The notes under the pieces are model-generated. The model worked only from the letters and a program-made list of their open reading frames with translations. It had not been told where the DNA came from and searched no databases. Below, piece by piece: positions 1-64,000 of a stretch of DNA of 64,000 bases. Each line of letters opens with the position of its first letter. Positions within the stretch are counted from its first letter, which is position 1. The position numbers were made by a program, and so were the translations under genes. The stretch lies in contig NZ_CP033068.1 of NCBI RefSeq assembly GCF_003668995.1, positions 2,542,001 through 2,606,000 of the forward strand. The letters run 5' to 3'. This DNA comes from Flavobacterium sp. 140616W15 (GTDB lineage Bacteria > Bacteroidota > Bacteroidia > Flavobacteriales > Flavobacteriaceae).

Positions 1-363
1 GATAACCTTGAAATTTATTTTTTACTAACTGATGAAATTGATAATAATTTTGTTGAAGAACTAAAGAAAATAAATAAAAACAAAACGAAAAAATTAATTC
101 AATGTAAGAAGCATGGCTTTAGCAGACCTGCTTTTATTTGTCAGCATCTTAATGAAAATGATAAAACTGGTTTTGAAGAAGCATTTGAAACAGAAATTGG
201 AATGCATTTAGAAGAAGATGATGATTTATCTGCTTGGTGTAATAAATGTGAGGAAGCTAGAATAAAAGATGATGGATGGAATCAAAAAAACATGAAAATA
301 GCTAAAATAAAATTAGCCTGTGAGCAATGCTATTTTAAAATAAAAGAAACTAACAATAAATAA
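1..363 (+). CDS. hypothetical protein, 5' end outside window
   Basis: The open frame enters from the left edge and stops at TAA 361-363, giving the last 120 residues of a protein. It has metal-ligand-like pairs: a C..H pair near residues 36-39, C..H near 48-50, CNKCEE near 81-84 and CEQC near 108-111, which suggests a small zinc-binding fold. The rest is acidic and polar with no membrane segment. I do not recognise the family, and the true start lies outside the window. Frame openness, codon use and the following leader of the next gene support it as a real gene. Confidence 0.7.
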   Translation, partial: DNLEIYFLLTDEIDNNFVEELKKINKNKTKKLIQCKKHGFSRPAFICQHLNENDKTGFEEAFETEIGMHLEEDDDLSAWCNKCEEARIKDDGWNQKNMKIAKIKLACEQCYFKIKETNNK

Positions 364-513
364 AAAACATCTCACAAAACAAGCTTTACAATATATAAAC
401 TATAGTTTAATTCCCTTTAAAATTCGTATTTTCGTTAAGCTAAAAATGGCCTAATAACTCCTATAATAAGAATGTTACATGTAGTTATAAAAGCAATAAC
501 CCCTACAGAAATT

Positions 514-1137
514 ATGAATGATTCTTGGACCGAAAGATGGAATGACCGATATAGTACAGATGAATTTGCTTATGGTGAACATCCAAACAACTATTTAAAA
601 GAACAATTAGAAAAACTAAACACGGGAACAATCCTTTTCCCTGCTGAAGGCGAAGGTCGAAATGCTGTTTTTGCAGCCAAACTTGGCTGGACAGTTTCGG
701 CATTTGATATTAGTATCGAAGGAAAAAATAAAGCCTTACGACTTGCCAATGCAAACGATGTAAGCATTGACTATCAAGTTGGCGAATTACAAACATTAAA
801 TTATACTTCTGAACAATTTGATGCAATTGCCTTAATTTATGCGCACTTTCCTGGTAATATTAAATCATTGTACCATAAAACACTTAGCAGCTATTTACGC
901 AAAGGAGGATTACTAATTTTTGAAGCATTTAGTAAGAAACATATCGAATACAATTCAAAAAACGAAAAAATTGGCGGGCCAAAAGAACTGGACATGCTAT
1001 TTTCTATTGATGAGATAAAAGCTGACTTTCCGGATTATGATATCATCGAATTAACAGAGAAAGAAATAGAATTAAACGAAGGTCTTTTTCATAACGGAAA
1101 AGGTTCCGTAATACGATTTGTGGGTCAAAAAAAGTAA
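514..1137 (+). CDS. class I SAM-dependent methyltransferase (TehB-like)
   Basis: A 207-aa Rossmann-fold methyltransferase. The SAM-binding glycine motif ([13 protein letters not shown]) lies about 40-52 residues in, followed by the acidic end of strand 2 (AFDIS) and a post-motif [11 protein letters not shown] segment. These match the TehB/thiopurine-methyltransferase-like group of small cytosolic methyltransferases, whose substrates are usually small molecules or tellurite. The frame is open from 472, but the ATG at 514 is preferred because WTERWNDRY is the usual N-terminal beginning in this group. The stop lies 2 nt before the next ATG, so the two genes are probably cotranscribed. The substrate cannot be read from sequence. 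Confidence 0.85.
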
Positions 1138-1139
1138 CA

Positions 1140-2042
1140 ATGAAAAAAAGAATAGCATACCAAATTGATTCTTTCACAAAAGAAAAGTTCAAAGGAAATC
1201 CGGCAGGAGTAATTGTAAATGCAGAAGGACTGAATGATTACCAAATGCAACAAATAGCAAGAGAATTAAACAACTCAGAAACAGCCTTTCTGTTCCCTCC
1301 TGATAATGATGATTGCGATGGAATAATACGATACTTTACACCAAGTACCGAAGTTCCAATTTGCGGACATGCTACAATTGCAGCAATGTATGCAAAAGCA
1401 ATTGAAGATAATTTAGATTCTTGTGTATTAAAATTTAAAACCAAGGTTGGTATTCTTCCTTTTGAAATTATCAAAAATAATGGAGATTATCAAGTTGTAA
1501 TGACACAAGGAACTTTTGAATTAAGTCCAACATTCGATAAAGACATCATCATCAAAATGCTAACTGCATTAGGCCTAGAAGAATCTGATACTGATAAAAA
1601 TTGCCCTATTCAGATAGCATCTACAGGACATTCTAAAGTTATGATAGGAATTAAAAGTCGAGAAAAGCTGAACAGTCTATCACCAGACTACAATGCATTA
1701 GCCGATTTAAGTACTATTATTAACTGCAACGGTTATTTTGTCTTTACTTTTGATTCAGACAGTAAAGACATTTTAACCTATGGACGAATGTTTGCACCTT
1801 CAATTGGTATAAATGAAGATCCTGTTACAGGTAATGCAAACGGACCATTGGGAGGATATTTGATTCAGAATAGAATTGTTGATTTTAAAGACAATACATT
1901 TGAATTTAATGGTCGACAAGGTGAAAAAATCGACAGACTTGGCGTAATAAATGTTAAAGTTAAGATTGAAAATAACAAACCTTCATTAATCCAAATAAAG
2001 GGAGATGCTGTAGTTGTATTTAGAACTGAAATAGAAATTTAG
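1140..2042 (+). CDS. PhzF family isomerase/epimerase
   Basis: A 300-aa member of the PhzF/YddE family with the diaminopimelate-epimerase-like double fold. Landmarks are FKGNPAGV near residue 17, the NNSETAF segment near 43-49 whose Glu is the general acid/base in PhzF, PICGHATIAAMYA near 73-85, and the second-lobe signature NEDPVTGNANGPLGGYL near 226-242. Family members isomerise small cyclic or carboxylated metabolites, but the substrate of most YddE-type members is unknown. It starts 2 nt after the methyltransferase stop, suggesting a two-gene operon. Confidence 0.9.
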   Translation: MKKRIAYQIDSFTKEKFKGNPAGVIVNAEGLNDYQMQQIARELNNSETAFLFPPDNDDCDGIIRYFTPSTEVPICGHATIAAMYAKAIEDNLDSCVLKFKTKVGILPFEIIKNNGDYQVVMTQGTFELSPTFDKDIIIKMLTALGLEESDTDKNCPIQIASTGHSKVMIGIKSREKLNSLSPDYNALADLSTIINCNGYFVFTFDSDSKDILTYGRMFAPSIGINEDPVTGNANGPLGGYLIQNRIVDFKDNTFEFNGRQGEKIDRLGVINVKVKIENNKPSLIQIKGDAVVVFRTEIEI

Positions 2043-2178
2043 GGATAGCCTATAACCCCCTTAATACCTTTTATTTTTGTATAAAATTTATCTAATCTTA
2101 CAATATATTATTTTTTTAAAATATAAAAAACTATATTAGTTGATCATTTTTTATCATCAACGCCAAAATCAATCATAC

Positions 2179-3066
2179 ATGAAACCAACATCTTTTAGCA
2201 TACTATTTCTTTTATTGATAGTTTTATTTTCTTGTAACTCTAACAACAATGATGCTAAATATGCTGTTATAGCAGATGCTACATTGTCTGAAGAACCTGC
2301 AGCTGTAGAGTCTGTAGCGGAGCTCTCAATGTCTGAAAAAAACAAAGCAACGGATAAAGATGATACAGAACTTAAAACTGTTGAACCTGTATTGATTAAA
2401 AAGAAAATAATAAAAGATGGAAACATTTCAGTTAAAACAAATGATATTGCAATAAGCAAAAAGAACATAGACGAATTGTTGAAAAAACTAAACGCCTATT
2501 ATGAAACTGAAGATCTTCAAAATAACGATCAGGCAATCTCTTATAATTTAAAAATAAGAGTTCCAGCTGCTAACTTTGAAAAATTAATTTCTAGTATAGA
2601 AAATGGCAAAGATGAACTTACGAGCAAAAATATACAAGCTAGAGATGTAACGGAAGAATTTGTTGATATTACAACTCGTTTGGCCAATAAAAGAGAATAT
2701 TTAAAACGCTATAAAGAGTTGCTTTCGAAGGCTTCAACTGTAAAAGATATTCTTGCAATTGAGGAGAACATTCGAGTAATCGAAGAAGAAATAGAAAGTA
2801 AAGAAGGACGTTTGAAATACCTTAGCGATCAAGTGTCATTTAGTACTTTGGCTTTGAACTTATATAAAGAAAAAGAATATGTCTACAAGCCACAAGCGCA
2901 AGACAAATTTTCGGAAAGAATTAAAAATTCTATTAGTGAAGGATGGACCTCAATCATTGATTTTTTACTTTGGACTATTGCAATTTGGCCATTTATCATC
3001 CTAATAACTGGTATCGTATATATTGTCCGAAAAATTAAAAGAAAACGTAAAAATAAGGTACAATAA
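2179..3066 (+). CDS. DUF4349 lipoprotein
   Basis: A 295-aa envelope protein. The ATG at 2179 gives a clean lipoprotein signal (hydrophobic run ending LFSCNS, Cys about residue 19); the 39 upstream in-frame bases are not signal-like. A low-complexity acidic linker (about 25-85) is followed by the DUF4349 region with long charged helices typical of coiled coils (about 90-240). A C-terminal transmembrane helix (about 255-280) is followed by a basic tail. Such proteins are predicted to span the periplasm as structural factors; no enzymatic role is known. Confidence 0.85.
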   Translation: MKPTSFSILFLLLIVLFSCNSNNNDAKYAVIADATLSEEPAAVESVAELSMSEKNKATDKDDTELKTVEPVLIKKKIIKDGNISVKTNDIAISKKNIDELLKKLNAYYETEDLQNNDQAISYNLKIRVPAANFEKLISSIENGKDELTSKNIQARDVTEEFVDITTRLANKREYLKRYKELLSKASTVKDILAIEENIRVIEEEIESKEGRLKYLSDQVSFSTLALNLYKEKEYVYKPQAQDKFSERIKNSISEGWTSIIDFLLWTIAIWPFIILITGIVYIVRKIKRKRKNKVQ

Positions 3067-3075
3067 TAATTTATA

Positions 3076-3507
3076 ATGAAAATCAGAGAGATCAGAAAAA
3101 GTGACCTTGACTCTTTAAGAAATATATTTTTAAAAGAAAGACAAACAACATTTTCTTGGGTAGACTCGGCTACATATAGCTTACAAGATTTTGATATAGA
3201 AACAAAAGGTGAATGCATCCTAACCGCAATTTCTGATAATATTGCAATAGGATTTATTTCAGTGTGGGCCGAAGACAATTTTATTCATCATTTGTATGTA
3301 GAGCAAAAGTACCATGGTAAAGGCATAGGAACTCAGTTATTGAAAGCAGTTCTTAATAGATCTGATTTTCCTGTTACTTTAAAATGTTTGGAGAATAATA
3401 CACAAGCTATAAATTTTTATAAGAATAAAGGTTTTATCGAAAAAGAGAGAGGACAATCTGAACAAGGAACATATATTCTATTTCAATTATTAAAAAATGT
3501 AGAATAA
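3076..3507 (+). CDS. GNAT family N-acetyltransferase
   Basis: A 143-aa single-domain GNAT fold. The acetyl-CoA pyrophosphate loop is visible as QKYHGKGIGTQLL (about residues 77-89), preceded by the beta-4 strand IHHLYVE, and followed by the C-terminal NNTQAINFYKNKGF segment (about 107-120) that forms the last helix and strand. The ORF starts 9 nt after the DUF4349 stop, so cotranscription is possible. The acceptor amine substrate is not identifiable. Confidence 0.9.
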   Translation: MKIREIRKSDLDSLRNIFLKERQTTFSWVDSATYSLQDFDIETKGECILTAISDNIAIGFISVWAEDNFIHHLYVEQKYHGKGIGTQLLKAVLNRSDFPVTLKCLENNTQAINFYKNKGFIEKERGQSEQGTYILFQLLKNVE

Positions 3508-3691
3508 CATCATCTTGACTCTACTCTTTTCTAACAAAAAACACTTATAATTCTGCAAACATTTAATTTTACATTGGTTAATCTCGACTAAGTAAAGCCA
3601 TAATTTATAGATTAGTAACTTAGATTTTTCAGTCTTATAATCCGCTCCATAGCAAATAGACATAAAGAAAAATCAAAAAATTATATTATTT

Positions 3692-4027
3692 ATGAAATAC
3701 AAAAAAATTTTAATTACGTTTCTGATATTCATTATGTTTTATGTAATATTTATCTCTCCCTTCTTAATAAATTCGTGGGGGTACATAATTGATAAAAATT
3801 ACCACATTCCTAAAGAATCTAACTTATTTATTTTTAACGCTACTGTCATGCAAAATGGTTCTAGTGACGCTTGGATATATGGAGAAGATTATAATAATTA
3901 TTACTACAACGGAGGATTAAAATCTGAAGATGTTATTTCAATATCTAAGAAAAAAATAAAAGACTGTCTAGATTTTAATCCTGTAAATATATGTTCTTGG
4001 TGTGGAGTAAAAACTCTTCATGAGTAA
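3692..4027 (+). CDS. hypothetical protein with N-terminal membrane anchor
   Basis: A 111-aa protein with one strongly hydrophobic N-terminal helix (about residues 5-28). The remainder is a Tyr/Asn-rich exported segment with a WIYGEDYNNYYYNGG stretch and a C-terminal CSWCG pair. No lipobox Cys follows the helix, so it is likely an uncleaved inner-membrane anchor with the rest in the periplasm. I do not recognise the family. The 184 bp upstream contain no gene. Coding status rests on the membrane segment and non-random composition. Confidence 0.55.
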   Translation: MKYKKILITFLIFIMFYVIFISPFLINSWGYIIDKNYHIPKESNLFIFNATVMQNGSSDAWIYGEDYNNYYYNGGLKSEDVISISKKKIKDCLDFNPVNICSWCGVKTLHE

Positions 4028-4066
4028 TATCTTAACTGCTCAAGGGCAAATTAAATTCCCTTAAAA

Positions 4067-4408
4067 ATGACAATAGACCAAATTATTGATGATCAAATGT
4101 TGGCTTTTAATAATAGAGACATAAAAAACATGATGTCTTTATATAGTGACGAAATCAAAGTCTTCAATTTTCCAGACAATACAATAACCATAGATGGTAT
4201 AAATGAATGCAAAAAAATGTTTATCACATTATTCGATAATTCACCAAAGCTTTATGCAGAAATAATTAACACCATAACTTTTGATAATAAAGTAATTGTT
4301 CACGAATACGTATATGGTCGAAATGGTAGTGATGATAAAACAGAACAAATCGTTATTTTTGAAGTAAATAATCAAAAAATAACACGAATGGACTTGATAC
4401 GAAAATAG
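4067..4408 (+). CDS. SnoaL-like / NTF2-fold protein
   Basis: A 113-aa protein with the SnoaL-type cone-fold pattern: N-terminal helix with IIDDQMLAFNNRDI, the MMSLYSDEIKVFNFP segment, a GINECKKMF helix and terminal strands KVIVHEYVYGRN and QIVIFEVNNQKITRMDLIRK. Family members are small polyketide cyclases, steroid isomerases or orphan binding proteins. Catalytic identity is not resolvable. It is stand-alone, with 39 bp before it and 47 bp after. Confidence 0.75.
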   Translation: MTIDQIIDDQMLAFNNRDIKNMMSLYSDEIKVFNFPDNTITIDGINECKKMFITLFDNSPKLYAEIINTITFDNKVIVHEYVYGRNGSDDKTEQIVIFEVNNQKITRMDLIRK

Positions 4409-4455
4409 ACATTTTAAATTTTCAAAAGCAATAGATACCATTCATATAATGAACT

Positions 4456-4914
4456 ATGAAAACATTTCAAAATGAAATAATAATTGAGTTGTTAAATGCC
4501 ATGGATGAATTTGTGGCCACAGCAGGACAACTAATTAATAAAGTAATCACTGAAACGAAGCAACCTGAAATTGAAGCAATCGAGAAAGGGAATTATGACG
4601 AAATCGAAAATGCCGATTTCTTAAACGGAGAAAAGATATTATCTGATAATTGGTATTATGATGTTCATGGGGAACATTGTATGTTTGAAAACACAATAAC
4701 CGGACAAACGTTAGAAGTTTCTCTTGGTCATAAAGAACATATTGCAAATTTAGATCCTTATTTTTTCTATAATTTCCTTAAAACAACCAAGCATCTTGCA
4801 CATCTTACCAAGCACTTTGAAAGTCCTTTTAAAGATATGTTGGATTTATTTGAAGATTTAGAACAGAAAAAATTATTAAAACATATTCATAGAATCGAAT
4901 ATAGAAAACATTGA
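4456..4914 (+). CDS. hypothetical protein
   Basis: A 152-aa soluble protein: an N-terminal helix with AMDEFVATAGQLINKVI, a central beta region (NWYYDVHGEHCMFEN followed by TGQTLEVSLGH), and a His/Lys-rich helical C-terminus (LKTTKHLAHLTKHFE, then LFEDLEQKKLLKHIHRIEYRKH). The central HGxxCxF-TGQ-IEV-type pattern recalls DUF6896-like proteins found among predicted immunity proteins, but I cannot assign it with confidence. No membrane or signal segment is present. Confidence 0.6.
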   Translation: MKTFQNEIIIELLNAMDEFVATAGQLINKVITETKQPEIEAIEKGNYDEIENADFLNGEKILSDNWYYDVHGEHCMFENTITGQTLEVSLGHKEHIANLDPYFFYNFLKTTKHLAHLTKHFESPFKDMLDLFEDLEQKKLLKHIHRIEYRKH

Positions 4915-5013
4915 TAACTTATCTGATTAGTTTTCAACTATCTAAAATTAAAGTATTAGGATAAGTATTAATTTATTTTCATAATTTCACTCTTCTTTTA
5001 AAACCAAAATGTT

Positions 5014-5553
5014 ATGAAATTAGATTTTAATAAATTCCCAAAACTCAAAACTCAAAGATTAATTTTGAGGAATCTCGAAAATCAGGATTTCGAACGCATC
5101 CATAAATTACATTCTGATCCAATTGTAAACTCATTTGTAGGCAGAGACAATTCTTCTAATTTAGAAAAAGCAAAGACTTATATCATTCGAATGAATAATT
5201 TGATTGCAAACAATGAATGTCTTTATTGGGTAATCACAACAAAAGAAAAAAATGATTTAATAGGCTCTATTTGTCTTTGGAATTTTGATCTTGAGAATAA
5301 AATTGTCGAAATTGGTTACGAAATGTTATCACAATACCAAGGAAAAGGTTTTATGACAGAAGCTTTAAAAGAAGTTGTAAAACATGCTTTTGAAGAAATA
5401 AACTCGGCTATAATAACTGCATTTCCTTCCTCAGACAATATCAATTCAGTATCAATTTTAAAAAAACTTAATTTTGTATACGAAGATAAACCCTATAATA
5501 ATACACATCAAGATATAGCGAATTTGGTAACGTATACATTGAGAAACGTATAA
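5014..5553 (+). CDS. GNAT N-acetyltransferase, RimJ/RimL type
   Basis: A 179-aa GNAT of the ribosomal-protein-acetyltransferase-like (PF13302) subgroup. It has the typical beginning KTQRLILRNLENQDFERI, a strand pair ending EIGYEML, the acetyl-CoA loop QYQGKGFMTEAL (about residues 110-121) and a C-terminal NINSVSILKKLNFVYE helix-strand. Members acetylate alpha-amino groups of ribosomal proteins or small amines; orphan paralogues such as this are common. It stands alone, 99 bp after the previous gene. Confidence 0.9.
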   Translation: MKLDFNKFPKLKTQRLILRNLENQDFERIHKLHSDPIVNSFVGRDNSSNLEKAKTYIIRMNNLIANNECLYWVITTKEKNDLIGSICLWNFDLENKIVEIGYEMLSQYQGKGFMTEALKEVVKHAFEEINSAIITAFPSSDNINSVSILKKLNFVYEDKPYNNTHQDIANLVTYTLRNV

Positions 5554-5586
5554 GAAAAACCTCTGCTACAAAAAACAATACCGCAC

Positions 5587-6321
5587 ATGAAACAGAATAA
5601 ATACGACGACGAATCCTTTTTCGAAAATTATGGTAAAATGCCCCGTTCTGCTGAAGGATTAAATGCCGCTGGCGAATGGTATATTTTACGCGAAATGTTA
5701 CCTGAATTTAAATCCAAAAATGTTCTTGATCTAGGATGCGGATATGGCTGGCATTGTATTTATGCCAAACAACAAGGCGCCGAAAAAGTCGTTGGCGTCG
5801 ATTTGTCTCAAAAAATGATTGAAAAAGCTAAAGAGAATTCAAAAGACTTAGCAATAGATTACAGACAAATGGCAATTGAGGATATCGACTTTAAATCAGA
5901 AGAATTTGACATTGTGATTAGCTCACTTGCTTTTCATTATGTAGAAAATATAAAAGACATTTTTGATAGAATCAATACCTATCTAAAAAAAGGAGGAAGC
6001 TTTGTTTTTTCAATGGAACACCCTGCATTTACCTCTCGTCCAGAGCAAGATTGGTTTACTGACTCAGATGGAAATCGCCTGCACTGGCCAATAGATAATT
6101 ACCAAGATGAAGGAATAAGGCACACACATTTTTTAGGTCATGAGGTGATTAAATACCATCGAACTTTTGAAACTATTGTAAACACCTTAATCAATGCAGG
6201 TTTTACAATTAAACAAATATCAGAACCAAAACCTTCAGAGGAAATACTGGAGAAATATCCTGAAATGATTGACGAAGCCAGAAGACCCATTTTTATATTG
6301 ATTTCGGCGGTTAAGAATTAA
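5587..6321 (+). CDS. class I SAM-dependent methyltransferase
   Basis: A 244-aa methyltransferase with motif I VLDLGCGYGWHCIYA (about residues 44-58), acidic motif II VVGVDLS, motif III region IDYRQMAIEDIDF and motif IV FDIVISSLAFHYV. The C-terminal half contains a FVFSMEHPAF segment and a WFTDSDG...HWPIDNYQDEG lid. This matches the UbiE/methyltransf_11 superfamily group often annotated only as a class I methyltransferase. It lies 33 bp after the GNAT gene. The substrate is unknown. Confidence 0.88.
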   Translation: MKQNKYDDESFFENYGKMPRSAEGLNAAGEWYILREMLPEFKSKNVLDLGCGYGWHCIYAKQQGAEKVVGVDLSQKMIEKAKENSKDLAIDYRQMAIEDIDFKSEEFDIVISSLAFHYVENIKDIFDRINTYLKKGGSFVFSMEHPAFTSRPEQDWFTDSDGNRLHWPIDNYQDEGIRHTHFLGHEVIKYHRTFETIVNTLINAGFTIKQISEPKPSEEILEKYPEMIDEARRPIFILISAVKN

Positions 6322-6423
6322 ACTTACTATTTAAATAAAATAATTATCTGAATAGTAAGACATTGATAAAATGATTTTTGTAACAAAAGAATTCATATTA
6401 CGTCATATAAAAAATCATCAATC

Positions 6424-7923
6424 ATGACAATCAAAACAATCAATCATTATTTATTACTGTTATTTTTTCTAGCATCGCTCTCATTATCAGCTCAAGTTGA
6501 CAAAAAATCCGATTTATATAAAACTATTATTTCCAGAGATAGTTTGCTCTTTAAAGTGGGCTTTAATACTTGCAACATCAATCAATTTGAAACATTACTA
6601 ACCGAAGATTTCGAATTTTTCCATGACGAAGACAGCATATCAAACAAAAAAAAGTTCTTATATAACCTTCGTAACGGATTGTGTACTCCTTCTAAAACCT
6701 ATAAATTAAGAAGAGATTTAATTCCTGGAACTACCGAAATTTATCCACTTTATAAAAACAAAGTACTCTATGGTGCAATACAAATAGGAATGCATCAATT
6801 TTACAGGATAACTACTGACAAAAAAGAAACTCCTGGGAGTATTGGCCGTTTTACACACTTATGGCTGCTACAAAAAGGAACTTGGAAACTATCACGATCA
6901 CTTAGTTACGACCATAAAAATAATAGTGCTGTAACAAATAAAACTACATTTTTTGACAATGATGTCGAAATTGAAAAATGGCTTAAAGAAAATAACGTCC
7001 CAACTCTAGGTCTTGGAATAATCAATGCTGGAAAACTACAGCAGATTAAAGTATTTGGTGAACTAAAAAAAGGAATAGCAGCACCATACAATACCATTTT
7101 TAATGTTGCCTCGCTCACTAAACCAATTACGGCTATGGTAACTCTTAAATTAGTTAGCTTAGGCAAATGGGACTTAGATGAACCTCTTAACAAATATTGG
7201 ACTGATCCAGATATTGTAAATGACCCAAGAACAAAAAAAATTACTACAAGATATATCTTAAGCCATCAAACTGGTTTTCCTAATTGGCGTTGGAATAATC
7301 CAGACAAAAAGTTACGCTTTGATTTTGAACCCGGAACAAAATACCAATATTCAGGTGAAGGTTTTGAATATTTACGAAAAGCATTAGAAAAAAAATTCAA
7401 TAAAACCCTTGATCAATTAGCCAAAGAATTAATTTTTAGTCCTTTGCAAATGAATGACACCAATTATATCTGGGACAAAAAAACAGACGAATCACGTTTT
7501 GCAATTGGGTATGATCCAAAAGGAAATACATACGAAACGGAGAAAAGAAAAACTGCAAATGCAGCCGATGATCTATTGACAACTATTGAAGATTATGGAA
7601 ATTTTTTGGTTAGTGTTATGAATGGTGATGGGTTATCCCAAAAAGTTTTTGATGACATGAAAACAAATCAGGTAGAAATGAAAGCCAAAGAATATTATGG
7701 CTTAGGTCTTGTTATCTACGATTTAGGAAACGGAGAAATAGCCTTATCCCATGGTGGCGCAGACCAAGGAGTGCAAACAATCTTTTTTATACTTCCAAAA
7801 ACAAAACAAGGAATACTAATTTTTACTAATGTTGATGATGGATATAAAGTATATCAAAAACTACTTTTTCATTATTTAGGAGATAACGGAAAAAAAATAT
7901 TCGAAATCGAAACCAAAAACTAA
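6424..7923 (+). CDS. serine hydrolase, class C beta-lactamase fold, with N-terminal DUF4440 domain
   Basis: A 499-aa exported protein with an N-terminal signal (residues 1-23, ending LSLSAQ). An NTF2-like DUF4440 domain (about 30-165) is followed by a beta-lactamase/penicillin-binding-like domain (about 180-490). The SxxK catalytic motif is seen as ASLTKPIT (about 228-235), the YSG motif as YQYSGEGFEY (about 303-312), and the third motif as SHGGADQG (about 441-448). Family members are D-aminopeptidases, esterases or cell-wall peptidases as often as true beta-lactamases, so antibiotic hydrolysis should not be assumed. It is followed 15 bp later by a zinc-ribbon gene. Confidence 0.9.
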   Translation: MTIKTINHYLLLLFFLASLSLSAQVDKKSDLYKTIISRDSLLFKVGFNTCNINQFETLLTEDFEFFHDEDSISNKKKFLYNLRNGLCTPSKTYKLRRDLIPGTTEIYPLYKNKVLYGAIQIGMHQFYRITTDKKETPGSIGRFTHLWLLQKGTWKLSRSLSYDHKNNSAVTNKTTFFDNDVEIEKWLKENNVPTLGLGIINAGKLQQIKVFGELKKGIAAPYNTIFNVASLTKPITAMVTLKLVSLGKWDLDEPLNKYWTDPDIVNDPRTKKITTRYILSHQTGFPNWRWNNPDKKLRFDFEPGTKYQYSGEGFEYLRKALEKKFNKTLDQLAKELIFSPLQMNDTNYIWDKKTDESRFAIGYDPKGNTYETEKRKTANAADDLLTTIEDYGNFLVSVMNGDGLSQKVFDDMKTNQVEMKAKEYYGLGLVIYDLGNGEIALSHGGADQGVQTIFFILPKTKQGILIFTNVDDGYKVYQKLLFHYLGDNGKKIFEIETKN

Positions 7924-7938
7924 TTCGAAATAAAAACT

Positions 7939-8136
7939 ATGAATACTATTAATCAAGATAACCAAATTAGATGTCCAAAATGTCATTCAACACAAATATA
8001 TGTAGACAAAAAAGGCTTCAGCGGAAAAAAAGCATGTTGTGGAGCAATCCTCGCTGGTCCCTTAGGTCTCTTATGCGGTACTCATAAATCAAATAAAATT
8101 AGAATGACTTGTTTAAATTGTAAACGTAGCTGGTAA
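7939..8136 (+). CDS. small zinc-ribbon protein
   Basis: A 65-aa protein with an N-terminal CPKC and a C-terminal CLNC pair, which together make a classic four-Cys zinc ribbon. Between them is a Gly-rich hydrophobic stretch (CCGAILAGPLGLLCG). Its stop codon abuts the start of the DUF2085 gene (TAA then ATG), so the two are translationally linked. The function is unknown. Confidence 0.8.
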   Translation: MNTINQDNQIRCPKCHSTQIYVDKKGFSGKKACCGAILAGPLGLLCGTHKSNKIRMTCLNCKRSW

Positions 8137-8460
8137 ATGAAACTAGATGATTTTACTTTAGGCTGTCACGGAATCCCCGAAAGGGGCTATAAAATTAACA
8201 ACAAACACATGCCTTTTTGTGCAAGGTGCTTAGGCGCAAGTATAGGACATATCTTTTGCGCCATTTGTTACTTTTTTTATTTCCTCCCCCCCTTTTACTT
8301 TTCGATAATTGGTTTAACACTAATGCTCGCTGATTGGTATTTTCAAAATTCATTACACAAATACCATAGTAACTTCATGAGACTAATGACAGGTACAATT
8401 GGAGGCTTTTCGATGGGAATAATTATATGGAAAACAATTGATTTTATACTAAAATTTTAA
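8137..8460 (+). CDS. DUF2085 membrane protein
   Basis: A 107-aa protein with the DUF2085 signature: an N-terminal GCHGIPERG, then MPFCARCLG, then three hydrophobic segments (about 35-52, 54-70 and 82-103) enclosing LADWYFQ. The Cys/His arrangement suggests a membrane-embedded metal or redox site, but no function is established. It begins immediately after the zinc-ribbon stop and ends 2 nt before the next ATG, so the three genes 7939-8975 form a compact operon. Confidence 0.85.
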   Translation: MKLDDFTLGCHGIPERGYKINNKHMPFCARCLGASIGHIFCAICYFFYFLPPFYFSIIGLTLMLADWYFQNSLHKYHSNFMRLMTGTIGGFSMGIIIWKTIDFILKF

Positions 8461-8462
8461 AC

Positions 8463-8975
8463 ATGGCTGTACCACAAAATAAGACAGAACTTTTAAAAGA
8501 GATTGAAATAACATACACAAAACTTAAAGAGGATTTAAAAACTATTCCCGTTGAACTAACAAACGAAAAAACACTTGAAGGTCATTCTAAAAATACCCTA
8601 ATGACTGTAAATAATTTAGTTTCATACTTAATTGGCTGGGGAGAATTAGTTTTAAAATGGCATCATAAAAAGAACAATAATGATCCTGTAGATTTTCCCG
8701 AAACTGGTTATAAATGGAACGAGTTAGGCAAACTTGCCCAGAAATTTTATACCGATTATCAAGATTTAGATTTTATAGCACTTCAGGAAAAATTAGATAC
8801 TACTGTAGATGAATTACAAACCTTGATTAAAAGCTACGATAACAACACACTTTATGAGCAAGAGTGGTATGAAAAGTGGACAATGGGAAGAATGATACAA
8901 TTCAATACCTCATCCCCATACAAAAATGCCAGAGCCAGAATAAGAAAATGGAAAAAAGAAAATAACTTACTTTAA
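8463..8975 (+). CDS. ClbS/DfsB family four-helix protein
   Basis: A 170-aa protein of the ClbS/DfsB (DUF1706) family. It begins AVPQNKTELLKEIE, has a NNLVSYLIGWGELVLKWH helix, a conserved Y-K-W-N-E-L segment and a C-terminal SPYKNARARIRKWKK. ClbS protects colibactin producers by hydrolysing the cyclopropane warhead. Orphan homologues are widespread and may act on other DNA-damaging metabolites. No biosynthetic cluster is nearby, so a protective role here is inference only. A strong terminator follows. Confidence 0.88.
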   Translation: MAVPQNKTELLKEIEITYTKLKEDLKTIPVELTNEKTLEGHSKNTLMTVNNLVSYLIGWGELVLKWHHKKNNNDPVDFPETGYKWNELGKLAQKFYTDYQDLDFIALQEKLDTTVDELQTLIKSYDNNTLYEQEWYEKWTMGRMIQFNTSSPYKNARARIRKWKKENNLL

Positions 8976-8982
8976 AACATTA

Positions 8983-9022
8983 AAATCCCAAACCTATATG
9001 AATTAGTTTGGGATTTTTTTTT
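8983..9022 (+). terminator. rho-independent terminator after the ClbS-like gene
   Basis: The 11-bp inverted arms AAATCCCAAAC and GTTTGGGATTT are separated by 12 nt and followed directly by a T tract. It closes the zinc ribbon-DUF2085-ClbS operon. Confidence 0.85.
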
Positions 9023-9124
9023 GACATACATCAATGTTTTTCCTTTATTATTTAAACAATTTTGTCACATAAAAATTTAATAATGAACAAAAAAGTATTT
9101 CGAATACGTGATTTTTTTTTATCG

Positions 9125-9142
9125 TAATCAGCCAAATGATTA
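9125..9142. promoter_or_regulatory. candidate operator palindrome upstream of ribB
   Basis: TAATCA and TGATTA are perfect inverted 6-bp arms spaced by 6 nt, 70 bp upstream of ribB. The gene following ribB encodes a Crp/Fnr-type regulator, and that family binds palindromes of about this size, so autoregulation is plausible. The link is an inference; the site is short in A+T-rich DNA and could be chance. Confidence 0.3.
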
Positions 9143-9211
9143 TCACAGTATTCATGGGGTTACGCAAATTATTCTTAATACTAAAAAACTAGTTCAAAAA
9201 ACAACTTCAAA

Positions 9212-9880
9212 ATGAATACTGCAATAGAAAATGAAAATCCGTTATTATTATTTGGTACAAATAGTCAAGAGCGGGTTGAGAATGCAATTAAAGAACTTAA
9301 AAAAGGAAAAGGAATTTTATTAATTGATGATAAAGACCGTGAAAATGAAGGCGATTTAGTTTTTTCGGCTCAACATATGTCAGTCGAAGATATGGCATTA
9401 ATGATACGTGAATGCAGCGGAATTGTATGTCTTTGCCTTACCAACAAAAAAGCAGATGAATTAGAATTGCCTTATATGGTAAAAGAAAATACTAGTCTCT
9501 TTCAAACTCCTTTTACAGTTTCTATAGAAGCAAAAGAAGGGGTTACAACAGGGCTTTCCGCATCAGATAGAATTCAAACCATAAAAACAGCTTCTGCAGC
9601 TGATGCAAAAGCTTCAGACTTAGTAAAACCAGGACATATTTTTCCATTAAGAGCAAATGACAATGGTGTTCTAGAAAGAAACGGACATACTGAAGGAAGT
9701 GTAGATTTAATGAAATTATCAGGTTTAAAACCAGAGGCTGTATTATGCGAATTAATGAACTCAGATGGGACAATGGCAAGATTACCCGAAATTTTATCAT
9801 TTGCCAAAAAGCACCAATTGCTTGTTTTAACAATAGCTGATATTATACATTATCGTAAATTTGTTAAAGATTTTATTTAA
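9212..9880 (+). CDS. ribB: 3,4-dihydroxy-2-butanone-4-phosphate synthase, stand-alone
   Basis: A 222-aa enzyme converting ribulose 5-phosphate to the four-carbon riboflavin precursor plus formate. Signature residues are visible: the acidic loop [12 protein letters not shown] (about residues 38-49), CSGIVCLCL (about 70-78), TTGLSASDR (about 113-121), PGHIFPLRA (about 139-147) and [16 protein letters not shown] (about 154-169). The length matches the monofunctional E. coli type rather than the RibBA fusion usual in Bacteroidota, so this may be a second, accessory copy. No FMN riboswitch elements were seen upstream. A Crp/Fnr gene follows 3 nt after the stop. Confidence 0.93.
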
Positions 9881-9883
9881 ACC

Positions 9884-10453
9884 ATGAAAGAGCAATTAAT
9901 CAAATACATAAAAGAAGTATCAACGGTTACAGACGAAGAACTAGAAAAAATAATAAGCTACTTTAATTCTTTAGATGTCGAAAAGAATGAGCTCTTGGTT
10001 CTTCCTGGGCAAACCACTCAACGAATGTATTTTATTTGCAATGGTTGCTTACGCATCTTTTTTATAACCGAAGAAGGGCAAGAAGCAACACGCTATTTGG
10101 GTTTCGAAAGTAATTTTGTAACTGCTCTATCTAGCTTTGTATTAAATGAACCCTCTTTAGAATTTGTTCAAGCCTTAGAACCAACAGAATTACTTTATAT
10201 TTCACGTAAAGACTTTTATCACTTGCTGGAAAGCATCCCTAATTGGGGTAGTTTTTACAGGCATTATATGGAAATGGCATATGTTACCAATACCAAAAGA
10301 CTCATGTCGTTCTTAACACAAAATGCAACCGAAAGGTATAAACATTTATTAGATACTAATCCAAAAGTAGCACAACGCTTGTCTAACAAAATAGTTTCTT
10401 CCTACCTCAACATCTCTCAGGAAACATTAAGCCGAGTAAAATCTAAGAACTAA
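9884..10453 (+). CDS. Crp/Fnr family transcriptional regulator
   Basis: A 189-aa regulator. The N-terminal cyclic-nucleotide-binding-like barrel spans about residues 20-115 (LVLPGQTTQRMYFICNGCLRIFF is diagnostic), followed by a dimerisation helix and a short HTH region ending SSYLNISQETLSRVKSK. No Cys cluster for Fnr-type Fe-S binding is present, and the arginine/serine pocket for cAMP is not evident. This fits the Bacteroidota Crp-like group with unknown ligands. It is 3 nt from ribB and presumably cotranscribed with it. Confidence 0.9.
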   Translation: MKEQLIKYIKEVSTVTDEELEKIISYFNSLDVEKNELLVLPGQTTQRMYFICNGCLRIFFITEEGQEATRYLGFESNFVTALSSFVLNEPSLEFVQALEPTELLYISRKDFYHLLESIPNWGSFYRHYMEMAYVTNTKRLMSFLTQNATERYKHLLDTNPKVAQRLSNKIVSSYLNISQETLSRVKSKN

Positions 10454-10476
10454 CTCAAATCTCATTTCAAAATATA

Positions 10477-10516
10477 AACAGGCAATACTAGTTTCTAGTC
10501 ATTGCCTGTTTTCTTT
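10477..10516 (+). terminator. terminator after ribB-crp pair
   Basis: Inverted arms AACAGGCAAT and ATTGCCTGTT flank a loop containing the further inverted pair CTAG/CTAG, followed by TTCTTTT. It ends the ribB operon. Confidence 0.8.
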
Positions 10517-10799
10517 TAGATGTACATCTATATTTTTCATAACTTCGTTTACTATAAAGAAAAACAACCAATTGTTAATGAATCAAGATAGTATTAACAT
10601 ATCAAATAACAAAGTCATTAACTTGCAAATGGTCAAAATCTCACGAGGTCAGATCATATTAAGAAACGATAGAATTTAACATACTTAGACAGTAAATACC
10701 CAGCCTTTCTTAACGAAAAAAAACACATCTTATATTATTAAAATCAATTACTTATAATTTCATATAGCCCCAAATTATAACAATAATATAAAACTGAAT
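10517..10799. other. intergenic stretch with no recognised gene
   Basis: This is A+T-rich sequence between the ribB-crp terminator and the LOG fossil. The only open frame is a 33-codon one at 10578-10679 that resembles nothing I know. No promoter with both boxes or RNA structure was convincing. Confidence 0.5.
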
Positions 10800-10852
10800 A
10801 TGAACCGAATTACAGTTTTTTGTAGATCAAGTTTCGGAAACAAAAAAGAATA
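10800..10852 (+). pseudogene. duplicated fragment of the LOG gene 5' end
   Basis: From its ATG this 53-base stretch matches the first 53 bases of the LOG gene at 12704, with only two adjacent changes (CG to TA, turning a Gly codon into Arg). Similarity ends abruptly at a TAG stop after 17 codons (MNRITVFCRSSFGNKKE). The upstream flanks do not match. It is a decayed partial copy lying directly before the broken hydrolase gene, so the region has undergone a local duplication or rearrangement. Confidence 0.85.
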
Positions 10853-10933
10853 GACAATTTTATATAATTTCTGTAACAAAATACGTTTTGTGAGACTATT
10901 CTGTTACCATTATATAATTTAAAAACGAACCAA

Positions 10934-12333
10934 ATGAAACAAACTATAGTATCAATACTAACAATTTTAACCACATTAACTGTTTTCGGACAAGACATTT
11001 CAGGAGAATGGAATGGTCTTTTAAATGTTCCGGGAAAACAATTAAGTATTGTCTTTAATATCAAAAAAGTAGACACTGGTTTTAAATCAACAATGGACAG
11101 TCCTGATCAAGGCGCAAAAGATATTCCAGTAACTACAACAAGTTTTGAGAACTCAACTTTAAAACTTACCATTGAAAGTGCTAAAATCGAATATGAAGGC
11201 ATTCTTGACAAAGACAATAAAATAGTTGGTAATTTTAAACAAGCAGGTCATTCATTTCCGATGAATTTATCGCGAGAAAAAATTGAAAAAGAAAAACTAA
11301 TACGTCCGCAAGAGCCGACTAAACCGTATCCTTATTACTCCGAAGATGTCACTTTTAAAAATGAAAAAGCAGGAATAACTCTGGCTGGAACATTAACGCT
11401 TCCTAAAAAAGAAGGTGTTTTCCCTGTTGTTATTTTAATTTAATAAGCGGAAGCGGCCCACAAAACCGCGATGAAGAACTTGTAGGGCATAAACCATTCT
11501 TAGTATTATCAGACTTTTTAACTAGAAACGGAATTGCAGTTTTACGATATGATGATAGAGGAACAGCACAATCTACAGGTAACTTTAAGAACTCAACTTC
11601 TTTAGATTTTGCCACAGATGCTCTGGCAGCAGTAAACTATTTACTAACCAGAAAAGAAATTAACAAACAAAAAATTGGTTTAATCGGTCATAGCGAAGGA
11701 GGTTTAATTGCTCCAATTGTTGCTACAAATTCTAAGAACATTAGTTTTATTGTATTGCTTGCAGGCCCTGGACTTCCTGGGAACCAATTGCTTTTATTAC
11801 AACAAAAAACAATTGCAGAAGCAGCAGGAATGAGTGATGCTGCTATTCAGAAAGCACAAGAAATAAACAAAACAGCTTTTAATATTATTGCTAAATCTAA
11901 AAGCCCAGAACAATTAAAAACCGATATAACAGCTTACATGACTCAAGTTTCTAAAACAGATCCTAACAAACCAGCAGGAATGACTGAGGCAGAATATATT
12001 AAAATGCAAACAGACAAGATTCTAACTCCTTGGATGGTAACTTTCCTTACCTTTAACCCAGCCCCAACATTAGAGAAGGTAAAATGTCCTGTTTTAGCAC
12101 TTAATGGAGCCAAAGATTTACAAGTTGCACCAAAAGAAAATCTAACCACTATAAAAGAAGCCCTTTTAAAAGGAGGAAATAAAAACATTACAATCAAAGA
12201 ATTACCAAACCTGAATCATTTATTTCAGGAATGCAAAACTGGTTTACCCCAAGAATATGCAACTATAGAACAAACATTTGCGCCAATAGCTCTGAACGAA
12301 ATTCTAGATTGGATAAAAATACAGACTAAATAA
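10934..12333 (+). pseudogene. exported alpha/beta hydrolase, frameshifted
   Basis: Two frames together make one hydrolase of about 464 residues. The first (10934-11443) has a signal peptide (1-19, ending TVFGQ), a beta-rich N-terminal domain and the first hydrolase strands, ending at TAA after PVVILI. Coding resumes at 11446 in another frame as SGSGPQNRDEEL, with nucleophile motif GHSEGG, acid LNGAKD and histidine NLNHLF. The junction carries two adjacent copies of TTAAT (11435-11444). Removing one restores a single frame. It is therefore a recently inactivated secreted esterase/peptidase-like hydrolase, unless the duplication is a sequencing error or a reversible switch. Confidence 0.88.
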
Positions 12334-12353
12334 AATTTAATCAAGCTGTAACA

Positions 12354-12668
12354 ATGAACGATAAATCGACATCTCAAAATAGCAAACTAAAAATATTCAT
12401 TAACGGAAATATTTGCCAAAGTCGAGAAGATTTCTGGAATGCCTATGCAAAAGAAATCGATCCTGAATCAGCAAAACATTTTGGAAAAAACTTAGATGCT
12501 TTTAATGATGCCATTTCAGCCGCTGGTCCAGGATATCCGGGAGAATGTACTATAGAAATAACAGGAACAGAAAATTTAAACAAAATATTTGGCAAGGAAA
12601 ATTTTCAGTACATAATCGAATTATTTACAAAGGCAGACTTTGTAGATTTAATTACTCAAGAAAACTAA
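12354..12668 (+). CDS. barstar family protein
   Basis: A 104-aa barstar (RNase inhibitor) fold. It starts with strand KIFINGNICQSREDFWNAYAKEI, then the conserved HFGKNLDAFNDAI helix (about residues 42-54), then CTIEITG and the C-terminal IIELFTKADFVDL. Barstar proteins sequester barnase-type RNases. No barnase-like RNase gene is visible nearby, so this may be an orphan immunity gene. It sits 20 bp after the broken hydrolase and 35 bp before the LOG gene. Confidence 0.85.
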   Translation: MNDKSTSQNSKLKIFINGNICQSREDFWNAYAKEIDPESAKHFGKNLDAFNDAISAAGPGYPGECTIEITGTENLNKIFGKENFQYIIELFTKADFVDLITQEN

Positions 12669-12703
12669 TTACCGATTACATAATACATTTTACAATTAAA
12701 CAA

Positions 12704-13285
12704 ATGAACCGAATTACAGTTTTTTGCGGATCAAGTTTCGGAAACAAAAAAGAATATGAAACTCAAGCCTTTCAACTTGGACAAATAATGTCTGAAAATA
12801 ATATTGATTTAGTTTATGGTGGAGCCAAAGTTGGTCTTATGGGAGCCGTTGCTGATGGAGTTTTGAATAAAAACGGGAAAGTAATTGGTGTCCTGCCAGA
12901 CTTTTTAATGAAAAAAGAAATTGCTCACGATAATTTAACCGAATTAATTATCGTAAAAAGTATGCATGAAAGAAAAACCAAAATGAACGAATTAAGTGAT
13001 GGCGTAATTGCTTTACCAGGTGGATTCGGAACGCTGGAAGAGTTTTTTGAAATGCTTACATGGGCGCAACTCGGACTTCATAAAAAACCAATAGGAATTT
13101 TAAATATCGATGGATTTTACGATTTATTACTAGAATTTATACTAAAAATGGTAAATGAAGGTTTCTTAAAAGAGATCAACCAACAAATGATAATCGTAAG
13201 TACAGATTCACAGGATTTACTCCTCAAAATGAAAAGTTACGTAGCACCAGAAGTTGGGAAATGGATTAAAAAAGGAAATGAATAA
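12704..13285 (+). CDS. LOG family protein (TIGR00730; cytokinin riboside monophosphate phosphoribohydrolase type)
   Basis: A 193-aa Rossmann-like protein. It has the N-terminal FCGSSFGNKKEY, the GGAKVGLMGAVADGVL nucleotide loop and the diagnostic LPGGFGTLEEFFEMLTWAQLG (about residues 104-124), whose Glu is catalytic. LOG enzymes release ribose 5-phosphate from nucleoside monophosphates; in bacteria the physiological substrate is often unclear. The frame is open upstream to 12545 inside the barstar gene, but the ATG at 12704 gives the family's normal length. The 53-base fossil at 10800 derives from this start. Confidence 0.92.
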   Translation: MNRITVFCGSSFGNKKEYETQAFQLGQIMSENNIDLVYGGAKVGLMGAVADGVLNKNGKVIGVLPDFLMKKEIAHDNLTELIIVKSMHERKTKMNELSDGVIALPGGFGTLEEFFEMLTWAQLGLHKKPIGILNIDGFYDLLLEFILKMVNEGFLKEINQQMIIVSTDSQDLLLKMKSYVAPEVGKWIKKGNE

Positions 13286-13305
13286 ATCATTTAAAATCAA
13301 AAAAC

Positions 13306-13854
13306 ATGCCTTTAGATAATTTAAATTTAGAAATTCCAAAATTGATTTTTAATGCAAGCGGAGAGTTAATAATCCTTCCTTCCCCTACTTCATCCAAAGA
13401 TGATTTTGATTTTTTTCAAGGGAAAACTAACATTATAAATAAAAAACTAAAATACCGATTCTCTGATTGTACAGAATGGATTGAATTTCCATCGACTCAG
13501 GAAATGTATAAAGTTCTAAACGGAATTGGCAATATTGATAATTATCTAGCCGAATTTGATGGTGTTCCTTTTGAAGGAATGACGGTGCGACTCTTTAATC
13601 CTGAAACAAAATTATGGAGTATTTATTGGTCAGATTCTAATACAGGTGTTTTAGATAAACCAGTTATAGGATCATTCGAAAAAAAAGTAGGTCATTTCTT
13701 TTCAAGAGATATTTACGAAGGCAAGAAAGTAATTCAGTTATTTCGTTGGGATGCCAGAGACAAAAAAAATCCTATTTGGAGTCAGGCAATGTCAGCCAAT
13801 AATGGAGAAACCTGGGAATGGAATTGGTATATGTACATGACCAAAGTGAAATAA
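13306..13854 (+). CDS. hypothetical protein, lipocalin/DUF1579-like
   Basis: A 182-aa protein dominated by beta strands: DDFDFFQGKTNIINKKLKYR, WIEFPSTQEMYKVLNGIGNIDNYL, GMTVRLFNPETKLWSIYWSD, VGHFFSRDIYEGKKVIQLFRWD and a C-terminal W-rich SNNGETWEWNWYMYMT-like segment. This strand order is typical of DUF1579-type lipocalin-like barrels, often annotated only as hypothetical. It has no signal peptide. It follows LOG by 20 bp and precedes a glyoxalase gene by 28 bp, so it could share a transcript. Confidence 0.75.
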   Translation: MPLDNLNLEIPKLIFNASGELIILPSPTSSKDDFDFFQGKTNIINKKLKYRFSDCTEWIEFPSTQEMYKVLNGIGNIDNYLAEFDGVPFEGMTVRLFNPETKLWSIYWSDSNTGVLDKPVIGSFEKKVGHFFSRDIYEGKKVIQLFRWDARDKKNPIWSQAMSANNGETWEWNWYMYMTKVK

Positions 13855-13882
13855 ACAAAAAAAGAATGCACTTAAATTGAAT

Positions 13883-14263
13883 ATGAAAAACAAATCAAAT
13901 CCAGTTGTCTATTTTGAAATTCCTGTAACCGATATAGAAAGAGCCATCCGATTTTATGCAGCAGTATTTAACTTCGATTTTGAGCGAGATATTATTCATG
14001 GTAACGAAATGGCATTTTTCCCTCTTATCGAAGGTAATAATGGAATTTCGGGTGCTTTGGCTAAAGGAGAAATATACAACCCTACTATAAACGGAACGCT
14101 TATATATTTTAATACCGAAGATATTGATGCAACTTTAAATCTTGCTGTAAAAAATGGTGCCGAAGTTTTATTTCCAATAACATCAAACGGAGAATATGGT
14201 TCTGTAGCCGAATTTAAAGATTGCGAAGGAAACAGAATTGCATTACATATGGCTAATAAATAA
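13883..14263 (+). CDS. VOC family protein (glyoxalase/dioxygenase fold)
   Basis: A 126-aa vicinal-oxygen-chelate protein: VVYFEIPVTDIERAIRFYAAVF at the N-terminus is the classic betaalpha start, with metal-ligand-type positions in GTLIYFNTEDIDATLNLAV and the terminal EFKDCEGNRIALH. Members include glyoxalases, fosfomycin-type transferases and orphan binding proteins. I start at ATG 13883 rather than the TTG two codons upstream. The stop is 6 nt before the next gene. Confidence 0.88.
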   Translation: MKNKSNPVVYFEIPVTDIERAIRFYAAVFNFDFERDIIHGNEMAFFPLIEGNNGISGALAKGEIYNPTINGTLIYFNTEDIDATLNLAVKNGAEVLFPITSNGEYGSVAEFKDCEGNRIALHMANK

Positions 14264-14269
14264 ATTATT

Positions 14270-14890
14270 ATGAGTTCATTAGAAGCTACCAAAGCTGTTT
14301 TGAAAACTGGAGAAGAAAAACTTATGTATAATGAAAAGTCTTTAAATTTCTCATTACTTGATTTTTGGCGTTGGAGTGTTTCAGATATTGTTAGTAATGC
14401 AACACGTGGCCGTTTAGCAGAATTTATTGTTGCAACAGCTGTAAATATTGATATAAAAGAAATTCGAGATGAATGGGGCGCCTATGATTTAGAAACACCT
14501 GACAAAATAAAAATTGAAATAAAATCTGCTGCATATATACAATCATGGGAACAAAAGAAACTATCGTCAATTAGTTTCAGTACAAAACTATCCCAGCCTT
14601 GGAATTCAGAAATTGATAAACGTTCAACAATACCAATTAGAAGTGCTGATGTATATGTTTTTTGCCTTTTACATCATTTAAACAAACCAACAATAAATCC
14701 TCTTAATTTAAATCATTGGGAGTTTTATGTCTTGTCAACTGAAGAATTGAATAATTACAAGCGAAGTCAACATTCAATAACATTAAATTCTTTAAAAAAA
14801 TTGACCAATTCGGTTGAATATGATAAATTAAAAAATGAAATAGAAGAAAAAAACAAATTAAACATTAAAATTGTATCTAGCATAATTTAA
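14270..14890 (+). CDS. putative PD-(D/E)xK-type nuclease-like protein
   Basis: A 206-aa soluble protein I cannot assign to a named family. Its central part looks like a restriction-endonuclease-like core: helix with NATRGRLAEFIVATAV (Glu near residue 50), then an EWGAYDLE Asp (about 70), then KIKIEIKSAA giving an ExK (about 81-85). The C-terminus is a Leu/Lys/Asn-rich helix. The same D...ExK order is the active site of PD-(D/E)xK nucleases. No methyltransferase or specificity subunit sits beside it. The start at 14270 is 6 nt after the glyoxalase stop. Confidence 0.55.
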   Translation: MSSLEATKAVLKTGEEKLMYNEKSLNFSLLDFWRWSVSDIVSNATRGRLAEFIVATAVNIDIKEIRDEWGAYDLETPDKIKIEIKSAAYIQSWEQKKLSSISFSTKLSQPWNSEIDKRSTIPIRSADVYVFCLLHHLNKPTINPLNLNHWEFYVLSTEELNNYKRSQHSITLNSLKKLTNSVEYDKLKNEIEEKNKLNIKIVSSII

Positions 14891-14910
14891 AATAAAAACA
14901 ATCCATTAAA

Positions 14911-15303
14911 ATGTCAGGAGAAAAAGATTTAGACAAATTACTCAAAAGCATGAAACCAAAACATAATGTTGGCGATTATGTTTTTTGCACCGCACAAAGT
15001 CTTGAAAATATAGCTATCAAAGATATTGTAATGTCATTTACAGAAAGTGAAGGCATTACTTTAATCTTAAAAAAAGAAATTGCCGACGAGCTAAAACTTG
15101 ATTATTCAGTTGTAATGTCGTGGATAACACTTACTGTGCATTCCTCATTAGAAGCTGTAGGTTTAACTGCCGCTTTCGCGAAAGCGTTATCCGATAATAA
15201 CATTAGTTGTAATGTTGTAGCTGCATTTTATCACGACCACATTTTTGTAAACAAAAAAGACACAGACAACGCCATGACTATTTTAAATAAATTTTCAGAA
15301 TAG
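14911..15303 (+). CDS. ACT domain-containing protein
   Basis: A 130-aa protein of the small ACT (ACT_7/DUF2241-like) type. It has two betaalphabeta halves: VGDYVFCTAQSLENI...GITLILKKEIADEL and MSWITLTVHSSLEAVGLTAAFAKALSDNNISCNVVAAFYHDHIFV. ACT domains bind amino acids or similar ligands. It is a stand-alone sensor or binding protein without a fused enzyme. The codons for AFAKAL include the perfect 16-bp palindrome CGCTTTCGCGAAAGCG at 15171. Confidence 0.85.
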   Translation: MSGEKDLDKLLKSMKPKHNVGDYVFCTAQSLENIAIKDIVMSFTESEGITLILKKEIADELKLDYSVVMSWITLTVHSSLEAVGLTAAFAKALSDNNISCNVVAAFYHDHIFVNKKDTDNAMTILNKFSE

Positions 15304-15473
15304 AGTTAATCCATATTTCATGACAACAGATATCATAGAAATAAACAACTTCGTCGTTTTAATCGAACAAACGAATTAAAAAAAAATCTTTTCGAACAAA
15401 TTTTAATCCACTTAAAACAAACAACTTATAATCAATAGTTCTAATTTTATCATGCTAATTAAACATCATAATC

Positions 15474-15986
15474 ATGGAACCATTTATTGTCGACGCAAAA
15501 ACTATTGTTTTATTACTTACTACATTATTAACTGGGCTTTTGGCTGGAATATTTTTCACTTGGTCAAATGCTATAACTCCAGGTATTGGCAGACTTGATG
15601 ATATAAATTATCTCAGTGCATTCCAGAACATGAACAGGACTATTGTAAACCCATTATTCTTAATTATATTTATGGGACCAGTATTTTTATCTTTTGTTAC
15701 AGCATATCTGTATAAATCCAATCATTCCAATATTTTATGGCTATTACTCCTTGCCACAATACTATATTTTGTAGGCGTTTTTCTAGTAACAATCATTGGG
15801 AATATTCCGTTAAATAACCTTTTAGACAAAACCGATTTAACCAATATATCACTAGAAGAGGCAAGAAGTTTAAGAGACAAATTCGAACTTAAATGGAATA
15901 ATCTACATCTGGTTCGAACTATAACATCAACTCTATCATTCCTCTTATTAATTATAGCGTGTTTGTTTAGAAATAGTATCTTTTAA
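15474..15986 (+). CDS. DUF1772 membrane protein
   Basis: A 170-aa integral membrane protein with four hydrophobic helices (about residues 10-32, 58-78, 86-108 and 148-165). The DUF1772 pattern is AGIFFTWSNAITPGIGRL near residue 25 and an NIPLNNLL loop followed by FELKWNNLHLVRT. The superfamily includes anthrone oxygenases, but most bacterial members have no proven activity. It is monocistronic, with 170 bp of gene-free DNA upstream. Confidence 0.88.
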   Translation: MEPFIVDAKTIVLLLTTLLTGLLAGIFFTWSNAITPGIGRLDDINYLSAFQNMNRTIVNPLFLIIFMGPVFLSFVTAYLYKSNHSNILWLLLLATILYFVGVFLVTIIGNIPLNNLLDKTDLTNISLEEARSLRDKFELKWNNLHLVRTITSTLSFLLLIIACLFRNSIF

Positions 15987-16132
15987 TCTTAAAACAAAAC
16001 GACAAAATTGTCATAGTTTTTTACCAATAAATTGTTTTGGATTCTTATTACAGAGGCTGTTGTTATTATTATACACTTTTATTAAAAATTAAAGATTAAA
16101 ACCAGATCACAAAACATACAATCGCTATAAAA

Positions 16133-16183
16133 AACCTTGTTAACTCTGCGAAAATCTTTGCGCCTTTGCAGTTAATTTTTAAA
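16133..16183. repeat. degenerate TTTGCG-word intergenic repeat
   Basis: The stretch contains CTCTGCGAAAATCTTTGCGC followed by CTTTGCAG. Similar TTTGCG/CGCAAA/CTCTGCGA wording recurs at 19314-19380, around 48395-48490 and at 50590-50740, always between genes. This is a diverged dispersed family by appearance; boundaries are uncertain. Confidence 0.45.
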
Positions 16184-16261
16184 CTACAGATTCCTGTTTT
16201 TAACTAAATAAAAAGCTTTAATTTCCTTAACTTCGTTTTCCACATAAAACCTCTGCAAATT

Positions 16262-17020
16262 ATGGCATGGAATCCTGAAAAATACAACGAGTTTAAAGCA
16301 CTTCGCTACAAACCTTTCTTTGATTTGGTTGCCCATATTGTGGATAAACCAAATATGAAAGTCATTGATTTAGGTTGTGGAACTGGAGAGTTAACCCATA
16401 TGCTATCCGAAAGACTAACTAATCCATCAGTAAAAGGCATCGATTCCTCGAAAGAAATGCTGGAAAAGGCCAAAAAAATTACCTCGATACAATTTGATCA
16501 AAAAACAATTGAAGAACAAATCAATACGGGAGAAAAATGGGATTTAATTTTTGCAAATGCATCTATTCAATGGGTAGATAATCATGAAGAATTATTTCCT
16601 AAAATTATATCATTATTAAATTCCGATGGACAATTGGCAATCCAAATGCCTTGTCAAAACGAAAATTTACTCAATCAGATTGTAATCGAATTGGTTCAGG
16701 AAGAACCGTATAAAAGTGCATTGAATAATTGGAAACGACTTTCTCCAGTGCTCTCAATGGATGATTACGCACAAATTTTATTCGAAAATAACGGTACCGA
16801 TATACTAATTTACCAAAAAGTATATCCCATGATAGCTAGCTCTCATGACGAATTATATGAGTTCATTCTAGGTTCAACATTAGTTCCGTATTTCGAAAGA
16901 TTAAAAGGCGAAATTAAAGAACAATTCATCAAAGAATTTAAAATAAGAATCGCCAAAAGGTTTAGTAAAACACCATCATTATACGCATTCAAAAGAATCC
17001 TCTTATATGCAAAATTCTAA
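16262..17020 (+). CDS. trans-aconitate 2-methyltransferase-like SAM methyltransferase
   Basis: A 252-aa class I methyltransferase. Motif I is VIDLGCGTGELTHML (about residues 34-48), motif II GIDSSKEMLEKA, and the FANASIQWVDNHEELFPKII segment is characteristic of the Tam subgroup. The C-terminal LYEFILGSTLVPYFERL helix also matches Tam. Tam methylates trans-aconitate, removing a spontaneous aconitase by-product. Orphan homologues may use other acids, so I leave the symbol blank. The next gene follows after 22 bp. Confidence 0.88.
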   Translation: MAWNPEKYNEFKALRYKPFFDLVAHIVDKPNMKVIDLGCGTGELTHMLSERLTNPSVKGIDSSKEMLEKAKKITSIQFDQKTIEEQINTGEKWDLIFANASIQWVDNHEELFPKIISLLNSDGQLAIQMPCQNENLLNQIVIELVQEEPYKSALNNWKRLSPVLSMDDYAQILFENNGTDILIYQKVYPMIASSHDELYEFILGSTLVPYFERLKGEIKEQFIKEFKIRIAKRFSKTPSLYAFKRILLYAKF

Positions 17021-17042
17021 ATCTAACTAAAAAAAAATCTCT

Positions 17043-17507
17043 ATGAGTAGCAATCCAAAATCTGTTGAAGCTCAAATGCTGATAAGAAAACCAGCTGCAA
17101 TTGTTTTTAATGCATTTATTGACCCAAATGTAACAAAGAACTTTTGGTTTACAAAAGGAAGTGATAAACTGACTGTAGGCAAAAACATAATCTGGGAATG
17201 GGAAATGTATAACGTATCAACGACTGTTTTTGTAAAAGAGATTATCGAAAACGAAAAAATTTCTATTGAATGGAATGAACCTAAAACAACCGTTGATTTC
17301 GAATTCAAAAAAATAACAGACGATACCACTTATGTAGTTATCAAAAACTATGGCTTTGATAAAGAAGGCGACGAACTCTTAAATATAATCAAAGATGCTA
17401 CTGGCGGATTTACTACAGTTCTCGATGGATTAAAAGCCTATTTAGAGCATAATATCAACCTGAACCTTATAGCCGATAAATTCCCTAAAGAAGCTTTTAA
17501 CAAATAA
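17043..17507 (+). CDS. SRPBCC/AHSA1 domain protein
   Basis: A 154-aa START-like (AHSA1) fold protein. It has AQMLIRKPAAIVFNAFIDPNVTKNFWFTKGSDKL, VGKNIIWEWEMYNVSTTVFVKEIIENEKISIEWN and the C-terminal helix WTTVLDGLKAYLEH-like region (here GFTTVLDGLKAYLEHNI). Such domains bind hydrophobic ligands or act with partner enzymes. It lies between two methyltransferase genes with 22-30 bp spacings, so the three may be one operon (16262-18338). Confidence 0.88.
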   Translation: MSSNPKSVEAQMLIRKPAAIVFNAFIDPNVTKNFWFTKGSDKLTVGKNIIWEWEMYNVSTTVFVKEIIENEKISIEWNEPKTTVDFEFKKITDDTTYVVIKNYGFDKEGDELLNIIKDATGGFTTVLDGLKAYLEHNINLNLIADKFPKEAFNK

Positions 17508-17537
17508 AAAAAGACATTCTCAAATCATATTAAAAAA

Positions 17538-18338
17538 ATGAGCTCAGAAAACAATTATATAGAAGTGAATAAAGAATCATGGAACAGTCGGGTTGAGTCA
17601 CATCTTAAATCTGATTTTTATGATTTAAAAGGTTTCCTAAAAGGAAATACTTCATTAAACAGTATCGAATTAGAATTACTAGGTGATATAAAAAGAAAAT
17701 CAATCCTGCATTTGCAATGTCATTTTGGTCAAGACACCATTTCTTTAGCAAGACTTGGCGCAACTGTTACGGGTGTCGATTTATCAGACAAAGCAATAGA
17801 TGGCGCAAACAAACTAGCAAAAGAAGCAAATGTTGAAGCATCATTTATATGTTGTGACATCTACGACTTACCAAACCATCTAAACCAGAAATTCGATATT
17901 ATCTTTACAAGTTACGGAGCGATTCCATGGCTACCAGACCTCGATAAATGGGCAAAATTAATCTCTGATTTCCTTAAGCCAAATGGAAAATTAATCTTTG
18001 CAGAATTTCATCCAGTCGTTTGGATGTTTGATGATAATTTTGAAAAAGTAGGATATAATTATTTCAACTCGGGAGCAATAATAGAAACTCAAGAAGGAAC
18101 CTACGCCGATAAAAATGCTCCAATACAACTAGAATATGTATGCTGGAATCATAGCATGAGTGAGGTAATAAATAGCCTAATTAAAAACGGGCTGGAGCTA
18201 AATTCCTTAAATGAATTTGATTATTCGCCATACAATTGCTTCAATAACACCATAGAATTTGAACCAAAAAAATACAGAATAAAACATCTGGAAAATAAAA
18301 TACCAATGGTGTATTCAATAGCTGCAACAAAAAAATAG
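17538..18338 (+). CDS. class I SAM-dependent methyltransferase
   Basis: A 266-aa methyltransferase with motif I ILHLQCHFGQDTISLARLG (the LQCHFGxD variant, about residues 54-72), VTGVDLSDKAID, a FICCDIYDLP motif III, a FTSYGAIPWLPDL motif IV region and LIFAEFHPVVWMFDD. This variant forms a distinct orphan clade of methyltransf_25 enzymes common in Bacteroidota and Firmicutes. The substrate is unknown. It is the third member of the 16262-18338 cluster. Confidence 0.88.
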   Translation: MSSENNYIEVNKESWNSRVESHLKSDFYDLKGFLKGNTSLNSIELELLGDIKRKSILHLQCHFGQDTISLARLGATVTGVDLSDKAIDGANKLAKEANVEASFICCDIYDLPNHLNQKFDIIFTSYGAIPWLPDLDKWAKLISDFLKPNGKLIFAEFHPVVWMFDDNFEKVGYNYFNSGAIIETQEGTYADKNAPIQLEYVCWNHSMSEVINSLIKNGLELNSLNEFDYSPYNCFNNTIEFEPKKYRIKHLENKIPMVYSIAATKK

Positions 18339-18366
18339 CAAGCTCAAAAACATAACTCATTACATT

Positions 18367-18792
18367 ATGCAAACAACAATTGGATTTATTCTCGTTTCCA
18401 TTTTTCTATTCCTGGCTGGAATCCATATTTATTGGGGATTTGGCGGAAAATGGGGAAATGATGCCGCAATACCAACAACCGAAAACAACAAAAAAGTAAT
18501 CGATCCAAAACTAAAAGAATGCTTGGTAGTTGCAATTGCACTACTTAGTCTTTCGGTTATCGTTTTAGTAAAATCCGAAATAATAGCTTTTAGTTTACCT
18601 AATTGGCTGCAAGAATATGGGCTTTGGATTATTTCGATATTGTTTATTGTGAGGGCAATTGGCGAATTCAAATATGTGGGATTTTTCAAAAAAGTCAAGA
18701 CCACAAAATTTGCACAAATGGACACAAAATACTTCTCACCATTATGTTTATTAATTTCTTTTTTAGCAATGACGTTAGCATTTACAACATGA
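18367..18792 (+). CDS. DUF3995 membrane protein
   Basis: A 141-aa protein with four hydrophobic helices (about residues 3-24, 50-69, 82-100 and 118-139). The N-terminal AGIHIYWGFGGKWGNDAAIPT is the DUF3995 signature, and a conserved VRAIGEFKYVGFFKK follows helix 3. No function is known. It is 28 bp after the methyltransferase. Confidence 0.88.
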   Translation: MQTTIGFILVSIFLFLAGIHIYWGFGGKWGNDAAIPTTENNKKVIDPKLKECLVVAIALLSLSVIVLVKSEIIAFSLPNWLQEYGLWIISILFIVRAIGEFKYVGFFKKVKTTKFAQMDTKYFSPLCLLISFLAMTLAFTT

Positions 18793-18843
18793 TTATTTGA
18801 ACTACTTTTACATACAATAACATTATAAATTGAAATCAAAAAA

Positions 18844-19299
18844 ATGGAATTAATTACTATCGAAGAGTTTTTCATTATAGGTTTATCGATAAGAACTACC
18901 AATGAAAATGAACAATCAGCAACGGATATTCCTGCACTTTGGAATAAATTCATGACTGAAAATACAATCGAAAATATCCCGAATAAAATAGACAGCTCTA
19001 TCTATTCTGTCTACACCGAATATGAAAAAGATTATACCAAACCATACACTACAATTTTAGGTTGTAAAGTTTCAAGTTTAGACAATATCCCAGCTGGAAT
19101 GACAGGAAAAACTATTGCAAAAGAAACCTACAAACAATTTACAGCCAAAGGGAATTTAGCAGATGGTATAGTAATCCAGAAATGGATAGAAATTTGGAAT
19201 ACTGACCTCAACAGAAAATACACTGCCGATTTTGAGATATATGGAGAAAAAGCATCCAACCCTGAAAATGCTGAAGTGCCTATTTTCATAGCTCTTTAG
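18844..19299 (+). CDS. GyrI-like / effector-binding domain protein
   Basis: A 151-aa stand-alone effector-binding (Bacterial_EF/GyrI-like) domain. The pattern includes IGLSIRTTNENEQSATDIPALWNKFM, YSVYTEYEKDYTKPYTTILGCKV, the AGMTGKTIAKETYKQFTAKG segment and IQKWIEIWNTDLNRKYTADFEIY. These domains are SOUL-like duplicated folds that bind amphipathic small molecules, and in AraC regulators sense drugs. There is no DNA-binding domain here. Confidence 0.88.
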   Translation: MELITIEEFFIIGLSIRTTNENEQSATDIPALWNKFMTENTIENIPNKIDSSIYSVYTEYEKDYTKPYTTILGCKVSSLDNIPAGMTGKTIAKETYKQFTAKGNLADGIVIQKWIEIWNTDLNRKYTADFEIYGEKASNPENAEVPIFIAL

Positions 19300-19313
19300 T
19301 TGTTTTTAGATTC

Positions 19314-19380
19314 TCTCGCAAAATCACTGAGTCACAAAGAAAACAAATTATATAAACTAAAACTTTGCTACTTTGCGAGA
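19314..19380. repeat. intergenic inverted repeat with TTTGCG wording
   Basis: TCTCGCAAA at 19314-19322 pairs perfectly with TTTGCGAGA at 19372-19380. It lies between the GyrI-like and Crp/Fnr genes and belongs by wording to the same family as 16133-16183. It may act as a terminator for the upstream gene. Confidence 0.5.
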
Positions 19381-19421
19381 ATTTATAATTACAACATTTA
19401 TATATTAAAATAAAAACAATA

Positions 19422-19994
19422 ATGCAACCAAACCTAATTGAACATATAAAAAAGTACGTCGAACTAAACGATGAACAAACTCAATTGGTTTTGGCTAATA
19501 TCAAGCCTATTGCCCTAAAAAAGAAAAGCTATTTACTAGAAGAAGGACAAATATGTTCTTCACTTTATTTTGTGGAAAAAGGATGTTTGCGTTTCTTCTT
19601 TATCAATGATAAAGGAACCGAACAAATCACACAATTTGCAATCGAAAACTGGTGGATTGCCGATTATATGAGTTTTGATACACAATCGCCATCACAATTT
19701 TACATTCAGGCAATCGAAAACACTGAAGTATATGCTTTTGATTATCACAATCAGGAAAAAGTATTTAGCCAATTACCACAACTCGAACGTTACTTCCGTC
19801 TTGTTTTACATAGAGCTTATTCGGCTGCTCAATTGCGAATGAAGTATTTATACGATTTTACAAAAGAAGAGAGTTATCAGCATTTTATCACCCGATTTCC
19901 TGAGTTTGTACAGCGTATCCCGCAATATATGTTGGCATCCTACCTAAATCTTACTCCAGAATATTTAAGCGAAATAAGAAAAAACACCTTTTAA
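19422..19994 (+). CDS. Crp/Fnr family transcriptional regulator
   Basis: A 190-aa regulator with cyclic-nucleotide-binding-like barrel (YLLEEGQICSSLYFVEKGCLRFFF near residues 35-58) and a truncated-looking wHTH ending MLASYLNLTPEYLSEIRK. No Fe-S Cys cluster is present. It is followed by an AhpD-like gene (20073), a pairing in which the regulator is a likely controller of the downstream enzyme. Confidence 0.9.
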   Translation: MQPNLIEHIKKYVELNDEQTQLVLANIKPIALKKKSYLLEEGQICSSLYFVEKGCLRFFFINDKGTEQITQFAIENWWIADYMSFDTQSPSQFYIQAIENTEVYAFDYHNQEKVFSQLPQLERYFRLVLHRAYSAAQLRMKYLYDFTKEESYQHFITRFPEFVQRIPQYMLASYLNLTPEYLSEIRKNTF

Positions 19995-20021
19995 TTTCAT
20001 TTCTTAAACCAGCTTAAGATT

Positions 20022-20047
20022 TTTGATAATTGCTATAAATACCTTTG
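20022..20047 (+). promoter_or_regulatory. candidate promoter of the AhpD-like gene
   Basis: TACCTTTG at 20040-20047 fits the Bacteroidota -7 consensus TAnnTTTG and lies 26 bp before the ATG at 20073. A TTTG at 20022-20025 is a possible -33 box, but the 14-nt spacer is shorter than normal. Confidence 0.4.
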
Positions 20048-20072
20048 CCTAATAATCTAAAACAAAGAAATC

Positions 20073-20519
20073 ATGAGTAAGAGAATTAAAATTGCACAAA
20101 CCCAACCAACAGCAATAAAACCATTATTGGATTTGAATACCTACTTAGATTCAACTCCTTTAACCCACACACATCACGAATTAATAAAAATTAGAACATC
20201 ACAAATAAACGGCTGTGCGTATTGCATCGATTTACATACAAAAGATGCCCGCAAATATGGCGAAACCGAACAACGTATTTATTTATTGAATGCTTGGAGA
20301 GAAGTTGATTTTTACTCAGAAGAAGAAAGAGCAATTTTAGCTCTGACCGAAGAAATTACATTAATCAGTAACGGAGGAGTTTCAGACGAAACCTATCAAA
20401 AAGCTGCTAGTTTATTTGATGAAAACTATTTGTCAAATATCATAATGGCTATTATTACAATAAATGCCTGGAACAGAATTGGGGTTACAACCGAAATGAA
20501 ACCAGCTCTAACTCGCTAA
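20073..20519 (+). CDS. carboxymuconolactone decarboxylase family (AhpD-like) protein
   Basis: A 148-aa all-helical protein with the AhpD-type redox motif: INGCAYCIDLHTKDARKYGE gives a CxxC with a downstream His (about residues 49-57). The hydrophobic C-terminal NIIMAIITINAWNRIGVT helix completes the fold. Members are alkylhydroperoxidase partners. The gene follows the Crp/Fnr gene by 78 bp and has its own promoter candidate. It closes the rightward small-gene run. Confidence 0.9.
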   Translation: MSKRIKIAQTQPTAIKPLLDLNTYLDSTPLTHTHHELIKIRTSQINGCAYCIDLHTKDARKYGETEQRIYLLNAWREVDFYSEEERAILALTEEITLISNGGVSDETYQKAASLFDENYLSNIIMAIITINAWNRIGVTTEMKPALTR

Positions 20520-20536
20520 AAAATAAAAATTTTAAT

Positions 20537-20584
20537 CATTAAGATATTAAGCACTAAAACTTAATAGTTCTTAATATCTTAATG
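20537..20584. repeat. perfect 15-bp inverted repeat after the AhpD-like gene
   Basis: CATTAAGATATTAAG (20537-20551) and CTTAATATCTTAATG (20570-20584) are exact inverse copies with an 18-nt loop that itself repeats the TTAA wording. It probably serves as a terminator. It is one of several word-built palindromes in this window. Confidence 0.7.
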
Positions 20585-20785
20585 GTTCATAATAATTTTC
20601 GCTAGTTTTTCTGATACTTTTTTTATTAATTAAAACTAAAACCCTAATTTTTAGATAACCAGAAAATTATAATCAATATTTTTTACATTATTATTTTATT
20701 GCCAAATTATTAATATTAAATAAAAATTTTAATAAATACGCAACATTAACAATTCTTCTTTTAATTTCATTGCATTATTCAATTA

Positions 20786-20793
20786 TCTTTGTG
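20786..20793 (+). promoter_or_regulatory. candidate -7 box of sdaA
   Basis: TATCTTTG matches TAnnTTTG and lies 19 bp before the sdaA ATG. No clear TTTG -33 element is seen at normal distance. Confidence 0.4.
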
Positions 20794-20812
20794 ATAACAA
20801 AATTATAGTATA

Positions 20813-22240
20813 ATGGAAGAATGTATATCGGTTTTTGATATGCTTAAGATTGGTGTAGGACCTTCAAGCTCACACACCCTTGGACCTTGGCGTGCAGCAG
20901 AACGTTTTCTAGCTGAGTTAAAAAGTGAAAATCTGTTTTCTCAAATCACTCGTGTCAAAGTCGATTTGTATGGCTCTCTTTCTTTAACGGGAAAAGGTCA
21001 TGCTACCGATTTGGCAGTTATGTTAGGATTAAGCGGTCAAGATCCCGAATATATTCCTATAAATGACATTGCAGGAATTATCAAATCTATCGAAGAAACT
21101 AATACAATTATCCTTGGAAATGAGATAACGATTCCGTTTTTCTTTTTACAAGATATTATTTTCAATAAAGAATTCTTGCCGTTTCATGCCAATGGTTTAA
21201 AATTTACGGCCTATGCCAAAGATGATTCTGAATACGAGTCTATCTTCTACTCTATTGGTGGAGGATTTGTAGTCAAAGAAGAGCGTGAAAATGCCAAAAT
21301 AAAATCGGAGATCAAATGTGCTTTTCCGTTTCCTATACAAAACGCAGCAGAACTTTTAAATTATACCATTGCTCAAAACAAATCCATTTCGGAAATAGTT
21401 TATGAGAATGAAAAATCGATGCGTTCTGAAGAATTCATTAATAACGAATTAATGCGCATTTGGAATACAATGCTAGAATGTATGTACATCGGTTGTCACT
21501 CTGAAGGAATACTTCCTGGTGGACTAAATGTGCGTCGTAGAGCATTTGATATGCACCAAAACCTCATCGGTTTATCTAATTATAATTCTCCACAAACATG
21601 GCTAGAAGAAATAAGAAAAACCGAAGTAAAATTTCGTCAAATCCTAAAATGGGTAAGTTGTTTTGCACTTGCGGTAAATGAAGTTAATGCAGCTTTAGGA
21701 CGAGTGGTTACTGCTCCTACCAATGGTAGTGCTGGAGTAATTCCTGCCGTTTTAATGTATTATCTAGTAATCGAGAACCATAATGCAGGCGAAAAAGAAA
21801 TCAAACAATTCCTGATGGTTGCAGGCGAAATAGGAAGTATCTTCAAAAAAGGTTCTACAATTTCTGCAGCAATGGGAGGCTGTCAAGCCGAAATAGGTGT
21901 TTCATCATCTATGGCAGCAGCAGCACTTTGCGAATTAATGGGCGGAACTCCTGCACAAGTTTTAATGGCTGCCGAAATCGCCATGGAACATCACTTAGGA
22001 TTAACCTGTGACCCAATTGGAGGATTAGTACAAATACCTTGTATCGAAAGAAATACTATGGGAGCTATAAAAGCGATCAATGCAGCTGAATTAGCTTTAG
22101 AAACCGATTCGAAAAATGCAAAAGTACCACTAGATAAAGTCATCGATACTATGTGGCAAACTGCAAAAGATATGAATTCTAAATACAAAGAAACCTCCGA
22201 AGGAGGATTAGCAATTGCCGTGAATATGGCGGATTGCTAG
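20813..22240 (+). CDS. sdaA: L-serine ammonia-lyase (iron-sulfur dependent)
   Basis: A 475-aa single-chain L-serine dehydratase converting serine to pyruvate and ammonia. The beta-domain start [24 protein letters not shown] is diagnostic. The alpha domain shows [39 protein letters not shown] and [16 protein letters not shown]. The three cysteines in these last motifs are the [4Fe-4S] ligands. The length matches the fused type found in E. coli and Bacteroidota. It is monocistronic and converges on the Kdp kinase gene across a large palindrome. Confidence 0.95.
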
Positions 22241-22258
22241 TATTCAGTTGTAGTTTTC

Positions 22259-22391
22259 AGTACCAGTCGCAGTAATAGATTTCAGTTATAAAAAAAGTGT
22301 TCAGTCACAGTCGCAGTTTAAAAACTACAAGATTGTACTGAACACTTTTTATTTTATAGATTTCAATCACTTAAAAACTGCGACTGGTACT
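22259..22391. terminator. nested palindrome between convergent sdaA and kdp kinase genes
   Basis: The outer arms AGTACCAGTCGCAGT (22259-22273) and its exact inverse (22377-22391) enclose inner arms AAAAAGTGTTCAGT (22292-22305) and its exact inverse (22337-22350), the latter followed by TTTTT. The CAGTCGCAGT word occurs again at about 22307. Two nested perfect stems between convergent genes fit a bidirectional terminator that could form a cruciform. Confidence 0.8.
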
Positions 22392-22403
22392 AAATACTGA
22401 AAG

Positions 22404-24122
22404 CTAGGCTTTCAACAGTTTAAACCAAAAAGAACTTCCTAATCCCAACTCACTTTCTACACCAATAGTTCCGTTTTGTGCTTCGATAAATTCTTTACTA
22501 ATCGACAAGCCAAGTCCTGTTCCTGATTTATGGCTTCCTGGTATCTGGAAAAATTTATCAAATACTTTCGACTTATAATGACTATCAATACCTTTTCCAG
22601 TATCGACTACCTCAAAAACAATCTGATTTTTCTCTTTTTTAAGTTTAACTGTTATACTACTTTTTTCATAAGAATATCTGATAGCATTCGTTAAGAAATT
22701 AATCATCACCCAAGTCGTTTTCTCCGAGTCGGCTTTAATATCTGCAAGATTAGATTCACTTTCGACAATCAATTCAATTTGTTTTTGTTCTGCTTGAACT
22801 TTTACAGCTTCCAGAGCGTATTCTATCACTTTATACGGACTACATTGTCCAATATTAAGTTTGATATTACCCGTTTCTAGTTGTGCCAAATCAAGTAATT
22901 CACCCGTAATTTTCAACAAACGCTGGCTATCATCCTTAATACTATCAATTAATTGTTTCTGTTCTTCATTAATGGCACCTGTATTAGGCTTTTCTAATAA
23001 TTGAAGACTTAATTTAATTGACGAAATAGGAGTTTTTAACTCATGTGAAACTGTTGCTATAAAATTAGTTTTAGCAAAGTCAAGTTCTTTAAACAGTGTA
23101 ATATTTCGTAAAATAATTACTTCCCCTATATTAATAGCTTCATCCTCTCCTGTTGGTGTAATTGCAATAGTAACCTTCTCCTTATCAAAATAACTTTCTT
23201 TTCCATCGGCAAAAATTTTCATAGGATGTGCTTTTGTACTTTCAAGATCATTAATGATTAAAGATTTCATCAAATCGTTTTTTAAAGCCAAAGTTGTAGC
23301 CAATTCGCCAATTACTTCTTCCGATTTCATTCCAATAATCTTAAGTGCTTCATCATTTACAAATAAAACTTTTCCTTGATTATCTAGCCCAATTATCGGA
23401 TCATGCATATTGTTTATTAAAGTCTCTAAGCGTTTCTTCTCGAATGATAATTTATATAAATTACTATCATGATATTCTTTGAGCTTCTCTGCCATTGTAT
23501 TAAATGATTTTGCCAAATCACCAAATTCGTTATGATTCATAAAATGAACACGTTCTGAATAGTTTTTATTAGCGATTTGCCTAATACTTTCTGTCAATTC
23601 TTTGATTGGATTTGCAATATTATTGGGTAGATTAATTAATAAATTAAACGCAATTAAAAAACAAAGTGTACCAACAATTGCAATCGAAAAATTAGCCGTT
23701 TCTGCAGTTTTTTTTGCAATATCCCCTTTCAGTTTCATTGCATCCATATTGAGTTTCATGATTGCAAAAATATCTTGGCGTACCTGACTTTTTAATGCTT
23801 CATTATTCCAATTATGCTCTAATTTATTAAAACTTTCTTGCAAATTATTTGTCGCTTTGTCTTCCCCATTTTCTGTTACATTAATAAGTTGTTTTTTCAA
23901 ATTATCTCTAAAAAAAACAATTGCTTTATTATCAGTATCATTTGCTGTATCAAGCGAAGTCAGCATATTCCTAGAATATTCTAATGTATTATAATTTGCT
24001 TTCAAGATATTTTCGGTGTCCTCTTTTATCAAAAAAATATAAAAGGCACTTACTAATGAAAGAATAATTATCATTAAGAATAACAATCCAACACCCAGAT
24101 TTAATTTTGTTTTAATTTTCAT
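22404..24122 (-). CDS. membrane sensor histidine kinase of the kdp cluster
   Basis: A 572-aa kinase. TM1 about residues 7-28, periplasmic or extracytoplasmic helix region, TM2 about 145-170, HAMP (about 170-225), PAS (about 225-335), HisKA with FIATVSHELKTPISSIKLSL (about 350-370), and HATPase with N-box NAIRYSYE, G1 DTGKGID and G2 GTGLGLSISKEF. ATG 24122 is used; the frame has only a GTG one codon earlier. Placed after kdpD, it likely supplies the kinase activity that the short KdpD lacks, and likely phosphorylates the NtrC-type regulator at 33009. That pairing is inference. Confidence 0.9.
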   Translation of the reverse strand: MKIKTKLNLGVGLLFLMIIILSLVSAFYIFLIKEDTENILKANYNTLEYSRNMLTSLDTANDTDNKAIVFFRDNLKKQLINVTENGEDKATNNLQESFNKLEHNWNNEALKSQVRQDIFAIMKLNMDAMKLKGDIAKKTAETANFSIAIVGTLCFLIAFNLLINLPNNIANPIKELTESIRQIANKNYSERVHFMNHNEFGDLAKSFNTMAEKLKEYHDSNLYKLSFEKKRLETLINNMHDPIIGLDNQGKVLFVNDEALKIIGMKSEEVIGELATTLALKNDLMKSLIINDLESTKAHPMKIFADGKESYFDKEKVTIAITPTGEDEAINIGEVIILRNITLFKELDFAKTNFIATVSHELKTPISSIKLSLQLLEKPNTGAINEEQKQLIDSIKDDSQRLLKITGELLDLAQLETGNIKLNIGQCSPYKVIEYALEAVKVQAEQKQIELIVESESNLADIKADSEKTTWVMINFLTNAIRYSYEKSSITVKLKKEKNQIVFEVVDTGKGIDSHYKSKVFDKFFQIPGSHKSGTGLGLSISKEFIEAQNGTIGVESELGLGSSFWFKLLKA

Positions 24123-24263
24123 CACGCATGTTTTAAAAACAAGTTTTTTTTATTTATTACTTAAACCACATAAGTTTTTCGAGAAAATACAAGTCGTTAC
24201 ATAAAAACAAAACTTACACGAACTTAAATTACTAATATGTTTTAAAATTATAATTTACATTTT

Positions 24264-25391
24264 TTAAGATAAAACAACAAGGTCAACATTCGATAAAGAA
24301 AGGCGATTTAATAATCGTCTAAAAATCGAAGTTGACAAAATTACTTTAAATAAGTTAAAATGGGGTTTCCCGATACAAACAGTTGTAATTTGTTTTTGTT
24401 CTACAATAGTAAGTATTGTATTGGTAATATTAGTACCTTCTATTTTAATTACCTCAGCACCGAGTTCTGTAGCTAATTTAAAATTATTAATTAAATGACG
24501 TTGCTTATCAAGAGCAATTTTATCACTACTTTCCTTTGGTAATTGAACATACAATACATACCAGTCACTATTATAATAACTAGCCAATCGAGCTGTTTTT
24601 CTAATAATATTCTTTGCTGTTTTTTCATTACTGCTTATACAAGCCAATAATTTTTCATGTCGCAACGCTTGCGTTTTAGGCACCTCATTTTCTACTTTTC
24701 GCACTACCTGACTTGCAACTTCTTTTAGAGCCAATTCTCGTAACTGCAAGATCTGATCAGACTTAAAAAAATTATTCAATGCCGTCTGAATTTTATCAGC
24801 AGTATAAATTTTCCCTTCCTTCAATCTGTCAATTAAATCCTCCGATGTCAAATCGATATTTACAACCTCATCTGCCAATCGTAATACATTATCCGGAATA
24901 CGTTCTTTAACATCTACATTTGTAATGCGTTTTACATCTTGATTTAAACTCTCGATATGCTGAATGTTAACTGCCGAAATTACATTTATTCCAGATTCTA
25001 AAATCTCAAGAACATCTTGCCAGCGTTTTTCATTCTTACTTCCTTCAATGTTTGTATGCGCTAGTTCATCTACAATAACCACCTCAGGTCGCAGGTTAAT
25101 TATAGCCTGCACATCCATTTCTTCCAGTTGCTTTCCTTTATAAAAAATAGAACGACGCGGAATCACAGGTAAACCATCCAGCAATTCATGCGTTTCCTTA
25201 CGATTATGCGTTTCTATATATCCGATTTTTACATCAATTCCATTTTTTAACAGCGTATGAGCTTCCTGTAGCATACGAAAAGTTTTGCCTACGCCAGCAC
25301 TCATACCAATGTAGACCTTAAACTTACCTTTACGGGATTTCTGAATTAAATCGAGAAAGTGCTTAACATTATTTTCCTTTTCGCTATCCAT
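24264..25391 (-). CDS. kdpD: KdpD N-terminal sensor protein (no kinase domain)
   Basis: A 375-aa protein corresponding only to the cytoplasmic N-terminal part of KdpD. Residues about 20-230 are the KdpD domain with Walker A GMSAGVGKTFRML and VIVDELAHTN, and residues about 250-370 are a Usp-like domain with a C-terminal SNVDLVVLS. The four-helix membrane domain and kinase of E. coli KdpD are absent; a separate kinase gene follows 141 bp downstream. This domain senses K+ limitation and c-di-AMP in other bacteria. Confidence 0.92.
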   Translation of the reverse strand: MDSEKENNVKHFLDLIQKSRKGKFKVYIGMSAGVGKTFRMLQEAHTLLKNGIDVKIGYIETHNRKETHELLDGLPVIPRRSIFYKGKQLEEMDVQAIINLRPEVVIVDELAHTNIEGSKNEKRWQDVLEILESGINVISAVNIQHIESLNQDVKRITNVDVKERIPDNVLRLADEVVNIDLTSEDLIDRLKEGKIYTADKIQTALNNFFKSDQILQLRELALKEVASQVVRKVENEVPKTQALRHEKLLACISSNEKTAKNIIRKTARLASYYNSDWYVLYVQLPKESSDKIALDKQRHLINNFKLATELGAEVIKIEGTNITNTILTIVEQKQITTVCIGKPHFNLFKVILSTSIFRRLLNRLSLSNVDLVVLS

Positions 25392-25406
25392 ATTTTATTG
25401 CATTAT

Positions 25407-25469
25407 GCTATAAGCAGTAAGCTTTAAGCAATGCGACTCTAAAAAAGCCTATCGCTTAAAGCTTATAGC
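25407..25469. repeat. imperfect palindrome between porin and kdpD
   Basis: GCTTAAAGCTTATAGC (25454-25469) pairs with GCTATAAGC and AGCTTTAAGC at 25407-25415 and 25420-25429, the left arm being interrupted by a few bases. It lies in the 84-bp spacer of the leftward operon and may attenuate kdpD and kinase expression relative to the structural genes. Confidence 0.55.
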
Positions 25470-25475
25470 CTAAAG

Positions 25476-26552
25476 TTAAAGAGAAATTGCCAAAGAAGTC
25501 GTTATGAACACGTTACTATCTGTTGGATTATTATTTTTCAAAAAGATATTGTCTTTACTATTCAAAGTTCGTGCTTCTAATCTAAATATCACATTTTCTG
25601 TAGCCAAATAATCAAAATTGGCTGAGAAACCGTATGTTTTAAAACCATTTGGAGTTCCAGTAGCTATAATAACACCTTTTTTATCTTGGTAATATTCGCC
25701 TCGAGCCGCTAACTGAATTTTATTAGTTGGTTTATACTGCGCCATAACAATTGGAGTGTACCAAATATCATAATTCGAACTACCGTTTGTAGCTTGTTGC
25801 GCACCGATATCAAAACCAGCAATTAAATTTACTTTTTCAGACACTCTAAACTGTCCGAAGAAATCATTAAAATACCTCCATTTTCTATCCACATCAGGAT
25901 ACTCATTCCCAACATAAGTACTCCAGTTTAATGTAACTCCTGAATTTGGTTTATAAGTAACCTGTGATCCAAAGGCAGGAGTCTGATTCCCTTCAACCTT
26001 CTGAATGCGCTGCCATCCATTTAAATACATAACTGCCAAATACCATTTTTCGCTCTTAGATGTATATCCTAATTTCACACCCGCTTCATAATACGGAGAA
26101 TTTTCAGCCAGGATACTTCTGGTCAAAGTCATACAATCCTTTCCTATTGCACTTTCAAAACCAATGTGCGAAGGCATAATTCCCGCATCAATCCAAAGGT
26201 TATGTTCTTGCGAAATTTTCACTCCCACATTAGCCTCATATACATTTTTTAATAAACCTTGCTCGGCGGCCAAATTATACTCAGCATAAGTTCCAGCCAT
26301 AAGAGCAAAATTCCCTCGAACATTATCTTTAGCATAATTCACTTTTGCCAAACCTAAATTCAGGTTTACCTCATTATGCTTGTTATAATTATAAAGAAAA
26401 CCTGGACGAGTATGATTATCTGGTTTCCCAAAATCATAACTATAATAAGTATCTATATAGCCCGTAAAAGTAAACGGACTTTTAGATTCTTCTTGAGCAT
26501 TAACTGTTGTGTATCCGAAAGCTATTAAAGCTGTAAGTATTATTTTTTTCAT
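25476..26552 (-). CDS. outer-membrane beta-barrel protein (BBP2/OmpL-like porin) of the kdp cluster
   Basis: A 358-aa exported protein with signal peptide (1-19, ending TTVNAQ) and amphipathic strands throughout (FTFTGYIDTYYSYDF, EVNLNLGLAKVNYAK, LWIDAGIMPSHIGFES, AGVKLGYTSKSEKWYLAVMYLNGW). It ends with a typical barrel terminal strand (VFITTSLAISL). It fits the putative beta-barrel porin-2 family. Its position between kdpC and kdpD suggests it admits K+ or responds to the same stress. A 583-bp repeat mosaic separates it from kdpC. Confidence 0.85.
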   Translation of the reverse strand: MKKIILTALIAFGYTTVNAQEESKSPFTFTGYIDTYYSYDFGKPDNHTRPGFLYNYNKHNEVNLNLGLAKVNYAKDNVRGNFALMAGTYAEYNLAAEQGLLKNVYEANVGVKISQEHNLWIDAGIMPSHIGFESAIGKDCMTLTRSILAENSPYYEAGVKLGYTSKSEKWYLAVMYLNGWQRIQKVEGNQTPAFGSQVTYKPNSGVTLNWSTYVGNEYPDVDRKWRYFNDFFGQFRVSEKVNLIAGFDIGAQQATNGSSNYDIWYTPIVMAQYKPTNKIQLAARGEYYQDKKGVIIATGTPNGFKTYGFSANFDYLATENVIFRLEARTLNSKDNIFLKNNNPTDSNVFITTSLAISL

Positions 26553-26633
26553 TTTATAAGGGATCCAAACCCAACAAGTTTCTATAACCTATCGAGTATA
26601 ATTAAAATTTATCTATTCGTTTTTTTGGAGGTA

Positions 26634-26755
26634 TCCCGATAACTATCGGGACCAGCTATCCGCTATATCTTTTCCTGGCTAAAGAAGCCAGAAAAGGATA
26701 TCGCTTCTTCCGATAAATATCAGAACTGGGCTAAAACACTTGGGGCAACAAGGGC
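26634..26755. repeat. intergenic hairpin-rich repeat
   Basis: TCCCGATAACTATCGGGA (26634-26651, perfect 8-bp arms) is followed by ATCCGCTATATC and a second imperfect hairpin around TTTTCCTGGCT...AGCCAGAAAAGG (about 26668-26699). Similar elements are common between Flavobacterium genes by my recollection. No coding potential is seen. Confidence 0.55.
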
Positions 26756-26765
26756 TTTAGTTATC

Positions 26766-26956
26766 CTAACAGGCATCCAAAACCTATTAGGTCATAAAGG
26801 GCAAATTCAGATAAAGTAACTACAAGCTTATCTCTATTTTGTCCGTAAATTTTCATACACACAAGGCACTAGAAACCTTGCTAACAGATTTTTAAAACCT
26901 GTTAGATTTAGTATTAATCATCATATTTAAAAGTTTTTTATCCTAACAGGTTAGGC
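26766..26956. repeat. CCTAACAGG/AACCTGTTAGG word cluster
   Basis: Direct and inverted versions of one word occur: CCTAACAGG at about 26765, AACCTATTAGG at about 26781, GCTAACAGATTTTTAAAACC then TGTTAG at about 26880-26906, and CCTAACAGGTTAGG at about 26942. Together they allow several alternative hairpins downstream of kdpC. Confidence 0.5.
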
Positions 26957-26992
26957 ATTCTCATTAAAAAATTTAGTTTTTTATTCCAAATT

Positions 26993-27115
26993 TGTCATTT
27001 CGACGAAGGAAAAATCACATATGCTGGCACATATTGTTAAAAGTACATTCGTTTAATATTGGGTAATTTAATTCGTCTGTTCTCTACCACTCGAATTCCC
27101 TTCGTTAAAATGACA
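26993..27115. repeat. 123-bp MITE-like element with terminal inverted repeats
   Basis: TGTCATTTCGACGAAGGA at 26993-27010 and the inverse of TGTCATTTTAACGAAGGGA at 27097-27115 form imperfect 17-18-bp terminal inverted repeats around about 86 bp of non-coding DNA. No clear target duplication is visible. The termini share TCCTTCG...ATGACA with the repeats at 45186 and 51789. Confidence 0.5.
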
Positions 27116-27135
27116 TAAAATGCAGGAGCAAAAAC

Positions 27136-27702
27136 CTAAGATCCTTTTTTAGAAAGTTCGTCAAGAGCAATATTCAATTCTAAAACATTCACCATTGCAG
27201 TACCTGCAAACTTTGGAGTACTGATTTTAGATTCAACCAAAGCTTTAACTTTATCTTCATCTAATTTTCTTTCTTTGGCAACACGTTTCACCTGAACCAA
27301 AGCACCTTGTGGTGAAATATTCGGATCTAAACCACTACCCGAAGCAGTAACCATATCGGCAGGAATTTCGGATTTTTTTAAATAAGGATGAACGATTAAG
27401 AAAGTATCAATTCTTTTTTGAACCACTGCTAAGTAATCAACATTGCTTGGTCCTTTATTACTTCCTCCACTACCCGCAGCGTTATAATCTACTGCCGAAG
27501 GACGACCCCAAAAATAATTAGGCTTGTCAAATTTTTGACCTATTTTTTGATATCCTACTACTTTACCATTAACCGAAATTGTTTCTCCCTTACCTTGGTT
27601 AGGCGCAAACTGCGCAATACCATAAATTGCCAAAGGATAAATAACCGCAAACAAAACAATCGTAAGCAAAGTCAATTTTAATATTGAAAATATATTTTTC
27701 AT
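27136..27702 (-). CDS. kdpC: K+-transporting ATPase subunit C
   Basis: A 188-aa single-span KdpC subunit, which stabilises the KdpFABC complex at the inner membrane. The N-terminal helix (about residues 7-28) is followed by PNYFWGRPSAVDYNAAGSGGSNKGPSN and the conserved TASGSGLDPNISPQGALVQV (about 119-138). It is 96 bp downstream of kdpB on the same strand. Confidence 0.95.
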   Translation of the reverse strand: MKNIFSILKLTLLTIVLFAVIYPLAIYGIAQFAPNQGKGETISVNGKVVGYQKIGQKFDKPNYFWGRPSAVDYNAAGSGGSNKGPSNVDYLAVVQKRIDTFLIVHPYLKKSEIPADMVTASGSGLDPNISPQGALVQVKRVAKERKLDEDKVKALVESKISTPKFAGTAMVNVLELNIALDELSKKGS

Positions 27703-27738
27703 TTGAGTTTTTTTTTGAGTTTCTAAGGGACTAAGTCT

Positions 27739-27777
27739 CTAAGTTTCTAAGTTTTCCCTAGAGCCTTAGTAACTTAG
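27739..27777. repeat. CTAAG-word palindrome between kdpB and kdpC
   Basis: CTAAGTTTCTAAG (27739-27751) and CTTAGTAACTTAG (27765-27777) are inverse copies with one mismatch. Further CTAAG words lie at 27724 and 27731. It sits in the kdpB-kdpC spacer and could act as an attenuating hairpin. Confidence 0.6.
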
Positions 27778-27798
27778 TACCTCAGAACCTTTATTTAA

Positions 27799-29856
27799 TT
27801 ACATAAAAAGAGCTACAACCAAATCAATTAATTTAATACCAATAAAAGGAATAATTAATCCACCTAAACCATATATCAATAAGTTTCGTTTTAGGATGGC
27901 ACTCGCTCCGATTGGTTTATAATCAACACCTCTCAATGCTAGAGGAATTAGTATCGGAATGATAATTGCATTAAAGATTACAGCCGATAAAATGGCGCTT
28001 TCAGGACTATGCAAATGCATGATATTCAATCCTTCAAGAGCTGGAATTGCAGTGATAAAAAGTGCAGGAACAATTGCAAAATATTTCGCTACGTCATTCG
28101 CAATAGAGAAAGTAGTAAGCGTTCCTCTAGTCATTAACAACTGTTTTCCAATTTCAATAACCTCAATTAACTTAGTTGGGTCATTATCAAGATCAACCAT
28201 GTTTCCAGCTTCCTTAGCTGCTTGAGTTCCACTATTCATTGCAACACCTACATCAGCTTGAGCAAGAGCGGGAGCATCATTAGTACCATCACCCATCATT
28301 GCAACGAGTTTACCCATTTGTTGTTCATTCTTAATGTAGTTCATTTTATCTTCAGGCTTTGCTTCAGCAATAAAATCATCAACACCTGCAGCTTCAGCAA
28401 TAAACTTAGCTGTAAGAGGATTATCTCCAGTAACCATAACCGTTTTTACACCCATTTTTCTCAAACGGTCAAAACGTTCTTTCATTCCTGTTTTTATAAT
28501 ATCCTGTAATTCAATAACACCTTGCACATGACTATTCTTTATAACTATCAATGGCGTTCCTCCTTTAGAAGAAATATCAATTACTTTTTGAGCTGTATCT
28601 GCTGGAAAAGTATTCCCTGCTTGAAGTGCAATGTTTTTCGCAGCATCCTGAGCTCCTTTTCTTATATTGGTTCCATCTTTTAAAACAACACCACTCGTTC
28701 TGGTTTCAGCAGTAAACTTGATAGTTTGTGAAATGTTATCAGTAAGAAGTGAGATAGCAGCTTCCATTTTTCCTGTCACATCTAACGTTTTACTTAGTTC
28801 GATAATACTTTTTCCTTCTGGAGTATCGTCAGCAAGAGAACTTAATACAGCCGATTCAATAAAATCTTTTTCTGAAACACCCTCAGCAGGATAAAAATTA
28901 GTAGCTTTTCTGTTTCCTATTGTAATTGTTCCTGTTTTATCCAAAAGCAATACATCAATATCTCCAGCAGTTTCTACCGCTTTTCCAGATTTTGTAATTA
29001 CATTGGCACGCAATGCTCTGTCCATACCTGCAATTCCGATTGCTGAAAGTAAACCTCCAATTGTCGTTGGAATTAAGCATACAAAAAGAGAAATAAAAGC
29101 AGCAATTGTTATTGGTGCGTTGGCATAATCAGCAAATGGTTTTAAGGTAACACAAACAATTACAAAGATTAGAGTAAATGCCGCTAGTAAAATAGTTAGA
29201 GCTATTTCATTTGGAGTTTTCTGACGACTTGCTCCTTCTACTAAAGCAATCATTTTATCAAGAAAACTTTCTCCCGGTTCAGAGGTTACAATTACTTTAA
29301 TCTTATCCGACAATACTTTTGTACCTCCAGTTACTGATGATTTATCTCCACCAGCTTCTCGAATTACAGGAGCACTTTCTCCAGTAATCGCACTTTCGTC
29401 AATTGTAGCCAAACCTTCGATGATTTCACCATCAGTTGCAATTAAATCTCCTGCCTCACAAACAAAAACATCTCCTTTTTTTAATTCCGAAGAACTAATG
29501 TTTTTAATTTCACCATTAGCCAGGATTTGTTTTGCAGGCGTTTCTTCTCGTGTTTTTCTTAAACTATCCGCTTGCGCTTTACCTCTTGCTTCGGCAATAG
29601 CTTCGGCGAAATTGGCAAACAAAAGAGTTGCTAGTAAAATTAAAAATACAATTAAATTATAAGCAAAACTACCTTGGTCCTGTGCTCCCATTAATATGGA
29701 AATACAAACGGCAAGCATAATGGCAGTTCCTATTTCTACGGTAAACATTACCGGATTTTTAATCATCAATTTTGGATTAAGCTTCACAAAAGATTGCACC
29801 AAGGCATCTTTTACCTGCTTACTTTCAAACAATGAATTGGATTTATTGTTAGTCAT
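27799..29856 (-). CDS. kdpB: K+-transporting P-type ATPase subunit B
   Basis: A 685-aa P-type ATPase catalytic subunit, matching the usual length of about 680. It has the actuator motif TGESAPV (about residue 160), phosphorylation motif DKTGTITIG (about 306), nucleotide-binding KGAQDAA, and hinge motif [20 protein letters not shown] (about 515). Transmembrane segments cluster at about 36-90, 215-270 and 570-680. It powers K+ import by KdpA. It is separated from kdpA by an oppositely oriented four-helix-bundle gene. Confidence 0.96.
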
Positions 29857-29931
29857 TTTCTTATGTTAAATATTAGATGTTATATGTGAAATGTCGTACG
29901 TTTGAATAAATTCGTTAAAAATATTTAAAGT

Positions 29932-30300
29932 ATGAAGCCACATAAAAATTTGAATTCTTGGATTAAAAGTTTTGAATTTGTCAAAGAAATTTATTTAGTT
30001 ACAAATCAATTTCCATCTGATGAAAAATTTGGAATAACATCTCAAATCAGAAGAGCTGCTGTTTCTGTCCCAGTAAATATTGCCGAAGGAGCTGCTAGAA
30101 AAGGGCTAAAAGAATTTAACCATTTTTTGCATATTTCGCTAGGCTCACTATCAGAACTTGACACATTAATTTTACTGAGTAAAGAATTAAACTTTATCGA
30201 CAATGAAAACTGTGAACAACTGATTAGAAAATTAGACATCATAGGAAAACTTATTTATGGATTAATTAAAAATCTTGAAAGTAGGTTGCAAAATCAGTAA
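29932..30300 (+). CDS. four-helix bundle (23S rRNA IVS-type) protein
   Basis: A 122-aa protein of the four-helix-bundle family first seen in 23S rRNA intervening sequences. The diagnostic middle is FPSDEKFGITSQIRRAAVSVPVNIAEGAARKG (about residues 27-58). It lies between kdpA and kdpB but on the opposite strand, interrupting an operon that is normally contiguous. A homologue with the same core is at 35527. No function is established for free-standing members. Confidence 0.9.
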   Translation: MKPHKNLNSWIKSFEFVKEIYLVTNQFPSDEKFGITSQIRRAAVSVPVNIAEGAARKGLKEFNHFLHISLGSLSELDTLILLSKELNFIDNENCEQLIRKLDIIGKLIYGLIKNLESRLQNQ

Positions 30301-30432
30301 ATATATTTCTGTGTGTAATGTTTTTTTTAGTTGTAAAACCTAGTTTTTCATCTAGCTTTTCACATTTTACTTTTTCATATTTCACTTCATACATTTCACT
30401 CGATTCGCTTTTTACATTTTACCAAAAACTTT

Positions 30433-32151
30433 TTACATCGAAAAATATTCTGCCAATGGACCTAAAGCCAACGCTGGGAAGAATGATAAGGCAGCGATAA
30501 TTGCAATTACAGCAAAAACCATAACTCCAAAAATAGAAGTATCCGTTTTTAAAGTTCCAGCACTTTCAGGGATATATTTTTTATTAGCAAGTAATCCAGC
30601 AATAGCCAATGGCCCGATTATAGGAATAAAACGGCTCAACAACAATACTATACCAGTAGTAATATTCCAGAAAGGATTGTTATCTCCTAAACCTTCAAAG
30701 CCAGAACCATTATTTGCAGCACTCGAGGTATATTCATATAACATTTCCGAAAATCCATGATTCCCTGGATTATTTAACCAACCCGTTGCATTACCGCTAA
30801 ACCAAAATCCCATTGCAGTATCATTAGCAGCAAAATAAGAGGCCAAAGCCGTTCCTGATAGTATCAATAAAGGATGAAGAATAGCAATAAAAGCAGCAAT
30901 TTTAACCTCCCGAGCTTCGATTTTCTTACCTAAAAATTCAGGAGTTCGACCCACCATTAATCCAGAAATAAATACTGCCAGAATAATAAAAACATAAAAG
31001 TTAAGGATACCAACACCACAACCACCATAAAAAGCATTGACCATCATAGCAAGTAATTCCATAGCACCCGAAATAGGCATCGAGCTATCGTGCATGCTAT
31101 TAACTGAACCTGTAGAAATTACTGTTGTGGCAATACTCCAGAATCCTGAAATAGCTGGTCCAAAACGAACCTCCTTACCTTCCATGGCTCCTGTTGCTTG
31201 AGCAATTCCCATTCTTTCGATAGCAGGATTCCCATTAATTTCGCTCGTAACCGTTGGGATAACCAGAAGTAAGAATCCGATCGTCATTACTCCAAAAATT
31301 ACATATGAAAATTTTCTTTTCTTTAAATAAAAACCTAAAGCAAAAATCATTGCAAACGGAACAATTAATTGAGCCCATAATTCGACAGCATTCGAAAAAT
31401 AACTAGGATTCTCTAATGGATGAGCTGAGTTAGCTCCAAAAAATCCACCACCATTTGTACCAATATGTTTTATAGCAATAAAAGTAGCAGCTGGTCCGCG
31501 AGAAACCTCCACATTATCACCTTGTAAAGTAGTGATTGCATCTTTACCCTCAAAAGTCATCGGAGAACCGCTAAATACAAGAGCAGTAGCTACAATAGCA
31601 GAAAGTGGTAATAAAATACGAGTACAACTTTTTATAAAGTAATTATAAAAGTTACCTAGCTTATCTGTAGTTCTCTCTTTCATGGCCGTAAAAACCATTG
31701 CGGCAGCAGCCAGTCCGACACCAGCCGAGACAAATTGCAAGAACATCAAGAACATTTGTGATAAATAAGATACACCGCTTTCACCCGAGTAATGTTGTAA
31801 ATTACAATTTACAAGAAACGAAATAGCTGTATTAAATGCTAAATCTGGACTCATCGATGGATTGTTATCGGGGTTTAAAAATAATGACCCTTGAAACAAT
31901 AAGATAAAAAAGCAAAGAAAAAACCAAACCATATTTATACTTAAAAGAGCTTTTAAGTGTTGTTTCCAGTTCATTTCCTGGGTGGAATTAATTCCACTGA
32001 TTTTAAAAATAAGTTTTTCAATTGGATTGAAAATCGGATCAAATAGTGTTTTATCGCCCAAATAGACTTTAGCAATATATTTCCCTAAAGGAATGGCTAA
32101 AACTATCGTTAGGATAAAAATACCGATGATGCCAAATAATTCTGTATTCAT
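30433..32151 (-). CDS. kdpA: K+-transporting ATPase subunit A
   Basis: A 572-aa integral membrane K+ channel-like subunit of KdpFABC. It contains about ten hydrophobic helices and selectivity-filter-like segments SFLVNCNLQHYSGESG (about 112-127), KHIGTNGGGFFGANSAHPLENP (about 228-249), FYGGCGVGILNF and TSSAANNGSGFEGLGDN. The length is close to the usual 557-580. It begins 147 nt downstream of kdpF. Confidence 0.96.
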   Translation of the reverse strand: MNTELFGIIGIFILTIVLAIPLGKYIAKVYLGDKTLFDPIFNPIEKLIFKISGINSTQEMNWKQHLKALLSINMVWFFLCFFILLFQGSLFLNPDNNPSMSPDLAFNTAISFLVNCNLQHYSGESGVSYLSQMFLMFLQFVSAGVGLAAAAMVFTAMKERTTDKLGNFYNYFIKSCTRILLPLSAIVATALVFSGSPMTFEGKDAITTLQGDNVEVSRGPAATFIAIKHIGTNGGGFFGANSAHPLENPSYFSNAVELWAQLIVPFAMIFALGFYLKKRKFSYVIFGVMTIGFLLLVIPTVTSEINGNPAIERMGIAQATGAMEGKEVRFGPAISGFWSIATTVISTGSVNSMHDSSMPISGAMELLAMMVNAFYGGCGVGILNFYVFIILAVFISGLMVGRTPEFLGKKIEAREVKIAAFIAILHPLLILSGTALASYFAANDTAMGFWFSGNATGWLNNPGNHGFSEMLYEYTSSAANNGSGFEGLGDNNPFWNITTGIVLLLSRFIPIIGPLAIAGLLANKKYIPESAGTLKTDTSIFGVMVFAVIAIIAALSFFPALALGPLAEYFSM

Positions 32152-32298
32152 AAGATGTGTTTTGTTTATTGTAAAATGTTGATTGCAAAATGTTAATTGT
32201 AAAATATGAGAAGTAAAAACAAACTGATGTACATCATCTAACCTTCTTACTTTTCTCTTTTTACTTTTTACTTTTTTACAGAAAGCATTTTACGTAAT

Positions 32299-32376
32299 TT
32301 AAAATTTTTCGGGTTTGATTAATACATAAATCAAATAGCCAAAAACAGCAAGGGCAATAATAAATAATGCAGTCAT
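32299..32376 (-). CDS. kdpF: K+-transporting ATPase subunit F
   Basis: A 25-aa membrane peptide: MTALFIIALAVFGYLIYVL followed by a short KPEKF tail. One transmembrane helix with the Y-L-I-Y-x-L-x-x-P-E-x-F ending is the KdpF signature. It stabilises the Kdp complex by packing against KdpA. It precedes kdpA on the same strand and is preceded 3 nt upstream by another small membrane ORF. Confidence 0.88.
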   Translation of the reverse strand: MTALFIIALAVFGYLIYVLIKPEKF

Positions 32377-32379
32377 GAT

Positions 32380-32466
32380 TTAAATTTTTTCAAAGAATTC
32401 TACAGATTTAAAAAAAATCGCAAAGAGTAAAACAGCCAGTGCGAGTAAAAGAATAGTGATTAACAT
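32380..32466 (-). CDS. 28-aa KdpF-like membrane peptide
   Basis: ATG at 32466 opens 28 codons (MLITILLLALAVLLFAIFF, then KSVEFFEKI) ending TAA 3 nt before the kdpF ATG. It has one hydrophobic helix and a charged tail like KdpF, and shares the LALAV core with KdpF (IIALAVFGY). The tight spacing and shared architecture suggest a translationally coupled second small subunit. It is too short for statistical confidence; its existence as a protein is an inference. Confidence 0.6.
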   Translation of the reverse strand: MLITILLLALAVLLFAIFFKSVEFFEKI

Positions 32467-32563
32467 AGGTTTTTTTTATTAAAATGGTTAAATGTGAAAA
32501 TGTTAGAAGTAATAAGTGATATTTTTTTAAATGCGAAACACGAGTCATTTTACATTTCACAAA

Positions 32564-32845
32564 CTATACTCCCAAAGAATTAATTTGTTTTATGTATTCT
32601 GCCTTCAACGATTTTGGAAATAAATCAGAAATCGTACAGTGACGCAATTCCATAAAAGAAGAAACCGAGAAAACGTACACATTCGAAATGGCACTTTTAG
32701 TTTCGTAGCTTCCCGTAATATAAAGTCGCTCAGCAAGTGCTAGACATTTTTTTGCTCTAATAATATTTCCAGTAATGATAGCTGTCTTAGTAACTTCTGC
32801 AAAGCGTTCTGCTTGTTTATAGATCGAGCTGACTTGATTTTTCAT
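32564..32845 (-). CDS. hypothetical protein of the kdp cluster (DUF7674-like)
   Basis: A 93-aa all-helical soluble protein: SSIYKQAERFAEVTKTAIITGNIIRAKKCLALAERLYITGS at the N-terminus looks TPR-like, followed by ISNVYVFSVSSFMELRHCTISDLFPKSLKAEYIKQIN. It resembles small DUF7674-type proteins, which I recall near Bacteroidota kdp genes, but the assignment is tentative. It lies between the sigma-54 regulator and kdpF and is probably the first gene of the structural operon. Confidence 0.7.
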   Translation of the reverse strand: MKNQVSSIYKQAERFAEVTKTAIITGNIIRAKKCLALAERLYITGSYETKSAISNVYVFSVSSFMELRHCTISDLFPKSLKAEYIKQINSLGV

Positions 32846-32874
32846 AAGAATGATTTTTTATGTTCTCTTCCCTT

Positions 32875-32892
32875 ATGCCAAAATACATTCCA
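32875..32892 (-). promoter_or_regulatory. weak candidate sigma-54 promoter for the kdp structural operon
   Basis: On the minus strand TGGAATGTATTTTGGCAT matches the -24/-12 consensus TGGCAC-R-N4-TTGC at TGG, A, Y, R and TTG, but has G instead of C in the -12 GC. It lies about 30 bp before the 32845 start, downstream of a gene for a sigma-54 activator. The context is good; the match is imperfect. Confidence 0.3.
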
Positions 32893-32961
32893 AAAAAAAC
32901 AAAAACCTTCAAAGTATTCAAAATCAATGCTATACCAAATTTACATTAAAAAAAGCCATAA

Positions 32962-32990
32962 AAAAAGCCTATCAAAATGATAGGCTTTTC
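32962..32990 (-). terminator. terminator after the NtrC-type regulator
   Basis: GCCTATCA and TGATAGGC are exact 8-bp arms around AAA, with A and T runs on both sides, so it can work in both directions. It lies 19 bp after the regulator's stop and separates it from the kdp structural operon. Confidence 0.85.
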
Positions 32991-33008
32991 TCAGAATAGT
33001 ATGTTCTG

Positions 33009-34349
33009 CTAATGAATGTTATATTCGTCTAATTTCCGATAAAGAGTTGCAACTCCTATTTCTAGTAATCGTGCTGCTTCTGCTTTATTTCCTTTAGTAT
33101 AATTAAGTACTTTCTGAATATGAAGTTTTTCGATGCTCTGCATTGAAAATGCAGAAACTATTTTGCTACTTTTATCCACTTGATGTTGCATTTCATAAGG
33201 CAAAACATCCAAAGTTAAAACATCACCATTTACCAAAATAACAGAACGTTCTATAACGTTTTTTAATTCACGAACATTTCCTGGCCATTGATATGATTCC
33301 ATTTTTTGCATGAAACCTTCATCTATAGACAACGCTTTTTTATTGGTTTTATCCGAAAATTGTTTTACATAATAATGTGCCAATGGTTCGATATCTTTTA
33401 CTCTTTCGCGCAAAGACGGAATTTTAATTTCAAATATATTCAACCTAAAATATAAATCTGATCGAAAACGATGTTCTTCACTTTCTGTTTTTAAATCCCT
33501 ATTAGTTGCAGCAATCAACCTAAAGTTAGATTTTCGAGGAGTAGTGTCCCCTAGCTGAATGTATTCATTGGTTTCTAGCACACGTAATAACTTCGCTTGC
33601 AATTCTAATGGCATTTCTCCTATTTCGTCAAGAAATAAAGTCCCTCCGTTTGCTTCTTCTATAAAACCTTTTTTATCTTTAATCGCACCTGTAAAGGCGC
33701 CTTGCTTATGTCCGAACAATTCACTCTCAAGGATTTCTTTACTAAAAGTACTGCAATTTAATGCCACGAATGATTTTCCAACTCTATTACTATTTTCATG
33801 AATAGACTGTGCAAAAACTTCTTTCCCTGTTCCTGTTTCACCAGTTAAAAGCACAGTCGAATCCGTTTTAGAAACTCTTCGTGCCAAATCAATTACTTGC
33901 TCCAATCCTTTTGATTTTCCAATAATATTATCAAATGAATATTTATCAGAAATACGTTTTTCGAGTTGTTTGACTTTCTTCTGTAATTGTACTTTCTCTA
34001 AAGCCTTATATAAAAGCGGAATAATTTTATCATTATCATCCCCTTTTACAATATAATCGAAAGCGCCATTTTTCATGGCTTGAACACCATCAGGAATATT
34101 ACCAAAAGCAGTTAACAAAATAACTTCTGTAAGTGGAAAAGCCGATTTTATCTTTTGAAGAAAATCAACACCATTTCCATCAGGAAGCTTAACATCACAA
34201 AGCACAACATCAATATCATTTTGTTCCAATTTCTTATAACCCGATTTTAAATCTGGTGCTTCAAAGACTTCGAAACCTTCTGAGCGTATGATTCTAGCGA
34301 GAAGATTACGTAATTTTTCTTCATCGTCAATAATAAGTGTCTTTTTCAA
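33009..34349 (-). CDS. sigma-54-dependent response regulator (NtrC family)
   Basis: A 446-aa activator: receiver domain (residues 1-120, phosphoacceptor in [14 protein letters not shown]), AAA+ domain (about 140-370; Walker [17 protein letters not shown], sigma-54 contact loop [14 protein letters not shown], Walker [13 protein letters not shown]) and a Fis-type HTH (about 405-446, [20 protein letters not shown]). It presumably takes the place of the OmpR-type KdpE that regulates kdp in Proteobacteria. Its partner kinase is probably the one at 22404. Confidence 0.93.
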
Positions 34350-34568
34350 AATAGAAATTTGTGAATTTATTTTTCAAAATTAGTTATTTTAGTTATTTGT
34401 TAATAAAATACTTCTAAATACTTTCCATTAATAATAATTCTTCAAAACTTTTACCTCCCATTTTTATATTCCCAATCAAAATTAGATTTAAAAAAATTCT
34501 ATTTATTACTTTTACAGATTCAAAATATAAATCAATCCGATTGTATCGGAACTAAATCATAGATCACA

Positions 34569-35387
34569 ATGTCTGTAGCAAAAAAAGATTATAAAAGAAT
34601 TACGACTAAATCATTAATTGAAATGAAAGCCAATGGGCAAAAAATTTCAATGCTTACGGCTTACGATTACACCATGGCCAAAATTGTTGATACTGCTGGA
34701 ATTGATGTAATTCTTGTTGGAGACTCGGCTTCAAATGTAATGGCAGGTCATGAAACTACATTACCAATTACTTTGGATCAAATGATATATCATGCATCAT
34801 CTGTAGTAAGAGCTATCGAAAGAGCTTTGGTAGTTGTTGATTTACCTTTTGGAAGCTACCAATCGGATCCAAAAGAAGCTTTACGTTCTGCTATCAGAAT
34901 CATGAAAGAAAGCGGTGGTCATGCTGTAAAACTAGAAGGAGGAAAAGAAATTAAAGAATCTATAAAAAAGATATTAAACGCTGGAATTCCTGTTATGGGA
35001 CACTTAGGTTTAACACCACAATCAATATATAAATTCGGAACATACACTGTTCGTGCAAAAGAAGAGGATGAAGCCGAAAAACTAATTGCTGATGCAAAAA
35101 TGCTAGAAAAAATTGGTTGTTTTGCTTTGGTTCTTGAAAAAATCCCTGCACATTTAGCTCAAAAGGTTGCCGAAAGTATCTCAATCCCAGTTATCGGAAT
35201 TGGAGCTGGTGGTCAAGTAGATGGTCAAGTTCTTGTAATTCACGATATGCTAGGAATGAACAATGAGTTTAGTCCACGTTTCTTAAGACGCTACATGAAT
35301 TTGTACGAAGGAATGACTACAGCAATTAGCCAATATGTAGATGATGTGAAATCAGGAGATTTCCCTAATACTAGTGAGCAATACTAA
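34569..35387 (+). CDS. panB: 3-methyl-2-oxobutanoate hydroxymethyltransferase
   Basis: A 272-aa TIM-barrel enzyme of pantothenate synthesis, transferring a one-carbon unit from methylene-THF to ketoisovalerate. Key segments: [47 protein letters not shown] (metal ligands in GDS and the following Asp), [21 protein letters not shown] and [24 protein letters not shown]. The length matches the family. It is divergent from the sigma-54 regulator with 219 bp between. Confidence 0.95.
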
Positions 35388-35410
35388 ATTTAGACTTCTT
35401 AGATTATTAG

Positions 35411-35502
35411 ACTTACTTAGATTATTGAGTTATTATGTTTTTTTTGTAGTGTAAATCTTATTTTATATGCTAATTTTACAGACCTCAATAATCTAAGTAA
35501 GT
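35411..35502. repeat. perfect 19-bp inverted repeat after panB
   Basis: ACTTACTTAGATTATTGAG (35411-35429) and its exact inverse (35484-35502) are separated by 54 nt. Additional TTAGATTATTAGAC words precede the left arm. It lies between panB and a four-helix-bundle gene. Confidence 0.8.
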
Positions 35503-35526
35503 ATAACCCAATCTAAAAATCTGAAA

Positions 35527-35877
35527 ATGCATCAATTTAAACAACTAGGAATATGGAAAAAGAGCAGATTACTTTGTTCTAAAATTTATAATATCACCGC
35601 TACATTTCCTAGTGAAGAAAAATTCGGAATCACAAATCAACTCAGAAGAGCATCAGTTTCAATTCCATCCAATATTGCCGAAGGTTCATCAAGAAACTCT
35701 AATAAAGATTTTGCACGATTTTTAGAAATTGCCATTGGATCTGCTTATGAAGTAGAAACACAGCTTCTAATCTCGTCAGATTTAGGATTTATTACAGAAG
35801 AAAACACAATTGAATTAGCCAATTTATTGGAAGAAATTATTAAAATGACATCACGGTTTAGAGCTACTTTATTATAA
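35527..35877 (+). CDS. four-helix bundle (23S rRNA IVS-type) protein
   Basis: A 116-aa protein with the family core FPSEEKFGITNQLRRASVSIPSNIAEGSSR (about residues 27-56), homologous to the one at 29932. It sits between panB and the pseudouridine synthase and is flanked on both sides by similar AATCTAAG...TCTAAAAATCT sequences (35490-35526 and 35893-35936), as if inserted into a duplicated leader. No function is established. Confidence 0.9.
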   Translation: MHQFKQLGIWKKSRLLCSKIYNITATFPSEEKFGITNQLRRASVSIPSNIAEGSSRNSNKDFARFLEIAIGSAYEVETQLLISSDLGFITEENTIELANLLEEIIKMTSRFRATLL

Positions 35878-35936
35878 TATTTTATTCTAAAAAATCTAAG
35901 AAGTCTAAGCCTGTCTAAAAATCTAAAAAGTCTAAT

Positions 35937-36626
35937 ATGAAAATCATTTCAACCAAAGATAATCTCCAAGTTCTCCACGAAGACAATCACATCATTGTTG
36001 TAAATAAACGCGTAGGCGATATTGTACAAGGTGATAAAACGGGTGACAAACCACTATCTGATGTTGTAAAAGAATACATAAAAGACAAATATAATAAACC
36101 TGGTGACGTATTTTTAGGCGTGATACATCGTTTGGATCGTCCTACAACTGGGATAGTTGTTTTTGCAAGAACAAGCAAAGCATTAACGCGTATGAATGAA
36201 TTATTTAGCAATCGTGAAACTCAAAAAACCTATTGGGCAGTTGTTAAAAATAAACCGTTGGAAGCAAGTGCTAAATTGGTTCATTATTTAAAACGAAACG
36301 AAAAAAACAATACTTCAAAAGCGCATCTAAAAGAAGTTCCAGATAGCAAACTAGCCAGTTTGGATTATACGGTTTTTAAAGAACTTCAGAATTATGTAGC
36401 GCTAGAAATCAATTTACATACAGGCAGACATCACCAAATTAGAGCACAACTTTCGGCAATTGGATCACCTATCAAAGGAGATTTAAAATACGGTTTTGAC
36501 CGAAGTAATCCTGATGGAGGAATTCATCTTCATGCCAGAAAATTAACCTTCATACATCCAGTAACAAAAGAACCACTTACCATTATTGCTCCTACTCCAG
36601 ATGAAGTAATATGGAATGCTTTATGA
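35937..36626 (+). CDS. RluA family pseudouridine synthase
   Basis: A 229-aa RNA pseudouridine synthase without an S4 domain. The catalytic motif GVIHRLDRPTTGIVVFARTSKAL (about residues 62-84, catalytic Asp in HRLDRPTTG) and the C-terminal VALEINLHTGRHHQIRAQL (about 157-175) are clear. RluA-type enzymes of this length (RluC/YqcB-like) modify rRNA or tRNA uridines; the exact site is not predictable. Confidence 0.93.
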   Translation: MKIISTKDNLQVLHEDNHIIVVNKRVGDIVQGDKTGDKPLSDVVKEYIKDKYNKPGDVFLGVIHRLDRPTTGIVVFARTSKALTRMNELFSNRETQKTYWAVVKNKPLEASAKLVHYLKRNEKNNTSKAHLKEVPDSKLASLDYTVFKELQNYVALEINLHTGRHHQIRAQLSAIGSPIKGDLKYGFDRSNPDGGIHLHARKLTFIHPVTKEPLTIIAPTPDEVIWNAL

Positions 36627-36699
36627 TTTTTGAATAAAAACTATTTTATTTAAAATTTTAAAATTAACTTGCATAGTGTAAAACTAAGCTGATTTTAAA

Positions 36700-38028
36700 A
36701 TGGACTATAAAAATGACATCGGTTACAGAAAAGAGACGCTTAAAAAACTATTATTCAACATACAAAAAAGCGAAGATTTAATTATTAAAGCCCTCCATAA
36801 TGATTTCAAGAAACCTGCTTTTGAAGCTGTTTTAACTGAAACTAATTATGTTATTTCTGAACTAAAAGATACCATAAAAAACATTCAAAATTGGGCAAAA
36901 CCACAACGAATACTCCCATCAATACTTAACTTCCCTTCTACAGATTATATCTATAAAGAACCTTACGGAAAAGTATTAATTCTTGCTCCTTGGAACTATC
37001 CTTTTCAACTGGCATTATGCCCCTTAATTTCGGCTGTAGCGGCAGGAAACAAGGTTATTTTAAAGCCTTCTGAACTGACTCCAAAAACAGCAGAAATAAT
37101 AACCGAAATCATCCAAAAAACATTCCACATCAATCATGTCGAAGTGGTACAAGGAGGAGTCGATGTTTCGCAAAAACTTTTAGAGAAGCGCTGGGATTAT
37201 ATATTTTTTACAGGAAGTGTAGCTGTTGGAAAAATTGTTGCAAAAGCTGCCGCTGAGAATCTTACTCCAGTTACACTAGAACTTGGAGGTAAAAACCCAT
37301 GCATTATTGATGAAACTGCGAATTTAAAATTGGCTGCTAAAAGAATTGTCTGGGGTAAATTTATTAATGCTGGACAAACCTGTATTGCCCCCGATTACAT
37401 TTTAATTCATAAGGACATGAAAGTTCATTTTATAGGATATCTAAAAGATGAAATCACCAAAGCTTATGGTAACAACCCACAAGAATCACCCGATTTTGCA
37501 AGAATAATTAACACCAAAAACTGGGTTCGATTAGATAGCATGATTGAGCAAAAAAAAGTTGTTTTTGGAGGACAAACTGATGCTAAAAATCTTTATATTG
37601 CCCCTACACTTATTGACGAGCCAAGCATCGAAAGTGCCATCATGCAAGAAGAAATTTTCGGTCCAATATTACCTATACTCACATACAAAACCGAGGCTGA
37701 TATAAAAAATAGCATTGATCAATACGAAAAACCTTTAGCCTTATATGTGTTTAGTGAAAATCGAAATTTCACAAAAAAAATAATTGCCCGTTATTCATTT
37801 GGTGGAGGATGTATTAATGATACAATTGTACATTTTTCTAATAAAAGACTTCCGTTTGGAGGCGTAGGACATAGTGGTATTGGAGCTTATCATGGAAAAT
37901 TAAGTTTTGATATTTTCTCGCACCATAAAAGCATTGTAAAAAAAGCAAACTGGCTCGACTTACCTATGCGGTATGCTCCATATAAAGACAAATTGGCTAC
38001 GATCAAAAGATTATTAGATTGGATGTAA
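36700..38028 (+). CDS. aldehyde dehydrogenase
   Basis: A 442-aa NAD(P)-dependent ALDH of the class 3/fatty-aldehyde type (shorter than the 480-500 of other classes). It shows LILAPWNYPFQLALCPLISAVAAGNKVILKPSE-like cofactor segments, FFTGSVAVGKIV, catalytic Glu in VTLELGGKNPCI (about residue 205) and catalytic Cys in NAGQTCIAPDYIL (about 239). The C-terminal LPFGGVGHSGIGAYHGKLSFDIFSH is typical of the class. It is monocistronic. Confidence 0.93.
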   Translation: MDYKNDIGYRKETLKKLLFNIQKSEDLIIKALHNDFKKPAFEAVLTETNYVISELKDTIKNIQNWAKPQRILPSILNFPSTDYIYKEPYGKVLILAPWNYPFQLALCPLISAVAAGNKVILKPSELTPKTAEIITEIIQKTFHINHVEVVQGGVDVSQKLLEKRWDYIFFTGSVAVGKIVAKAAAENLTPVTLELGGKNPCIIDETANLKLAAKRIVWGKFINAGQTCIAPDYILIHKDMKVHFIGYLKDEITKAYGNNPQESPDFARIINTKNWVRLDSMIEQKKVVFGGQTDAKNLYIAPTLIDEPSIESAIMQEEIFGPILPILTYKTEADIKNSIDQYEKPLALYVFSENRNFTKKIIARYSFGGGCINDTIVHFSNKRLPFGGVGHSGIGAYHGKLSFDIFSHHKSIVKKANWLDLPMRYAPYKDKLATIKRLLDWM

Positions 38029-38219
38029 ACAAACCAATTTTAGACATTAATTAATGCACATTTAACTTTCTTAATAAACTAGATACTTATGCTAAATCGT
38101 TATACCAAAAAAGTATTTTTAACTTGGTCAATTTAAAAAATATACTACATTTACTACTGATATTTCACAAACTGACAATCTAGAAAACTAAATATAATCG
38201 AATAACTACTTTAAAAAAT

Positions 38220-39017
38220 ATGAATCTTACACAACAACGAATTGAAGAAATCAAAAAAATTGGCTATCAAATAGATTTTTCAGATGTATTTAATCATGCA
38301 TTCGAAAATTATAAAAAAATAGCTCTTTACGCTGGATTAATTATATTTATTTCTTACTTTATACTTGGTGTTTTTGGTTCTGGACTTGTAATCTCAATTT
38401 TTGGGATCGAGAGTTTCTCAAAAGAATCTTTAGAAAACCTCCAAAACTTTAACTTATCTGGAGAATCGCTTGTAATTTATGTAGCAAGTATGCTTGTATT
38501 AGCTTTAGTTATTGCTCCTTTTACAGCTGGCTTTTTAAAAATGGCCGATTGCGCAGACAAAGATGAAGAATTTAATGTATCGACCATATTTTATTACTAC
38601 AGATTACCCTACTTAACAAATATTATTACAGCTACATTGATTATATCAATTATAAATGTGCCTATATCTGTAATACTACAAACTCTAAACTTATCATTCT
38701 TAGGAACAGTAATATCATTGCTAATTTCACTTTTTACTTACCTAACAATACCATTAATTATTTTTGGTAATTTCAACGCTGTAGATGCCATTAAAACTAG
38801 CTTTATGTTAGTTTCAAAACAACCGTTTATACTTGCTTTATTATTAATTGTTTCAGCATTGGCTGCAATGGTAGGATTTATAGGATGTTGTATTGGAGTA
38901 ATTTTTACTATTCCTTTTATATATTCTATGACCTATGCAATCTATTCTTCAATTGTTGGTAAAGACACACTAGAAAAAACTAAAGACTCAAATTCTGGTC
39001 CAAAGATCTTTCTATAA
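38220..39017 (+). CDS. integral membrane protein of unknown function
   Basis: A 265-aa protein with about six hydrophobic helices (residues about 33-62, 87-112, 135-158, 160-182, 195-215 and 217-240) and a soluble N-terminal QRIEEIKKIGYQIDFSDVFNHAFENYKK. Flavobacterial homologues are often mislabelled beta-carotene monooxygenase; no such catalytic residues are visible. It is 61 bp upstream of the hybrid kinase and on the same strand. Confidence 0.8.
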   Translation: MNLTQQRIEEIKKIGYQIDFSDVFNHAFENYKKIALYAGLIIFISYFILGVFGSGLVISIFGIESFSKESLENLQNFNLSGESLVIYVASMLVLALVIAPFTAGFLKMADCADKDEEFNVSTIFYYYRLPYLTNIITATLIISIINVPISVILQTLNLSFLGTVISLLISLFTYLTIPLIIFGNFNAVDAIKTSFMLVSKQPFILALLLIVSALAAMVGFIGCCIGVIFTIPFIYSMTYAIYSSIVGKDTLEKTKDSNSGPKIFL

Positions 39018-39078
39018 AAAAATTAATAAAATATTTCTCCAGAATATATTTAATTAAAACAAAATACCTCGAAAATCT

Positions 39079-42000
39079 ATGGTTCTTAACTATAGTTTTA
39101 TAACAATAATAGCTATTTGGTCAAACCTAACAGGCTTGATCAATAAGCTATTGTTACATAACGACATAGTAAGCAGTAAATCATTTGTTTTTTATAATAG
39201 CCCAAAATTTCCAGCTCTAGGGCTTGCTTTATTGGGCTTTGTTATTTTCTTGATTTACCATTTTTTCAACATAAAAAAGCAATTAGGTAATTTTATTGAA
39301 AAAGAAAAGGAGAACAAAACCTCTGACAAAGAATATCTACTCTATTTTTTGTTTCTAGGAATCACCATTATTGTAATTGAAATAATCAATGAAATTTTTA
39401 AAATAAGACCTAAAAGTTTACTAGTTGTAAATACTTCAATTGGTCTATCCTTTTTATTATTCTATTTTATTACAACCAAAATTGAATACTTACGTAAAAA
39501 TGTACAGTATATCTTCATCACATTATTTTTACTGTTCTTTTTTCACATAATTCGCAATGTGATACTTATTCCAGAAGATATTACTCCCATAATTAGTTTT
39601 ATTGTTGCTTTTTACTTCTCTTACAATATTTTAAAACCGATAAAATTATATTGGTTTTTTTCAGGCTTCTTGTTTTTATTTTTAATTGATGTAACAATAT
39701 CACAATTAGTCCCCTTAAAAACATCAATAATTTTAATTAACTTTTCACTTATTATATTTGTTGTCAGTTACGTAAAATACGCTGTTTTATTAAACCAAAA
39801 TGATAAATTTCGTTTTTCTAATGAAATAGTACATAAAGGAAATTCGCTCACTATTGCAAGCAATCGCAAGGGTGAAATTTTATTTTGTAGCGAAACCATA
39901 ACTGATATCCTCGGATATACTCCTGAAGAAGTCATGGGAATGGCATTTTGGGACCTTACCGAAGATCCAGAATTTATTGGCGAAGAATACCATTTAAATT
40001 ACACAGATAACAAACTCTACATTAGAAAATTAAAGTGTAAAAACGGAGAATATAGACACATCCAATGGAAAGACAAAAAATTCTCTGAAAACCTAATAAT
40101 TGGAATCGGACAAGATATTACAGAACAAATCAATACCCGTGATTTATATAAAAACTTAATTCAAACAGCCACCGATTTAATTTTTGAAACTGACGATGAT
40201 GGTAATTTTATTTTCATCAATGAATTTGCAATTTCAACATTAGGCTATTCTGAATCAGAGATTATCTCACATAATTATTTAGAATTCATTCGTCTAGATT
40301 ACATTACCAATGCAATGCAGTTTTATGAAAATCTAGAAGAAAATCTAAAGAAAAAAGAAAATAATTTCCCTACTATAGAAATCCCTTTATTGACAAAAAA
40401 TCAAGAAGAATTATGGGTTTCACTTAAAGTTATTATCCGTAAGAATGACTTGGGAGAAATAACAGGTTATGCAGGTATTGCAAGAGACATCACCAAACTG
40501 AAAATCATTGAGATAAAAAATAAAATTAGACAAGAAAAAACAGAACATTACAATACTGTATCCAAAAAATTATCGACTACCAACTTTAGTAATTATGAGG
40601 ACACAGACAGTGTTGTTCAATTAATCATCAAAGAAGCTGCAATTGCTTCAAAAACTGAGCGTGTAAGCTATTGGAAATACACAGAAGATACTATTAGTTG
40701 CACAAATCTATACAGCACAGACAATCAGAAACTCGATAAGAAAAGAGTCTTAAAAAAAGAACATTACCCTATTTATTTTGACTCTATAATAAACAAAACT
40801 ATAATTAACGCTCCAAACGTATTTGATCAATTAGAAATATCTGAATTTACAAAAGACACTTTCTTAAAGAACAATATTAAATCGATGTTGGATCTTCCAA
40901 TCTTTACAAACGGACAACTTACTGGTATTCTTTGTTTTGAATCGACGCCAAACAAACGAATTTGGGACAATGAAGACATCAGTTTTGGTCGAACAATTTC
41001 AGATATTATATCTCTCGCTGTTTCATCTCAAATGAGATTAATAGCAGAAAAAAAATTGGAATTCAAGAGTCAGCTATTATCTGCACTGGCATTATGTACT
41101 GAAAAGTTTTTATTAAGTAAAAACACCTCTAAAATGTTTGAAGAAACCTTTGATATAATAGGGAAAGCTTCAAAAGCAGATCATCTGTTTTACTACGAAA
41201 AAGACAACAATACAAAACTTATAAGCCAAAAACACAAATGGGCAAGAAAGGGAGTTGTAAAACAAATTACAAAATTACAAAGTTTTAATACCGAAAAATT
41301 AAGCGAGATATTTGCTCTTGCTCAAAACAAAAAAACACTAAACACATTCACTTCTAAACTTAAAGATTCTTTTTTTAAAGAACTATTAGTCGCCAACGAA
41401 ATCAAATCTATTTTAATTCTCCCTTTATACATCAATGATAAATTCACAGGTTTTATTGGATTTGACGACTGCACTAATGAAAAAAAATGGACTGAAGATG
41501 AAATTTATATTTTACAATCTCTAGCCAATAATATTTCTTCGACCTTAGAAAGAAACAGAAACGAAACTAGAATCCACGAAAGTGAGGAAAAATTTAAGCT
41601 AATTGCAAATAACATCCCTGGTACTGTTTACCTGTCTAAATTTGATGAATTAGTCACAAAAATTTTTCTAAATGACGAGATAGAAAACTTAACTGGTTAT
41701 CCTAAATCAAAGTTTCTAGAGAATAAATTATCTTTCATGTCACTAATACATCCTGATGACAAAGAAAACATCATCAAGACTCAGGTTAGTAATTTAAAAA
41801 AAGGAATCCCTATACATTCTGTTTACAGAATAAAAAGAAAGTCTGGCGAATATATCTGGATAGAAGAATTTGGTGATGTGATCAAAAGAGGAAATACAAT
41901 TGATTTTGTAGGTGGTATTTATTTTGATATTACAAGCAAAAAAGAAGCAGAAGATGCCATAAAAGCCAAACAACTGGCTGAAGCTGCGAATAAATCAAAA

Positions 42001-43137
42001 TCTGATTTCCTGGCAAATATGTCACACGAAATAAGAACTCCCCTAAACGGTATCATTGGTTTTACCAATTTATTAATGAAAACAAACCTACAGGAGATTC
42101 AACAAAAATACATGATTACAGTCAATCAGTCTGCACAATCATTACTCAATATAATAAATGACATTTTAGATTTTTCTAAAATAGAAGCTGGGAAGTTGGA
42201 GTTAAATATTGATCATTATAACATTAGAGAAGTACTCAATCAAGTAATCGATTTAATATTATACGAATCCAACCTTAAAAATCTCAAACTAGAACTTAAC
42301 ATCCATAAAGACATACCTAGTTGTTTTTGGATTGATGTAGTTCGAGTAAAACAGATTCTGATCAATCTACTTGCAAACGCAGTTAAATTCACCGAAAAAG
42401 GAACTATAAAACTCAACGTAACTATTCTAGATAAAATAAACAATATCTATACAATACGCTTTTCCGTTTCTGATACTGGAATCGGAATACTTGAAGAAAA
42501 TAAAAAGCGCATTTTTCAAGCATTTTCACAAGAGGATAGTTCTACTACTCGAAAATTTGGAGGTACAGGATTAGGATTAACCATTTCGAATAAACTACTT
42601 AGCTTAATGGATAGCTATTTAAAATTAGAAAGTAAAATAAATGTAGGGAGTACTTTTTATTTTGATTTAAAGATACAAAGTTGCGATGTATATGATCCTG
42701 TTTTTTTTGAAAGCACTGCCGAAAACAATAATACTATTTATGTCTTAACTGAAGAACAGCTCGCTAAGGAAATAAAATTTCTTATCGTAGAAGACAATAA
42801 CGTTAACCGACTACTACTAAGAGCCACTATAAAAAACCTATTTACGAATGCCATCATATATGATGCTAAAAACGGAAAAGAAGCCGTTGAATTATACAAA
42901 GCAATAGATCCAGACATTATCTTTATGGACATACAAATGCCTGTTATGAATGGATACGAAGCTACTAAAGCAATTCGAAAATTAAAATTAGGCAAAAACA
43001 CACCTATAATTGCAGTTACAGCAGGAGCAGAAAAAGACGAAAAACAGAATTGTATTAATGCCGGAATGACTGGATATATATCAAAACCAATCATAAAAGG
43101 AAGCATTGAAAAAGCCATAATAAAATCTATTATCTAA
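39079..43137 (+). CDS. hybrid sensor histidine kinase (7TM-PAS-PAS-GAF-GAF-PAS-HisKA-HATPase-REC)
   Basis: A 1352-aa hybrid kinase. Residues 1-245 hold about seven hydrophobic segments. PAS1 about 255-360 (GEILFCSETITDILGYTPEEV), PAS2 about 365-475 (ATDLIFETDDDGNFIFINE), GAF about 495-655 and 675-835, and PAS3 about 845-965. HisKA has the phosphoacceptor His in FLANMSHEIRTPLNGIIGF (about 990). HATPase motifs are NLLANAVKFTEKG, DTGIGI and GTGLGLTI. The C-terminal receiver (about 1235-1350) has FLIVEDN and FMDIQMPVMNG. No separate response regulator is adjacent, so output is probably by phosphorelay. Confidence 0.93.
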   Translation: MVLNYSFITIIAIWSNLTGLINKLLLHNDIVSSKSFVFYNSPKFPALGLALLGFVIFLIYHFFNIKKQLGNFIEKEKENKTSDKEYLLYFLFLGITIIVIEIINEIFKIRPKSLLVVNTSIGLSFLLFYFITTKIEYLRKNVQYIFITLFLLFFFHIIRNVILIPEDITPIISFIVAFYFSYNILKPIKLYWFFSGFLFLFLIDVTISQLVPLKTSIILINFSLIIFVVSYVKYAVLLNQNDKFRFSNEIVHKGNSLTIASNRKGEILFCSETITDILGYTPEEVMGMAFWDLTEDPEFIGEEYHLNYTDNKLYIRKLKCKNGEYRHIQWKDKKFSENLIIGIGQDITEQINTRDLYKNLIQTATDLIFETDDDGNFIFINEFAISTLGYSESEIISHNYLEFIRLDYITNAMQFYENLEENLKKKENNFPTIEIPLLTKNQEELWVSLKVIIRKNDLGEITGYAGIARDITKLKIIEIKNKIRQEKTEHYNTVSKKLSTTNFSNYEDTDSVVQLIIKEAAIASKTERVSYWKYTEDTISCTNLYSTDNQKLDKKRVLKKEHYPIYFDSIINKTIINAPNVFDQLEISEFTKDTFLKNNIKSMLDLPIFTNGQLTGILCFESTPNKRIWDNEDISFGRTISDIISLAVSSQMRLIAEKKLEFKSQLLSALALCTEKFLLSKNTSKMFEETFDIIGKASKADHLFYYEKDNNTKLISQKHKWARKGVVKQITKLQSFNTEKLSEIFALAQNKKTLNTFTSKLKDSFFKELLVANEIKSILILPLYINDKFTGFIGFDDCTNEKKWTEDEIYILQSLANNISSTLERNRNETRIHESEEKFKLIANNIPGTVYLSKFDELVTKIFLNDEIENLTGYPKSKFLENKLSFMSLIHPDDKENIIKTQVSNLKKGIPIHSVYRIKRKSGEYIWIEEFGDVIKRGNTIDFVGGIYFDITSKKEAEDAIKAKQLAEAANKSKSDFLANMSHEIRTPLNGIIGFTNLLMKTNLQEIQQKYMITVNQSAQSLLNIINDILDFSKIEAGKLELNIDHYNIREVLNQVIDLILYESNLKNLKLELNIHKDIPSCFWIDVVRVKQILINLLANAVKFTEKGTIKLNVTILDKINNIYTIRFSVSDTGIGILEENKKRIFQAFSQEDSSTTRKFGGTGLGLTISNKLLSLMDSYLKLESKINVGSTFYFDLKIQSCDVYDPVFFESTAENNNTIYVLTEEQLAKEIKFLIVEDNNVNRLLLRATIKNLFTNAIIYDAKNGKEAVELYKAIDPDIIFMDIQMPVMNGYEATKAIRKLKLGKNTPIIAVTAGAEKDEKQNCINAGMTGYISKPIIKGSIEKAIIKSII

Positions 43138-43232
43138 ATACTAAAGAAATAGAATAATAAAAGCATTATTCCAGAAAATATATATAAATTCGTGTATATA
43201 AAATTGATTAAAAACGTTAAAACCATATAATT

Positions 43233-44087
43233 ATGAAATGGAAAGGTACAAGAGAAAGTGATAACGTTGAAGACAGAAGAGGCATGTCATCTGGTGGTAA
43301 AACTATTGTAGGTGGTGGAATAATTGGTATTATAATTTTACTAGTAAATATTTTTGGTGGTGAAAATGCACAATTTATAACTCCTGTATTAGAACAAATG
43401 CAAGGCTCTCAATCCAATCAAACTGAAGCTACTGCACCATTAAGCAAAGAAGATGAAGAATTAGGCCATTTTGTTAAAGCAGTTCTAGCAAGAAACGAAG
43501 AAACTTGGGATAAAATTTTTACCGAAAACGGTATGACATATAAATATCCTAAATTAGTTTTATTTAGAAATTCTGTACAAACTCAATGTGGTGGAGCAAC
43601 ATCGGCATCTGGTCCATTTTATTGTCCTGCCGACCAAAAGGTATACATGGATTTAGCCTTCTTTGAGGAACTAAAAACTAGATTTGGTGCCAAGGGTGGG
43701 GATTTCGCAATTGCATACGTTATAGCACACGAAATAGGACATCACATACAAACATTATTAGGAACATCGGCTAAAATGCGTAAAGCACAAGAAGGAAAAA
43801 GCGAAGCACAAGCTAATAAGCTATCTGTTGCCCTAGAACTTCAAGCCGACTTTTATGCAGGAGTTTGGGCACATTACAACCAGCAATACCTAGAAGAAGG
43901 AGATATTGACGAAGCCTTGAGTGCTGCAAATGCAGTTGGCGATGATGCAATACAGAGTAAAATGCAAGGACAAGTAGTTCCTGACTCATTTACACACGGT
44001 ACATCAGAACAACGAATGTATTGGTTCAAAAAAGGATTTAGTACAGGAGACATCAAACAAGGAGATACATTTGCAGAAATTAGATAA
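43233..44087 (+). CDS. neutral zinc metallopeptidase, YpfJ/KPN_02809 type
   Basis: A 284-aa membrane-anchored putative metalloprotease. The N-terminus MKWKGTRESDNVEDRRG is followed by one transmembrane helix (about residues 26-45), then the peptidase domain with zinc motif VIAHEIGHHIQTLLG (about 162-176) and downstream ELQADFYAGVWAHY, whose Glu is the probable third ligand. The length agrees with the YpfJ family. No physiological substrate is known. Confidence 0.93.
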   Translation: MKWKGTRESDNVEDRRGMSSGGKTIVGGGIIGIIILLVNIFGGENAQFITPVLEQMQGSQSNQTEATAPLSKEDEELGHFVKAVLARNEETWDKIFTENGMTYKYPKLVLFRNSVQTQCGGATSASGPFYCPADQKVYMDLAFFEELKTRFGAKGGDFAIAYVIAHEIGHHIQTLLGTSAKMRKAQEGKSEAQANKLSVALELQADFYAGVWAHYNQQYLEEGDIDEALSAANAVGDDAIQSKMQGQVVPDSFTHGTSEQRMYWFKKGFSTGDIKQGDTFAEIR

Positions 44088-44118
44088 TCTTTCTTTTTTC
44101 TAAAATCATTAAAATTAA

Positions 44119-44157
44119 AAAAGCAACTATTACAAAATAGTTGCTTTTGTTTTTTTG
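44119..44157 (+). terminator. terminator after the metallopeptidase gene
   Basis: AAAAGCAACTATT and AATAGTTGCTTTT are exact 13-bp arms with a 4-nt loop, followed by GTTTTTTT. Confidence 0.88.
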
Positions 44158-44205
44158 AGTCATTGTGAAATTTCGCAAAATGCTATTTTCATGAAACTTT
44201 ATTCC

Positions 44206-44235
44206 ACAAAAAAAGCCTCGAATAAATTCGAGGCT
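44206..44235 (-). terminator. terminator of the tRNA-His transcript
   Basis: On the minus strand, AGCCTCGAAT and ATTCGAGGCT form exact 10-bp arms with a 2-nt loop followed by seven T residues, about 10 bp after the tRNA-His 3' end. Confidence 0.88.
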
Positions 44236-44245
44236 CTTGCTTCTG

Positions 44246-44320
44246 GGTGGATGACCGGGTTCGAACCGGCGACCCTCGGTACCACAAACCGATGCTCTAA
44301 CCAACTGAGCTACAACCACC
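44246..44320 (-). tRNA. tRNA-His(GUG)
   Basis: The minus strand folds as a complete cloverleaf: acceptor GTGGTTG/CATCCAC (one U-U mismatch), D arm GCTC...GAGC, anticodon stem TCGGT/ACCGA with loop TTGTGGT (anticodon GTG), T arm GCCGG-TTCGAAC-CCGGT. A genomic G at -1 (44320) opposite C73 is the tRNA-His identity element. CCA is not encoded. It is single, not in an array. Confidence 0.95.
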
Positions 44321-44402
44321 ATTTTTGCTAGTGCTTAGCGGTGGCAAAGATACAACTAAAGTTGAGTTCTGCAAACAAAAAAACAAAAAATTTTCATCTT
44401 TT

Positions 44403-45119
44403 TTACATCAAATCTCCTAAACTATTGATAGCCAAACATCTTTCAATAGTAAAACCTTCAGCAAAATCTACCCCAACTAACCTCCCTAAGTCTTGCGCAC
44501 GATAATTTAGACTTTCAAGAAAGTTTTTACTCGTTATTGGTGTAGCTGGTTCTTTAGAATTCGCATCATAAAACTGCGAACCGTATGCTAAAATCGATTC
44601 TATTTTCTTTTCAGTGAATCCTGTGATATCTACAACAAAGTCTGGCTCTATATTTTTCCATTGAATATAGTGATAAACTAACTTAGGACGCCATGCAGTT
44701 TGTTGCTCTCCATTAAGAGTAGTCTCTATCTTCATCAACCCTGATAAAAAACAAGCATCAGAAACTAATTTACTTCCTTTCCCATGATCTATATGACGAT
44801 CATCGATTGCATTACACAATACAATCTCTGGTTTATACTTACGAATCATTTTTATCACTTCTAATTGATGCGCTTCGTCATTTACAAAAAAACCATCACG
44901 CATTGCTAAATTCTCTCGTACAGAGACTCCTAATATCTTTGCGGCGGCGGCGGCTTCTAAATCTCTAAGTTCAGCAGATCCACGTGTTCCTAATTCACCT
45001 CGGGTTAAATCAACAATTCCCACTTTTTTCCCTAAAGAAATCTCTTTTAAAATTGTTCCAGCGCAACCTAATTCTACATCATCCGGATGTGCTCCAAAAG
45101 CTAATATATCTAATTTCAT
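44403..45119 (-). CDS. bshB1: bacillithiol biosynthesis deacetylase BshB1
   Basis: A 238-aa zinc-dependent LmbE/PIG-L family deacetylase that removes acetate from GlcNAc-malate in bacillithiol synthesis. The zinc motif LAFGAHPDDVELGCAGTI (about residues 5-22), RGELGTRGSAELRDLEAAAAAKILG, and the distal IDDRHIDHGKGSKLVSDACFLSG (third zinc His) are all BshB1-like. The closest context is the menF-type genes upstream on the same strand, 112 bp away with a repeat between. Confidence 0.93.
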   Translation of the reverse strand: MKLDILAFGAHPDDVELGCAGTILKEISLGKKVGIVDLTRGELGTRGSAELRDLEAAAAAKILGVSVRENLAMRDGFFVNDEAHQLEVIKMIRKYKPEIVLCNAIDDRHIDHGKGSKLVSDACFLSGLMKIETTLNGEQQTAWRPKLVYHYIQWKNIEPDFVVDITGFTEKKIESILAYGSQFYDANSKEPATPITSKNFLESLNYRAQDLGRLVGVDFAEGFTIERCLAINSLGDLM

Positions 45120-45185
45120 TCTTCTATTTTTTTTTATTTAAAGTTTTCTTTGTTTCAGGTTTCTTTGCGACTGAATACTAAATTA

Positions 45186-45209
45186 TCCTTCGACTCCGCT
45201 CAAGATGAC
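45186..45209. repeat. dispersed 24-bp repeat, intergenic copy
   Basis: TCCTTCGACTCCGCTCAAG followed by ATGAC lies between bshB1 and the isochorismate synthase gene. It differs by one base from the copy inside purL at 51789-51812. It is related at its ends to the terminal repeats at 26993 and 27097. Confidence 0.8.
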
Positions 45210-45231
45210 GCTGCAACTGAAAACTAATTTT

Positions 45232-46299
45232 TTATTTTATATTCAAAACTCTTTTCATCGTCATTGATTTATTCACACTTTCCTCCCACTCCTTTTCAGG
45301 AATACTTTCTTTTGTAATTCCACATCCCATATACAAAATAGCCTCAGAATTACGAATTTGCATGCTACGTAAATTCACAAATAAATCAGAGCTTATCGAA
45401 TTAGAAGCAAAACTACTATTTAACTCACCTAGAAAACCAGAATAGAAAGTTCTATCGTAATTTTCATTTTCCAGAATAAATGCTCTAGATTTCTTTTTAG
45501 GATAACCACAAACCGCAGGTGTCGGATGCAATAAATCAATCACCTCATCTAAACTAGAATCTGCATTTAAAACTCCCGAAATATCGGTTTTTATATGCCA
45601 GATACTTCCTGCATTAGCACTATACGGCTCAGTAACTTCAACAGATGAAGCTACATCTCCTAATCTTTTTACAATAAAATCAGTAACATATTGCTGTTCG
45701 TCTTTTTCTTTTTGTTGCCACACAACATCAGATGCCGAAGCTGCCTTTTGAGTTCCTGCCAAAGCAGTAGTTTCAAAAACATTTCCGTTTGCTTTAAGTA
45801 ATTGTTCTGGCGTTGCTCCCATCCAAAAACCAACTTCGGGATGAAAGAAACAATATGCTAACGTTGTTGGGTATAAATTTGCTAAATTTTGAAATGTTTC
45901 AATAAAATCAAAATCTTTCAAAGGAACAATTTCGCTTCGTGATAAAACTACTTTTTGGAATTCGTTATTTACAATCGCTCCAACTCCATTTGCTACTAAT
46001 GTTTCAAATTGTTTTTCAGCATTAACATCAACGTTCAAACCAACTATATCAACTAGACTTACTGATCTTGTTTCTAATTCACTAGTGCAAATTTGAGATT
46101 CATTTTCAGGAATAAGAACAATTTGTTTCTTATCAAAAGAAGCTAGTACAAACCCTTTTTCTTTATAATCAATAACTTTATGTAACGTGTTATTTTGTTG
46201 CAACAAAGCAATAATTGTATCCGACTTAGGTTTTTTATAAAGTACAAAAGGCAAATTCTGCTCTTTGTGTTTTTTTATTTTAGAAAAAAATTCATTCAT
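45232..46299 (-). CDS. menF: isochorismate synthase
   Basis: A 355-aa chorismate-binding enzyme that converts chorismate to isochorismate, presumably for menaquinone. The motifs KVVLSRSEIVPL, ATPEQLLKANGNVFETTALAGT, LHPTPAVCGYPKKKSRAF, YDRTFYSGFLGEL and the C-terminal LYMGCGITKES match the MenF/EntC group, including the Lys and Glu/Mg ligands. The length is at the short end of the family. It is 5 nt downstream of a hotdog thioesterase gene. Siderophore use is the alternative, but no siderophore genes are present. Confidence 0.88.
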   Translation of the reverse strand: MNEFFSKIKKHKEQNLPFVLYKKPKSDTIIALLQQNNTLHKVIDYKEKGFVLASFDKKQIVLIPENESQICTSELETRSVSLVDIVGLNVDVNAEKQFETLVANGVGAIVNNEFQKVVLSRSEIVPLKDFDFIETFQNLANLYPTTLAYCFFHPEVGFWMGATPEQLLKANGNVFETTALAGTQKAASASDVVWQQKEKDEQQYVTDFIVKRLGDVASSVEVTEPYSANAGSIWHIKTDISGVLNADSSLDEVIDLLHPTPAVCGYPKKKSRAFILENENYDRTFYSGFLGELNSSFASNSISSDLFVNLRSMQIRNSEAILYMGCGITKESIPEKEWEESVNKSMTMKRVLNIK

Positions 46300-46304
46300 T
46301 ATAA

Positions 46305-46733
46305 TTAGCTTTTCTTTCTATCCAAAACCATATTCGTCAATTTACATAGCGAAACCAAATTACCTTCTTCATCAGTAATTTTAATTTCCCAAAGATGCAA
46401 GCTTCTTCCTTTATGGATAATTCGTGCCGTTCCATAAACAAACCCCTCACGAATGCTTTTTAAATGATTTGCTGAAATTTCAATTCCGCGTACTTCTTGT
46501 AATTCAGGATTTATATAAAAAAATGATGCTGCACTACCTACACTTTCTGCAAGTGCCACAGATGCACCTCCGTGCAATAATCCCATTGGCTGATGAACAG
46601 CTGGATTTACTGGCATTTTGGCTACTAAAAAATCTTCTCCAGCATCTATATATTCAATTTTTAGCGTTTGCATCAAGGTATTTTGTGAAAACTGATTGCA
46701 ATGCTCTAATATTTGTTCTTTACTAAAATTCAT
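46305..46733 (-). CDS. PaaI family hotdog thioesterase
   Basis: A 142-aa single-hotdog acyl-CoA thioesterase with the signature HQPMGLLHGGASVALAESVGSAAS (catalytic Glu in ALAES, about residue 66) and strands VRGIEISANHLKSIREGFVYGTARIIHKGRSLHLWEIKI. Its 5-nt spacing from the isochorismate synthase gene points to menaquinone synthesis, where such an enzyme hydrolyses 1,4-dihydroxy-2-naphthoyl-CoA (MenI role). That role is inferred from context. Confidence 0.88.
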   Translation of the reverse strand: MNFSKEQILEHCNQFSQNTLMQTLKIEYIDAGEDFLVAKMPVNPAVHQPMGLLHGGASVALAESVGSAASFFYINPELQEVRGIEISANHLKSIREGFVYGTARIIHKGRSLHLWEIKITDEEGNLVSLCKLTNMVLDRKKS

Positions 46734-46858
46734 TTGTTTGGCTTTAAAATGTAAAATTAAATAAAAGATAAGTCACAAAGTAGCAAATGCAATTCTAAAT
46801 TAAAAATGATATGTTAATCGAATTACTTTTTTGCTATTTTTACATAAATTCTATTCAA

Positions 46859-48361
46859 ATGCGTACTTTTTTTATACTATTTACTATCGGAATACTTTTA
46901 GCAACAAGTTCATGTCGAAGTGATTTCGAAACCGTTGCCAGTACTGGAGATTTAGTTTTCTCAAAAGACACCGTATATTTAGATACCGTTTTTACCAATA
47001 TCGGTTCAAGTACATACCAACTAAAAGTGTACAATCAAGGAAAAAAAGACATTACCATTCCAACAATCAAATTAGGCAAAGGATTAAGTTCTAAATACAG
47101 AATGACCGTTGATGGAATGCACGGAACAGAAGGAAAGATCTTTAATAATGTAACGCTTCTAGCAAAAGACAGCATGTATGTTTTTATAGAAACAACAGCC
47201 GCAATTACCGATGCAAATCCAACCGATTTTTTATATACCGACCAAATTCAATTTGATAGTGGTGCAAATCTTCAAAACGTAGAATTAGTAACACTAATAC
47301 AAGATGCAACTTTTTTATATCCAAAAAAATCCTCTGATGGAACTATAGAAACATTACCAATCAATGGTAAAGAAGTAGAAGGCTTTTTCTTAGAAGATAA
47401 CGAATTACAATTTACAAATCAAAAACCATACGTCATATATGGTTACGCGGCCGTTCCTGAAGGAAAAACCGCTACGTTTGATCCTGGCGCAAGAGTTTAT
47501 TTTCATGCAAACTCAGGCTTATTGGTTAGTAAAAATGCAAGTCTTAATGTAAATGGAGCATTATCTTCAACAGAAAAATTAGAAAAAGAAGTCATTTTTG
47601 AAGGAGATCGTTTAGAACCTTTATATTCTGATATTCCTGGGCAATGGGGAACTATCTGGCTTGCCGATGGAAGTACAAATAACACCATTAATCATTTAAC
47701 TATTAAAAATGCCACAACAGGTTTGTTTATAGAAAATAGTGACCAAACAACAGTAAGCATTAAAAACACACAAATTTACAATTCCGTTAATCATGGTATT
47801 TTAGCACAAAACGGAAAAATAAAAGGGGAGAACATTGTAATAAATCGCGCTGGATTATCAAGTTTAGCTTGCTTATATGGTGGAAACTATCAATTTACAC
47901 ACTGTACCTTCAATAACAATTGGCAAGGTTCTCAGCAAAGCGCAGTTTACCTAAGCAATACTCTCTCAGGAGCAACTCCAGAAACTAGAGATTTAATACA
48001 AGCAACTTTCAACAACTGTATTATATACGGCTCAAATACAAACGAGTTATTATTAGACAAAAAAAGCAATGCAACCTTTGTATATCAATTCAATAATTGC
48101 TTAATCAAGTATAGCAGTACAAGCACAAATACAGATTACCAATTCAACACCGATACCCAGCATTATAACGGAATCATACTAAATCAAGATCCAAAGTTTT
48201 ACAAAGTTTCTCAAAACAAATTTAATATCGATACCAATTCTGGTGCTTTCGCAAAAGGAAACCAGACCTATAACATTTCGTTGGATATCATAGGGAATAG
48301 TAGAACTTCTCCTCCAGATTTAGGAGCATACCAAAGTATGCCATTTCCAAAATCGAAATAA
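46859..48361 (+). CDS. lipoprotein with predicted right-handed beta-helix
   Basis: A 500-aa surface or periplasmic lipoprotein. ATG 46859 gives a clean signal ending LATSSC; the 48 in-frame bases upstream are not signal-like. Residues about 30-150 form a beta-sandwich-like domain (TVYLDTVFTNIGSSTYQLKVYNQGKK). Residues about 190-480 show repeating short strands and Asn ladders (NTINHLTIKNATTGLFIENSDQTTVSIKNTQIYNSVNHGILAQNGKI) typical of parallel beta-helices of the polysaccharide lyase-like type. Catalytic residues are not identified. Confidence 0.82.
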   Translation: MRTFFILFTIGILLATSSCRSDFETVASTGDLVFSKDTVYLDTVFTNIGSSTYQLKVYNQGKKDITIPTIKLGKGLSSKYRMTVDGMHGTEGKIFNNVTLLAKDSMYVFIETTAAITDANPTDFLYTDQIQFDSGANLQNVELVTLIQDATFLYPKKSSDGTIETLPINGKEVEGFFLEDNELQFTNQKPYVIYGYAAVPEGKTATFDPGARVYFHANSGLLVSKNASLNVNGALSSTEKLEKEVIFEGDRLEPLYSDIPGQWGTIWLADGSTNNTINHLTIKNATTGLFIENSDQTTVSIKNTQIYNSVNHGILAQNGKIKGENIVINRAGLSSLACLYGGNYQFTHCTFNNNWQGSQQSAVYLSNTLSGATPETRDLIQATFNNCIIYGSNTNELLLDKKSNATFVYQFNNCLIKYSSTSTNTDYQFNTDTQHYNGIILNQDPKFYKVSQNKFNIDTNSGAFAKGNQTYNISLDIIGNSRTSPPDLGAYQSMPFPKSK

Positions 48362-48666
48362 AATCGAAACAGTTATTTATCTTTATTAAAAAGACTTGGC
48401 ATCTCTGCGACTTAGAGAGAAATAAATTGAATATGTAAAACCCATCTTTTTTATAATGCTCTCAAAGACGCTAAGGCACAAAGCCATCTTCAAATTAAAT
48501 CTTCACAATAATTGCGAGTAAGAAAAATGCTTCATAAATTAAACATATCTTAATACAACATATCTTCAAAAGATGTAGATTTGTTTTAAAATAAAACTAA
48601 CCTATTCAAAATCAATTTTTTGAACCAGTTTTAAAAGCCCCATTTTTCAACTTTAAACTATTATCC
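48362..48666. other. 305-bp intergenic region
   Basis: The region contains degenerate wording of the TTTGCG/CTCTGCGA type (CATCTCTGCGACTTAGAGAG near 48400 and CTCAAAGACGCTAAGGCAC near 48463), but no ORF or convincing terminator. A+T-rich DNA before the next ATG presumably holds the promoter. Confidence 0.5.
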
Positions 48667-50517
48667 ATGAAGAAAACCTACTCTTACATTGTATTATTAC
48701 TATTTACAACTGCCACCTTTGCACAAATCCCATCTGGATATTACAACACGGCAACAGGAACTGGTTACACCTTAAAAACCCAATTATACAACATTATTAA
48801 GGGACATACCGATAATGGATATGCTGGCTTATACACCACATATCAAACATCCGATATTGATGCTTTTTTCGAAAATGACGGAAGTGTCTTAGATATGTAT
48901 TCTGAAAATCCATCAGGAACAGACCCTTATAATTATAGCATAGCAACCACACAAAGATGTGGCAATTATTCAAAAGAAGGAGATTGCTACAACAGAGAAC
49001 ACATAATTCCGCAATCAGTATTTAACGAAAAAGCACCAATGGTTTCCGACGCTCATTTTATTACACCTACAGATGGAAAAGTAAACGGAATGCGATCAAA
49101 TTATCCTCATGGAGTTGTAAACACACCAACCTATATTTCTCAAAACGGAGGAAAGTTAGGGGCAAACTCTACATCTGGCTATTCAGGAACTGTTTTCGAA
49201 CCAATCAATGAATTCAAAGGAGACATTGCCAGAATGTATTTTTATTTTGCAACACGGTATGAAAATACCGTTGCAGGTTATAGCTATCCTATGTTTGATG
49301 GCTCTGGTGATAAAGTTTTTTCTGCCGCATTTCTAAATATTCTTTTAGCATGGAACGCACAAGATCCAGTAAGCCCAAGAGAGATTACAAGAAACAATGC
49401 TATTTATGCACGCCAAAATAACCGAAATCCATATATCGACCATCCAGAATATGTAAATCAGATATGGAATCCTTCTGCTGACACGCAAGCACCAACAACA
49501 CCTACAAATCTTGCAAGTACATCAAAAACTGCCACTTCTATTTCTTTAAGTTGGACTGCATCTACAGACAATGTAGCAGTAACAAATTATAATGTTTATG
49601 CAAATGGCGTTTTAAAAACTACAGTAACAGGATTAAGTGGTACAATTACTGGCTTAACGCCTTTAACAAGTTACAACATTACTGTAAGTGCAAAAGATGC
49701 CGCAGGAAATACTTCAGCAGTAAGCAATACCATCTCAGTAACAACAGATACAAGTATTGGACCAGATCCAGGAACCACTACAGACTTATTATTCTCTGAA
49801 TACATAGAAGGTTCCGGGAATAACAAAGCATTAGAAATCATGAATGCAACTGGAAGTGCTATTAACTTATCTGGTTACAGCATAAAAAGACAAACCAATG
49901 GAGCTGGCGCATGGAGTTCAGGACTCGCTTTAAGTGGCATTATAAATACAGGAAGCAAATTCACTATTGTAAACAACTTAATGGCATCTAGCTGTTTCCC
50001 TACAAGCTCAGCAAATCTTTCGACAACTGCCGCCGAACTTACTTTTAATGGAAATGATCCTGTAGGCTTATTCAAAAACGGCGTACTAATCGATATTATC
50101 GGAACCTATAACGGCGGGTCTGCAAACTTTGCAGTCGATATAACATTAAGAAGAAAATCGACCGTAACATCTCCTAGCGCAACATTTAACCTAAATGGAC
50201 AATGGGATTCATTTACAACAGATACCTGCAATAACTTAGGTAGTAAATTCCTTGGCGTTGCAAAAGAAAAGATTCTTTCTGATTCAAATGAAATAGTGCT
50301 ATACCCTAATCCTTCAAATGGAAATTTTAATATTAATTTCAATAGTTCAGATACTCCATACACAATTGAAATAGTTTCGATATCAGGTCAAAAAGTATAC
50401 AAAAAACAAGCTACAACACAAGAAGCTATAAGTATAAGCAATCTCCCAAAAGGATTATATATAATAAAAGTAACAAACAAGGAAAAAACTTTCATTAAAA
50501 AGATAGCAATCAACTAA
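48667..50517 (+). CDS. T9SS-exported endonuclease I family protein with FnIII and lamin-tail domains
   Basis: A 616-aa secreted nuclease. Signal peptide 1-19 (ending ATFAQ). Endonuclease I-type domain about 20-265 with the catalytic NREHIIPQSVFNE (about 112-124), DAHFITPTDGKVNGMRSNYPHG and the terminal NNRNPYIDHPEYVNQIW. Fibronectin III domain about 275-360 and lamin-tail-domain-like region about 368-480 (LLFSEYIEGSGNNKALEIMNATG). The C-terminal Por secretion sorting domain about 540-616 (YPNPSNGNFNINF...GLYIIKVTNKEKTFIKKIAIN) marks it for type IX secretion. It probably degrades extracellular DNA or RNA. Confidence 0.93.
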   Translation: MKKTYSYIVLLLFTTATFAQIPSGYYNTATGTGYTLKTQLYNIIKGHTDNGYAGLYTTYQTSDIDAFFENDGSVLDMYSENPSGTDPYNYSIATTQRCGNYSKEGDCYNREHIIPQSVFNEKAPMVSDAHFITPTDGKVNGMRSNYPHGVVNTPTYISQNGGKLGANSTSGYSGTVFEPINEFKGDIARMYFYFATRYENTVAGYSYPMFDGSGDKVFSAAFLNILLAWNAQDPVSPREITRNNAIYARQNNRNPYIDHPEYVNQIWNPSADTQAPTTPTNLASTSKTATSISLSWTASTDNVAVTNYNVYANGVLKTTVTGLSGTITGLTPLTSYNITVSAKDAAGNTSAVSNTISVTTDTSIGPDPGTTTDLLFSEYIEGSGNNKALEIMNATGSAINLSGYSIKRQTNGAGAWSSGLALSGIINTGSKFTIVNNLMASSCFPTSSANLSTTAAELTFNGNDPVGLFKNGVLIDIIGTYNGGSANFAVDITLRRKSTVTSPSATFNLNGQWDSFTTDTCNNLGSKFLGVAKEKILSDSNEIVLYPNPSNGNFNINFNSSDTPYTIEIVSISGQKVYKKQATTQEAISISNLPKGLYIIKVTNKEKTFIKKIAIN

Positions 50518-50542
50518 TTAAAATTCACACAATCAATAATTT

Positions 50543-50569
50543 AAAAGCGACAATTGTCGCTTTTTTTTT
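50543..50569 (+). terminator. terminator after the secreted nuclease
   Basis: AAAAGCGACAA and TTGTCGCTTTT form a perfect palindrome with no loop spacer, followed by further T residues (T9 in total). The stem reaches 11 bp. Confidence 0.88.
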
Positions 50570-50589
50570 GTTTCTGAAGATTTTAAAAT

Positions 50590-50740
50590 TAATTTTTCAC
50601 GCAGATTTTGCAGATAAAGCAGATACAAAACCTCTAAATAATTTATAGATATTTAATAATTCTCAAATCAATTAATTCTGCTCAATCAGCCAAATCTGCA
50701 TGAAACAAAAATATTTGCGTCTTTGCAAAATTTAAAAAAA
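50590..50740. repeat. intergenic GCAGATTTTGCAGAT/TTTGCG repeat region
   Basis: ACGCAGATTTTGCAGAT near 50599 has a rough inverse, AATCAGCCAAATCTGCATG, near 50684-50702, followed by ATTTGCGTCTTTGCAAA near 50712. The wording links it to the 16133, 19314 and 48400 stretches. No coding potential is seen. Confidence 0.5.
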
Positions 50741-50838
50741 ATGTACTATCCTGCTTCTCTACACATTACCATTGCCACTCTCGTCATTCTGATGAAAAAA
50801 AATCACTGTAATTTTTTTTAAAAGAGTTCGTTTTCAAA

Positions 50839-50870
50839 TTTGCGCTTACTATTTATTTACACTAAATTTG
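50839..50870 (+). promoter_or_regulatory. promoter of purL
   Basis: TTTG at 50839-50842 and TAAATTTG at 50863-50870 match the Bacteroidota -33 (TTTG) and -7 (TAnnTTTG) boxes with a 20-nt spacer. The ATG follows 30 bp later. Confidence 0.7.
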
Positions 50871-50900
50871 CAACTAAAATACAACAAACTACACAACACA

Positions 50901-53900
50901 ATGATTCATTTCTTTGAAAACCAAAGCAAAACTGTTTTTGCAGTACAAACGCAAAACGAAATTTCGGCTCAAGACATTTCAAAATTAAATTGGCTTTTTG
51001 CCAACTCCAATAAAATAGAAAAATCCGTACTAACGGATTTTTTTGTTGGCCCACGTGCCACTATGATTACCCCTTGGAGTACAAATGCTGTAGAGATTAC
51101 TCAGAATATGGGAATTTCGGGCATTATCAGAATTGAAGAATTTTATCCGGCAACTACTGAATTTTCAGATTTTGACCCGATGCTTTCACAAAAGTATACT
51201 GAACTGAATCAAGAAATCTTTACTATCAACGTACAACCAGAAGCAATTTTGGATATCGATGATATTGCTGCTTACAACAAAACCGAAGGGTTAGCTTTAA
51301 GCCAAGAAGAAGTAGATTATCTAGACAATCTTGCTATCAAACTAGGACGTAAATTAACCGACTCTGAAATTTTTGCTTTCTCACAAGCAAATTCAGAGCA
51401 CTGTCGTCACAAAATTTTCAACGGAACTTTTGTAATCGACGGAGAAGAAAAAGAAACGTCTTTATTTAAATTAATCAAGAAAACATCTCAGGAAAATCCT
51501 AACGACATCGTTTCGGCTTACAAAGATAATGTGGCTTTTGTAAAAGGACCACGCGTACAACAGTTTGCTCCTAAAACAGCAGACAAACCAGACTTTTACG
51601 AAATAAAAGAATTTGATTCTGTTATTTCATTAAAAGCCGAAACACATAATTTCCCTACAACTGTTGAGCCTTTTAATGGTGCAGCAACAGGATCAGGAGG
51701 AGAAATTCGTGACCGTCTTGCAGGAGGACAAGGTTCATTACCTCTAGCAGGAACTGCGGTTTATATGACATCTTACTCTCGTTTGAAATCCTTCGACTCC
51801 GCTCAGGATGACAGGCCATGGGAGAATGCTATGGACGAAAGAAAATGGCTATATCAAACTCCAATGGATATCTTGATAAAAGCTTCAAACGGAGCTTCAG
51901 ATTTTGGAAATAAATTTGGTCAGCCATTAATTACTGGTTCTGTTTTAACTTTTGAACATGAAGAAGACAACCGCAAAATTGGTTATGATAAAGTAATCAT
52001 GCAAGCTGGTGGAATCGGTTACGGTAAATTAGATCAAGCCATAAAAAAGAAACCACAAGAAGGAGATAAAATTGTTATTCTTGGTGGAGAAAATTATAGA
52101 ATAGGAATGGGTGGTGCTGCGGTTTCTTCTGCAGATACTGGAGCTTTTGGTTCAGGAATTGAATTAAACGCTATCCAACGTTCTAACCCTGAAATGCAAA
52201 AACGTGCTGCCAATGCCATTCGTGGGTTAGTAGAAAGTGATAACAACCCAATTGTTTCGATTCATGATCACGGAGCTGGAGGACACCTAAACTGTCTTTC
52301 TGAACTAGTAGAAGAAACTGGTGGATTAATTGATTTAGACAAATTACCTGTTGGAGATCCAACGCTTTCTGCAAAAGAAATTATCGGAAACGAATCTCAA
52401 GAAAGAATGGGATTGGTAATTGGTCAAAAAGATATTGATACGTTACAAAGAATCGCTGACAGAGAGCGTTCACCAATGTATCAAGTTGGAGATGTAACGG
52501 GAGATCACCGTTTTACTTTTGAATCTAAATCGACTGGGGCTAAACCTATGGATTATGCTCTTGAAGATTTCTTCGGAAGTTCTCCAAAAACAATAATGAC
52601 CGATAAAACTATCGATAGAAATTATGCTGCTGTTACTTATTCTGCAACAGATTTTGAAAATTATCTACAAAGCGTTTTACGTTTAGAAGCTGTAGCATCT
52701 AAAGACTGGTTAACTAATAAAGTAGACCGTTGTGTAGGTGGAAAAGTAGCCAAACAACAAAATGCTGGTCCATTACAATTACCATTAAATAATGTTGGTG
52801 TAATGGCTTTAGATTATTTAGGTAAAGAAGGAATTGCAACTTCTATTGGGCACGCTCCTATTGCTGCTTTAATTGATCCTGTGGCAGGAAGCAGAAATGC
52901 AATTGCCGAGTCATTATCAAACATTGTTTGGGCTCCAATTAAAGATGGAATGAAAGGAATTTCATTATCTGCAAACTGGATGTGGGCTTGTAAAAATGAA
53001 GGTGAAGACGCTCGTTTATACGCTGCTGTTGAAGGCTGTTCAGAATTTGCAATCGAATTAGGCATCAATATCCCAACAGGAAAAGACTCTCTTTCGATGA
53101 AACAAAAATATCCAAATGATGAAGTGATTGCACCGGGAACGGTTATTATTTCGGCAGGTGGAAATTGTATTGACATTAAAAAAGTAGTAGAACCAGTTTT
53201 ACAGAAAAATGGTGACTCTATTTATTATATCAATTTATCACAAGATGCATTCAAATTAGGAGGTTCTTCTTTTGCACAAATCAGAAATACTATCGGGAAT
53301 GAAACTTCGACTATAAAAGACGCTTCATTCTTTAAAAATGCATTTAATACCATTCAGGAATTAATTGGTGAAGATCAAATTCTTGCTGGACACGATATCG
53401 GAAGTGGTGGTTTAATCACAACTTTACTAGAATTATGTTTTGCTGATATAAATCTAGGAGCAAAAATTGATTTCGCTGCTTTCGCAGAAAAAGACTTATT
53501 GAAAATCCTTTTTGCAGAGAATATCGGAATTGTTTTCCAAGCAAAATCTGACACAGCTGTTGAAACTAAATTAAACACAAACAACATCGAATTCTTCAAA
53601 ATTGGAACTGTAACAACTACAGAAACTTTAGAAGTTGGAGATTGGTCATTAAGCATTCCTAAATACAGAGACATTTGGTTTGAAACTTCTTATTTATTAG
53701 ATCAAAAACAATCTAAAAACGGAAGAGCTCAGGCACGTTTCGAAAATTATAAAAATCAAGTTTTAAACTATACTTTCCCAGCACATTTTACAGGAAAAAA
53801 ACCAGTAATCGATGCTTCAAAACCAAGACCAAAAGCGGCTATTATTCGTGAAAAAGGAAGTAATTCTGAGCGTGAAATGGCAAATGCAATGTACTTGGCT

Positions 53901-54572
53901 GGATTTGATGTAAAAGACGTTCACATGACCGATTTAATTTCTGGTCGTGAAACACTGGAAGACATTCAGTTTATTGGTGCAGTTGGAGGATTCTCTAACT
54001 CAGATGTTTTAGGTTCAGCCAAAGGTTGGGCTGGAGCTTTCTTATATAATGAAAAAGCAAAAACAGCTTTAGATAAATTCTTCAAGAGAGAAGACACTCT
54101 ATCTGTAGGAATCTGTAACGGTTGTCAATTGTTTATGGAATTAGAAGTTATCAATCCAGAACATGAAGTTCACGGAAAAATGCTTCATAACGAAAGTAAC
54201 AAACACGAAAGTATCTTTACATCTGTAAAAGTACAAGAAAACAACTCGGTGATGTTATCATCTCTTGCAGGAAGCACCCTTGGAGTTTGGGTTTCTCATG
54301 GTGAAGGAAAATTTAATTTACCATTAGCAGAAGAAAACTACAATATCGTATCTAAATACGCTTACGAAGGATATCCTGCAAACCCAAATGGATCTGACTA
54401 TAACACAGCAATGATGTGTGATAAAACAGGAAGACATTTGGTTATGATGCCACACATTGAGCGTTCAACTTTCCAATGGAACTGGGCGCATTATCCAAAA
54501 GACAGAAACGACGAAGTTTCTCCTTGGCATGAAGCTTTTGTAAACGCAAGAAAATGGATTGAAAAAATCTAA
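50901..54572 (+). CDS. purL: phosphoribosylformylglycinamidine synthase
   Basis: A 1223-aa single-chain FGAM synthetase of purine synthesis. The N-terminal domain is followed by the linker FAFSQANSEHCRHKIFNG (ATP-binding), then SLKAETHNFPTTVEPFNGAATGSGGEIRD, LGGENYRIGMGG, and a C-terminal glutaminase with Cys in SVGICNGCQLFMELEVI (about residue 1075) and distal GEGKF and PHIE. ATG 50901 is chosen over the upstream in-frame codons because it begins MIHFFENQSK after the promoter. The segment SFDSAQDD (bases 51789-51812) is a translated intergenic repeat inserted between SYSRLK and RPWENAMDERKW. Confidence 0.95.
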   Translation: MIHFFENQSKTVFAVQTQNEISAQDISKLNWLFANSNKIEKSVLTDFFVGPRATMITPWSTNAVEITQNMGISGIIRIEEFYPATTEFSDFDPMLSQKYTELNQEIFTINVQPEAILDIDDIAAYNKTEGLALSQEEVDYLDNLAIKLGRKLTDSEIFAFSQANSEHCRHKIFNGTFVIDGEEKETSLFKLIKKTSQENPNDIVSAYKDNVAFVKGPRVQQFAPKTADKPDFYEIKEFDSVISLKAETHNFPTTVEPFNGAATGSGGEIRDRLAGGQGSLPLAGTAVYMTSYSRLKSFDSAQDDRPWENAMDERKWLYQTPMDILIKASNGASDFGNKFGQPLITGSVLTFEHEEDNRKIGYDKVIMQAGGIGYGKLDQAIKKKPQEGDKIVILGGENYRIGMGGAAVSSADTGAFGSGIELNAIQRSNPEMQKRAANAIRGLVESDNNPIVSIHDHGAGGHLNCLSELVEETGGLIDLDKLPVGDPTLSAKEIIGNESQERMGLVIGQKDIDTLQRIADRERSPMYQVGDVTGDHRFTFESKSTGAKPMDYALEDFFGSSPKTIMTDKTIDRNYAAVTYSATDFENYLQSVLRLEAVASKDWLTNKVDRCVGGKVAKQQNAGPLQLPLNNVGVMALDYLGKEGIATSIGHAPIAALIDPVAGSRNAIAESLSNIVWAPIKDGMKGISLSANWMWACKNEGEDARLYAAVEGCSEFAIELGINIPTGKDSLSMKQKYPNDEVIAPGTVIISAGGNCIDIKKVVEPVLQKNGDSIYYINLSQDAFKLGGSSFAQIRNTIGNETSTIKDASFFKNAFNTIQELIGEDQILAGHDIGSGGLITTLLELCFADINLGAKIDFAAFAEKDLLKILFAENIGIVFQAKSDTAVETKLNTNNIEFFKIGTVTTTETLEVGDWSLSIPKYRDIWFETSYLLDQKQSKNGRAQARFENYKNQVLNYTFPAHFTGKKPVIDASKPRPKAAIIREKGSNSEREMANAMYLAGFDVKDVHMTDLISGRETLEDIQFIGAVGGFSNSDVLGSAKGWAGAFLYNEKAKTALDKFFKREDTLSVGICNGCQLFMELEVINPEHEVHGKMLHNESNKHESIFTSVKVQENNSVMLSSLAGSTLGVWVSHGEGKFNLPLAEENYNIVSKYAYEGYPANPNGSDYNTAMMCDKTGRHLVMMPHIERSTFQWNWAHYPKDRNDEVSPWHEAFVNARKWIEKI
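51789..51812 (+). repeat. dispersed 24-bp repeat in frame inside purL
   Basis: TCCTTCGACTCCGCTCAGG followed by ATGAC is one base different from the intergenic copy at 45186-45209. It occupies exactly eight codons, translated SFDSAQDD, in the PurL region between YMTSYSRLK and RPWENAM. Homologues known to me have only a couple of residues there. Confidence 0.85.
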
Positions 54573-54590
54573 TTTTTATACTCATACAAA

Positions 54591-54625
54591 AAAAACTCAT
54601 TCGTAACTGAATGAGTTTTTTTTTA
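54591..54625 (+). terminator. terminator after purL
   Basis: AAACTCATTC and GAATGAGTTT form exact arms with a 6-nt loop, followed by a run of T residues. Confidence 0.85.
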
Positions 54626-54842
54626 TTAAGTAAGACTACTCTCATACGCAAACTTCAACAGCAAAAACACAACAAGTTAATTCTCAATACATCTCATTTT
54701 CTGTATAAAAAAGATAAAGTTAGCGTGCTAGTTTTGCCTTTTTTTTTGACCTGATTTTATTAGTTTTGCCCTCCCGCATGAAAAATACCACTATTTATTA
54801 TGCTCCAAAAACAAATAAAATAAAATTCTAAATACCATCTTA

Positions 54843-55280
54843 ATGAACATCAAGAACCTACTTTTTGTTACTTTTTTTCTTTGCTTAACAACTGTTTATT
54901 CTCAAATTAAAACTGAAAAAATTAATGCTAAAAACCAAGAACGTTTCATCACCACAACTATTGCTTATCCTGTAACTGGAATCTATCATTATGATGGAAA
55001 AAAAGAACCAATTACGCAACTAAATGCAAATGGAACTGGTATTTTTCAATATGAAGATCTAACTAAAAAAAACATCACTTGGGGATTCGAATGTTCAGAA
55101 GTTGGCATTCCTATATTTAAAGAAGGATTTGATAGTGCATCTTATTCACTTTGGTACAAAACCAATGACAAAGAAGACAACGAATGGGTTTACGCACAAT
55201 TCTCTATTCATTTCAATAAAAAGAAAATGTATATTTCTGGAGAAAGAGTAAAAGAATATGTTGAAGAGGTAAAGAAATAA
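54843..55280 (+). CDS. secreted hypothetical protein
   Basis: A 145-aa exported protein with a signal peptide (residues 1-20, ending TTVYSQ) and a beta-rich mature part (ERFITTTIAYPVTGIYHYDGKKEPITQLNANGTGIFQYEDL, TWGFECSEVG, ASYSLWYKT, WVYAQFSIHFNKKKMYISGERVKEYV). It is not recognised as a named family. It is single-gene between purL and the acyl-CoA ligase. TAGTTTTG boxes near 54727 and 54762 could be -7 elements. Confidence 0.75.
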   Translation: MNIKNLLFVTFFLCLTTVYSQIKTEKINAKNQERFITTTIAYPVTGIYHYDGKKEPITQLNANGTGIFQYEDLTKKNITWGFECSEVGIPIFKEGFDSASYSLWYKTNDKEDNEWVYAQFSIHFNKKKMYISGERVKEYVEEVKK

Positions 55281-55475
55281 CTAAATTTCGACTTACAAAC
55301 AAAAACAACATTATTGTATTGCATATTAGCTATATAAATATTAAAAATATACCGCACAAAGAAATCGATTTCGTAATTTAAAATAAATAAAATTAAAGTT
55401 TTCATATTTAATTTATTAAAAAGAAAAATTAACGATAAATTTTATTAATTTGCGGTAAAATTCAATCTAAACGCC

Positions 55476-57251
55476 ATGGTTACAATTACGAGACTTTTTG
55501 ATTTTCCTTATTATCAGAAAGAAAAATATAATAAAAAAGATGCTTTAGTAACCAAACGTAATGGTGTTTGGGAGAAAACCTCAACTGAAGAGTATATCGC
55601 AAAAGCCAATGCCATTTCTCGAGCATTGTTGCGTATGGGAATTCAAAAAGATGATAAAATTGCCTTAATCACTTCTACAAACAGAACGGAATGGCATATC
55701 ATGGATATTGGAATTTTACAAACTGGAGCACAAACCGTTCCTGTTTATCCTACTATATCTGAGGAAGATTACGAATATGTTTTAAACCATAGTGGCAGTA
55801 GCTATTGTTTTGTTTCTGATAAAGAAGTATTAGACAAAGTATTGGCCATTAAACAAAATGTACCAACTCTAAAAGATGTTTTTACTTTTGATGAAATTGC
55901 TGGTGCAAAAAACTGGACTATTGTATTAGACCAAGGTGCAGACGAAAGCAATCAAAATGAGGTTGAAGCAAGAAAAGACAGTATTGTTACTGACGATTTA
56001 GCTACAATTATTTACACATCAGGAACAACTGGACGTCCTAAAGGTGTTATGCTTTCACACAAAAACATAGTTTCGAATGTTTTAGACAGTGCACCAAGAA
56101 TCCCATTTGAACCAGGTCACAGTGTAGCATTAAGCTTCCTTCCTATTTGTCATATTTTTGAAAGAATGATATTATACATTTATCAATATTATGGTATTTC
56201 GGTATATTTTGGTGAATCTATTGATAAGTTAAGTGATAACTTAAAAGAAGTGAGACCAAATGTAATTACAGCTGTTCCTAGACTTCTTGAAAAAGTATAT
56301 GATAAAATTTATGCAAAAGGTGCTGATTTAACTGGAATCAAAAAGAAATTATTTTTCTGGGCTATTAATTTAGGTCTAAGATATGAACCATATGGTGCAA
56401 ATGGTTTCTGGTATGAATTTCAATTAAAAATAGCGCGTAAATTAATTTTCAGTAAGTGGAAAGAAGGTTTAGGTGGTAATATCGATTTAATGGTTTCTGG
56501 AAGTGCCGCATTGCAAACAAGATTAACTCGTGTTTTTGCAGCAGCAGGAATACCAGTTATGGAAGGATACGGACTATCTGAAACTTCGCCAGTAATTTCT
56601 GTAAATGACACAAGAAACAGAGGTTTTAAAATTGGAACTGTTGGAAAACCAATTCAGAATGTAGAGGTGAAAATTGCTGAAGACGGAGAAATTCTTTGTA
56701 AAGGACCTAACGTGATGTTGGGCTATTATAAAGATCCTGAAAAAACTGCAGAAGCTTTACAAAATGGTTATTTCCATACAGGAGATATCGGAGAAATCGA
56801 CAGCGAAGGTTTCCTTAAAATTACTGATCGTAAGAAAGAAATGTTCAAAACTTCGGGAGGGAAATATATTGCTCCTCAAATGATTGAGAACATGATGAAA
56901 CAATCTCGTTTTATCGAACAAATAATGGTTATTGGTGAAGGCGAAAAAATGCCAGCTGCCTTTATCCAGCCTAACTTTGAATTTGTAAAAGAATGGGCTA
57001 AAATTCATAAAATAGTTTTAGGAAACTCTAACGATGATATCATTACAAACGTTCAAGTAATCAAGCGTATCAATGAAGAAGTTGAATCTGTAAATGAAAA
57101 ATTTGGACATTGGGAAAAAATCAAACGTTTTGAACTTACTCCAGATGTTTGGTCTATTGATGGTGGTCAATTAACACCAACTTTAAAACTAAAACGTAAA
57201 ATAATCAAAGAAATTTACGCGCCACTTTATAAGAAAATCTACGGCGAATAA
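55476..57251 (+). CDS. long-chain acyl-CoA ligase (AMP-forming), FadD15-like
   Basis: A 591-aa adenylate-forming enzyme that activates long-chain fatty acids with ATP and CoA. The P-loop-like TIIYTSGTTGRPKGVMLSHKN (about residues 178-198), MEGYGLSETSPVISVN (about 364-379), GEILCKGPNVMLGYYKDPEKTAEA, GYFHTGDIGEIDSEGFLKITDRKKEMFKTSGGKYIAP and the C-terminal TPTLKLKRKIIKEIY with the catalytic Lys all match. The length agrees with the bacterial long-chain AMP-ligase group. Confidence 0.93.
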   Translation: MVTITRLFDFPYYQKEKYNKKDALVTKRNGVWEKTSTEEYIAKANAISRALLRMGIQKDDKIALITSTNRTEWHIMDIGILQTGAQTVPVYPTISEEDYEYVLNHSGSSYCFVSDKEVLDKVLAIKQNVPTLKDVFTFDEIAGAKNWTIVLDQGADESNQNEVEARKDSIVTDDLATIIYTSGTTGRPKGVMLSHKNIVSNVLDSAPRIPFEPGHSVALSFLPICHIFERMILYIYQYYGISVYFGESIDKLSDNLKEVRPNVITAVPRLLEKVYDKIYAKGADLTGIKKKLFFWAINLGLRYEPYGANGFWYEFQLKIARKLIFSKWKEGLGGNIDLMVSGSAALQTRLTRVFAAAGIPVMEGYGLSETSPVISVNDTRNRGFKIGTVGKPIQNVEVKIAEDGEILCKGPNVMLGYYKDPEKTAEALQNGYFHTGDIGEIDSEGFLKITDRKKEMFKTSGGKYIAPQMIENMMKQSRFIEQIMVIGEGEKMPAAFIQPNFEFVKEWAKIHKIVLGNSNDDIITNVQVIKRINEEVESVNEKFGHWEKIKRFELTPDVWSIDGGQLTPTLKLKRKIIKEIYAPLYKKIYGE

Positions 57252-57334
57252 ATACAATCGCTCATTATCACATAATAGATTTAAAAGTTCATTCTTTAGT
57301 TAACACATAAGAAACTGTAAATCTGATATTAAAT

Positions 57335-57377
57335 AAAAATTCCACCAATTAATTTCTATTAATTCGTGGAATTTTTT
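57335..57377 (+). terminator. terminator after the acyl-CoA ligase
   Basis: AAAATTCCAC and GTGGAATTTT arms extend through a second inner pairing AATTAAT/ATTAATT, followed by T residues. It overlaps the extended open frame of the following gene, arguing for that gene's start at 57426. Confidence 0.8.
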
Positions 57378-57425
57378 GCAATAAAAAGATTAGATTCGTT
57401 CCGAACAATCATAAAAATAAAAATC

Positions 57426-58475
57426 ATGAGAATAAAATTCATCATTTGTTTCTTAAGCATTATATTATTTTCTAGTTGTAAAGAAGAAACTAAAATCGAT
57501 CCCGTTAAAGCAACTTATTTAGATTTTTCTAAACGCGATGACCAACTTACTGGTGGGATAAAGATGATTCCGATTACTACACCAAAAGGAAAATTTAAAG
57601 TATGGACAAAAACTGTTGGTAACAATCCTACTATAAAAGTTTTATTACTGCATGGTGGCCCTGGACTTACTCATGAATTATATGAATGCTTTGACGGTTA
57701 TTTCCCTAACGAAAGTATCGAATACATCTATTATGATCAATTAGGTTCTTATTATAGTGATCAGCCTACTGATAGTAGCTTGTGGACAAATGAGCGCTTT
57801 GTTGAAGAAGTTGAACAAGTACGTATTGCATTAGGGCTAGACAATTCTAACTTTTATATTTTAGGTCAATCCTGGGGCGGAATCCTTGCTATGGAATATG
57901 CTCTGAAATATCAGAAAAACTTAAAAGGCCTTATCATTTCCAATATGATGGCTAGTGTTCCTGAATATAATAAATATGCCAAAGATGTTCTCGCTCCACA
58001 AATGGATCCAAAAATCTTAAAAGAACTACAGGATATTGAAGCTAAGAATGATTTTGAAAATCCAAAATACAGCGAACTCCTTTTTAAAAATTATTACACA
58101 CAGCATATTCTAAGAATGCCTCTTGAAGAATGGCCAGAATCTATAAACAGGTGTTTTAAACACATCAACCCGAGTGTATATGTTTATATGCAAGGCCCTA
58201 GCGAATTTGGGATAACTGGAAATGCTACTTTAAAAAACTGGGACATCAAATCAAGATTAAAAACAATTACAATTCCCACTTTGGCAATTGGCTCTAAATA
58301 CGATACCATGGATCCGGAACATATGAAATGGATCGCAAACGAAGTACAAAACGGTCGCTTTTTATTTTGTCCAGACGGAAGTCATCTTTCTCAATATGAT
58401 GATCCTAAACATTATTTCCCTGGCGTAATAAAATTCTTAAAAGATGTAGACAACGGAAGCTTTAAAAAAGGATAA
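57426..58475 (+). CDS. proline iminopeptidase-like alpha/beta hydrolase lipoprotein
   Basis: A 349-aa lipoprotein with signal FLSIILFSSC (Cys about residue 17 from ATG 57426). It is an alpha/beta hydrolase of the prolyl aminopeptidase (S33) type: oxyanion motif LLHGGPGLTHELYECFDGYFP, YYDQLGSYYSDQP, nucleophile LGQSWGGILAMEYALKY, Asp in GSKYDTMDPEHMKWIA and His in DGSHLSQYDDPKHYFPGV. Cleavage of N-terminal proline from peptides in the periplasm or at the surface is expected, but the true substrate is unproven. Terminators precede and follow it. Confidence 0.88.
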   Translation: MRIKFIICFLSIILFSSCKEETKIDPVKATYLDFSKRDDQLTGGIKMIPITTPKGKFKVWTKTVGNNPTIKVLLLHGGPGLTHELYECFDGYFPNESIEYIYYDQLGSYYSDQPTDSSLWTNERFVEEVEQVRIALGLDNSNFYILGQSWGGILAMEYALKYQKNLKGLIISNMMASVPEYNKYAKDVLAPQMDPKILKELQDIEAKNDFENPKYSELLFKNYYTQHILRMPLEEWPESINRCFKHINPSVYVYMQGPSEFGITGNATLKNWDIKSRLKTITIPTLAIGSKYDTMDPEHMKWIANEVQNGRFLFCPDGSHLSQYDDPKHYFPGVIKFLKDVDNGSFKKG

Positions 58476-58495
58476 ATTTTTATCACAAAAAATTG

Positions 58496-58526
58496 AAACC
58501 ACGAATTTATATTCGTGGTTTTTTAT
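58496..58526 (+). terminator. terminator after the hydrolase lipoprotein
   Basis: AACCACGAAT and ATTCGTGGTT are exact arms with loop TTAT and a following T run. The same stem recurs in the terminator at 59708, on the other side of the acyltransferase gene. Confidence 0.88.
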
Positions 58527-58574
58527 TATATTTTTACGAAAAAAAATAATTATTTCTAATCCATCTACTATTTA

Positions 58575-59699
58575 ATGAAAGAAGTGACAGATTTAAAAAG
58601 TTCTAAACCACATTATGAAATACTTGACGGTTTAAGAGGTGTAGCAGCTATTTTGGTTGTTATATTTCATGTTTTTGAAGTCCATTCTCATGGCGATTTT
58701 ACAAAACTAATTATTAACCATGCCTATTTAGCTGTTGATTTTTTCTTTTTGCTATCTGGTTTTGTACTTGCGTATGCTTATGATGATCGTTGGGGTACAA
58801 TGTCATTAAAAGATTTCTTCAAGCGTCGTATCGTTCGTTTACAGCCAATGATTATAGCAGGAATGCTAATCGGGGCAATATTATTCTATTTTCAGGATTC
58901 AGCTGGTATGGGTTGGGGAGGCATACATGATGTTCCTTTATGGAAAATGCTATTAGTTATGTTAATTGGCTTTACCGTAATTCCTGTAGGCAGAGGATTA
59001 GATATAAGAGGATGGAGTGAAATGCACCCATTAAATGGCCCTGCTTGGTCTTTATTCTTCGAGTATATTGCTAATATTGCGTATGCACTTGTTTTAAGAA
59101 AAACATCTAAAATAGTTTTATCTATTCTAACAATACTAGCTGCTGGAATAACCATTCATTATGCTTTAACGAATCCTGCTGGTAATATTATCGGAGGATG
59201 GACAATTGATGATCCTACACAATTAAGAATAGGTTTTACCCGCTTAACATTTCCGTTTTTAGCAGGATTATTATTAGCCCGAATCGGGAAACTACGCTAT
59301 ACTAAAAATGCATTTTTATCTGCGAGTTTATTATTAATTGTATTTTTATCTGTACCGCATTTAGGAGGAGATAATAATATTTGGAATCGTCTATTTGAAT
59401 GTTTTTGCATAATCATATTGTTTCCTTTTGTTATATGGCTAGGTGCTGGAGGAAAAGTACAAGGAAAGAAAGCAGCTGGAGTTTGTAAGTTTCTGGGAGA
59501 TATATCTTATCCTGTTTATATAACTCATTACCCTATTGCCTATGTATATATGGCTTGGGTAACCAATAATAAACTATCATTAGCACAATCATGGCCTTAT
59601 TTTTTACTAACTGTTATCGTTTCTATAGCAGTAGCCTATCTTACGATGAAATGCTATGATATACCGATTAGAAACTGGCTACGAAAGAAAGTCTTATAA
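58575..59699 (+). CDS. acyltransferase 3 family membrane protein
   Basis: A 374-aa integral membrane acyltransferase with the N-terminal family motif YEILDGLRGVAAILVVIFHVFEVHSH (catalytic His about residue 32), the FFFLLSGFVLAYAYDDRW helix, and about ten hydrophobic segments ending TMKCYDIPIRNWLRKK. AT3 enzymes O-acetylate lipid A-linked glycans, exopolysaccharides or peptidoglycan. It stands alone between two near-identical terminators. Confidence 0.92.
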   Translation: MKEVTDLKSSKPHYEILDGLRGVAAILVVIFHVFEVHSHGDFTKLIINHAYLAVDFFFLLSGFVLAYAYDDRWGTMSLKDFFKRRIVRLQPMIIAGMLIGAILFYFQDSAGMGWGGIHDVPLWKMLLVMLIGFTVIPVGRGLDIRGWSEMHPLNGPAWSLFFEYIANIAYALVLRKTSKIVLSILTILAAGITIHYALTNPAGNIIGGWTIDDPTQLRIGFTRLTFPFLAGLLLARIGKLRYTKNAFLSASLLLIVFLSVPHLGGDNNIWNRLFECFCIIILFPFVIWLGAGGKVQGKKAAGVCKFLGDISYPVYITHYPIAYVYMAWVTNNKLSLAQSWPYFLLTVIVSIAVAYLTMKCYDIPIRNWLRKKVL

Positions 59700-59707
59700 T
59701 TAAATCG

Positions 59708-59740
59708 AAAAACCACGAATAGTACATTCGTGGTTTTCTT
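59708..59740. terminator. bidirectional terminator between acyltransferase and RING-type genes
   Basis: AAAACCACGAAT and ATTCGTGGTTTT flank AGTAC, followed on the + strand by CTTTTTTTT. The A run on the left gives a T run for the leftward gene ending at 59745. Confidence 0.85.
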
Positions 59741-59744
59741 TTTT

Positions 59745-61985
59745 TTAATCTATTAATAATTGAGTAACTGCAGCCGAATTGATTGCCCAATTTGCATCGT
59801 ACACCTCATCGGCAGTTGTTGTTTCTACAATTTCCAATCCTTGTGCTTCGGCTTTAAGAGTCAAAAGACTACCTATGTTTAATTTACTGCTTAGCTTAGA
59901 CAATAACGCTTTTACACCTTTATAATCTAATCCTTGTACAACTTGGCCTCCAAAAGTCATCTCTAACCAAATAATTTCTTTTTTGGCTACATCCAGCACT
60001 CCAAAAACTAGCCCTTTTGCAACATTTTGTGTTACTCGTACCTGATGATCTACACAAGATGGATCATAAGCAACTCCTGTTTTCTCAGATATTTTCATCG
60101 GATGTTTGCTATTCATCCAACCTACTATTAAATTTGGAGTTATACTTCCGTTACTATACGCATTACATGTAAAGGTTACAAACTTGGCATTTGCTTTTGC
60201 TAATTCGGCAATATTAATGTTTATATATTCAGCTGTTCCAATTTTATTCGGAATATATCTGATATCTCCACTATGCTTACAACCTGTGGTTTCTAATCGG
60301 CTAAAAGAACAAATATCGGCACTATTTTCATAAGCAATATGACAGCTTAAATCCATATCCAGATGTTGTGCAGGTAAATCATTACCCCATTGCATAAATA
60401 ATCGTACTTCATTACCTTCAATCGGGAAACGTGTTCCCATTAAAGCAACTGGTAAATCCTGAACAGTTTCGCTTCTATCTCCTATTGAAACTGGCATATT
60501 AAACAATTGTGGATCTATATAAATTGTCTTATTATCATTTGGCATAGCCGCAAATCTTTTCTTCATCGCCAAGACACACATATCTTCAATTTGCTTTTTC
60601 ATTGCATTCAATTGCTCATCAGTATATAATGATAATAATCGATTTGGTTCAATTCTTTTATTAGTACCTCCCAATGGTTTCACACTTCTTTGAATCGTTT
60701 TATCAAAATAATTTTGAGCATACATATTCAAAGTAAAAATCAAACGCGCTGGTACTTTATCTATAATTTCATTAAAATGTGCAATTGTTTCATCTGCTCC
60801 AAACCAAAGCATATTCGAAAATAACGAACGAGCGAATAATCCTGGGCGTTGTTTTAGCAAAGCAAAAGTTTTATCTGCATCTAATTTCAAACGAAAGTGA
60901 TTCAGATTGCCTTGCCAAACTTCGTAAGTCTGGTTATAGAAAGTATCTAATAAAACGGCTAATTTTTCAAAGCCTTTTCTTTTACTATATTCTGGTAAAC
61001 GTAACGCTCGTATAAAACGAACCCACATTCCTCTTTTTGGATGCATGATTTCGCAAGCAGCATCGGCGCTCATTTCAAGATTATTCAACCAATTGGCAAC
61101 CATCAAACATTCTTTTCTAGAATATTTAAGTTTTAAGCTCTCTTTAGCTGTCAACTTAGACTTAGCACTATTATCCAAGAAATGAGCCAAATGCTGATTG
61201 TTTTTTTCAACTCTTTGAATGATTGTTTTTGGATCTATAATTTGCAATAAATTGGTTTTCTTATACCATAAATACCTCAAAATATCTGTTGGCGTTTTAA
61301 AATATTGTGTTGCTTTTTCGGCTTGATCTTGTTCGATTAAAGCGTCGATAACAAGCATCAACGTTTCTTTCATTCCAATAGCAACATCTGGCAGTGGCAA
61401 ATGCGCAATTAAAGTTTTTAAACTTTCTACCTGAGTAGCATCCAAAGCTGTTTTTGATGTTAATAACGAAACAAAGAAATCATTCAACTCTTTTTCCGAC
61501 CATAACTCTAAAACTTTTAGTTTGCTTCCTTGTCCAAAATTTTCAATTTCTCCAAACTCAAATGGAGTTCCACAAAAAGGACAGCCATTATATCTTTCTA
61601 AAGGAAAAGTACCATTAGGAATAATATGTCCACATTGCAAAGTAATTCCGTTACTAGATTTAAAAAGATTAGCAAACAAAGTCACCATATGATCTAAAAT
61701 AGATTCTCCAGTAGGAACATTCCATTCTTTTACTAATGGTGTCCAATTTTTGTTAGTTCCTAAAACATCTTTTAAAACCTCCAAAACTTCAACTTTATAA
61801 TTTGGATTTACATTGTTTAAAGCATGTAATAACGATTCAGAAAAAGTGAATCCCAGTTTTGAAACGTTGGCAGCTAAAGCCAATGTTGTTCTAGATATTT
61901 TTTCAACATCATTTGCAATTAATTCTGTTGGAATAAAAATTGCATTCTGACGTAAACTTATTTTTAAAAATTCTTTTGTTTTCAT
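59745..61985 (-). CDS. RING-type/TerD-like protein (MXAN_6230/SCO0930-like)
   Basis: A 746-aa cytosolic protein. Near residues 117-138 a Cys/His cluster (CGHIIPNGTFPLERYNGCPFCG) looks like a RING-type or treble-clef zinc site. The middle (about 190-480) is helical, including an R-E-C-rich KLKYSRKECLMVANWLNNLEMSADAACEIMHPKRGMWVRFIRALRL. The C-terminal half (about 540-720) has TerD-like strands: EVRLFMQWGND, LDMDLSCHIAYENS, CKHSGDIRYIP and EYININIAEL. I believe it belongs to the MXAN_6230/SCO0930 RING-type family, predicted by comparative genomics to work with Ter stress systems. No ter genes flank it here. Confidence 0.75.
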   Translation of the reverse strand: MKTKEFLKISLRQNAIFIPTELIANDVEKISRTTLALAANVSKLGFTFSESLLHALNNVNPNYKVEVLEVLKDVLGTNKNWTPLVKEWNVPTGESILDHMVTLFANLFKSSNGITLQCGHIIPNGTFPLERYNGCPFCGTPFEFGEIENFGQGSKLKVLELWSEKELNDFFVSLLTSKTALDATQVESLKTLIAHLPLPDVAIGMKETLMLVIDALIEQDQAEKATQYFKTPTDILRYLWYKKTNLLQIIDPKTIIQRVEKNNQHLAHFLDNSAKSKLTAKESLKLKYSRKECLMVANWLNNLEMSADAACEIMHPKRGMWVRFIRALRLPEYSKRKGFEKLAVLLDTFYNQTYEVWQGNLNHFRLKLDADKTFALLKQRPGLFARSLFSNMLWFGADETIAHFNEIIDKVPARLIFTLNMYAQNYFDKTIQRSVKPLGGTNKRIEPNRLLSLYTDEQLNAMKKQIEDMCVLAMKKRFAAMPNDNKTIYIDPQLFNMPVSIGDRSETVQDLPVALMGTRFPIEGNEVRLFMQWGNDLPAQHLDMDLSCHIAYENSADICSFSRLETTGCKHSGDIRYIPNKIGTAEYININIAELAKANAKFVTFTCNAYSNGSITPNLIVGWMNSKHPMKISEKTGVAYDPSCVDHQVRVTQNVAKGLVFGVLDVAKKEIIWLEMTFGGQVVQGLDYKGVKALLSKLSSKLNIGSLLTLKAEAQGLEIVETTTADEVYDANWAINSAAVTQLLID

Positions 61986-62040
61986 TTTTAATGATTTTAA
62001 TAATTAGATAATTGTGTTTCTGGTTCTACCTAAAAGATTT

Positions 62041-62065
62041 TTGAAGTAAGAAACACTTGACCTTA
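62041..62065 (+). repeat. spaced motif, copy A, 3' of tRNA-Lys
   Basis: TTGAAGTAAG, six bases, then TTGACCTTA. This is the first of three same-orientation copies of GAAGTAA(G/C)-N6-TTGACCT clustered around and inside the tRNA-Lys gene. Confidence 0.75.
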
Positions 62066-62071
62066 ATTTTG

Positions 62072-62189
62072 TGGAGCAGGTGGGATTCGAACCCACGACC
62101 TGGGCATTAAAAGTGCTAGAAGTAAGTTAAGATTGACCTTTAGTGATAATTTCAAAACTAACCTGCTCTAACCGCTGAGCTACTGCCCC
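62072..62189 (-). tRNA. tRNA-Lys(UUU) interrupted in the anticodon stem
   Basis: On the minus strand all cloverleaf parts are present: acceptor GGGGCAG/CTGCTCC, D arm GCTC...GAGC, anticodon loop CTTTTAA (anticodon TTT) with 3' stem TGCCC, T arm GTGGG-TTCGAAT-CCCAC. The 5' anticodon strand is split into GG and GCA by 45 bp (62117-62161). Joining GG to GCA gives a perfect GGGCA/TGCCC stem, so an intact tRNA-Lys was interrupted. Introns in bacterial tRNAs are group I or II and far larger, so it is probably a pseudogene unless processed by an unknown route. Confidence 0.85.
62117..62161 (-). repeat. 45-bp insert in tRNA-Lys
   Basis: The insert splits the tRNA at stem position 28/29. On the minus strand it begins with a possible hairpin (TTAGT...ACTAA) and contains copy B of the spaced motif on its + strand: GAAGTAAG, six bases, TTGACCTT (62119-62140). 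No target duplication longer than one or two bases is visible. Confidence 0.8.
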
Positions 62190-62241
62190 ATTATTTATAA
62201 ATGTATTAATCGGTAATTGTCAAAGTATATCTTAAAGGTTA

Positions 62242-62266
62242 TTGAAGTAACTTTAACTTGACCTGA
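62242..62266 (+). repeat. spaced motif, copy C, 5' of tRNA-Lys
   Basis: TTGAAGTAAC, six bases (TTTAAC), then TTGACCTGA. The spacing is identical to copies A and B and the orientation is the same. It lies about 53 bp upstream of the tRNA 5' end. Confidence 0.75.
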
Positions 62267-62411
62267 TCAATTCATTTATTGTATTTAAAAGAACGTGTTT
62301 TTAATTTCTTAAGCAAATATTCAAATTAAAGTACGCAATTATTTTGCGTAGATTAAATTTATTTTCAATTAAGTAAAAAAAATCTTATATTGTGATTTAA
62401 AAATTATAAAC

Positions 62412-63840
62412 ATGGATAAAAATACTTACAAATTAATAAATTATATCTTATCTTTTCTTGTTTTTTTTTATTTTTGTTTGCTCCTGTAGCACTGAAGAAA
62501 CTACATCAAATCAAACCTTAGATGTTCAAACTTGGTTTGAAAAGTACGAAGCTGAAAGCCCAAATTTTGATTTATTTCAAGATTTAGAATACAATTGGAG
62601 TCAAGCCAAAATAACAACCTCAGAAGATGGGACTGAAACCATTATTGTTCCTATCGTTGAACGCAAAAGAAATTCATCAGAAATTTGGAAACAAAATTTG
62701 TATCTTTATAAGATAAGTGAAAATAATTATGAAGCAATAATCTTTGAGATATTTCCCGATAAAAAATCAAAAAAAAGTAGTCAATCAATAGATGATGGTG
62801 ATTTTAATGGATACATTAGTTCTTGGGATTTGAAAAATGGTTTTATAAAAGCGGCTCAATTTGAGAACAATAAAGTTGTTCAAGAAGGGATAATAGCAAT
62901 GTTATCATCTGCCAGTAACAATGAACAAAGCAAAATGGTAGCTGACCCTTGTTATTATTGTCCTGATGAAGAAGAACCAACTGGTGGTAGCGGTGGTTCT
63001 CCAATACCGCTTAGAGAGGTTATAATTACATCTCCATCAGCACCACCATCGTTCCCTCCTATGACTTTTATCCCGCGTGGCCTCTCATCTGGTGGTGTGG
63101 TTAATCCACCTGAATATACAAATCCTCCTCGAGGCGGTGGTGGTGGTGGTGGTTCAAGTTCTCCTTCAGTAGAACAAATAATAAATAACCTAACAGGCAA
63201 AGCAAAATGTTTGAACACTTTATTAGATGAAAGGGGAAGTTCTTTTGTAAAAAAACTACTAGCAAACTTCCAAGGACCAACATCTGAGTTTGATATTGAA
63301 ATCATTTCTAAAGACAAAGTAATTAATCCTGATAAGAATGGTATTCTTAGAGAAATAAATGGAAGAACAATCCATAGAGTGGGAAATAAGGTAATAACAA
63401 TTGAAATAAGTACATCAAAAACAAATGAAAATTCTTCTTTGGAAGCAGCAAGAACAATTTTACATGAATATATACATGCCGATCTTTTTAGAAAACTTAA
63501 TACAAAATCTGACGAAATTGGTGACTCAGGAGAAGATTTTAAAAAAACATATGATAAATATAAAAATGATCACGGGAACATTGCTACACTATATTTACAA
63601 AGTATGAAGACTGCATTAAAAGAATTTCATAAAGATGTCCTTACAAGTGATTATAATGGTTATAAAAAATATTTTGGAGAAGAACCAAGTGATTTATTTT
63701 ACGAAGCAATGGCATGGCACGGACTACAAGAAAGTGGTGTTGATGCATGGACATCTTTATCAGAAGAAAGAAAAAAGGAAATTGCTAATTTAGATAAAAG
63801 AAGTAACTTATTAACAAAAACAGTTACTTGCTCAAACTAA
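62412..63840 (+). CDS. lipoprotein metallopeptidase-like protein with signal out of frame at a T9 tract
   Basis: From ATG 62412 a signal-like start (MDKNTYKLINYILSFLV) runs into nine T residues (62461-62469) and then stops after 26 codons. In the next frame, open from TTG 62458 to 63840, coding continues as FFIFVCSCSTEE, an ideal lipobox. One T fewer would join them. The mature part has an N-terminal domain (about 20-150), a Pro/Gly-rich linker with a G7-S run (about 160-230), and a C-terminal domain with zinc motif ILHEYIHAD. The fold looks SprT-like or gluzincin-like. The function is unknown. Confidence 0.75.
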
Positions 63841-63858
63841 CATTATAAAATTTTAATT

Positions 63859-64000
63859 ATGAAAACAACAATTATAATTACACTCTCAATATTTTGTTTT
63901 ATTTCTTCAAGAGCACAACAAATAAAAAAAGACTCTATTTTTTTCGAATATGACAGTAATTATATACGGAACTTTATTGAAGCACCTACGGATTACTATT
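63859..64000 (+). CDS. secreted protein, 3' end outside window
   Basis: The ATG at 63859, 18 bp after the metallopeptidase stop, opens a frame with a clear signal peptide (MKTTIIITLSIFCFISSRAQ) followed by QIKKDSIFFEYDSNYIRNFIEAPTDYY to the window edge. It probably shares a transcript with the metallopeptidase-like gene. The remaining sequence is missing, so the family cannot be named. Confidence 0.75.
   Translation, partial: MKTTIIITLSIFCFISSRAQQIKKDSIFFEYDSNYIRNFIEAPTDYY

Follow-up and report, generated by a model that had tools for sequence, protein, structure and literature searches.

The window analysed here is a stretch of 64,000 nt from the Flavobacterium sp. 140616W15 genome. Close to its end, on the minus strand, lies a gene for a 746-aa protein, preceded by a leader that contains a tRNA-like RNA and several hairpins. 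In the 5' to 3' order of that strand, the features are as follows.

62332..62350, minus strand: palindrome TACGCAAAATAATTGCGTA, then TTTGAATATTTG, promoter-like by eye
62212..62263, minus strand: hairpin module 1, on the 5' side of the tRNA-like RNA, GUUAAAG/CUUUGAC
62070..62189, minus strand: tRNA-like RNA with complete acceptor, D and T arms, an anticodon-like arm and a Y-type hairpin (from Rfam, alignment and covariance search)
62117..62161, minus strand: 45-nt insert between nucleotides 28 and 29 of the tRNA-like RNA (from the sequence, with the boundaries of an earlier sequence-only reading kept)
62119..62158, minus strand: insert hairpin, stem' GUUUUGA - AAUUAUC - loop - GGUCAA - stem UCUUAAC - UUACUUC
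62006..62063, minus strand: hairpin module 2, between the tRNA-like RNA and the gene, ending 20 nt short of the start codon, GUGUUUC/GAAACAC
59745..61985, minus strand: gene for the 746-aa protein, with a RING-like site, a predicted TROVE/Ro60-like fold and a predicted TerD-like domain

The Rfam tRNA model scores 62072-62189 (minus strand) at 48.7 bits, complete from model position 1 to 71 and above the gathering score of 29 bits, in agreement with the sequence-only reading, which had described a tRNA cloverleaf with 45 nt between nucleotides 28 and 29. The acceptor, D and T stems are whole in the sequence, the anticodon-like arm ends in a 7-nt CUUUUAA loop, and removal of 62117-62161 does rebuild a GGGCA/TGCCC anticodon stem, as had been stated. 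Nucleotides G27-G28 have two options, the insert helix or C42-C43; placing them in the insert (Y) helix gave the lower computed energy in all 25 aligned copies described below, and pairing with C42-C43 has a precedent in the short stem of YrlA. At default settings ARAGORN found no tRNA and no tmRNA at 62072-62189, and with introns allowed it returned another parse, a tRNA-Gln(ttg) with a 31-nt intron. The best clan match at permissive thresholds was tmRNA, at 32.3 bits; because this is below the tmRNA cut-off of 47 bits and ARAGORN calls no tmRNA, we set that identity aside. A group I or group II intron within a tRNA was likewise rejected, since no intron family reached the Rfam gathering score in the window RNA and the insert shows both conservation and structure; either type of intron core would need more than 45 nt. 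The earlier statement that known bacterial intron types do not fit is upheld.

The host genome (one contig, 4.94 Mb) also carries five intact and identical tRNA-Lys(UUU) genes, at 3010466-3011114. The halves of the window RNA score 27 with tRNA-Lys, at most 34 with the 42 host tRNA sequences compared (taken from 31 loci, without the odd genes of L062 and L064 that resemble tRNAs) and up to 41 with the permuted Y RNAs described below. Judged by sequence, the window RNA is not a copy of the host tRNA-Lys and has little in common with it beyond general tRNA features.

Comparison with relatives shows that the insert is a conserved part of this RNA. Searching for the downstream protein gave 14 genomes among 150 relatives and 16 among 395 genomes of the order; the order search added 13 Flavobacterium loci and one distant locus, G254. 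The resulting 27 Flavobacterium loci (L066-L092, the window's own included) all have the same downstream gene, and 25 of them have the full RNA with its insert; in one (L092) a divergent tRNA-like RNA occupies this position, and one (L079) has hairpin modules only. Two loci (L072 and L090) each contain a second copy with a different anticodon region and without the CUUUUAA loop. We aligned the 25 full copies, leaving out these second copies and the divergent RNA. Mean column identity is 93%, and across the cloverleaf and insert hairpin 98.5% of cells are standard pairs, compared with 33-48% in slid controls. Six pairs are changed on both sides, against 2.4 +/- 1.0 in shuffled alignments (1 of 500 shuffles was as high). 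These two-sided changes fall in the acceptor, T, anticodon-like and insert stems; further pair types were no more numerous in this alignment than in the shuffles. The covariation signal may come in part from a few lineages. A further tRNA-like RNA with a long interior, at about 4309 (minus strand) of L068, lies upstream of the leader there and is unlike the aligned family. Comparison of the leader with plasmids gave no match.

A covariance model built from this family found 34 matches of at least 80 bits in 32 of 249 genus genomes, 15 of which had given rows to the model and 17 of which had not; the next best match was at most 56.9 bits. In the same 249 genomes, a protein profile found the full-length protein in 34, plus one weak match (23 bits, G553). 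All 32 RNA-bearing genomes encode the protein, two genomes (G076 and G612) have the protein and no strong RNA match, and the 214 genomes that lack any protein match contain no RNA match of at least 80 bits. The co-occurrence of RNA and protein is near-strict. We do not regard the structure as a chance one, because RNA and insert recur with compensatory changes in 25 copies and with covariance matches in 32 of 249 genomes.

These data bear directly on the sequence-only reading, which had offered two choices, a recently killed tRNA or an insert that is removed or tolerated in some undescribed way, and had pointed to the insertion point as a favoured target of recombinases. Of these, tolerance of the insert stands, as does the view that ordinary tRNA introns are no explanation. 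A recent death and recombinase damage do not fit an insert that is conserved, structured and compensated across 25 copies, in an RNA that is not a copy of tRNA-Lys. A pseudogene, that is, a tRNA broken by insertion, could draw on the intact tRNA-Lys genes, which had been named, together with the absence of a transcript, as the sign of a simple pseudogene, and on the two mismatches in the insert stem of the host genome; yet the insert is conserved across 25 genomes, and comparative data largely refute this reading, to which we give almost no weight. Nor does the RNA look like a functional tRNA-Lys, which would have a conserved UUU anticodon and a continuous anticodon stem. The stem is interrupted in 25 of 25 copies, and the loop anticodon is UUU in 17, UCU in 7 and GUU in 1, a difference between species that argues against decoding.

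The hairpin within the insert belongs to a kind of module (GGUCAA-stem-UUACUUC / stem'-MAUUAYC) that occurs two to six times per leader. The genome contains three occurrences of the pattern GGTCAA-N(6-9)-TTACTTC, every one of them in this leader and on the same strand, namely the insert and one hairpin on each side of it, within 221 nt; because a reversed-pattern control also occurs twice in the genome, it is the clustering rather than the count that is evidence. In the hairpins on either side of the insert, GGUCAA is followed by a 7-nt stem strand whose partner, also of 7 nt, comes later and is itself followed by MAUUAYC. The insert hairpin has the two strands in opposite order and so is a permuted copy of the leader hairpin. 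Its stem forms 5 of 7 pairs in the host genome and all 7 in 19 of 27 permuted copies (31 rows listed, less 4 that were mis-assigned). Among 99 plain modules, 17 lacked a resolved partner and one more had a stem of 8 nt; the other 81 average 6.58 of 7 pairs, against 4.02 with shuffled partners (highest shuffle 4.62), a mean that is inflated to some degree because the partner search picks the best fit and the shuffle does not search again. Module stems vary and covary, as in GUGUUUC/GAAACAC, GUGCUUC/GAAGCAC and GUACUUC/GAAGUAC, and in relatives some module loops contain T-arm-like hairpins.

The protein encoded downstream has three parts: a weak RING-like site at about residues 116-139, a predicted TROVE/Ro60-like helical fold at about 160-485, and a predicted C-terminal domain at about 512-690 that shows the TerD fold. 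The middle assignment should be read in the light of the searches. Neither Pfam TROVE nor vWA matched the protein at E up to 10, a comparison with TROVE by profile gave no match either, and Foldseek with the whole protein found only a TerD chain at E below 0.001, with no Ro60 among the best 50 matches listed; the Ro60 match to the protein model came from a second-look structure aligner only.

The host genome (G000) also has a recognizable TROVE gene, 35 kb from the tRNA-like RNA.

2638793-2640343 of the host genome: TROVE gene (from Pfam), with a hairpin array and repair genes downstream (L147 2016-16343, minus strand)

This gene is above the Pfam cut-off, and the Ro60 vWA model is just under its own cut-off in the protein. 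An array of stem-then-UUACUUC hairpins lies 3' of it on the same strand, and beyond the array come a T4-type RNA ligase gene, a PNKP gene and two RlaP genes; Rfam found no Y RNA at E up to 0.01 near the gene. TROVE occurs in 22 of 249 genus genomes. On scanning these 22 loci, we found candidate hairpins at 20, some rows of which are chance matches, and at 15 the hairpin loop is a circularly permuted tRNA (3' half, closed acceptor, 5' half) whose acceptor pairs at a mean of 6.53 of 7 positions, compared with 5.13 when partners are taken from other loci. Rfam YrlA gave matches below the cut-off at 9 of the 20 loci, the host genome's not among them (35-44 bits, cut-off 69), and its alignments show the same permuted order. 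For 7 of these 15, the score with the halves of the window RNA exceeds the highest score that those halves reach with the 42 host tRNA sequences. From the permuted RNAs at TROVE loci, their order and the half scores, we take the window RNA to be an un-permuted equivalent of a YrlA-type chimera. Two of 249 genomes (the host genome and G612) have both TROVE and the 746-aa protein; with 22 and 34 carriers about three would be expected, and mutual exclusion is thus not supported.

The TROVE arrangement also bears on whether the leader makes a separate RNA at all. If it were only a cis-acting leader, its elements would control translation or decay of the downstream mRNA, by an autoregulatory or T-box-like effect. 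That would suit an array that lies on the same strand as the gene and within about 750 nt of the start codon in 27 loci, and whose last module in the window ends 20 nt before that codon. However, the hairpins of the host's TROVE locus lie between TROVE and ligase, as separate Y RNAs sit, and the acceptor and T arms would resemble a substrate for tRNA end processing; we consider the cis-only reading improbable.

The two loci are linked by the palindrome. We built the query TRCGCRNAATARNTGCGYA from four sites, allowing up to one mismatch; its five matches in the genome are exact and lie within 36 kb on the minus strand, whereas the reversed-pattern control has none. The sites precede the window leader, an SPFH leader, the RNA ligase, the Y RNA array and TROVE, and the palindrome is present at 25 of 27 leader loci and 17 of 22 TROVE loci. 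The ligase, PNKP and RlaP genes of the host genome lie about 22-34 kb from the window locus, which has neither a ligase nor a WYL pair nearby. At 18 of the 27 loci an RNA ligase adjoins the gene, RtcB in 15 and a T4-type ligase in 3, counted over roughly 1.5 kb downstream; for L082 the RtcB count is based on the first 19 residues, the part that falls within this stretch, and the genome of L073 has a T4-type ligase in a longer stretch (L103). Pfam confirmed three RtcB and one T4-type ligase in a sample.

Because of these adjoining ligases, we have kept intron excision under consideration, although no observation calls for it. A genuine short tRNA intron would require that some endonuclease cut out the 45 nt and that RtcB or a T4-type ligase join the halves into a working tRNA, and it is compatible with a 5-bp anticodon stem after excision in 23 of 25 copies and with covariation of the upper anticodon stem. 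Nonetheless, a working tRNA is hard to reconcile with the variable loop anticodon, the five intact tRNA-Lys genes, the absence of an Rfam intron family at the cut-off, and second copies without the CUUUUAA loop. It also does not account for the same hairpin outside any tRNA in the same leader, related hairpins at TROVE loci and the existence of a permuted version. We judge a short intron to be improbable; the RNA at 62070-62189 is most likely not an intron-split tRNA.

Our results instead support, with good though not complete confidence, a model in which the locus encodes a conserved non-coding Y-RNA/tRNA chimera, which presumably works with a Ro60-like protein as part of an RNA-repair regulon. 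The tRNA body keeps the normal 5'-to-3' order and holds a Y-type hairpin in its anticodon stem; further modules of this kind lie in the same 5' leader, ahead of the gene for the protein with RING, predicted TROVE-like and TerD parts. By analogy with Ro60 and YrlA, the 746-aa protein may bind the hairpin modules, while the tRNA body could show tRNA surfaces to a partner such as a nuclease, a modification enzyme, a ligase or, as a decoy, an anticodon nuclease. The RNA-repair response would be switched on via the common palindrome, and the regulator is perhaps the WYL protein. The TROVE gene of the host genome has a WYL-domain protein and a 207-aa protein as neighbours, and relatives of both (69-81% identical) lie beside the leader in 8 of 10 neighbourhoods of other genomes; L105 has the WYL protein alone (44% identical), and L110 has neither.

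A close parallel is YrlA (Rfam RF02553; PDB 6CU1), which also has a tRNA-like domain with D, T and acceptor arms, a Y stem in place of the anticodon arm, and adjoining genes for a Ro60-type protein and RNA repair. In contrast, the order of YrlA is a circular permutation of that of tRNA, and a loop closes its acceptor, whereas the window RNA has normal order, open acceptor ends and an anticodon-like arm. It shares the D/T-arm tRNA-like domain without the permutation and closed acceptor of the YrlA family, and gave no RF02553 match at E up to 1; by order and by Rfam model alike it falls outside YrlA. One published report describes a bacterial Y RNA (6CU1) that superposes on tRNA with circular permutation (PMC11472068); a second proposes a competitive-inhibitor role for the YrlA tRNA-like domain, of which it saw no cleavage (PMC7790460); and a third presents YrlA as a tether to PNPase and a substrate of DusA and TruB (PMC8394870).

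The protein side may resemble Ro60/Rsr (TROVE)-Y RNA particles and RYPER in its predicted fold, and here too a stem-loop RNA array lies beside the gene; it differs from Ro60/Rsr in having TerD and a weak RING site with no Pfam vWA or TROVE match, and the stems of the window leader are flanked by GGUCAA rather than the GUGYCGUA of Ro60/Y RNA systems. As in RNA-repair operons (RtcB or T4-type ligase, PNK and RlaP; Salmonella rsr-yrlBA-rtcBA), a ligase commonly lies beside the gene. The present system differs from these in its WYL-type neighbour as regulator candidate and in the host genome's distant repair genes, the ligase among them being under the same palindrome. Burroughs and Aravind (2016) reportedly described a tRNA-like molecule beside SPFH/Band-7 genes, and an SPFH gene with a tRNA-like leader and the same palindrome lies about 4 kb from the window RNA. 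We found no description of the window RNA in the literature searched, with most subscription papers outside that search.

A more specific and rather doubtful extension is that the open, un-permuted tRNA mimic acts as a bait or fuse. Its ends would be processed as in a tRNA and its loop (mostly UUU or UCU) would be exposed to anticodon nucleases, and cleavage or capture would alter the protein's grip on the leader, coupling tRNA damage to the repair genes; both permutations would then occur in one genome, one for each Ro60-like protein. More broadly, known YrlA-type Y RNAs are permuted tRNA mimics, and the purpose of the mimicry is unsettled. A normal-order, open-ended counterpart, tied to a second Ro60-like protein in one genome and apparently one regulon, allows the tRNA features that matter to be sorted out by comparing two natural forms. 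Such a counterpart also accounts for a class of genes that would be annotated as broken or intron-bearing tRNAs, and it provides a way into the large RING-TerD proteins, which lack a known function.

Several further observations concern the surroundings. Within 10 kb upstream of the window leader are the SPFH gene, an exonuclease gene, odd tRNA-like genes and a WGR-DUF6493 gene. Two odd tRNA-like genes (Asp-like GTC and Ile-like AAT; L065 15057-15221 and 14471-14541, minus strand) precede the SPFH gene, as does a sub-threshold YrlA-like permuted tRNA in L065; a phage tRNA island was considered for the odd genes and set aside on their SPFH, TROVE and ligase context. In another genome (G004), a longer T-arm-bearing tRNA-like run (L110 4797-7519, plus strand) lies between WGR and SPFH genes, and two of its tRNA-like genes resemble ordinary tRNAs by eye. 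Just upstream of the leader, 62458-63840 (plus strand) of the window is transcribed divergently from it and encodes a predicted protein with a sub-threshold SprT-like match and with no relatives in the 10 other neighbourhoods compared. The sole RtcB gene found in the host genome lies far off, at 354652-355731 (plus strand), beside an ORF that looks release-factor-H-like by eye, and the surrounding 20 kb has no module or T-arm match. Finally, the window contains a Flavo-1 RNA (RF01705) at 26645-26736 (minus strand), above the gathering score.
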